From: a virus
IMG/VR virus record: IMGVR_UViG_3300030012_000403
Coordinates: 1-28,768 of that record
Length of the DNA: 28,768 bases
Strand: one strand, 5' to 3'
Positions 1 to 28,768 of the stretch are shown here, in pieces (the stretch's first letter is position 1; each line of letters opens with the position of its first letter). Below the pieces are notes generated by a model. It was not told the origin of the DNA. It was given only the letters and a program-made list of their open reading frames with translations, and ran no database searches. The position numbers and the translations under genes are program-made.

Positions 1-36
1 GTACTTATTGGCGAATCTGTCTGAACTGTAAGCCAT
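1..36 (-). CDS. Mu F-like minor head protein, 5' fragment (duplicate of gene at 27962-28702)
   Basis: The first 12 codons of the head gene are repeated here because the circular genome was opened inside it. The ATG at 36-34 overlaps the portal stop (TAA at 38-36) as TAATG, showing that portal and head gene are adjacent and coupled in the circular molecule. It is not a separate gene. Confidence 0.85.
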   Translation of the reverse strand, partial: MAYSSDRFANKY

Positions 37-102
37 TAGCTACCTAATATATCTCCTAATGATGGTGCTGGTGCTTCAGCTTCTGGTTGCATCTCTGCTA
101 CC
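1..102. repeat. Terminal direct repeat, left copy
   Basis: Positions 1-102 match 28667-28768 with one difference (C at 4, T at 28670); 5-102 is an exact 98-base match. This is the overlap expected where a circular or circularly permuted genome has been cut open. It covers the first codons of the Mu F-like head gene (ATG at 36-34) and the last codons of portal. The mismatch falls in the third base of Lys codon 11 of the head gene (AAG here, AAA at the right end) and is synonymous, so it may be strain variation. Confidence 0.95.
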
Positions 103-1331
103 ATCTCATCTATTTCTTCTTCAGTCATATCTGGATTATACTTTCTTAACCAGTCTTTTGGCTTAGATAAATCATTACCCCATTCCCAAGTCCATTGATC
201 TCGTTCTTCTTTAGCAGTCAATGGGAATCTAGGCTCTGAGAAATCAACACTAAACTCATCTGGAATGTTTATGCCATGCACTTCTAATATTCTTCTATCA
301 GTTTGAAATCTGCTATTCTCTGCACCTCTCCAGATCATTTGATAATCACCCATGACTGCTTCCGTTAAGTCTATCTCTGCCATCTTTAACGCTTCACCAC
401 TAACAAAAGACTCACGACCTACTGACCACTTGACCTTAAGGTTATTATTATAAGCTACTGAATCAACATAGAAACGAATTGAATCTATGTATTGTGATAA
501 GTTTCCACCTGGAGAAACAAAGTTAAATGAAGCTCCCTCTGGGAGAATCATTGGTTTGTCAACACCTAATGCAACTTGATTCATTTGATCCACTCCAGAT
601 ATTACTGGTTGGCCCAGAGCTTGTAATCTCATAGCCAATCCTAATTCAGTCATCAATAGATTAATCATTAGGTTAGCGTTTATAATATCTGTTGCTCCAT
701 TACGCATAAAGTCGGTTGTGTATGGGTGGCGATGGCAAATAGTAAAAGGTAAGATGCCATAAGGATTAACATTCTCCTCATTGACTGATTCAATATTTCC
801 ATTCTGATCTACAAGAAAATGCTCTGTTTCTGACCAATAAGAATAAACAACTTTATCATCTCTAGTCTGTCCATGATTGTAGATAGGGTAGATATAACCA
901 AATGGCTCTCTGCTTCTAGGCTCAAACAATGGTTCAAACTCTATTATCTGATCGTATTCAATCTTCTTTGTTTCTTCGTTATATCTGCTTTTAATTAGAT
1001 GCGAACCTAGTAGATACGTCAATCTTTCAGCAGTAAGCATAGATTGGTCTAAGTTAGTTACACTCTCAAGATACGATTCATTAGTTCTTGCTGGTGTATT
1101 CTTATAAGCAATAGCTCTTGCATTGATTAGCTTAGATGTAATATTCTGTACGATAAGTGGTACTTCTAAACTCTTAATTGGAAAATACTTGGTTAAATCA
1201 TTCTCCATTTGATGAGCCATACCTTCATAATAAGATAAGAATCTGTATCGATCCTCAACATTCTCATGGGTTATATCAGATAAGAATTCTTTTAACTTAC
1301 TTCTTACTAAATCTTTGTTATCTACTATCAT
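36..1331 (-). CDS. Phage portal protein
   Basis: At 431 residues this fits a portal protein, the dodecameric ring at the capsid vertex through which DNA is packaged and to which the tail joins. Support is its position directly after terL, its length, and a mixed helical sequence with an acidic Pro/Ala-rich tail (about residues 405-431), common in portals; no short catalytic motif is expected. It starts at ATG 1331, seven bases after the terL stop (1341-1339), behind a weak purine stretch (GGTGAAAG), so coupling to terL translation is likely. Its stop overlaps the ATG of the Mu F-like head gene through TAATG at the circular junction. Family assignment rests on order and overall resemblance. 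Confidence 0.85.
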   Translation of the reverse strand: MIVDNKDLVRSKLKEFLSDITHENVEDRYRFLSYYEGMAHQMENDLTKYFPIKSLEVPLIVQNITSKLINARAIAYKNTPARTNESYLESVTNLDQSMLTAERLTYLLGSHLIKSRYNEETKKIEYDQIIEFEPLFEPRSREPFGYIYPIYNHGQTRDDKVVYSYWSETEHFLVDQNGNIESVNEENVNPYGILPFTICHRHPYTTDFMRNGATDIINANLMINLLMTELGLAMRLQALGQPVISGVDQMNQVALGVDKPMILPEGASFNFVSPGGNLSQYIDSIRFYVDSVAYNNNLKVKWSVGRESFVSGEALKMAEIDLTEAVMGDYQMIWRGAENSRFQTDRRILEVHGINIPDEFSVDFSEPRFPLTAKEERDQWTWEWGNDLSKPKDWLRKYNPDMTEEEIDEMVAEMQPEAEAPAPSLGDILGS

Positions 1332-1338
1332 AGTTCTT

Positions 1339-2544
1339 TCACCATTGAATTGACGTTGCTATTCGTTGAACTATTGGCCATTTGTATTCAATCATATAAG
1401 TCGCAGCATCTAAGCTATGAGTTAATTCTATATTACTCTTATCAATGCCACCATTACGATCTCTCTGAACTTGCTCTAAATCTTTTATTAAATATTTACA
1501 CTTAGGATCAACAGTCATCTGAACCTTGCCAGTTGCATCCTTTAACTTTCTATTGAGTGCATTTAGTCTATCTCTATGCGATGGATGATTCTTCTTAGCA
1601 TAGACTGTATATCCATGATCCTTTATAATCTGATGATCTGAGCGATGTGAGGTTGTGCTTCTGGCTGAACCAGCAGGATCTGGATAAACTTCTTTCACAT
1701 CTTTCCATCTTTCTTTCATCTCTTTACAAAGCATCTCTGTATTAGAATTCTGTTGTCTTATCTCATCGTAATAATGAACAGTACCATTACCATATACACA
1801 AGCTAAGACTGCTGTATTGTAATCAACATTGTGGTCAATACCGATTATCTTATACATACTCAACTCATCTGCTACTTTAACATTCTGCTCTCTATCAAAA
1901 GCCCACGCTGCACGATTAGCAGCTGTTTCAAAACTTGCCATAAACTCTTGGCGATATGCTTTCTCATCAAGGTTTGATTTAGCAAGTTCTAATTCTTCTT
2001 CACTTACAAAGCCACCATCAACTGTTTTAAACTGCCAAGACTTCCAATCCTTATCATTGCCTTGACCTTTTATGAAGTAATCATAGAAGTTATTATTACT
2101 AAAACCATCTGGAGTTCCAATCATCATGGCTTCTCCATTGGTTGTTGTGAGCATAGGATATATCACTTCTTCAAACACTCCAGGCTTTTGATAGGCATAC
2201 TCATCCAGAACAACTCTGGAAAGTTCTGCACCTCTAAGGCTATCACTTGCATCTGATCCTTTAATAGCAATCGTAACACCTGACTGAGTACAACTCAGCT
2301 CCGTTTCGTTTATCTTCCATCCTCTGCCCCTCATAATCTGCTTTAGCATTGGCCATACTGTTATCTTGCCTTGCCGATAGGTCGGTGTTATATACCAACG
2401 ATTCTCTCCCTCCAACATTTGACCTTTTAAAAGGAACGCTAGGCCTAGTACCGACTTTCCGAACCTTCGCCCAGCTGTTATTACCTTGAAGCGATGCTTG
2501 TCTTGCAGTATCTCTTTTCTCTCTTTTGTTAGATAAATATCCAA
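1339..2544 (-). CDS. terL: Terminase large subunit
   Basis: ATP-driven packaging motor and nuclease of 401 residues. The ATPase half shows Walker A AGRRFGKS (residues 24-31), Walker B VVLDEY (111-116, with D114 and E115) and the coupling motif MMIGTPDG (140-147). The RNase H-like nuclease half has candidate metal-binding acids D237 (GIDHNVD), D289 (YPDPAG) and D379 (HSLDAATY). The start is TTG: an in-frame TAA lies immediately upstream and no ATG or GTG precedes Walker A, so TTG at 2544 is the only sensible start. It has no good ribosome site, so coupling to terS or low expression is likely. The gene follows a repeat-rich 72-base spacer after terS. Confidence 0.95.
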   Translation of the reverse strand: MDIYLTKERKEILQDKHRFKVITAGRRFGKSVLGLAFLLKGQMLEGENRWYITPTYRQGKITVWPMLKQIMRGRGWKINETELSCTQSGVTIAIKGSDASDSLRGAELSRVVLDEYAYQKPGVFEEVIYPMLTTTNGEAMMIGTPDGFSNNNFYDYFIKGQGNDKDWKSWQFKTVDGGFVSEEELELAKSNLDEKAYRQEFMASFETAANRAAWAFDREQNVKVADELSMYKIIGIDHNVDYNTAVLACVYGNGTVHYYDEIRQQNSNTEMLCKEMKERWKDVKEVYPDPAGSARSTTSHRSDHQIIKDHGYTVYAKKNHPSHRDRLNALNRKLKDATGKVQMTVDPKCKYLIKDLEQVQRDRNGGIDKSNIELTHSLDAATYMIEYKWPIVQRIATSIQW

Positions 2545-2616
2545 TTACTTTATCTTTATCCTTATCCATTATCTTTATCTTTATCTTTAGCCCCATACAA
2601 GGGGCATACAAGCCCC
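2543..2616 (-). pseudogene. Decayed copy of an internal segment of the replication initiator gene, in the terS-terL spacer
   Basis: Directly after the terS stop the DNA reads GCCCC-atacaa-GGGGC-atacaa-GCCCC (2590-2616, plus strand), then GATAAA-type repeats (about 2545-2589). The same layout occurs inside the initiator gene (6840-6915). One minus-strand frame here reads KGLVCPLYGAKDKDKDNG then stop; the initiator reads EGLTSPLQASKDKEKDNV. Matching protein sequence suggests a duplicated coding fragment. In RNA the three GC blocks allow two alternative hairpins (1:2 or 2:3), which could also affect terL translation. Confidence 0.55.
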
Positions 2617-2925
2617 TTACTTTTCATCAATTATATCATCACCAAAATCTAAAACTCTTAATGGTTTGAACTCTTCTGTTACGATATGCTCTTTGCTCTT
2701 TCCCTCTGTACGATCTAATACTTCTTTGATTGCACCCAGATCACCTCTCATACCCATTTGAATTAACTTTGCAAGTAGTGTTTCTTTTTGAGTCCTATCA
2801 TCAATCTCTGTATCTAATAACTTATTTAAAATATCTTTGGCTGCATTTCTTCTGCCATTAGGATTACCAGATTCACCCTTCTTCCATCTGTTACCAATCT
2901 TATTACCCTTTTCAAACTTAGCCAT
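2617..2925 (-). CDS. terS: Terminase small subunit (DUF5681-like)
   Basis: This 102-residue protein probably recognises phage DNA for packaging and loads TerL. Its basic N-terminus, KGNKIGNRWKKGESGNPNGR (about residues 6-25), is the signature of the DUF5681 type often found beside phage terminases. The rest is helical with an acidic end. It lies directly upstream of terL. The ATG at 2925 lacks a strong ribosome site; a repeated AAACGATAA precedes it, and the upstream gene ends 21 bases before. The small-subunit role is inferred from position and N-terminal signature. Confidence 0.75.
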   Translation of the reverse strand: MAKFEKGNKIGNRWKKGESGNPNGRRNAAKDILNKLLDTEIDDRTQKETLLAKLIQMGMRGDLGAIKEVLDRTEGKSKEHIVTEEFKPLRVLDFGDDIIDEK

Positions 2926-2946
2926 TATCGTTTGCTTATCGTTTGT

Positions 2947-3135
2947 TTATTCACTTTCAACTATCCCAACAACTACTGGCTTATCAATAATATCCATTAA
3001 ATTTTTTACTTTATCGCTATCAATCTCATATACATCAAACTCAATTCTCCAATTATGAGTTGATTTAAGATTCTTAATCCCAACAAGTTCACAATTCAAT
3101 GCAACTCCACTATCTTCTTTTGCGTTTCTTTGCAT
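2947..3135 (-). CDS. Small conserved-looking protein, unknown function
   Basis: The 62-residue product is not recognised. It looks like a small beta-rich domain (CELVGIKNL, then NWRIEFDVYEID) followed by a helix (KVKNLMDIID) and a strand (PVVVGIVE), so it is probably a compact folded protein. Its ATG (3135) lies within the end of the preceding zinc-finger gene (stop 3112-3110), a 26-base overlap, and it ends 21 bases before terS. It belongs to the run of tiny genes leading to the terminase. Confidence 0.65.
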   Translation of the reverse strand: MQRNAKEDSGVALNCELVGIKNLKSTHNWRIEFDVYEIDSDKVKNLMDIIDKPVVVGIVESE

Positions 3136-3232
3136 CTAAAGGACACTTTTCCATGTAAACAATTCTATTCTCTGGAGTAGAGAACCCACATCGCAAGAGC
3201 TTTTCTTTATCGTATCCACAAAAAGCACACAT
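3110..3232 (-). CDS. Tiny cysteine-rich, zinc-finger-like protein
   Basis: A 40-residue ORF starts MCAFCGYDKEK. Cysteines 2, 5, 15 and 30 could bind one zinc ion, and the end is strongly basic (DAKKRKRR), which suggests nucleic-acid binding. The ATG at 3232 follows an A-rich stretch with only a weak ribosome site. It overlaps the next gene by 26 bases in another frame. It fills what would otherwise be a gap in a continuous gene string; function is unknown. Confidence 0.6.
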   Translation of the reverse strand: MCAFCGYDKEKLLRCGFSTPENRIVYMEKCPLDAKKRKRR

Positions 3233-3262
3233 CTTTTTTTTAATAGAGCAAACCTCAAACAA

Positions 3263-3343
3263 CTACTTCTTTCTTCTTCCCATCTTCTTCTTCTTATTCT
3301 TCATCTTACCTTTACCTTTTTTCTTTCCGTAGTGATAGGGCAT
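3263..3343 (-). CDS. Very short, extremely basic protein
   Basis: This 26-residue ORF starts MPYHYGKKKGKGK and has lysine or arginine at more than half its positions. Its ATG (3343) shares a base with the upstream stop as TAATG, and AAGG lies about 11 bases upstream. Lysine-rich micro-proteins of this type with an MPYHYG-like start are, as far as I recall, common near terminase genes of uncultured marine phages. Nucleic-acid binding or a virion component are possible, but nothing shows function. Confidence 0.55.
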   Translation of the reverse strand: MPYHYGKKKGKGKMKNKKKKMGRRKK

Positions 3344-3519
3344 TACTTACCAACCTTTCTTTGAGCTATTTCGTGTGATTCTCCAAAACTCTTTCCACCT
3401 TTTAAATCTTTTACCATCTCCTCAAGATGTTTTTTACTATGATGGGGGGCATGAACCCTCATGGTTGCTTGATCCTCTTCTTTTAACTCAGATATATCTA
3501 CACCATTTACTTTTTCCAT
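3343..3519 (-). CDS. Small conserved-looking phage protein, unknown function
   Basis: The 58-residue product contains a His/Lys-rich core (RVHAPHHSKKHLEEM, about residues 21-35) and ends GKSFGESHEIAQRKVGK. This His-Lys-His core followed by a short amphipathic helix resembles small proteins I associate with marine phages, but no function is known to me. AGGA lies about eight bases before ATG 3519. Start and stop overlap the neighbouring genes by TAATG on both sides, arguing for translation in series. Confidence 0.7.
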   Translation of the reverse strand: MEKVNGVDISELKEEDQATMRVHAPHHSKKHLEEMVKDLKGGKSFGESHEIAQRKVGK

Positions 3520-3770
3520 TATCTTTTCCTTTTCATAGCTTTGCTTCTAATATCAGTATCGTGTTTTCTAGAACCTTTTAATATAGAATTCACCCTTGCC
3601 ATAGCCCATTGTGCCATACCAATTCCAGGCCTACTACCAGAAGTCCAGGCAGCTTGACCTCTACGATATACAGCAACAAGATCGGAATATGAAAATATTT
3701 TAGACTTTTTAGCCTTGTTTCGAAGTATTTTAATAGTTGCTGCGTTTAGTTTTTTTGCTTTTACTGCCAA
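3519..3770 (-). CDS. Conserved-looking phage protein with YRRGQAAW...MAQWAMARVNS core
   Basis: An 83-residue basic protein. Its centre (about residues 34-66) has a Trp/Gly-rich core, AVYRRGQAAWTSGSRPG, followed by MAQWAMARVNSIL, a pattern recurring in small phage proteins of unknown role. The start is TTG at 3770: an in-frame stop lies eight codons upstream with no ATG or GTG between, and a purine run (AAGAGAA) sits at ribosome-site distance. It overlaps the end of the preceding gene by 41 bases and ends with TAATG into the next. Confidence 0.7.
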   Translation of the reverse strand: MAVKAKKLNAATIKILRNKAKKSKIFSYSDLVAVYRRGQAAWTSGSRPGIGMAQWAMARVNSILKGSRKHDTDIRSKAMKRKR

Positions 3771-3936
3771 GTTTAATTCTCTTATCCATTAATGATTTAG
3801 GTATTCTCTTACCAGCTTTGTAGAGTTTATCCATCCTCTTGATCACTCTAGCTAATTCTGATCTCTTATTTCCTCGTACTCCAGATAAATATTTCTTAGC
3901 TAATCCACTCTTTTTATCTTTTGATACTCTACGCAT
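3730..3936 (-). CDS. Small highly basic phage protein, unknown function
   Basis: The 68-residue product is rich in Lys and Arg and probably all helical (AKKYLSGVRGNKRSELARVIKRMDKLYKAGKR region). Its ATG at 3936 lies eight bases inside the end of the preceding gene, with AAGGAG about 11 bases upstream. Its 3' part overlaps the TTG-started gene at 3519-3770. The charge suggests binding to nucleic acid or an acidic partner; nothing more specific is visible. Confidence 0.65.
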   Translation of the reverse strand: MRRVSKDKKSGLAKKYLSGVRGNKRSELARVIKRMDKLYKAGKRIPKSLMDKRIKLGSKSKKTKRSNY

Positions 3937-4261
3937 CTCTTTCTGATCTCCTTAAAATAGATTTGGCCCATGTTCGACCAGCATCTCCACCCCATAACTC
4001 CCATGCAACTTTACCTTTACTAGGATACCCTTTTTCTCCTCTACGGAATCCAGTAGCTTTCTTATCGACCTCGTGTCTTGCAAAGAAACTAACCATCCTT
4101 TTAATAGTATCTAAGCTCACAGCAGAGCCATTGGCTAATTGATTTGCTCTGGCAACACCAACAGCTGTACCTCCTTTTCGGCTCTTAGGAAGTGATCTAC
4201 GCATCTCAAGGGATCGCTTTGCAGCTTCTTGAACTGATTTAGGAGGTCTGAATGTTGCCAA
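3929..4261 (-). CDS. Conserved-looking phage protein with KGGTAVGVARANQLANG and WELWGGDAGR motifs
   Basis: A 110-residue protein with two well-marked blocks: KGGTAVGVARANQLANG then DTIKRMVSFFARHEVDKK (about residues 29-70), and VAWELWGGDAGRTWAKSIL (about 86-104). I associate this pair with phage proteins near the packaging genes, sometimes fused to larger proteins, but know no proven function. The start is TTG at 4261, directly after the upstream stop codon (TAA TTG), so translation should depend on re-initiation. ATG at codon 20 would remove the N-terminus and seems less likely. Confidence 0.7.
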   Translation of the reverse strand: MATFRPPKSVQEAAKRSLEMRRSLPKSRKGGTAVGVARANQLANGSAVSLDTIKRMVSFFARHEVDKKATGFRRGEKGYPSKGKVAWELWGGDAGRTWAKSILRRSERDA

Positions 4262-4411
4262 TTACTTATCTTTTTTTGCTGGTTTCTTCTTGATAGCTTT
4301 TCCATTTTCATCGCAAATAACACAACCATCTTTTTTATAGGCTGCATCTTGCTCTTTACTTGGATTAGCTTTACCAAAAACAGAACCATCTTTTCTTTTA
4401 TAATATACCAT
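4262..4411 (-). CDS. Tiny hypothetical protein
   Basis: A 49-residue ORF starting MVYYKRKDGSVFGK, with CVIC at about residues 31-34 and a Lys-rich tail. Its ATG (4411) overlaps the preceding stop by TAATG, and its own stop abuts the TTG start of the next gene. The single CxxC could be half of a zinc site or a redox pair. Function unknown. Confidence 0.6.
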   Translation of the reverse strand: MVYYKRKDGSVFGKANPSKEQDAAYKKDGCVICDENGKAIKKKPAKKDK

Positions 4412-4536
4412 TATTTTCTCTTGTTCTCTTTTTCTAAAAATCTTCGATATTGGTTAGAGGTTCTACCCTCTCTGTTGAGCTTCATATTTAATAAGCGTTT
4501 TGCTCTCTTACGTTGCTTTGCTTCTTTGTTAGGCAT
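4411..4536 (-). CDS. Tiny basic protein, unknown function
   Basis: This 41-residue ORF starts MPNKEAKQRKRAKRLL and contains NREGRTSNQYRRFLEKEN. It is probably one or two charged helices. Start and stop each overlap the neighbours by TAATG, so it sits in a chain of translationally coupled genes. The motif KLNREGRTSNQ resembles small marine phage proteins I have seen described only as hypothetical. Confidence 0.65.
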   Translation of the reverse strand: MPNKEAKQRKRAKRLLNMKLNREGRTSNQYRRFLEKENKRK

Positions 4537-4739
4537 TACCAACCATTATCAGCAGCTTCTTGCTCCATCTGCTTTTCCCAAATATCTCCACCAAACTTGA
4601 TTGCTGGTTTACCAATCAAGTATCGTGTTTCCTCGCTCCCACACTTTTCGCACTTAGTAACTTTAGGCTTTTTATTAACAAAATAAAAAACCTCTTGGAT
4701 GTGATCACATCTGAGGCATTTTACATCATGCAAAGGCAT
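4536..4739 (-). CDS. FmdB-type zinc ribbon protein
   Basis: A 67-residue protein matching the N-terminal zinc ribbon of the FmdB/putative regulatory protein family: MPLHDVKCLRCDHIQEVF with C8 and C11, then KCEKCGSEE with C30 and C33, followed by AIKFGGDIWEKQ. These four cysteines should bind one zinc ion. The role is unknown; regulation or structural stabilisation have been suggested for such ribbons. It is the first gene after a 63-base spacer with two hairpins and may lead the packaging/late gene series. Confidence 0.8.
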   Translation of the reverse strand: MPLHDVKCLRCDHIQEVFYFVNKKPKVTKCEKCGSEETRYLIGKPAIKFGGDIWEKQMEQEAADNGW

Positions 4740-4802
4740 TATTTTCTCTTTTTTCGTGCTTATTTATCATTACTAAATCACGAGTAAGGCATAAATGCCC
4801 CT
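4740..4802 (-). promoter_or_regulatory. Hairpin-containing spacer between early and packaging genes
   Basis: This gene-free spacer holds a short GC hairpin (GGCA-TAAA-TGCC, 4788-4799) right after the stop of the sigma-like gene. A longer inverted repeat follows: TCGTG (4754-4758) with CACGA (4779-4783), nesting ATTTA/TAAAT (4762-4766 / 4774-4778). No T-run follows on the minus strand, so neither is a normal terminator. An operator, processing site or late promoter region is possible; no convincing -35/-10 pair was found. Confidence 0.4.
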
Positions 4803-5129
4803 CTATATATAGGGAGGAATTAGAACTTTAGCATCCACCGAATCTTCTAAAACCCTATCACCACGAGATTTACAGCGATTCCAGGCTTTTCGCAAAGTGC
4901 TTTCATTCTTATTTAAGATTTCAGATATTTCTGGGAATGTATTTTTTCTAATTTGATAAAAGAAGTACACTTTTCTTTCCAGATCAGTCATATAATAAGC
5001 TAACATAAATCCAATATTTAGGAATTTAAGATTGTTAATAGCTTGATCTACTTCTTCTTGAAGTATATCTTCTTTTGTTTTGTCTGGCTTACCACACATA
5101 GGGCAAGGTAAATGGCTTGGTTCTGGCAT
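4803..5129 (-). CDS. Putative transcription regulator with sigma-region-4-like helix-turn-helix
   Basis: A 108-residue protein. The N-terminus has one CxxC (LPCPMCGKP, C9 and C12). Residues about 50-90 read ERKVYFFYQIRKNTFPEISE then ILNKNESTLRKAWNRCKSRG, the layout of sigma-70 region 4 or an ArpU-like helix-turn-helix, with the second helix likely contacting DNA. Such proteins often switch on late genes in phages, and this one is the last early gene before the packaging block. ATG 5129 follows AAGGAT at a normal distance. The regulatory role is inferred. Confidence 0.6.
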   Translation of the reverse strand: MPEPSHLPCPMCGKPDKTKEDILQEEVDQAINNLKFLNIGFMLAYYMTDLERKVYFFYQIRKNTFPEISEILNKNESTLRKAWNRCKSRGDRVLEDSVDAKVLIPPYI

Positions 5130-5140
5130 CGGATTATCCT

Positions 5141-5863
5141 TTAATAAAATCTTACTTTGTCATCTTTTGCTCTTTTATAATTATAAATTTGCTCTATCAT
5201 CTGTAAGTATAATTTTACATTAGTTGTATCTTGCAATTTATTAGATTGAAAAGATAATTTTTTTAAAAACTCTAAATGATTATATTGATCATTTCTAAAG
5301 AGTTTAAGCATAGCATAAATAAAAGCCCTTCTTTTGTATCCATCATAATAATCGCTAATCATTTGTAATTTTTCTGCTATTTTAACTGCAAGTTGGTAAT
5401 CATATATTTTAAAATTACCATTTCTAAAATCTTCAAAATTACTTCCACTTATCTTTAAACCACCTTTTAATATAGTTATTGTTTCATTGTGTCCAAATGC
5501 ATATTTACTCTTAAACTGTTTGTATATTAAATAATCTTTATATCCAAGCTCACAGTATCCGTTCATATATTCTTCAGCAGTCCAATTTTTAGAATTTGTA
5601 TTTAATCTATGTACTTCATCTAACCCAAGACCTTTAATTTTAATAAAATATATTGGTTTTTTTAATGATTTTGCAGATTCAAAACGATGCTGCCCATCGA
5701 TAATTTCATTTTTTTCATTTATAATTATTGGCACCTCTAAGTAATCTTCGCTTATAGATTTTTTTAATCGTGCAAGATGAGGTGGGTTAATATTCCTGTT
5801 ACCCTTTAAATGTTCAAAAATACTATAATCATTGGTTTTTAAAACTTGATTTATTGTTTGCAT
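5141..5863 (-). CDS. ParB/sulfiredoxin-fold protein
   Basis: A 240-residue protein whose first 90 residues have the ParB N-terminal fold: PPHLARLKKSI (about 27-37), VPIIINEKNEIIDGQHRFES (44-63, with the nucleotide-contacting DGQHR at 56-60) and LDEVHRLNTNSKNWTAEEY after it. The remainder is a helical domain without a clear ParB helix-turn-helix. Phage members of this fold have been linked to CTP or ATP binding, DNA binding or nuclease action; which applies here is unknown. The start is clear: AAGGAG six bases before ATG 5863. Confidence 0.75.
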   Translation of the reverse strand: MQTINQVLKTNDYSIFEHLKGNRNINPPHLARLKKSISEDYLEVPIIINEKNEIIDGQHRFESAKSLKKPIYFIKIKGLGLDEVHRLNTNSKNWTAEEYMNGYCELGYKDYLIYKQFKSKYAFGHNETITILKGGLKISGSNFEDFRNGNFKIYDYQLAVKIAEKLQMISDYYDGYKRRAFIYAMLKLFRNDQYNHLEFLKKLSFQSNKLQDTTNVKLYLQMIEQIYNYKRAKDDKVRFY

Positions 5864-5882
5864 TTTTTACTCCTTTATTTAA

Positions 5883-6164
5883 TTAAAATGGTAAATCTTT
5901 TGTATCCTTTTTATCGTATTGAGGATCATTAGTATCGTTGTAATCTTTTTTTGGCTTCCATTCGTCTCTATAAGCATAGTGAGTTATTCCAGTATCAGAT
6001 GGCTCTTTTCTTCTTGCTATGATAATATTTGCCCAGCCATTATCTTGCATTGTTCTTAACTCTTCAATAAAATCACTTACTTTTACGCTCAACCTTAATT
6101 GTGTTCCACCATTGTCGAATGTTTTTTCTTTAAAAATCATTCCATTAACGTATCTTTTTTCCAT
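5883..6164 (-). CDS. Putative single-stranded DNA-binding-type protein with acidic SSB-like tail
   Basis: A 93-residue protein with a short beta-rich body (GTQLRLSVKVSDFIEEL, WANIIIARRKEP) and a charged, disordered C-terminus ending KKDTKDLPF. An Asp-rich tail closed by a hydrophobic pair resembles the DDIPF-type tip by which SSB proteins recruit replication partners. The gene sits in the replication block between the ParB-fold gene and the loader candidate. No OB-fold signature is decisive and it is shorter than usual SSBs, so this is a working call. Confidence 0.45.
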   Translation of the reverse strand: MEKRYVNGMIFKEKTFDNGGTQLRLSVKVSDFIEELRTMQDNGWANIIIARRKEPSDTGITHYAYRDEWKPKKDYNDTNDPQYDKKDTKDLPF

Positions 6165-6619
6165 TATTTACTCCTTTTTATTTTATTTAAGTGCATATCT
6201 CTGGCATCATATTGTTTTTTTAAATCAAAATAACTTGCCATAGTTTTATGAAAATCATTAATATTAATTTTTTTACTGTTTACCTGATCCCAACAACTCA
6301 TAATAATTTTCAAAAATTCTCTCCATTCTTTTTTGTCTGAATTTCCAACAAAAGATTTATTTATTTTTTCCATTCTCCTTTCCATTTGAACTTCTCTGTT
6401 AGCATTTTCTAAATGTTTTTTTATTTTGCCTATGTTAGGCAAGGATTTAGGATAAATCTCAAGAGAAAATACATCCAAAGCTCTTTTAAAGGTATCAGCC
6501 TCATACTTAATAAATATTTTCTTTAACTCTAATGCATATTTTTTGTTTGCAGGAAGATTAAAAGTTTGAAATAACTCTCTTACCCTTTTTTTTGCTTCTT
6601 CACTTGAGCAAATCATCAT
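6164..6619 (-). CDS. Replication-block protein, possible helicase loader
   Basis: A 151-residue, all-helical, charged protein. The pattern of an N-terminal helical domain (KKRVRELFQTFNLP ... FKRALDVFSLEIYPKSLPNI) and a charged C-terminus directly after a DnaD-like initiator recalls phage loader/organiser proteins such as the G39P type, but similarity is only structural. It overlaps the initiator by 20 bases. Two ATGs stand in tandem (6619 and 6616); GGAGG lies only three bases before the first and six before the second, so 6616 may be the real start. Confidence 0.45.
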   Translation of the reverse strand: MMICSSEEAKKRVRELFQTFNLPANKKYALELKKIFIKYEADTFKRALDVFSLEIYPKSLPNIGKIKKHLENANREVQMERRMEKINKSFVGNSDKKEWREFLKIIMSCWDQVNSKKININDFHKTMASYFDLKKQYDARDMHLNKIKRSK

Positions 6620-7244
6620 AGTCCTCCAATTTATTTCTTTTTTCGTTACCCCTTAACCAATTTTTAAAAGCTGAATTATATTGACTGTATCTTTTACCAT
6701 GAGCCAATAAATAATCTTTAAATTTATCGAATTCAAAATAAACATCTTGACTTGAAAATTCTTTTTTTAATTCTGTAAGATTATCTTCTATTTCTTTTAA
6801 TTGTTCTTGCTTTGTTTTTTTCTTTTTTACTACAACCTTTACTTTATCTTTAAATTTATACTTAACATTATCCTTCTCTTTATCTTTAGAGGCTTGTAAG
6901 GGGCTTGTAAGCCCCTCATATAGACCATATTTAGTTAATATCTTAATTACAGATAAATGAGCTTTATTATTTGGATTTAATTCACCATATTGATATTGAA
7001 CAAATTTAGGGATAAACCATTTATCAACCTTAAAATTATTAATCTTTCTGTCAAATGTTTTTAATATCTTATCTTGATCTAAATCTAATTTAAGTTGAAA
7101 CGATGCTCTTTCTACATCCACATCCCAGATACCAGCATGATCACAATCAGTTAAAAGATATATCCAGAACAACTTCATATCAGTATCAAGTTCTCTGATC
7201 CACCTTTTGCGAAATAGATTGGTATCTAAAAATCGCTTTGCCAT
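6600..7244 (-). CDS. DnaD-like replication initiator/organiser
   Basis: A 214-residue protein. The N-terminal ~110 residues (FRKRWIRELDTDMKLFWIYL, then LLTDCDHAGIWDVDVERASF, followed by WFIPKFVQYQYGELNPNN) form the winged-helix pattern of phage replisome organisers related to DnaD. A flexible Lys/Asp linker follows (about 115-145, KDKEKDN ... VVVKKKKTK). The C-terminal part (YFEFDKFKDYLLAHGKRYSQ, then AFKNWLRGNE) resembles the DnaB_2/YjqA-like tail with its aromatic FKNWL motif. It probably binds the origin and recruits the host helicase. The linker DNA contains GGC-ttgtaa-GGGGC-ttgtaa-GCCCC (6891-6915), echoed between terS and terL. Confidence 0.65.
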   Translation of the reverse strand: MAKRFLDTNLFRKRWIRELDTDMKLFWIYLLTDCDHAGIWDVDVERASFQLKLDLDQDKILKTFDRKINNFKVDKWFIPKFVQYQYGELNPNNKAHLSVIKILTKYGLYEGLTSPLQASKDKEKDNVKYKFKDKVKVVVKKKKTKQEQLKEIEDNLTELKKEFSSQDVYFEFDKFKDYLLAHGKRYSQYNSAFKNWLRGNEKRNKLEDYDDLLK

Positions 7245-7540
7245 TACAGAGTGTCTCTTGATGAGTATCGTGTTCTAAATTCAAGCTCTCTTTCTTCTCT
7301 TAATCTAAAAGTTTCCTCATCTCTTAATTCTGGATTTTCAGATTGTATCTTCCTTCTTGCTCTTGTTATTGATTCCCAGTTAGGGAGTTCATTTTTAGAA
7401 AGCATCATTAATAGGTCTAACGCTGTCATACTACCAACTTTATGAGATAAGTGGTCATACCATACCCTAGCCATTAAAATAGCATCAGATTTGCGATATT
7501 TTTTATTTGACTTTAGCAAAGCCTTTATCTTTTTCTGCAT
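7244..7540 (-). CDS. Small conserved-looking phage protein of the replication block
   Basis: A 98-residue protein with a helical N-terminal half (SNKKYRKSDAILMARVWYDH, then a Leu/Met-rich SMTALDLLMMLSKNEL) and a motif LPNWESITRARRKIQSENPELR (about 52-73) recurring in phage proteins beside replication genes. The basic SITRARRKIQ segment suggests a DNA-contacting helix, but no function is known to me. It overlaps the end of the HNH gene upstream by 38 bases and ends TAATG into the initiator. Confidence 0.65.
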   Translation of the reverse strand: MQKKIKALLKSNKKYRKSDAILMARVWYDHLSHKVGSMTALDLLMMLSKNELPNWESITRARRKIQSENPELRDEETFRLREERELEFRTRYSSRDTL

Positions 7541-7898
7541 CTAACATCCTCCTTAGTTTTTGATAATTTTCTTCTGTTGCAATATCTTTCTTCTTTACCA
7601 AAGATTGATTGTGCAATTTGTTGATATTATCAGTTTCCTTTTTAGTAAATTTTTCTTCCCATAAATGAACATGATCCATAGGAAAGCTGCCAACATGGAG
7701 ATGGCATCCAAAACAAAGAGCCATCGCATTAGCTGGTTCTATTCTAGTGGCCCATGATCTCCTTCCGTAAAAGTGGGAACAATGTAAACTTGCACTCCTC
7801 TCGTGGTATTTCTTCCCACATCTTTGGCAAGTCCAATTATCTCTAAAGCGAATATAATCGGAAAACACTATATCCCACTTAGTACGTTTTATCGCCAT
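7503..7898 (-). CDS. HNH nuclease, NinG-like recombination protein
   Basis: A 131-residue HNH/zinc-finger nuclease. C24 and C27 (CQRCGKKY), H39-C40-H42 (LHCSHFYGRR) and N57 with C62, C65 and H66 (NAMALCFGCH) supply the zinc ligands and the HNH active site. The HCSHFYGRR and ALCFGCH blocks resemble the NinG (Rap) recombination nucleases of lambdoid phages, which cut branched DNA. The rest, about 65 residues, is charged and helical. It sits with replication genes, favouring a recombination role over homing. ATG 7898 overlaps the preceding small gene by ten bases. Confidence 0.75.
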   Translation of the reverse strand: MAIKRTKWDIVFSDYIRFRDNWTCQRCGKKYHERSASLHCSHFYGRRSWATRIEPANAMALCFGCHLHVGSFPMDHVHLWEEKFTKKETDNINKLHNQSLVKKKDIATEENYQKLRRMLDAEKDKGFAKVK

Positions 7899-8035
7899 TT
7901 AACCAACATTTTTATAATTGATCCCAGGTTATTAAAAATTTGTTTTATTTTAGTGCCAACCTCAATATCACTTTTTTTAACAGCCTTTTCTGGCAATTCT
8001 TTATCTGGCTCCCTCATGTAGAATGGATGAGGCAT
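7889..8035 (-). CDS. Tiny hypothetical protein
   Basis: A 48-residue ORF starts MPHPFYMREPDKELPEK and ends in a basic amphipathic helix (IKQIFNNLGSIIKMLVKWR). Its ATG (8035) overlaps the stop of the upstream gene by TAATG and its stop lies inside the HNH gene start, so it exactly fills a gap in the series. Function unknown. Confidence 0.6.
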   Translation of the reverse strand: MPHPFYMREPDKELPEKAVKKSDIEVGTKIKQIFNNLGSIIKMLVKWR

Positions 8036-8448
8036 TACATTTCCTTTAAATGTTTATCTTGAGCTGCAAACTCATCGGCCTCAATCTCTGAATATACTTC
8101 ACCATAGGCAGATATAACCATTAGAGTCAATCTATCTTTCAATCGCTTTTCAGCCATAGCAAAAGGATAGGGAACAAAACAATTTTTGTGGTTTGCCTCT
8201 CCATGAGTCCATACCTCTTTTTCATTCCCTTCCTCATCAGATATTTTAGCATAGCCAAGCATAACAACTGCATCTGGTTCATTCTTAACATACTCTGGCT
8301 TTGTAAATTCGATTTTCTCCTTATCTGCTATTACCATACAGCCTTTATGAGATATAATCCATTTACCAGATTGTTTATGCTTCCAGAAATGATGACCTTC
8401 TAGGCCATATCTTTCAGCCAAAAATTTATTCCAATCTTGATTATCCAT
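8035..8448 (-). CDS. Putative DNA-annealing/recombination-associated protein
   Basis: A 137-residue protein. Its C-terminal block VPYPFAMAEKRLKDRLTLMV followed by ISAYGEVYSEIEADEF resembles the MAEKRAKDR...YGEVYSEDEADDF block of phage proteins that I associate with Rad52/Erf-like single-strand annealing functions or their neighbours. The first 90 residues form a small beta-rich domain (KWIISHKGCMVIADKEKIEF). The neighbouring NinG-like nuclease supports a recombination role, but the assignment is from memory of a pattern. AGGAGG lies just before ATG 8448, inside the end of the upstream gene. Confidence 0.5.
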   Translation of the reverse strand: MDNQDWNKFLAERYGLEGHHFWKHKQSGKWIISHKGCMVIADKEKIEFTKPEYVKNEPDAVVMLGYAKISDEEGNEKEVWTHGEANHKNCFVPYPFAMAEKRLKDRLTLMVISAYGEVYSEIEADEFAAQDKHLKEM

Positions 8449-8677
8449 TAATCCTCCTATTAATTAAGTCGATGACTTTTTGTTTTATTATTACTTTTTC
8501 TTTTCCTATGATCATATACGCTTCATGGAGAAACGCATTGTCATCTTTATAATCATCAAGAAATTTTATTGCTTCTTCAACAGCTGTTTCCAGATCAGTA
8601 GATTCTATTCTCTTCTTAGTTAGCTTTTCGTAAAAGTCATAAACAATATCTATTTGATATAATTTATCCAATGACAC
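8441..8677 (-). CDS. Small hypothetical early protein
   Basis: A 78-residue acidic helical protein starting with GTG at 8677; AGGAGG lies eight bases before this GTG. It overlaps the preceding 48-residue gene by 14 bases and the following gene by eight. No motif beyond predicted helices (DLETAVEEAIKFLDDYKDDN) is visible. Function unknown. Confidence 0.7.
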   Translation of the reverse strand: MSLDKLYQIDIVYDFYEKLTKKRIESTDLETAVEEAIKFLDDYKDDNAFLHEAYMIIGKEKVIIKQKVIDLINRRING

Positions 8678-8810
8678 GAACTCGCCCTCCTAATTTATCT
8701 ACAATCTTTTCAAGCCTAGCACTTAATACCAAAAACCTCTCCAACGTCATGTCTTTAGGTCTTGGGATTATCAAGCTGTATGATCCATCTTCATTTTCTT
8801 TAATATTCAT
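8664..8810 (-). CDS. Tiny hypothetical early protein
   Basis: A 48-residue ORF starting MNIKENEDGSYSLIIPRPKD, then MTLERFLVLSARLEKIVDKL (an amphipathic helix) and a basic GGRVRV end. TGGAGG lies four bases before ATG 8810. Its ATG overlaps the stop of the upstream candidate ORF (ATGA) and its stop overlaps the next gene, so it fits the coupled chain. Confidence 0.7.
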   Translation of the reverse strand: MNIKENEDGSYSLIIPRPKDMTLERFLVLSARLEKIVDKLGGRVRVIG

Positions 8811-8920
8811 TTATCCTCCAAATATATGATTGGGCTGCATACTGAGTTAGGAGGACATACCAAAGGAGAGAGAGGTAAGTAGCACACAGCCCAAATTATT
8901 TTTTTATAGTCCTCCACCAT
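8807..8920 (-). CDS. Candidate 37-residue cysteine/proline-rich peptide
   Basis: The stretch between two early genes stays open as a 37-codon frame whose core reads WAVCYLPLSPLVCPPNSVCS, with three cysteines and five prolines over about 20 residues. ATG 8920 lies three bases after the previous stop without its own ribosome site; a strong GGAGG lies just inside the frame with no ATG after it, so the true start may be a non-standard codon. The stop overlaps the next ATG (ATGA). The frame also carries an inverted repeat. Coding status is uncertain. Confidence 0.4.
   Translation of the reverse strand: MVEDYKKIIWAVCYLPLSPLVCPPNSVCSPIIYLEDK
8830..8894. repeat. Inverted repeat TTGGGCTG / CAGCCCAA
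   Basis: Perfect 8-base arms at 8830-8837 and 8887-8894 are separated by 49 bases holding GGAGG-like and pyrimidine-rich stretches. In the minus-strand RNA this can fold as a long hairpin hiding internal sites between two early genes. Confidence 0.5.
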
Positions 8921-8923
8921 ATT

Positions 8924-9133
8924 TTAATTTATATCTAAAGATTTACTTTCAAAAACCTTTTCTATTGTTTCTCCCATCTGTTTCTCAACTAAAAGGTTAT
9001 TATACATCTCCATCGCAATAAAGCAATTATCTTTCCAATACTTTGCTTTTTGTTTATATATAGCAATTCTACTCCAAACAAAGGCTACCGAACTAACGAT
9101 AGCCATTCCTATCAATAAATCTAATCCGTTCAT
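8924..9133 (-). CDS. Small membrane protein, early region
   Basis: A 69-residue protein with one N-terminal membrane segment (LLIGMAIVSSVAFVWSRIAI, about residues 5-24) and a cytoplasmic-looking charged C-terminus. I chose ATG 9133 over the in-frame ATG at 9151 because AGGAGG lies at the right distance from 9133, while 9151 has no ribosome site and would overlap the preceding gene. Function unknown; early small membrane proteins can affect host envelope processes. Confidence 0.7.
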   Translation of the reverse strand: MNGLDLLIGMAIVSSVAFVWSRIAIYKQKAKYWKDNCFIAMEMYNNLLVEKQMGETIEKVFESKSLDIN

Positions 9134-9144
9134 TATTTCTCCTC

Positions 9145-9447
9145 CTACCAATTAGCTACTTTGTTTTTGATTAACTTCTTAATTGAAATAAAAAGCATAG
9201 GAAACTTATAAGTATATTTCTCATTATAATCTTTAAGTTCCTTTACTTCAAGCCTTAAATCATCAATTTCTTCTTTAAGAATTTTGATTTCTTTCTCAGC
9301 TTGTTTTTTTATTTCATTAGCTCTTCTTATTTCTTCAGTAGCGTTAAAAACTCTATAACGCTCCTCTCTCAAAAGATCGTAAATATATTGTTCTGAACCT
9401 TCATAGTCATCAAGATTGTATTTATATTTAGTATATTTAGTTTTCAT
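9145..9447 (-). CDS. Coiled-coil early protein, unknown function
   Basis: A 100-residue protein with Tyr-rich ends and a central coiled coil (EIRRANEIKKQAEKEIKILK, EEIDDLRLEVKELKDYNEK; about residues 38-78). The C-terminus is basic and hydrophobic (MLFISIKKLIKNK). ATG 9447 follows AAGGAGGACAAACA, the standard early ribosome site of this genome. No family recognised. Confidence 0.75.
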   Translation of the reverse strand: MKTKYTKYKYNLDDYEGSEQYIYDLLREERYRVFNATEEIRRANEIKKQAEKEIKILKEEIDDLRLEVKELKDYNEKYTYKFPMLFISIKKLIKNKVANW

Positions 9448-9464
9448 TGTTTGTCCTCCTTGAT

Positions 9465-9905
9465 TTAATTATTCATCTCTTTATAGATATTATAAAAAGC
9501 TGAGTTGTTTTCTTTTAAGGTTTTAATTTGATGGCAATTAGCACATAAAACCCTACATTTTTTTACTTCTGCTTTAAGTTTGTCGAGATTGCCATTCAAA
9601 AGATTTGTAATGTTAGAGTGCTTTTCATATTCACTCTTATGGTCAAACTGCATCTTCAACATATCTGATTCTCCACAATGCTCACATGACTTGCCAAGTA
9701 AATAATTATATTTCCACATAGCTCCTCTACGACTCGACCACCTTCCACTAAATTTGCTTTTATATCTTTTATTCCTAGCAAGTACCTTTTCTTTACCTTT
9801 TGGATCAAGGTAATAACTAATTGTGGATTTAGAACAATTTAACTTCTTCGATATTTGGTTATAAGTATAACCTTTAGACCTCAAATTCAAAATAGCTTGT
9901 TTCAT
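9465..9905 (-). CDS. HNH endonuclease with N-terminal helix-turn-helix (homing-type)
   Basis: A 146-residue protein. Residues about 3-33 (YTYNQISKKLNCSKSTISYY) are a resolvase-like helix-turn-helix. The HNH domain follows: C74 and C77 (CEHCGES), D88-H89 (MQFDHKS), NLLNGN (about 101-106) and C121, C124, H125 (VLCANCHQIK). This build is typical of free-standing phage homing endonucleases. It nicks or cuts DNA and may promote its own spread; with an ORF-less group I intron in the same genome, action on the intron site in trans is conceivable but unproven. AAGGAGG precedes ATG 9905, which overlaps the upstream stop by TAATG. Confidence 0.85.
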   Translation of the reverse strand: MKQAILNLRSKGYTYNQISKKLNCSKSTISYYLDPKGKEKVLARNKRYKSKFSGRWSSRRGAMWKYNYLLGKSCEHCGESDMLKMQFDHKSEYEKHSNITNLLNGNLDKLKAEVKKCRVLCANCHQIKTLKENNSAFYNIYKEMNN

Positions 9906-10180
9906 TATTTGTCCTCCTTACCATGTGGAATTTGCGATATAAAATAATCTCTTAGCTCGTTTCTTTCTCTAAATAAATCGTCAAACAACTCTTGTTTGGT
10001 AATTAATCTTATTCTTTCTTTGTAAGCTGGGTGTTCTGCTTTGTTTACTCCATATAAACTGTTACAAGCGTATTTTTTAGCATCATTTAAATTATCAAAT
10101 ACATTATAACCTATTTCGTTACCTTCTACGATTTGAATATTATTAAATAATACTTGGTATTTGTATGGTTGTTTTTCCAT
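9905..10180 (-). CDS. First early gene, unknown function
   Basis: A 91-residue protein with no recognised family; a mixed alpha/beta sequence (KYQVLFNNIQIVEG, ERIRLITKQELFDDLFRERN) suggests a compact soluble protein. It is the first gene after the terminator and candidate promoter, so is probably expressed very early, a position often used for host-takeover proteins. TAGGAGG lies eight bases before ATG 10180. Confidence 0.7.
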   Translation of the reverse strand: MEKQPYKYQVLFNNIQIVEGNEIGYNVFDNLNDAKKYACNSLYGVNKAEHPAYKERIRLITKQELFDDLFRERNELRDYFISQIPHGKEDK

Positions 10181-10216
10181 TATTTGTCCTCCTAAAGACG
10201 TTTGTTTGATTACTCG

Positions 10217-10244
10217 ATTATAATATTATTTTATTAAAAAACAA
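10217..10244 (-). promoter_or_regulatory. Candidate early promoter
   Basis: On the minus strand a perfect -10 box TATAAT (10222-10217) is preceded, 16 bases upstream, by TTGTTT (10244-10239), matching only the TTG of the -35 consensus. It lies between the terminator and the first early gene and would give a leader of roughly 30 bases. The AT-rich setting lowers confidence. Confidence 0.5.
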
Positions 10245-10254
10245 AGAAAATAAT

Positions 10255-10291
10255 AAAAAAAATTCCCCCCTTTGAAGTAATCTCTGGGGGG
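10255..10291 (-). terminator. Rho-independent terminator of the late operon
   Basis: Minus-strand RNA reads CCCCCC (10291-10286), a 15-base loop able to form a small inner stem, GGGGGG (10270-10265), AA and eight U (10262-10255). It lies 25 bases after the last tail gene's stop and ahead of the early promoter candidate. Confidence 0.85.
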
Positions 10292-10314
10292 AGGAGGAGA
10301 GAGGAGGAGAGAAA
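10286..10314. repeat. 29-base homopurine/homopyrimidine tract with tandem GAGGAGGAGA
   Basis: The plus strand is purine only from 10286 to 10314 and holds GAGGAGGAGA twice in tandem (10291-10300, 10301-10310). In late minus-strand RNA it is a CUCCUCC-rich pyrimidine run between the last tail stop codon and the terminator, complementary to the GGAGGA ribosome sites of the early genes. Confidence 0.8.
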
Positions 10315-10315
10315 T

Positions 10316-10711
10316 CTATAATTGTTCTATCAGATTCAGCGTGATGCTCGTTGCTCCTTGTGCCACTTCCTCAAAAGCGAAAGTATCTTGATCAAACCTA
10401 ACTTTAATGCCAGTCGTACCAAAATTATCTTCACTAAAAAAGAAAAAGTTTTTTCTTCCATCTGCATAATCTATTAATGCTTGTAGTTTTGCTTGATCTG
10501 TACTATTTAAAAAAGAATAAGTCATAGCCCAACCTCTTCTTTTTCCAAATCTTTCTACTGTATAAACCTCACCACCAATGGCTTGATTCCTTATAATTCC
10601 TTCATAATTCGTGCCATACTGAACTCCGATATTAGGATTTCTGTCTGGTGTAAATGTAGATTTACTAGCTCCATTATCGCCATCATCGAAAGCTGCTGTT
10701 GAAATTGCCAT
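10316..10711 (-). CDS. Tail protein (tail tip region)
   Basis: A 131-residue protein in the tail block after the large tail-tip gene. The sequence RGWAMTYSFLNSTDQAKLQA followed by LIDYADGRKNFFFF resembles small minor tail proteins that describe a grid of residues packing at the tail tip (gpM-like or DUF2460-like), but no decisive motif is seen. Beta-rich composition and position support a virion role. It is the last late gene; its TAG is followed by a pyrimidine tract and terminator. ATG 10711 overlaps the preceding stop. Confidence 0.65.
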   Translation of the reverse strand: MAISTAAFDDGDNGASKSTFTPDRNPNIGVQYGTNYEGIIRNQAIGGEVYTVERFGKRRGWAMTYSFLNSTDQAKLQALIDYADGRKNFFFFSEDNFGTTGIKVRFDQDTFAFEEVAQGATSITLNLIEQL

Positions 10712-12744
10712 TAACTGACCTCCGTAAATTGTGCTTGTATTCTTCCTAAAGTTCTTGAAATAGATGTAATCATAAAATATGCACCACTAAAACTTTTATT
10801 AAATGCAGTTGCTGGTAGCATAGATGAGAACTCACATATATCACCAATCTCCATATTAAACTTAGCTGGATTAACAACTTCTGCTGTCATTATAACTCTT
10901 GGAGAAGATCGTAAGTTTCCATAATAATCTATAAAACCAGCATTGGGTGTGGATGGTGTTAAGTCCGATCCAATTCCCCCAGATAACATATCAAGATTAA
11001 CTGTAACAACTTGAGCAGTTGCTATATTATAATTGCTTCTTATTGTTGATTCTGATGCTGTTTGTTGATTTCTATATAATCTACTCTTTGCTGGATGTGG
11101 ATCATAATTAACTAAAATATCTGTAATAATATTTGAGATTGGTGTATGTGAATATTGAATATTAGCTAAATCATTTTTATCTAAGCTATGATTAGCAGAG
11201 CTATAACTATTCTTTACATGGATATATCTCACATCTCCATCAGCTTCAAATACACTAATAAAACCACCTTCAAACTGCATCTGATCTAAAATCTTTTTGG
11301 CTGGTAATGGTGTAAGTTGATTATAGCGTATAGTCCAAGAACTTCTATCAGTATCTAAATCACTCCATCCAGTCGGATCGGCTGAACCAGCTCCATCCGT
11401 ATCTACTCCTAATATACTATGAACAAAAGAGCGATGTGCTTCGTGTATCTTATCAACTCGTGTTGTTGATGATTTATAACCTCTTGGCTCACCACTATAA
11501 CCTAAAAAACCAAACTCAATCTCATCTTCAAATTTAGTTAAGTATGCAAATACTTCTTTTAATTCAACAACTGCTGATGGGGAAGATCCTGAAGAATATT
11601 GAAACTCTACTTCTACCTCAATCTTTTTTGCATTACCAGTTGCTGTAACAGTTGCTGTTCGATTAGATACGTTGCCAGTAAATATTTGCTCTGCACCAGT
11701 TCCAACATTTGCATTATCTGCATCTAATAAATATAATTTTACATGAGCTTCTGGCAGATCACTAAAACTGCTTACATTAAAGAACGCTCTAGCTTGTTGG
11801 CCTTCTTCTATCTCATCATCTAAAGTATATCTTTCTTTGTGAGTATATGTACCATTTGAAACACCACCTACTGGAAAAGTAAATGTTGCTTCTGTGGCAT
11901 CATTGTTATCAAAAGAGTTCGATACATTGGCCAAAGTTATTTCTGTACTTGTTGTGGAAGAGGTAGAGGAAACTGGTGGCACTTGATAAATATATTTACC
12001 ACTAACTGGCATTTTATTTACTTTTACATTACCTGCTGTTGAGTTTTCTGTTTCCCCAGCAGAATAATGTATAAAAGCATCGTAATTGCTTAGATAAGTA
12101 TAAATATTTTCATCTTCATCTTCTGCTGTTGTTCCAGTAATAAAACTTATTCCAGTTGTGTCATACTTAGTAAAAGGAACTTTTCTGAAAAAGTTTGGAG
12201 TTCCATTTAATTTTGTTGTTGCAGTTCGATCTCCAGCTGTATCGCTAAAATTACCATAAGCTAACGGAGAGGGAACTTTTTCTGCACTATAAACATTTGG
12301 AACAAATACATTATCATAAGGCCTTTTAGCTACAATATTCAATGTAATCGTAGTGTCGTTATGTTGAATTGATTCCAATCTTCCTTGATATATTTGTGGG
12401 ATATTGTTGAAGTTAGCCACACTAGAAGAAGTATCAAGATTAGAAAATATTTTTACATCTCCATTTAAATAAAAATTAGAGCCAAACAATAAATCTTGCC
12501 TTAAATCAGAATCATCTTGCAATTCAACAGATAGATTGCTGATTGATGATGTAGAATTAAAAATATTTATTGATTCTCTTATACTTGGTGAGTTTAAAAT
12601 AATTCCAGAGTATGCAACTGAATTTACTGTTTGATCATAAAATGAAAATGCTTTAAATCCACTAGCATCTGTTTCAAATAATTGAACTAGCCAATTCTCT
12701 TTCATTCCAGAAGTTGGCGACCATGAACCTTGACTTAAAGCCAT
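10711..12744 (-). CDS. Large tail tip / baseplate hub protein
   Basis: A 677-residue beta-rich protein directly after the tape measure gene, where siphoviruses place distal tail and hub proteins. The N-terminus (MALSQGSWSPTSGMKENWLV, followed by VQLFETDASGF) and a repeated-domain body with many Ser/Thr/Asn suggest stacked beta domains. The C-terminal third (DLANIQYSHTPISNIITDILV, then MEIGDICEFSSMLPATAF) recalls tail hub proteins that start the tail tube. No enzymatic domain was recognised. It is one base away from the tape measure stop. Confidence 0.7.
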   Translation of the reverse strand: MALSQGSWSPTSGMKENWLVQLFETDASGFKAFSFYDQTVNSVAYSGIILNSPSIRESINIFNSTSSISNLSVELQDDSDLRQDLLFGSNFYLNGDVKIFSNLDTSSSVANFNNIPQIYQGRLESIQHNDTTITLNIVAKRPYDNVFVPNVYSAEKVPSPLAYGNFSDTAGDRTATTKLNGTPNFFRKVPFTKYDTTGISFITGTTAEDEDENIYTYLSNYDAFIHYSAGETENSTAGNVKVNKMPVSGKYIYQVPPVSSTSSTTSTEITLANVSNSFDNNDATEATFTFPVGGVSNGTYTHKERYTLDDEIEEGQQARAFFNVSSFSDLPEAHVKLYLLDADNANVGTGAEQIFTGNVSNRTATVTATGNAKKIEVEVEFQYSSGSSPSAVVELKEVFAYLTKFEDEIEFGFLGYSGEPRGYKSSTTRVDKIHEAHRSFVHSILGVDTDGAGSADPTGWSDLDTDRSSWTIRYNQLTPLPAKKILDQMQFEGGFISVFEADGDVRYIHVKNSYSSANHSLDKNDLANIQYSHTPISNIITDILVNYDPHPAKSRLYRNQQTASESTIRSNYNIATAQVVTVNLDMLSGGIGSDLTPSTPNAGFIDYYGNLRSSPRVIMTAEVVNPAKFNMEIGDICEFSSMLPATAFNKSFSGAYFMITSISRTLGRIQAQFTEVS

Positions 12745-12745
12745 A

Positions 12746-14527
12746 TTATGCTAATCCCATATCTTGTACTCTTTGTATTTCTGGTATTACTGTATCTCTT
12801 ATAAACTCTTTATTAGTAACTGGCCCATTAAAGTTTAATGTTAATCCACCACCTCCACCTTGACTTGCTGGTCTACTTGCTGGAGTTACTTGAACTCTTT
12901 CAGGCCCTGCCTCACCAGCAAGAATTAAAGTTGGCCTACTAACCATTTCATCCATTCCAAATTGAGCAGCTTGAAGCTCTGAAATTTGATTTGATATAGT
13001 TGCAATTTGAGCTGCACCAGCAGCAGCAACAGAAGCCCCAGTAGCAATACCGAATATACCACCTTGAGCTATTGCTTTAGTTATACCTTGAGCAATATTT
13101 GCGATAGCTGCTATCCTTGCTATTTCAAGAGCTTGAATCTGTCTTTGCTTATCTGCCCCAGCTAATGTTCCTAATAATTGAGAAGTTGAATTAGCAATAC
13201 TACCGATATTGCCAAACATTTCTCCACCGATCTTCAAGGCTTCGTTAAACTTCTTTTCCTCTTCTTGTGCTTTATGAAATTCTTTAGCTGATTGACTCAA
13301 CTTAACATTTACGTTATCAACAGCAGAGGCATAGCCATCTATTGCTAAAATATCATCTTCTGTAAATGTTTCTATTTGAGCTTCTTTAAGTTCAATAGTA
13401 GTAGTTAGCATATCTGCTAAAGTTTGTTGTGCTATTTGATTTGCGATGTTTTCTGTTTCTTGAATACCAGCGATTATTTGCTTGAATTCTGCTTCTTCTT
13501 TTTTCAATCTATTTTGTTCTTCAAGTAAAGCATTTTGTTCTTCAAGTAGTGCTTTTGCTGTTTCATTTGAAGTATTTAATTCATCGGTTGCTTCTTTATC
13601 CTTAGTAAGATGATTTATAAGCTCACCCAATCCAACTACTAAAGCACCTACACCAGTTGTTACAAGTGCCATTTTAAATGCTTTCATAGAATTAGCTGCT
13701 AATAATGTAGCTACCCTAACTGCTGCAAAAGCACCAGACAAGCCCATTATTGCACCTGCATAACTGGTTACTCTGTTTACATCTAAATCGCCTATAAATT
13801 CTGTAAAAAGTTCAGTTGCTCTTTTAACAGTAGGGAGTAATTTTAAACCCATCGCTCCAGCTAAACCATCAACAGCATCTTTTGCATTTGAAAATTGACC
13901 AAACAAAGTTTGTGCCATTAGCTTAGTTGCTCCAGCTACTGGTTGAGATGGATCAACAATAAATTTTTGAAGTGCTTCTTGAAATTGTGGAAGAGTTAAA
14001 TCTGTAACATTATCAACACCAGCAAAAGATGCGACAAGTTGATTCACACCTTTATCCCTGAACATATCAGCAGCTCCAGCACCAGCATTCATCGCCCTGC
14101 CAAAGTTTTGAGCAGCTGTTGCTATATCTACTTGCATAAATGCAGCTAGATCGGCTATGCCTGTAAGCAATCCTTCAGAATCTTGACCAAATGCTTCTAG
14201 TGTGGCACCAGCATCTATTACTTCTTGTACTGAAAAAGGTGTTTGCGATGCTATCTTATTAAACTCATCAAAAAGTCTGTTAGCTTCTTTTTGGCTTCCA
14301 GTAAGGCTTTTTAATCTTACTCGCAACATCTCAAACTCACCAGCAGTTTTTATAGCTTTAACCCCAGCTCCTAATGTAGCTGCACCTAATGTAGTTGCAA
14401 GAATAGTGCTTGTTTGCTTTGCAGTAGCTCCAAAACTTGAGAGCTTATTATCAGCTTCACCTATTTCTGTTTTAGCTTTATCAATGCCTTTTGTTCTGAA
14501 TATTATATCAAATACTCTACGACTCAT
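12746..14527 (-). CDS. Tape measure protein
   Basis: A 593-residue protein that sets tail length and leaves the tail with DNA. The N-terminal helical domain (FRTKGIDKAKTEIGEADNKL, then LKSLTGSQKEANRLFDEFNK and ASQTPFSVQEVIDAGATLEA) is the common phage tape measure domain (TP901/lambda type). It is followed by hydrophobic segments (about residues 260-310), a coiled coil rich in Glu/Gln/Lys (about 325-440) and an Ala/Gly-rich hydrophobic region (about 465-520). The end AGPERVQVTPASRP is typical. By length it implies a short tail of roughly 90 nm, using the usual 0.15 nm per residue. It overlaps the chaperone gene by 11 bases. Confidence 0.9.
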   Translation of the reverse strand: MSRRVFDIIFRTKGIDKAKTEIGEADNKLSSFGATAKQTSTILATTLGAATLGAGVKAIKTAGEFEMLRVRLKSLTGSQKEANRLFDEFNKIASQTPFSVQEVIDAGATLEAFGQDSEGLLTGIADLAAFMQVDIATAAQNFGRAMNAGAGAADMFRDKGVNQLVASFAGVDNVTDLTLPQFQEALQKFIVDPSQPVAGATKLMAQTLFGQFSNAKDAVDGLAGAMGLKLLPTVKRATELFTEFIGDLDVNRVTSYAGAIMGLSGAFAAVRVATLLAANSMKAFKMALVTTGVGALVVGLGELINHLTKDKEATDELNTSNETAKALLEEQNALLEEQNRLKKEEAEFKQIIAGIQETENIANQIAQQTLADMLTTTIELKEAQIETFTEDDILAIDGYASAVDNVNVKLSQSAKEFHKAQEEEKKFNEALKIGGEMFGNIGSIANSTSQLLGTLAGADKQRQIQALEIARIAAIANIAQGITKAIAQGGIFGIATGASVAAAGAAQIATISNQISELQAAQFGMDEMVSRPTLILAGEAGPERVQVTPASRPASQGGGGGLTLNFNGPVTNKEFIRDTVIPEIQRVQDMGLA

Positions 14528-14921
14528 TTTTTATGCTTTCGTTTTTATTAATTTGATTTAATTCGTTTTCGATAATAGTCCAGCAATCTAATCTAAAAGC
14601 AGATATATCGTCTAGGTTGCCTGGAGATATATTCCAGTTTTTAACCCAATGATATTCATTCATTATATCTAGCATCCAATCATCAACAAGTAAGTTAGGT
14701 GAGGCGAATAGAGGTACAAGATCATATAAGAGTTGGCCAATAGTTCTTGTTTTTGAAGTCTTAGCAAGTTCAGAAATAGCTTCGACTTCTTCCCAAATAT
14801 TCGCCTCATTTTTAAATTCCCTAAATTTTGTTGTTAAAGGGGATTGAGCTTTATACGGAAACTCTTCAAATCTTTCGATTGGTTCAAGTTTGTAATATGA
14901 AGCCCAAACAAAAAAACTCAA
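14517..14921 (-). CDS. Tail assembly chaperone, frameshifted part (T-like ORF)
   Basis: This 134-residue ORF directly precedes the tape measure gene, the place of lambda T. Its only start is a TTG (14921) inside the end of the previous ORF with no good ribosome site. It is open upstream to the A AAA AAC site at 14939-14933, so it is most likely made as a -1 frameshift fusion of 222 residues with the 88-residue ORF. Content is acidic and helical (FPYKAQSPLTTKFREFKNEA, WEEVEAISELAK), as in phage tail chaperones that coat the tape measure protein during tail assembly. Confidence 0.75.
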   Translation of the reverse strand: MSFFVWASYYKLEPIERFEEFPYKAQSPLTTKFREFKNEANIWEEVEAISELAKTSKTRTIGQLLYDLVPLFASPNLLVDDWMLDIMNEYHWVKNWNISPGNLDDISAFRLDCWTIIENELNQINKNESIKNES

Positions 14922-15184
14922 TCCCCATCTTCGTTTTTTGATATTCCCATATAAGCAGTAAAGACTTCTTGTAATACTTGATCAATCTCAACCATTGAAA
15001 GTCCTTTAAAATCAGATTCGTTTAGACCTGAAACTTCACCTACTTTTTCCAGAATATCATAATAGCTTTCTGGTTCGACTTTACCATCCCAAAATGCTTT
15101 CGCATTAAGACGATGCAGTTCTCTACGCTCTTTGTATGTTATTTCTTTTATATTATATTCTTTTCCTAGAGCTTTTATTATCAT
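14918..15184 (-). CDS. Tail assembly chaperone (G-like ORF)
   Basis: An 88-residue acidic protein placed between the major tail protein and tape measure genes, as lambda G. It is small, helical and rich in Glu/Tyr (IKEITYKERRELHRLNAKAF). Near its end lies TCA AAA AAC, i.e. the slippery heptamer in the correct phase; without slippage translation ends at TGA 14920-14918. With slippage it continues into the next ORF. ATG 15184 has AGGAG-like purines just upstream. Confidence 0.75.
   Translation of the reverse strand: MIIKALGKEYNIKEITYKERRELHRLNAKAFWDGKVEPESYYDILEKVGEVSGLNESDFKGLSMVEIDQVLQEVFTAYMGISKNEDGD
14933..14939 (-). promoter_or_regulatory. Programmed -1 ribosomal frameshift site A AAA AAC
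   Basis: The heptamer AAAAAAC sits in phase (TCA AAA AAC) 13 bases before the stop of the G-like ORF. A one-base backward slip gives AAA AAA CGA AGA TGG GGA TTG AGT, entering exactly the frame of the T-like ORF. Site type, phase, position and gene pair all match known tail chaperone frameshifts. Confidence 0.85.
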
Positions 15185-15205
15185 TTTTCTCTTCTCCTAT
15201 TTTAA

Positions 15206-16246
15206 TTAATCTATATCAACACGAAATAGATTTTCAGCTGCTATTGCAGTTCCCTCGTAAGGTATTTCAAGCATCATTCCTTCTTCAGCACCCTCAATAC
15301 TTAGATTGTGGCCTGTAAATACTGCTTGTAAAACTTCAAAAGCAAAATTACCATCTCCAACTGTTGCGTTATCTGACAAGATAATTGGAGATTCACCAGC
15401 TGCACTACCAGCTGCTGGATTGGTTAAGAACTCTGCTAAGAATCCGTCAGAAGTTGTATCATAAAGAACAGTAATCGATCCAGCACAAGTTATTTCTCCA
15501 GCTCTTGAATACATTTCTGGTTCAGCATCAGAACCTTGATAACCTATTCTAACCATTGGATTTACTATATCAATACTAAAAGCCTTCACAACCACATCAG
15601 AGCCATTAACTGTCTTAGTTGTGCAATCGTGTAGAGTCTTAACAAATGGTGTTTGAGCGTGTGAGTTAGTTACGCTTGATGAAGCAGTTGATACATTATA
15701 ACCAGTAACAAATGTGCCACTTGCTACAAGCCTACCACCATTCGCAGTTGCATCCATTGAAAAGCTAAGATTGGTCAAAGCTGCTGAGTGCATCGTTCTA
15801 AATTGAGTTGCTGCTGAGTTGCTATCTAAGTTTTTTAAAATAATAGTAGCAAGACTTCCAGTTGAAGCTCCATGCTTATAGATTGCTGGTTCGTGGTTTC
15901 CAGCAATTCCAAAAGGTGAAGAGGTATCTTCTGAAATCATTTCCAGAAGCATAGCCACACCTTCTTTATGTGAGCAAACCCATTCAAAGTTAAAAGACTT
16001 TGTAGAGCCTTTTTCACTTACAAAGTGATCTGTTCCTTTTTTTACTTGTTGTCCTGTTCTAAGAGTACGATCAGTTACTAAGCCACCAGCGAAGTCAATA
16101 TCAGTTACTGTTGCCATATCTAATTCAACAAATTCTGAATTAGTTGATCCAGCAGTTCCCATATTTACGGCAGACGATGCTCCAGTCTGACGACCTAACA
16201 AGACTTGGTATTTTTTACCAGAATAAACTTGACCTGAAATTGCCAT
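15206..16246 (-). CDS. Major tail protein
   Basis: A 346-residue beta-rich protein before the tail chaperones, where siphoviruses encode the tail tube subunit. The sequence is Ser/Thr/Gly/Ala-rich (MAISGQVYSGKKYQVLLGRQ, then VELDMATVTDIDFAGGLVTD), with strands spaced as in tube proteins. It is longer than minimal tube proteins (about 150-250 residues), so may carry an extra surface domain in its C-terminal half. ATG 16246 overlaps the upstream stop by TAATG; the call rests mainly on order and composition. Confidence 0.75.
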   Translation of the reverse strand: MAISGQVYSGKKYQVLLGRQTGASSAVNMGTAGSTNSEFVELDMATVTDIDFAGGLVTDRTLRTGQQVKKGTDHFVSEKGSTKSFNFEWVCSHKEGVAMLLEMISEDTSSPFGIAGNHEPAIYKHGASTGSLATIILKNLDSNSAATQFRTMHSAALTNLSFSMDATANGGRLVASGTFVTGYNVSTASSSVTNSHAQTPFVKTLHDCTTKTVNGSDVVVKAFSIDIVNPMVRIGYQGSDAEPEMYSRAGEITCAGSITVLYDTTSDGFLAEFLTNPAAGSAAGESPIILSDNATVGDGNFAFEVLQAVFTGHNLSIEGAEEGMMLEIPYEGTAIAAENLFRVDID

Positions 16247-16431
16247 TATTTATCCCCTTTCTTGTTTTCTTTTTTTTCTTCAATCAAATAGCCTTTATCC
16301 ACTAATTCTTTAGGTGGCTCAAAATCTACTGATTCATCTTTTTTTAATTTTTCCCAATTCTCTTTTCCGATACGATGATAGTCTTGCGACTTCGTAATCC
16401 GTTTGAAAAGTTTTCCTTGTTTGTATTTCAT
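16246..16431 (-). CDS. Small neck/tail-region protein, unknown function
   Basis: A 61-residue Lys/Glu-rich protein between the tail completion gene and the major tail gene. The central VDFEPPKELVDKGYLIEE resembles short domains in phage neck regions that bind a partner by a single helix, but nothing is certain. TAATG-type overlaps at both ends show translation in series. Confidence 0.6.
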   Translation of the reverse strand: MKYKQGKLFKRITKSQDYHRIGKENWEKLKKDESVDFEPPKELVDKGYLIEEKKENKKGDK

Positions 16432-16955
16432 TACGTTAGCTCCATTACATTACATAAAAAATTTGCTTCAAATATTTGTAAATCTCTTTTATCCTCTGCA
16501 TCCGATCTTGATGGATCGTAATCAATATCTGCTATTCTTCCATTGTGCCATCTATATGTTACGATAGAACTAAAAGCATCAGCTAAAGTGCCAAAGGTTG
16601 ATTCAACTTCGCCAAAAGAGTTTATGCTATCCTCATATTTAGTATTATTATTTATTAATCTTGTAAGCCTTTCACCTCTATCTGTCATATAATCAAATAT
16701 GTTGGTCCTGTAATTAATCAATCTAGGTTTTCTTAAATAATATCTAATTGCTACTTGATACTCTCTCAATGATCCACCAGAATAATTTTGCAACAAACTT
16801 GCTTCACCTGGAATTATGCTAAAGAATTGAGGGGAACGATTAACAAATCTTGTTGGCTCTTCAAACAATACTGGAGTTCCTTGATATTCCGTCTGAATAA
16901 TATCAGTAAGAGCATCAACAACTCTACGATGATTTGGCTTAAATACTATTGCCAT
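16431..16955 (-). CDS. Tail completion / tail terminator protein
   Basis: A 174-residue protein upstream of the major tail protein gene. Composition and blocks such as FKPNHRRVVDALTDIIQTEY, REYQVAIRYYLRKP and DIFEANFLCNVMEL-like ending fit the alpha/beta tail terminator group, which caps the tail tube and joins it to the neck. No short diagnostic motif exists, so the call is by order and general form. Its ATG overlaps the preceding stop by one base. Confidence 0.55.
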   Translation of the reverse strand: MAIVFKPNHRRVVDALTDIIQTEYQGTPVLFEEPTRFVNRSPQFFSIIPGEASLLQNYSGGSLREYQVAIRYYLRKPRLINYRTNIFDYMTDRGERLTRLINNNTKYEDSINSFGEVESTFGTLADAFSSIVTYRWHNGRIADIDYDPSRSDAEDKRDLQIFEANFLCNVMELT

Positions 16956-17926
16956 TAATATCTCCGAACATTAGAAGTTCTAATTGCATTTTGCGTTTCT
17001 GGAATACCAGCAACCATATCTACAAACCAATAATCCCCAGCTGTATAAACTCCTTGAGAGCCTTTAAATCTTGTACCATTCGCAAGAGTATCGTATCCAC
17101 CAGTAAGGGTTTCACCAGTTACAACTTCTTGAGTTTGCAGCCCATCGTTATTACTTGCCAATACTTTATATTTAATGGAAGAAGCAGTTCCATAGCTTAG
17201 TGTTCCTCCAGTTGTTATTTCGATTCGCACTATATCGGTTCTTGTGGGCGATCCTTGAATATCAACTATACTTGCAGTTGTGCTGGAATCTGTATTCACA
17301 GGAGTGATCAATCCCTGACTTCTGTCGGCAGAAAATTCGTGATGTAATTTAATAAATCCATCACGCACCAACTGTAACATTCCAGGTGGATCGCCCTCAT
17401 TATTATATTTTTCTTCAATCTCATCTGCTGTATCTTTATCAAATGGCCTAACCATTAACGCAACTGCGATTGCTGCTGTTGATAAAATTAAAACTTCATC
17501 ATAGTTTCTAGCAGTTTCTCCTTGATAGCCTACACCAATTTTTTTATATATAGGCTTCGCAACTATTGATCTAACAATTTCACTTGCTCTGTTTCTTGCT
17601 TCATTAACTGAATCTGTAAAATCTTTTCCAGTTTCTATGGTATGGTTTGTTTGAGGATTGGCATTTGAAAAAAGGTAAACTACATCAGCAGAGCTATCGT
17701 AAAAATATTCACCATCTGAATTTACAGATGCTAAATCTGATACCGATGTTAGTTCGTTACCATCTCTATATAAGACATCAACTCTTCCAGAACTTGGTGA
17801 TTTATAAACACTTCCAGAGTGTATTGCCCATAATGTTAAAACTGTATTTCTATTATACTCACCTAAAGATGGCAAAATACTTTGCATATCTTCGTGAGTG
17901 CAAATAGCTTCTAAATATGTACTCAT
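16955..17926 (-). CDS. Head-tail connector (neck) protein
   Basis: A 323-residue protein between the small gene after the metallophosphoesterase and the tail completion gene. The N-terminal part (about 1-200) includes a helical region, KDFTDSVNEARNRASEIVRS followed by IVAKPIYKKIGVGYQGETAR, as in connector/adaptor proteins that bind the portal ring. The C-terminal ~110 residues are beta-rich (TDIVRIEITTGGTLSYGTAS), perhaps a surface domain. It overlaps the upstream gene by ATGA-type coupling (17926/17923). Confidence 0.55.
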   Translation of the reverse strand: MSTYLEAICTHEDMQSILPSLGEYNRNTVLTLWAIHSGSVYKSPSSGRVDVLYRDGNELTSVSDLASVNSDGEYFYDSSADVVYLFSNANPQTNHTIETGKDFTDSVNEARNRASEIVRSIVAKPIYKKIGVGYQGETARNYDEVLILSTAAIAVALMVRPFDKDTADEIEEKYNNEGDPPGMLQLVRDGFIKLHHEFSADRSQGLITPVNTDSSTTASIVDIQGSPTRTDIVRIEITTGGTLSYGTASSIKYKVLASNNDGLQTQEVVTGETLTGGYDTLANGTRFKGSQGVYTAGDYWFVDMVAGIPETQNAIRTSNVRRY

Positions 17927-18123
17927 GCTTCGGCCTCAAAATCTTGTATTTCTATTTTATCCATTTGATCTACCATCTCAAGCTCTGGGATTCGTTTTGC
18001 TCGTTGTATTATTTCAGTAATTACCAAAATAGTTTTAGAAGTAGGATCAAGAATATCTAAACTTTTAATGTTTTCTGCTAAATTTCTTAATTTATTTAGG
18101 TTATCTACGTAATTATCTTCCAT
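17923..18123 (-). CDS. Small acidic helical protein, unknown function
   Basis: A 66-residue acidic protein, predicted as two or three helices (LNKLRNLAENIKSLDILD; ITEIIQRAKRIPELEMVD). It overlaps the metallophosphoesterase end by 11 bases and the connector start by four. It may be an assembly factor or partner of the adjacent neck protein, judging only from position. Confidence 0.6.
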   Translation of the reverse strand: MEDNYVDNLNKLRNLAENIKSLDILDPTSKTILVITEIIQRAKRIPELEMVDQMDKIEIQDFEAEA

Positions 18124-18871
18124 CTATCATTTCTCCTCTGAATGCTGTTTTGCCTTTAACTATATCAATGACCTCAACTCTAAAGTTACCATCTTTGAAC
18201 CATGTGATATAACCAACTGCGTGTTGCCAATTATGTATTCTACCTTTTAACCAGTTATTCTTCTCTCTTGACATATCCTTTAAATTACCCAAACTCCATG
18301 CTTTTACTGTTCCATCTAATCTTCCGATTGCGTGAGAAGTAACATCGTGAGTATGACCATAAACAAGATTTCCATATACCTCTGCGTGTTTCTTTGCGTG
18401 GGATAGATTTGTATAGGCTCCATGAATAAAAGACAACTTACCTATTCTCAATGGCTTATTCATTGAATAGAATTTGTATCCTCTTTTATCCCAATGACAG
18501 GCCTGTCTAAATTTGTAATCTCTTAAATATGGATATTTCTCAACAAAATTATTTAACCAATAATCGTGATTACCTTCACAAATATATCTCTCTTTGCATT
18601 TTATTTTATCTAATACTTCATCAAACTGATCAATACCTTGATTAACAGCTTCGATCTCTTCATCAATTATAGGAAGTTGATATTCTAAAGGTGGTTGTTT
18701 TTTATCTCTCCATCTCCAAGCTGACACAGATTCCCATTCACCCACATCACCAAGATTAATAAATATATCTGGCTTTGCTACTTCCAATATTTTCAAAGCA
18801 CAATTAACAGCACTCTGGTCATGTATTGGAAAATGTTGATCTGGGATGACTATGGCAGTTTTTGAAATCAT
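18113..18871 (-). CDS. Calcineurin-like metallophosphoesterase
   Basis: A 252-residue enzyme with the full set of metal-binding motifs: D11-x-H13 (PDQHFP), GD at 41-42 (LGDVGEW), GNHD at 100-103, H150 (FIHG) and GHTH at 172-175. It should be a two-metal phosphoesterase acting on a nucleotide or nucleic-acid phosphate; the substrate is not visible. Phage homologues occur both in replication blocks and, as here, beside lysis and neck genes. Being intact it is probably active. Its ATG overlaps the lysis gene's stop (18871/18868). Confidence 0.9.
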   Translation of the reverse strand: MISKTAIVIPDQHFPIHDQSAVNCALKILEVAKPDIFINLGDVGEWESVSAWRWRDKKQPPLEYQLPIIDEEIEAVNQGIDQFDEVLDKIKCKERYICEGNHDYWLNNFVEKYPYLRDYKFRQACHWDKRGYKFYSMNKPLRIGKLSFIHGAYTNLSHAKKHAEVYGNLVYGHTHDVTSHAIGRLDGTVKAWSLGNLKDMSREKNNWLKGRIHNWQHAVGYITWFKDGNFRVEVIDIVKGKTAFRGEMIDGR

Positions 18872-19362
18872 AGAATATCTCTCATACCCTTTATTGTTTC
18901 AATATACTTTTCTTCCGTTCCAGCACCCTGCTCAGAGTTATAATACTTCTTCCAATATTTTGCTCTGCCTTCTAGTGTGTTAGGCATACGCTTTGGCACT
19001 CTCCAGTATTTTAATCTACAATGTATTATTGCTGCCGATAAATTAGTTTCTAGTATCTCTGACCACATAAGCTCACTATAATTCTGCCAATATTTTACAT
19101 CAACCATACTCACTTCAGCACACTTATGCAAATGATGTGATCTATGTTTTAAATAATGTTGGCAGTTATCTATCGCAGTTGCTGGTTCGATCTGCCAGAA
19201 ACTTCTAGCTGGGCCATCTCCAAGTTGTCTAATAAATTTATAATTTGATTCTACAACACCTGTTTCTAAAATAAGTTGTATAGCTTCTTTCGATGCAAAC
19301 TTATCACCTAGCCCATAGCAAACATTTCTTATCAAGTTTCGTATTTGGTCAATACTAATCAT
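18868..19362 (-). CDS. Putative lysin, transglycosylase/lysozyme-like
   Basis: A 164-residue protein with a lysozyme-like N-terminal motif: QLILETGVVESNYKFIRQLG, with candidate catalytic Glu at 33 or 38, then GPARSFWQIEPATAIDN. The C-terminal half ends in KYWKKYYNSEQGAGTEEKYI, a pattern I associate with phage proteins annotated as SLT-type transglycosylases. Cleavage of peptidoglycan at lysis, or local wall degradation on entry, would fit. No signal peptide is seen, so release would need a holin; several small membrane proteins are encoded just upstream. Overlaps by TAATG with the upstream gene. Confidence 0.65.
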   Translation of the reverse strand: MISIDQIRNLIRNVCYGLGDKFASKEAIQLILETGVVESNYKFIRQLGDGPARSFWQIEPATAIDNCQHYLKHRSHHLHKCAEVSMVDVKYWQNYSELMWSEILETNLSAAIIHCRLKYWRVPKRMPNTLEGRAKYWKKYYNSEQGAGTEEKYIETIKGMRDIL

Positions 19363-19517
19363 TAGAAACTATCTTCAATGAATGGCTTTACAACTTCATT
19401 CCAGGCTTTATCATCTTCTTTGTTTGGGCTATTCTTTACTGCCCAATCACCGATCTTAATTAATAGACCTTTCATTCCATGCTTTTTTACTAAGCTCTTA
19501 ACTAATCTTTTTAACAT
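19362..19517 (-). CDS. Tiny basic/acidic protein in lysis region
   Basis: A 51-residue ORF starting MLKRLVKSLVKKHGMKGLLI, an amphipathic cationic helix, followed by an acidic part (NKEDDKAWNEVVKPFIEDSF). AGGA lies about eight bases before ATG 19517, and both ends overlap neighbours by TAATG. A membrane-surface role is possible from the amphipathic N-terminus, but function is unknown. Confidence 0.65.
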   Translation of the reverse strand: MLKRLVKSLVKKHGMKGLLIKIGDWAVKNSPNKEDDKAWNEVVKPFIEDSF

Positions 19518-19666
19518 TATTTCTTTCCTACAACTTTCTTGATACTACTCCAAACAATATCTAAGATAATATCATCTTTATCGGTTGGACTCATTTTAAC
19601 TATTTTCTCGCAAACCATAAACGCTAACAAAAACCATTCCCAATTTGCACTAAAAAATTCAGCCAC
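19517..19666 (-). CDS. Tiny membrane-associated protein in lysis region
   Basis: A 49-residue ORF with GTG start at 19666, supported by AGGAG seven bases upstream. The N-terminal half is hydrophobic (FFSANWEWFLLAFMVCEKIV), the rest charged. Its start shares a base with the preceding stop (TAGTG) and its stop overlaps the next ATG. A small membrane accessory protein of the lysis cassette is likely. Confidence 0.65.
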   Translation of the reverse strand: MAEFFSANWEWFLLAFMVCEKIVKMSPTDKDDIILDIVWSSIKKVVGKK

Positions 19667-19890
19667 TATATACTCCTCATAATTACATTTATTAAAATAG
19701 GAACGATTATAACTGCAACCATTCCCACAGTTTTAATTCTTACCAAATCTGATTCGTGGATCGCAACTTTAGAATTTAATTTCTCCAGATGTAAGTCAAT
19801 TCTGCTGAGCCTATGAAATATCTCTTCTTGCCTGGTATCTAATCTCACCAGCAAGGTTTTCATTTCGGCTCTATATTCTTCAACTTTCAT
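19666..19890 (-). CDS. Coiled coil with C-terminal membrane anchor, holin-like candidate
   Basis: A 74-residue protein: an N-terminal amphipathic/coiled-coil half (LLVRLDTRQEEIFHRLSRID, then LHLEKLNSKVAI) and one C-terminal membrane segment (VGMVAVIIVPILINVIM, about 56-72). This tail-anchored build, close to the lysin gene, fits a small holin or spanin-like protein but also a stabilising partner. Starts at ATG 19890 in a four-base overlap with the upstream gene. Confidence 0.6.
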   Translation of the reverse strand: MKVEEYRAEMKTLLVRLDTRQEEIFHRLSRIDLHLEKLNSKVAIHESDLVRIKTVGMVAVIIVPILINVIMRSI

Positions 19891-20150
19891 TTCCCAGATT
19901 TTCTTCTTTGTTTTGATCCACGACCATTTCCGAGTTTTGCTTCGATGTAGTTAAGTTGATCCGTAACTTCATCGTTTAACTCTTGAAACTTATCCATCAT
20001 CTGATTTTTAGAATCAATTAATTTGATAATAATATCTTGCAAATCATCTATTTTTTTATTTAGCTCACCAGTCATCCATTTAAATACTGTCCATAAAAGA
20101 ACAGCAGATAAACCAGCAAAGCCTAAAGTTTCAAAAGATTCAACACCCAT
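19887..20150 (-). CDS. Membrane protein, holin-like candidate
   Basis: An 87-residue protein with an N-terminal membrane segment (LGFAGLSAVLLWTVFKWM, about 9-26), a coiled coil (about 28-70) and a strongly basic end (RGSKQRRKSGK). The order membrane segment, coil, basic tail is typical of class III-like phage holins. Its partner downstream has the reverse order (coil then membrane segment), so the two could pair like a two-part holin or spanin. Confidence 0.6.
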   Translation of the reverse strand: MGVESFETLGFAGLSAVLLWTVFKWMTGELNKKIDDLQDIIIKLIDSKNQMMDKFQELNDEVTDQLNYIEAKLGNGRGSKQRRKSGK

Positions 20151-20372
20151 TTATTCTTCCTTTTCTAATGCCTCTTTAAGTGCATTAACAAAGGCTTGAC
20201 GACCATATTGGAGTTGCTGCAAGTTAAAGGTTGCCCCATCAATTTTGCGTTGCAAATCCTGTATATGTGCTAACATTACTTTTTGATCATCAGCCATATT
20301 CTCGATTTCATACTCTTTATCATCAAGAACAACTACTGGCTTTTTTTCTTCTTGTTTTTGTTTTTTTGCCAT
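20151..20372 (-). CDS. Small phage protein with helical core, unknown function
   Basis: A 73-residue protein with a Lys/Gln-rich start (MAKKQKQEEKK), a short strand pair (VVVLDDKEYEIENM) and a long helix (QKVMLAHIQDLQRKIDGATF, NLQQLQYGRQAFVNALKEAL). This form resembles the small DUF6447-like proteins of marine phages. Its stop and the next ATG are adjacent. Function unknown. Confidence 0.65.
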   Translation of the reverse strand: MAKKQKQEEKKPVVVLDDKEYEIENMADDQKVMLAHIQDLQRKIDGATFNLQQLQYGRQAFVNALKEALEKEE

Positions 20373-20381
20373 TACGTTTCC

Positions 20382-20645
20382 TTATCTTCTTTTTAAACCT
20401 AATTTTTCCATTAGGCTTTTGTTTTCTTCTTCAAGTTTCTGTATGTGCTGTGTTTCCATTCCTTCGACACTTGCACTCAAAACAGTAACTCTATTTTGTA
20501 AATCTTCAATCTTTCTTTCATGCTCTGCAAATTTCATTTGAGCTTGATACCAAGATCCTGTAACCACCATAATTAAAAAGCCTACTTTAATTAACATAGC
20601 TACGCTTAAACTAATTGTACTATCTGTGTTAATTGCGTTTGCCAC
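20382..20645 (-). CDS. Membrane-anchored coiled-coil protein (paralogue 2)
   Basis: An 87-residue protein: short N-terminus with ISLSVAML, one membrane segment (about 17-33, IKVGFLIMVVTGSWYQA) and a coiled coil to the end (HERKIEDLQNRVTVLSASVE). The build and an N-terminal block like DSTISLSVAML match the preceding gene (DSSLNISLPML), suggesting an old tandem duplication. Overlaps it by 17 bases. A holin, spanin or envelope protein is possible. Confidence 0.65.
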   Translation of the reverse strand: MANAINTDSTISLSVAMLIKVGFLIMVVTGSWYQAQMKFAEHERKIEDLQNRVTVLSASVEGMETQHIQKLEEENKSLMEKLGLKRR

Positions 20646-20913
20646 TTCTTAATCTTTCAACTTCTTGTTCAAGTACTTTTATTTTTTCATTCTGTCTTAT
20701 ATCAGCAGGAATTTCAGCATTCTGACTTTCTTTAGCATCTTCTTCAATAGCTTCTATATGCTCTTCATTTATTCTTACTTGATACTCAAGAAAAGATATG
20801 CGACCATTCAACTCGCCATAGCCCCACACCATGGCAGCAATAATCCCTACAGCTTGAAAAAGCATAGGGAGGCTAATGTTAAGGCTTGAATCCTGGCCTA
20901 ATGGTTTACTCAC
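20629..20913 (-). CDS. Membrane-anchored coiled-coil protein (paralogue 1)
   Basis: A 94-residue protein starting with GTG 20913. The N-terminus DSSLNISLPMLFQAVGIIAA leads into a membrane segment (about 14-31), then NGRISFLEYQVRINEEHIEA and further coiled coil. The GTG has no own ribosome site; translation should depend on the cysteine-rich micro-ORF whose TGA overlaps it (GTGA). It shares its build with the following gene. Confidence 0.65.
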   Translation of the reverse strand: MSKPLGQDSSLNISLPMLFQAVGIIAAMVWGYGELNGRISFLEYQVRINEEHIEAIEEDAKESQNAEIPADIRQNEKIKVLEQEVERLRSGKRN

Positions 20914-20948
20914 TTACAACACTCACAACTACAACAACAATCCTTCAT
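20910..20948 (-). CDS. 12-residue peptide with six cysteines, coupled at both ends
   Basis: The gap between two membrane protein genes is exactly filled by MKDCCCSCECCK and TGA. The ATG overlaps the upstream stop (ATGA, 20948-20945) and its stop overlaps the downstream GTG (GTGA, 20913-20910). AAGGA lies about nine bases before the ATG, whereas the downstream GTG has no ribosome site. It may be a metal-binding micropeptide or a leader serving only to carry ribosomes to the next gene. Confidence 0.5.
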   Translation of the reverse strand: MKDCCCSCECCK

Positions 20949-21229
20949 TCTTTTCTTTCCTTAGATTTTGGTTTGGGTTTAGGGTTTACATGAATAGTTT
21001 TTACATAAACTGGCTTAGTATAATTAGTATCCCAGTATCTATAATCGCTTGTATTCCAATCAAAAGCATAGGTATTAGGCATATAGCGATATTTAAAAGC
21101 AGAGGTGTTGTATACTTTTACGATCTTACTGCTATCGGTGTAGGTTATTGTTTGATATGGAACAGGTTCACCTAAGTCTGAACTTCCCACTACTAGACCT
21201 ATTGCTAATCCAAATAACAATTCAATCAT
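20945..21229 (-). CDS. Exported or membrane-anchored Tyr-rich protein
   Basis: A 94-residue protein. The N-terminal MIELLFGLAIGLVVG is a membrane or signal segment; the rest would lie outside the cytoplasm and is rich in Tyr, Thr, Asn and Pro (KYRYMPNTYAFDWNTSDYRY), ending in a basic Pro-rich tail (KPKPKPKSKERKE). No lipobox cysteine is present. A spanin-like or other envelope role is possible; family not recognised. It overlaps its upstream neighbour by eight bases. Confidence 0.6.
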   Translation of the reverse strand: MIELLFGLAIGLVVGSSDLGEPVPYQTITYTDSSKIVKVYNTSAFKYRYMPNTYAFDWNTSDYRYWDTNYTKPVYVKTIHVNPKPKPKSKERKE

Positions 21230-21437
21230 TATACAATCCCAAGCTATCTTCCCAGATCAGTCTTTTCATTAAGCTATCTAACTCAAACATTTCTTGTGTC
21301 AATTCTTCTCGTGTTTTCCCTATATGAACATCTTGACAAGTTAAAATACTAAACATAAAAGCAATACCAAATCCAAGCAATACTATTGCGTGTAATACTT
21401 TACTTGCATCTGCCCATTGATTTAATCTTTTACGCAT
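21222..21437 (-). CDS. Small membrane protein downstream of the fibre gene
   Basis: A 71-residue protein with basic N-terminus (MRKRLNQW), one membrane segment (VLHAIVLLGFGIAFMFSILT, about 14-33) and an acidic C-terminus (TREELTQEMFELDSLM). It overlaps the end of the fibre gene by eight bases and leads the membrane protein cassette that continues to the lysin. Could be a holin or an i-spanin-like protein; neither can be decided. Confidence 0.6.
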   Translation of the reverse strand: MRKRLNQWADASKVLHAIVLLGFGIAFMFSILTCQDVHIGKTREELTQEMFELDSLMKRLIWEDSLGLYND

Positions 21438-24400
21438 TTTCTAACGCTTCTACCTTTGCCGATAGTTCTTGTACTGCTTTAACAAGTAGTGGTACAAGTT
21501 TTGATTGGTCAATGCCTTGTGATACAATATTTCCATCGTCATCTACTGCATCTTTTTTTCCAGTTACTGCTTCTGGTACTACTTCTGCTACTTCGTGAGC
21601 AAAGAAACCATCAACAGTTGTATCTGTGTCTGTTTTAAAATTAAATCTGTAAGGCTTTAACTGGTTTAGTCTTGTTAAACCATCCGATATTACAACTTCA
21701 TTTTCTTTTAATCTGTAATCTGAAAGATTGTTGTAGGCAGTTCCTGATGATGTAGTGGTTATAGTACCTACAATACTTGTTCCATTTCTAAAAATAGCGT
21801 GTGTATGTGAGCCACTTCCCCAAGATGTCCAGTTACCATAACTACTTGAACCTGAAAATGCATTACCAAAATCTCTGCTTGATGTATCTGTAATACTCGT
21901 AACGCCATTCAATATATGGCCATCAGATGTAATACGCATTCTTTCAGTAGAGCTACCATCTAATGTAGTATGAAATTCTAATCTACCATCAGCTTGTGTG
22001 TTTGTAGTATAAATATCATCTTTAGCAGCTCTAATAATAGCAGCGTTTCTAAAGTTTCCATCATTCTTTTTGAATCCAAGAATTATATCCATCGTACCAC
22101 CAACAGTACCATCATAGTTGTTTTGCATAAATGCTACTGAACCATTGTTATTGCTATCAACTACTTGAAATGTATATGCAACATTTTCTATGCCAATACC
22201 TACCTTTTGATTATCAAGCGTGAGAACTTTTCTAAATCCAGATTCAAAACTATAATTTGGCCCAAAGTGTAACTTAATATCATCATTACCTTCATATTCA
22301 ACTTGGCTTGAATAATGGTCATCTCCAGTTGTTCTGTATTGAATTTCACCATCAGATGTGATACGCATTTTAGTTGAAAAAGCACTATTACTTGTTCTTG
22401 TATCAAAGTTTAATGCACCATTTTCAGAACCATCTGTAACATCTTCAGCAATTCCATCTATTCTTGCATAGGTAACTGCATTGTCATTGCTATCTTGACC
22501 ATTAAATAAAATTCTACCTACTGAATCACCATCAGCTTGTGAGCCACCAATATGATTTAAATTAAGTTGCGCCCCACCTGTTCCACTATTAGTTGATTCA
22601 AGAGTTAATGAATCTCCAGAACCTTTAAAAATAACCGAACCATCTCCATTGAAAGCTGCGTGTCTTGTTGTTCCATCATGTGAAAATACAAATCTTCTTG
22701 TAGAAGCTGTGTTGTGGCTCATATATCCTAAGAATCCAGTATTTGCACCACTACTATCAGCACCTTCAAATTTAATTGCAGTATAATGACCACTACCTTG
22801 ACTATTTTTAAATGTTACAATAGGTGCTGTATTTAAATCACCTGCTGATATGCTTTTATCTACTGTTAATTTACCTGCAAAAGTAGCATTTCTTGATGCG
22901 TCAAAACTTAATACAGTATTTTCTCTTTGCATTAGTTTAAATGTACCAGTTCCAGAACCACCATAAACTAATCCTGCATTGGTATCACCAAACTTAATAA
23001 TAGTTCCATCAGAACCTGAGTTTGCAAGATATAATCCTGCATCACCATCAAGATAATCTGTGCCACTTGAATTAGAGTAACTTCCAGTTATTGTAGTAAA
23101 CGCACCTGTACTTGCAGAGTTTGCACCGATAGGTGTTCCATCAATAGCACCAGAGTCTATATTTACATTTGTTGTTGCTGAGTTGTCAAAATCAACTGCA
23201 CTTATAAATGTTACATCTCCTGCTGTGTTTGAGCCAATATCATTTACAGTAAAGCTATCAACACCTGTTATGCTGTTATTATTAAAACTTGTTGTACCTA
23301 AAGAAACTGAACCTGTTGCTGTTAAATTAGATGAGCCTATGTCAATGTTCCCAAAGCCACTTGAGATTGCTCCACTATTTAGTGTGCCACTTGTTACAAG
23401 ATTTGGCATTGCTGTAATCTCATCATCAAAGTAAGCTGCAAGATCGGTTACTGCTACTTGAACCATTGTTCCGTTGTCGTTCATAACTACACGATCAGCA
23501 TCTGCTACAGTTGTTGAGGTTGCAGAAGTATCTCCATCAATTATATTTAATTCTGCTGTTGTTATGTTTGCACCATCTAATATTTCTAACTCAGCTTCAC
23601 TTATACTTGCTGAACCTATAATGAAACTTGTACCAGTAATTGCCCCAGCTCCTAATGTTCCAGAGGTTGATAAATTCTCATTACCAAAACTTATTGCTCC
23701 AGATGAGTCTGTTATTGATCCATTAGCAAAAGTTAAGTTGCCAATCGTAGATCCTGTTGCTGCTGAGATTGTGCTTGTAAATGTTGAAGCATCATCTGCT
23801 GTCAAGGCACCGATTCTTAAGTTTTCATAATCTGTTATATTAACATTCCCAGCTGTTGTGCCATCCTCATCTGTATCAATCAATGCAAACTGATTAGCAG
23901 ATTCATCAAATATAAAAGCAACATTTGCTGGGGCTGAATCACTAGAACCTCTTTTAATTACTATACCAGCATCAAATGCGTTATTGCTAGGCTGTGAATC
24001 GTATTTATTTAAAAGAATTAATGGATCTTCTACGTTAAGATTTGTTGTAGAAACTTCTTGAACAGAACCTGTTGTTGTTAGTGTTCCACTTATATTTACA
24101 TTTGTAGCAGATAAAGTTGATCCAGAAAAAGTTAAATCAGAATCTTCTGTTAATAAACCATTAGCTCCATAGATTGCTACTCTGCCAGAAGTTTGTGAAT
24201 CGGCTGTTAATGTTGAAGCTCTAAATCCATGAGAGCCAATATCTAAATCTGTTGAAGCAGATATTCCAGCAGTAGTTAAAGCTGAGATTGTAACAGCTGC
24301 TATTGTTCCACCTTCTACTTTGTTTCCAGATATTTGATTATCTGCTAAAGTTAAAGTACCTCCAGATATGTCAATCGTTCCAGTCGTTGTAAAGTTGCTT

Positions 24401-25782
24401 GATCCAATATCAATAGCACCAAATCCAGAACTAATTGCTCCAGCATTTAAAGTTCCAACGCTTGTTATCTGAGTTTGAGCTGCATCAACACTTAATGAAT
24501 GAGAAATGTTTTCTCCAGAAGTTGCTCCAGTAGATGTAATTCCAGTTCCAGCTGTTATGCTGTTTACAAAATCACCAGTAGTATCGGTAGCCATCGCAAC
24601 ACTATTAGCTTGAATAGTTGCAGTACCATCTTCTGCTATTGCTATATCACCAGATACAGAAGCAAAGATCGCATCTTCTAAATTTTCAAAAGTTATTTTA
24701 CCAGAGCCATTATCGGTAGCATCCACCATTGCGATAAAGTCATCATCTGCTATGCTTGTTTCAGTTGCAAGTTCGTTAAGATCAACTGCAAAACTTCTTG
24801 AGGTTGTTATATCTCCACCACCACTTAAACCATTTCCAGCAGTCAAAGTAACCGAGCTATGATCAATATGTTCATTAGCTACAAAGTTTGTAAGTGCATC
24901 GTGATTACCACTAATCGTGATTTGATTACCACTACCAGCAGTTGATATACCAGCACCATCTCCAGCGATATCTAAAGTTTCACTATCTAAATCAATAGAT
25001 AATGCTCCCCCACTATCTCCTTGAAAGTCTAAATCTTGAGCAGTTACTTGGGCATCTACATAAGTCTTAATTGCTTTTGCACTAGCGATTGTATCATCAG
25101 AACCACTTACAGAGCTTATATCGGTATCTAAAACGCCAGATTTTAGATTATCTACTTCTATATTCGATAGCGTATTATTATCAGCGTCTATGCCTTTATT
25201 TGTTAAAGTGTCTGTTGTAGCTCTTCCAACTAATTGATCTGTTGCATCTGGAAGCGTAATAGTTCTATCTGCTGTTGGATCGCCTGGAGTAAGTGTTAAT
25301 TCAAAATCATTAGCAGTAGAGCCTTCAAAAATTAAATCTGTTGTGATTGTTGAATTGATGGCGATTGTATCAGTAACTGCATCTCCTATGGTTGTATTTC
25401 CAGAGCCTATAAAATTTGAAGCTGTGATTGTACCAGTTGCAGTTAGATTGCGTATGCCAGTAATATCTTTATTGCTATCAAGAATGATTGCTTTACTTGC
25501 TTCAGCAGTACCTATGCTTGAAACATCTACATAATTTAATTCTGTTGCACTTGCAGTTACTAAAGTTCCCCCTAGCTTTAGTCCGTTGGTTCCATCGTGA
25601 GATGACACATTAAAATCAAATGATCCATCTTTAATCTGTACAGTCGTTGAAGAAATTTCTAATGGCGAACCTGTACCATCGCCATCATAAATACGATTGA
25701 CCGAACCTCCAATTCCTCCGTCAATATGTAGTAGCTGAGTAAATCCAGTTGATACAGCTACGTTGGTTAAATCTGTTGCCAT
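21430..25782 (-). CDS. Giant tail fibre with C-terminal S74 intramolecular chaperone
   Basis: A 1450-residue protein of Ser/Thr/Gly/Asp-rich beta repeats, the largest gene here (about 15% of the genome unit). The last 97 residues begin SDYRLKENEVVISDGLTRLN and form a peptidase S74 chaperone domain, which trimerises the fibre and then cuts itself off, here before Ser1354 with Lys1359 as the likely partner. The tail ends in a coiled coil (LLVKAVQELSAKVEALENA). Two related repeats (LNAGAISSGFGAIDIGSSNF and LNSGAISSGFGNIDIGSSNL) lie near 24400-24480 and 23320-23400. It should bind the host surface. AGGA precedes ATG 25782. Its site between capsid and neck genes is unusual. Confidence 0.9.
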   Translation of the reverse strand: MATDLTNVAVSTGFTQLLHIDGGIGGSVNRIYDGDGTGSPLEISSTTVQIKDGSFDFNVSSHDGTNGLKLGGTLVTASATELNYVDVSSIGTAEASKAIILDSNKDITGIRNLTATGTITASNFIGSGNTTIGDAVTDTIAINSTITTDLIFEGSTANDFELTLTPGDPTADRTITLPDATDQLVGRATTDTLTNKGIDADNNTLSNIEVDNLKSGVLDTDISSVSGSDDTIASAKAIKTYVDAQVTAQDLDFQGDSGGALSIDLDSETLDIAGDGAGISTAGSGNQITISGNHDALTNFVANEHIDHSSVTLTAGNGLSGGGDITTSRSFAVDLNELATETSIADDDFIAMVDATDNGSGKITFENLEDAIFASVSGDIAIAEDGTATIQANSVAMATDTTGDFVNSITAGTGITSTGATSGENISHSLSVDAAQTQITSVGTLNAGAISSGFGAIDIGSSNFTTTGTIDISGGTLTLADNQISGNKVEGGTIAAVTISALTTAGISASTDLDIGSHGFRASTLTADSQTSGRVAIYGANGLLTEDSDLTFSGSTLSATNVNISGTLTTTGSVQEVSTTNLNVEDPLILLNKYDSQPSNNAFDAGIVIKRGSSDSAPANVAFIFDESANQFALIDTDEDGTTAGNVNITDYENLRIGALTADDASTFTSTISAATGSTIGNLTFANGSITDSSGAISFGNENLSTSGTLGAGAITGTSFIIGSASISEAELEILDGANITTAELNIIDGDTSATSTTVADADRVVMNDNGTMVQVAVTDLAAYFDDEITAMPNLVTSGTLNSGAISSGFGNIDIGSSNLTATGSVSLGTTSFNNNSITGVDSFTVNDIGSNTAGDVTFISAVDFDNSATTNVNIDSGAIDGTPIGANSASTGAFTTITGSYSNSSGTDYLDGDAGLYLANSGSDGTIIKFGDTNAGLVYGGSGTGTFKLMQRENTVLSFDASRNATFAGKLTVDKSISAGDLNTAPIVTFKNSQGSGHYTAIKFEGADSSGANTGFLGYMSHNTASTRRFVFSHDGTTRHAAFNGDGSVIFKGSGDSLTLESTNSGTGGAQLNLNHIGGSQADGDSVGRILFNGQDSNDNAVTYARIDGIAEDVTDGSENGALNFDTRTSNSAFSTKMRITSDGEIQYRTTGDDHYSSQVEYEGNDDIKLHFGPNYSFESGFRKVLTLDNQKVGIGIENVAYTFQVVDSNNNGSVAFMQNNYDGTVGGTMDIILGFKKNDGNFRNAAIIRAAKDDIYTTNTQADGRLEFHTTLDGSSTERMRITSDGHILNGVTSITDTSSRDFGNAFSGSSSYGNWTSWGSGSHTHAIFRNGTSIVGTITTTSSGTAYNNLSDYRLKENEVVISDGLTRLNQLKPYRFNFKTDTDTTVDGFFAHEVAEVVPEAVTGKKDAVDDDGNIVSQGIDQSKLVPLLVKAVQELSAKVEALENA

Positions 25783-25815
25783 AGTATTTCCTACTTTTTA
25801 AAAGGTTTTAGATGA

Positions 25816-25837
25816 GGGGCATAAATAAATATGCCCC
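25816..25837 (-). promoter_or_regulatory. GC-rich hairpin after the major capsid gene
   Basis: Perfect 8-base stem GGGGCATA (25816-25823) / TATGCCCC (25830-25837) with a 6-base loop, 27 bases after the capsid stop. On the minus strand it is followed by TCATCTAAAACCTTTT rather than a clean T-run, so it would be a leaky terminator or an mRNA-protecting hairpin lowering fibre relative to capsid expression. Confidence 0.55.
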
Positions 25838-25864
25838 AACATCCATATTAATACAACTATCCGA

Positions 25865-26951
25865 TTAAGGATTGTTGAAGTTTACAACTTGACAAGCTGC
25901 TGCATCTACTGCTTGATGTAGAGCTGCACCGATTAATTGATCTACGACCAATTCGGTTGCTAAGTATTCTAAGTTGTAGCTTTGCTGTACACGAAGTGGG
26001 AACTGCTCTGCATAGAGAATTGAATCTCTTGTAAAGATACTTGCAGTTTCATCACCTGTACCACCATCATCATCCCAATCAGTTGAAGAGTAAACTTCCA
26101 TTCCGTATATTTGCTTTACCATTCCATTTACGTTTGCATTTCCACCAGCTTCTGGGCCACGCTTCTCATAGTCAATAAATTCACCAAGAGATGCCAAGCT
26201 CATATAACCAGCTGGAGATGTGTAAAAGAATGTATCTCCGTTAGTGTAATCAACACCTTGATCTAATAACTTTTGGAGGCCTTCACGAACTTTAGCAGTT
26301 GTGAAAGTGTTATCACTTCCAAGTGTTACGTCATTAGCAGTTACAGTCTGTATAAGTGCAGCAAGTGTTGCTTCCACTTTTTTAGCTACTGCATAACCCA
26401 TTGAGCGAGAGTAAAGATTGAATAGATCGTATGAGCTTTGAACTCTTACAAGATCACCAATTCTTTTACCTTCAACAATGTGAGTATCCATTGAGATTTG
26501 TATTTCGCCATCTGTATTTGCCCCAAATGAAACAGCAGAACCAGAACTTAGAGTACCAGCAGTTTCTTCACTTACACGAGGTACATGAATAGTATCTCCA
26601 CTTGCAACATCAGAAACATTTGTTACTTGATTCTTAATTCTAAATTGTCTTTCAGCGTAGTTAAGAATTGCTTCTTCCCACACTTCAGGTATAAACACCA
26701 TTTGTTATCGTAGTGGCTTTTTATCCTCTACTTCTTTAGGTTTCCCTAAAGTTCGGCATATCTTTTCAACTTTCGTTGTCGAGGCCTCTTGGGTACGTTA
26801 TATCTTTTCAGTACCTATGCTCTGCCCCTGACTAATCTTTGATTAGCCTTCGGTTCGGATTCCCTTATCTAAAACTTAGGGTTCCCGCTTAATTCCTCGA
26901 TTTTAAGCTGCCATGTTACCCAGCAGCTGTTGTGGTTGTTACTTCAGCCAT
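25865..26951 (-). CDS. Major capsid protein, gene split by a group I intron (join 26951-26922 and 26698-25865)
   Basis: Exon 1 (30 bases) encodes MAEVTTTTAA; exon 2 continues VFIPEVWEEAILNYAERQFR to the stop, giving 287 residues. The joined N-terminus matches the common phage coat pattern M-A-x-T-T-T-T-x-A-x-FIPE-W. Later blocks (GDTIHVPRVSEETAGTLSSG; IVEGKRIGDLVRVQSSYDLF; YTSPAGYMSLASLGEFIDYE) fit an HK97-fold capsid subunit. Exon 1 has AAAGGA eight bases before its ATG; the ATG at 26701 consists of the last three intron bases, so is not the real start. The gene follows the scaffold gene by 11 bases. Without splicing, exon 1 would be read one more codon (GGG) to a TAA just inside the intron. 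Confidence 0.9.
26699..26921 (-). ncRNA. Group I self-splicing intron, 223 nt, in the major capsid gene
   Basis: Intron position n is window position 26922-n. P1: exon GCUGCU with GGCAGC (10-15), U-G wobble at the 5' splice site. P10: AACAU (5-9) with exon 2 GUGUU. P3: UCGAGG (22-27)/CCUCGA (138-143). P4: CGGG (35-38)/UCCG (63-66). P5: CCC (41-43)/GGG (58-60). P6: GGCUAAUC (74-81)/GAUUAGUC (85-92). P7: GCAUA (102-106)/UAUGC (162-166). P7.1: GGUAC/GUACC (107-111/126-130). P8: CAAC-GAAA-GUUG (144-155). P9: CUUUAGG-GAAA-CCUAAAG (171-188). P9.1: 191-197/206-212. J8/7 is AAAAGA, and the last base is G (223). P7.1 suggests subgroup IA. No ORF inside. Confidence 0.92.
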
Positions 26952-26962
26952 TTATATATCCT

Positions 26963-27499
26963 TTATTTTTTCCTTCTCATAATATCAGCGAAGTTCTTTC
27001 TCCGATCTTCAGGCGATAAGTCTTTCCATCTTAAAACCTTGCCACCAGAAACGCCACCTCCACTATTATCAGTTTGAGGAACTTTATTATTAAATTCTGT
27101 TTTCATTTGTTCCAGAGTATCGGAATCTAAAGCAGACATTTTCTCCCTCAAATTCTCTGGAAAACTTTCGAGCAATCTTTCTTTCCTTGATTGTTCAATC
27201 GCTTGAAACTTCTTAGCATCAGCTTGGAACTTATCTCTTTCGGATTTAGTTTCTTCGTAGAGATTTCTCCAATCTTCTTTCTCTTCAGCTTCAGCAACTT
27301 CTTTTTCTTTAAGTTCACTTCTTAGTGTCATTAATTCATTTTCAAGGCTTTTCTTTGCTTCGTTTAGTTCTCTAAAACGCTTTCCTGGAACACTATAATC
27401 TTCAGCTTTATCGGTGCTGCTTACGGAATCTTCTTTTACGTCTTGATTAACGACTGGCTCTTCTTTTACGTCTTGAGCTTTGACTTCTTGTTCTGACAT
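26963..27499 (-). CDS. Capsid scaffolding protein
   Basis: A 178-residue, highly charged protein directly before the capsid gene. The order is an acidic disordered start (with the repeat QDVKEEPVVNQDVKED, its DNA also repeated), a long coiled coil (about 45-115, RELNEAKKSLENELMTLRSE), a Gly/Ser linker (about 148-155) and a basic end (SPEDRRKNFADIMRRKK). This is the classical layout of phage scaffolds, which bind capsid subunits through a basic C-terminal helix and leave or are degraded as the head matures. No protease domain is present. Confidence 0.85.
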   Translation of the reverse strand: MSEQEVKAQDVKEEPVVNQDVKEDSVSSTDKAEDYSVPGKRFRELNEAKKSLENELMTLRSELKEKEVAEAEEKEDWRNLYEETKSERDKFQADAKKFQAIEQSRKERLLESFPENLREKMSALDSDTLEQMKTEFNNKVPQTDNSGGGVSGGKVLRWKDLSPEDRRKNFADIMRRKK

Positions 27500-27518
27500 T
27501 TGTAACCTCTTTAGTGAG

Positions 27519-27962
27519 TTATATTGTTATTGTTATTCGACCAGATGCCTGGTCAAAGTTTTTTTTCAATTCTTTTCCGATAGCATTATCTATCTTTTTC
27601 TCAATGGCTTTTATTACCGATGATTGAAATAGATTGTAGCCTTTCTTATCCCATCCTCTTGCTACGTTTGCAGCTTCCTTACTCGTGAAACCTACCACTT
27701 GCTTTTTGTTATTAGACTCTCCATCAATTCTCATATAGCTATCTAATGTATTACCACTAAAAGTTAAATCAATATATGAGGTCTGCCTTGATGCTCTACC
27801 TTTTCTTGATTTAAGCTCTGCATACTTTGGTGAATACTTTCCTTTTATTACACCCTTATCTCTTACTTGACCTCTTACTTCATTAGCAGAAGCATCAGCA
27901 ATATCTTCTAAGGTTCTGAGCTTAATATCTGCGATTTTATTTAGTGGTTTTACTCTAGCCAT
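27519..27962 (-). CDS. Virion morphogenesis protein, gpG/HK97 gp10-like
   Basis: A 147-residue basic protein between the Mu F-like head gene and the scaffold gene. Blocks such as GKYSPKYAELKSRKGRASRQ, then TSYIDLTFSGNTLDSYM and VVGFTSKEAANVARGWDKKG resemble small head or neck morphogenesis proteins (Mu gpG or HK97 gp10 type) that carry a conserved Lys-Gly-rich turn then LTxSGxLxxS. Similarity is by pattern only. Its ATG overlaps the stop of the Mu F-like gene (TAATG). Confidence 0.6.
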   Translation of the reverse strand: MARVKPLNKIADIKLRTLEDIADASANEVRGQVRDKGVIKGKYSPKYAELKSRKGRASRQTSYIDLTFSGNTLDSYMRIDGESNNKKQVVGFTSKEAANVARGWDKKGYNLFQSSVIKAIEKKIDNAIGKELKKNFDQASGRITITI

Positions 27963-28702
27963 TATAAACTTGTTCTCTGGGTTAAATCTCTATCCTCAAA
28001 TACTTGTTCAATTTTATTTTGCTTGTACATTCCTTTACTTGTAAATCTTCTGAACTGATGCCTACAATTAAAATGCCCACCATTCTCAAATGTACCTGGA
28101 AATCTACTATTGATCTGGGAAAGTGTCATTGGCCCAGCTGCAAGAATCTGCATACAAACATCTGATGTTCTATTATCTATTGGGCCTGTAAATACATATT
28201 GAAGATTAGCTGGTGCGTTCTTAGCCATTTGCTTAATAACCGATCTATTGAACTTAGCAAGTGAATCGTTATACAATGCTTCTGCTTGAACCTTAGACAA
28301 TACACCGAACTGACCTTTTGTTAATTGATCCACAAACGCTTCTCTTGGTAAGCCATTGATTACAGAGTCGGTAAACAAACTCTTCATCTGAACGTAAGTA
28401 TTATCAAACTTAGAACGATATACATTTAAATCACTTTCTACCAATGCTCTTAATATGGTTTCATCTACATCTGCAAAACCATCCATATCTCTTAACGCAT
28501 CCAGATATGAGTTAGCTACACTTTGCAACTCTCGATTGAATCCAAGTTGATTCTCAAACAAATCTTTGAAATCAATATTACCAATAGCAACCAACAACTG
28601 ATTTACATCTGCCCCAGAATCAATCGTTCTGGCATATAGAGCTGCAATCTTATTCAAAGCTGCTTCGTATTTATTGGCGAATCTGTCTGAACTGTAAGCC
28701 AT
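27962..28702 (-). CDS. Minor head protein, Mu F-like
   Basis: A 246-residue protein directly after portal in the circular map, as Mu gpF and SPP1 gp7 relatives. The C-terminal part (about residues 168-215) holds VFTGPIDNRTSDVCMQILAA followed by ENGGHFNCRHQFRRFTS, the Cys/His pattern (C, H, C, H) of the Mu F domain. The N-terminal 160 residues are helical. Such proteins sit inside the head near the portal and may enter the cell with the DNA. Its ATG overlaps the portal stop across the junction of the contig. Confidence 0.85.
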   Translation of the reverse strand: MAYSSDRFANKYEAALNKIAALYARTIDSGADVNQLLVAIGNIDFKDLFENQLGFNRELQSVANSYLDALRDMDGFADVDETILRALVESDLNVYRSKFDNTYVQMKSLFTDSVINGLPREAFVDQLTKGQFGVLSKVQAEALYNDSLAKFNRSVIKQMAKNAPANLQYVFTGPIDNRTSDVCMQILAAGPMTLSQINSRFPGTFENGGHFNCRHQFRRFTSKGMYKQNKIEQVFEDRDLTQRTSL

Positions 28703-28768
28703 TAGCTACCTAATATATCTCCTAATGATGGTGCTGGTGCTTCAGCTTCTGGTTGCATCTCTGCTACC
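28667..28768. repeat. Terminal direct repeat, right copy
   Basis: Right copy of the 102-base end overlap, identical to positions 1-102 except T at 28670 for C at 4. Removing one copy leaves a 28,666-base circular unit. Confidence 0.95.
28702..28768 (-). CDS. Portal protein, 3' fragment (duplicate of gene at 36-1331)
   Basis: The last 21-22 codons of portal are repeated here because of the terminal overlap, ending PAPSLGDILGS and TAA. It is not a separate gene. Confidence 0.85.
   Translation of the reverse strand, partial: VAEMQPEAEAPAPSLGDILGS

Follow-up and report, generated by a model that had tools for sequence, protein, structure and literature searches.

A group I intron of 223 nt, devoid of an open reading frame (ORF), interrupts the major capsid protein (MCP) gene of a small phage after codon 10; with a probability of roughly 96%, we read it as a self-splicing element of IA-like type (with a P7.1 extension) from a family that has spread both between and within the MCP genes of marine phages. 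Sequence comparison demonstrates the gene structure, the fold, the splice junction and the lateral transfer set out below. The window (the whole stretch of DNA analysed, 28,768 nucleotides) corresponds to a genome of about 28.7 kb from an IMG/VR virus record, with head, tail and terminase genes on its minus strand; judging by the look of the contigs and of their relatives, this phage and its kin appear to be marine. Positions 1-102 and 28667-28768 form a 102-nt terminal repeat with one mismatch, and because both ends share this repeat the contig is probably circular, that is, a circularised phage genome.

The two exons of the gene (30 nt, and 834 nt including the stop) join GCT GCT to GTG TTT in frame, as the first-pass annotation had proposed, and the joined frame stays open: it encodes an MCP of 287 residues with a normal capsid N-terminus, beginning MAEVTTTTAAVFIPEVW. 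Exon 2 matches the phrog_267 major head protein (3e-29) and also PF25209; at 27% identity, the capsids of Pf-WMP3-like cyanophages are distant homologues. The boundaries previously drawn for both exons and the intron are exact (Table 1), and the forecast that gene callers would report a protein lacking its first ten residues is borne out, as the called ORF starts at ATG 26701-26699, the last three bases of the intron. Among nine MCP relatives compared (L001-L009), the peptide runs uninterrupted across MAEVTTTTAA-VFIPE, in the same or a homologous form, in L001, L002 and L004-L009, as had been anticipated for intronless relatives, while L003 carries the identical 223-nt intron at the same junction. 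A further 38 homologous MCP loci are without any intron.

Table 1. Positions of the capsid gene, intron elements and candidate homing gene in the window.
Feature	Positions	Strand	Pairing partner	Support
Likely ribosome-binding site AAAGGA, upstream of exon 1 ATG	26959-26964	-		sequence
MCP exon 1, codons 1-10 (MAEVTTTTAA), final base U	26922-26951	-		peptide uninterrupted in relatives lacking the intron
Group I intron, 223 nt, ORF-less, terminal G	26699-26921	-		
P10 strand AACAU	26913-26917	-	exon 2 GUGUU 26698-26694, G.U first	
P1 internal guide GGCAGCU	26906-26912	-	exon 1 AGCUGCU 26928-26922, U.G at splice site	
P3 5' strand	26895-26900	-	3' strand 26784-26779	both sides changed in 5/6 pairs
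P4-P5 domain	26856-26887	-		alignment and covariation
P6 and P6a	26827-26853	-		alignment and covariation
P7 5' strand GCAUA	26816-26820	-	3' strand UAUGC 26760-26756	
P7.1 hairpin, P7 to P3' (IA-type extension)	26792-26815	-		100% of cells paired; 4/5 pairs double-changed
P8 (CAAC GAAA GUUG)	26767-26778	-		covariation
P9 (CUUUAGG GAAA CCUAAAG)	26734-26751	-		RF00028 match, alignment, fold
P9.1 hairpin	26710-26731	-		alignment, fold
MCP exon 2, VFIPEVW... to stop	25865-26698	-		phrog_267, PF25209
Free-standing HTH-HNH endonuclease gene, candidate for homing in trans	9465-9905	-		phrog_2255, 8.5e-21

All the core helices that had been claimed for the intron are found in canonical order, P8 and P9 each closed by a GAAA loop; P1, whose U.G pair marks the 5' splice site, the terminal G and a P10 with exon 2 give the junction expected of a group I intron, the opening G.U of P10 being a point against it. 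The description of the intron as close to a minimal ribozyme was overstated: there are sister introns of 211 nt, those of the Jug phages average about 206 nt (PMC12363816), and 223 nt is ordinary. Of the P7.1/P7.2 extension that marks subgroup IA, the window intron shows a single covarying hairpin between P7 and P3', not a clear P7.1 plus P7.2, and its placement in IA is tentative; the sister introns at MCP site 265 have a second, inner hairpin there.

At the gathering threshold, an Rfam run on the window returned no match. The covariance check suggested earlier, with RF00028, succeeds in part: the intron matches across the full model, but at 18.4 bits (E 0.028) against a gathering score of 50, which is a curator's threshold and not a structural feature. 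The general model is insensitive to this family, as most sister introns also lie under the gathering score, with 22-47 bits, and a single type reaches 74. Since Rfam gave no match at its threshold, a family covariance model (R1) was built and trained solely on introns at other MCP sites (24, 102, 121, 217, 236 and 265). On the window it retrieves the intron at 160.3 bits (E 2.4e-40), the runner-up scoring 12 bits (E 0.1); none of 24 intronless MCP loci was matched, and the sole match within the intronless set, L062, proved to carry an intron. Folded as a single sequence, the window intron has a z-score of -3.9. Covariation was assessed on 24 introns from eight capsid positions, over the pairs of P3, P4, P5, P5a, P6, P6a, P7, P7.1 and P8; the count excludes P9 and P9.1, since MAFFT aligned P9 wrongly in introns from other sites, and P9 is supported by sequence and fold. 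Across the 41 pairs, 96.6% of cells are paired, both sides have changed in 23, and cells with changes on both sides number 148, against 41 +/- 5.6 in shuffles; sliding the partner strand by 1-3 bases lowers pairing to 26-35%. P7, for example, reads GCAUA with UAUGC, GCGUA with UACGC, or, in the introns of sites 59 and 132, GACUA with UAGUC. The conserved core from P3 to P9, with its P3/P7 pseudoknot, is therefore present, by covariation and, for P9, by sequence and fold.

The guide of the window intron forms pairs with exon 1 over six bases and with exon 2 over five, exactly at the proposed junction, and the P10 strands of the family track exon 2 (GUGUU with AACAU in the window, AAUUU with AAAUU in L029, GCAAA with UUUGU in L037). 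When exons were swapped among introns, pairing with the intron's own exons exceeded the mean with the others' in 52 of 57 introns. In a comparison with shifted junctions, the best of ten shifts scored on average about equal to the true junction; such scores are inflated by taking the best of ten, and hence the exon swap alone was used. Ribosomal bypassing occurs in phages (T4 gene 60), and an in-frame continuation lies on the far side of the gap here as well, but we assign a negligible chance to a ribosome hopping over the 223 nt of an unspliced RNA: matching take-off and landing codons are absent at the junction, and bypassing would leave a full group I core, with covarying helices and with P1 and P10 placed exactly there, without a role.

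Under the reading that we favour, self-splicing, the internal guide would form P1 with the last bases of exon 1 and P10 with the first bases of exon 2 in the late transcript, a guanosine bound in P7 would attack after the U, and the 3' OH of exon 1 would then attack behind the terminal G, so that GCU and GUG are ligated in frame. We infer this chemistry, its efficiency and its occurrence in the late transcript because the unspliced message stops after codon 10 and because sister introns are without the intron-terminal ATG. That ATG, used as a start by the gene caller and lying in frame directly before exon 2, might instead serve a degenerate, non-splicing intron, translation from it giving an MCP without residues 1-10. 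Such a reading is very improbable, for introns at the same site in sister phages end in ACTG/AAT or ATTG/AAT (the slash marking the junction) and the start codon is thus not conserved; the ribosome-binding site and peptide of exon 1 are retained; helices and guide pairing have been kept through compensatory change; and other sister introns, up to four in one gene, lie deep within it, where a restart would yield no capsid.

The anatomy of the gene suggests that capsid synthesis depends on splicing. As the unspliced message ends after MAEVTTTTAAG (GGG TAA), capsid output would therefore track splicing, and late or incomplete splicing could make the intron a control on the timing or dose of capsid synthesis, not a neutral passenger; the family, moreover, is seen in the MCP and nowhere else in longer related records. 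We nonetheless consider such control distinctly unlikely: relatives whose MCPs are 95-96% identical to that of the window are without the intron, which is hence dispensable, and its patchiness suits a selfish element.

Two scans, one using a core pattern and the other the MCP of a different lineage, revealed insertions all through this gene family, and the intron positions were set by splice-aware protein-to-DNA alignment requiring a U before the 5' splice site and a G at the end of the intron. ORF-less introns of 211-294 nt occupy about 19 MCP positions in 55 loci, several of them near-duplicates; the count is approximate because the equality of positions across lineages rests on protein alignment, and inside one lineage about ten positions are clear. 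Two MCP genes, L093 862-2695 and L095 1207-3067, hold four ORF-less introns each (in reference-MCP numbering, sites 18, 59, 102 or 236, and 265) and still give a spliced protein of full length, while L086 and L196 have three. An intron of another type, 248 nt long and scoring 74 bits with RF00028, sits at site 20 (L049, L084 and L086), two codons from the window-type site. Apparent introns at reference residue 9 in L030, L092, L102, L161, L173 and L207, and all those of L117, were dropped as artefacts, caused by N-termini that differ or by genes that are incomplete. A twentieth site is found in L076 (930-1500), where an intron of 571 nt between NFIP and EIW contains an ORF for a LAGLIDADG endonuclease (PF00961, 1.4e-8) that ends at the 3' splice site; it is the sole endonuclease-bearing member among the MCP introns found. 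Rfam gave no match to this intron, and so its call is based on the continuity of the gene, the guide pairing (an unbroken match of 11 bases) and the LAGLIDADG ORF. A screen of the intron-bearing loci with endonuclease motifs, which were overly strict, had no matches. Across 14 longer related records, R1 found five introns in four (one each in L003, L016 and L017, two in L081), all of them MCP introns already known, and the family is confined to the MCP in these records.

The exact core of the window intron recurs in ten contigs at the same gene position, before N/VFIPE. These introns are 85-95% identical to that of the window, yet the MCP proteins are 32-40% identical (about 36%), and for this reason we conclude that the intron has been transferred laterally between capsid lineages, without an endonuclease of its own. 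The window and L031 introns differ at 13 positions, 7 of them within the first 19 nt, that is, the guide region, and exon 2 differs too. As a check for co-conversion, window and L003 were compared: about 500 nt around the intron are free of differences, a stretch of little weight given how similar the flank upstream is in any case. Two introns, L030 (=L019) 1278-1500 and L044 (=L013) 696-924, are chimeric and have a broken P10, exon 1 and the 5' half coming from one capsid lineage and exon 2 and the 3' half from another; they are either products of recombination within the intron or assembly chimeras.

In a tree, the introns group by insertion site (11 changes, against 19.8 with shuffled labels), which implies that most were inherited or homed at one site, whereas the L087 intron at site 217 is 97% identical to the L090 intron at site 121 and so points to a recent move within the gene. 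No homing endonuclease lies in the 223 nt of the window intron, which has no ORF, and its mobility would therefore need outside help. An endonuclease might act in trans, the free-standing HTH-HNH gene of the window being a candidate; a search of 17 related records, run without a positive control, did not detect that gene. According to the summary of Zeng et al. 2009 given in PMC9860041, a free-standing enzyme targets the intron site in cyanophage psbA. The window also encodes a NinG/Rap-like HNH protein (7503-7898, minus strand; phrog_5034, 3e-17). Alternatively, an endonuclease may once have been carried and then lost, that of L076 being still present, or the introns may move by reverse splicing, as argued for rDNA introns of fungi (PMC1299323). 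Similarity of introns at different sites was unrelated to shared junction sequence at the site level (rho 0.05, p 0.49), and the sharing expected under reverse splicing fits the 217/121 pair only (CGGT/ATG). That a single ORF-less ribozyme family has specialised on the MCP of marine phages, colonising new positions by RNA-guided insertion (reverse splicing into the plentiful late capsid mRNA, followed by recombination) and not by endonuclease homing, is a speculative and rather unlikely proposal.

Capsid genes of phages are already known from the literature to contain group I introns, as are MCPs with several introns and ribozymes of about 206 nt (PMC3706429, PMC7886860, PMC12363816); what is unusual here is that the introns crowd into a single gene without homing genes, and we found no publication on this intron family of small marine phages in the open-licence literature. 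A highly expressed structural gene tolerates up to four ribozymes. In these phages, standard gene callers break up the MCP gene, a marker in viral ecology, or misplace its start, and the general Rfam model overlooks most introns of the family. With its presences and absences, a site shared by divergent genes, a near-identical intron at two sites and one endonuclease-bearing neighbour, the assembled set makes the spread of ORF-less group I introns in phages directly testable.

Among known systems, the mycobacteriophages of Cluster J carry group I introns in the MCP of LittleE and in a tail gene of BAKA (PMC3706429). LittleE resembles the window in having a group I-like intron in its MCP, spliced during infection, but by description it differs in encoding a homing endonuclease, in its high-GC host and in having one intron per gene; the BAKA copy is related and lacks an endonuclease. 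The crAss-like phages (PMC7886860) likewise have group I introns in core genes, with a Zeta-genome MCP in five fragments, but they are large gut phages and three of the four gaps in that MCP encode intron-associated proteins, whereas the present phages are of about 30 kb and their introns are ORF-less and 211-294 nt long. The introns of the huge Jug phages (PMC12363816) are similarly compact, at a mean of about 206 nt, and metatranscriptome reads support the splicing of 37 of 76; those genomes, however, measure 360-402 kb and spread about 18 introns across many genes. Gram-positive phages and phage-like plasmids also contain relatives of the ribozyme itself, some within terL or close to it and some in other genes: R1 matches (E 1e-6 to 1e-27) were obtained for Streptococcus thermophilus and Staphylococcus (Sextaecvirus) phages, inside terL or beside it, with 78-88% nucleotide identity over the 3' domain, and for plasmid-borne phage-like regions of L. 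reuteri, with 69-73% identity over 201 nt; all of these introns differ from that of the window in gene, host and guide sequence. One L. reuteri plasmid (L025) has family introns at 1500-1675 and 2733-2882, just upstream of or near a terminase gene, and the gene starts annotated at these introns are probably wrong. Finally, the DNA polymerase intron of cyanophage Pf-WMP3 (PMC3428280) is, like ours, a phage group I intron with a P7.1-type extension, but it resides in another gene, encodes the HNH enzyme I-PfoP3I and has both P7.1 and P7.2, the two features that together underlie its assignment to IA2.
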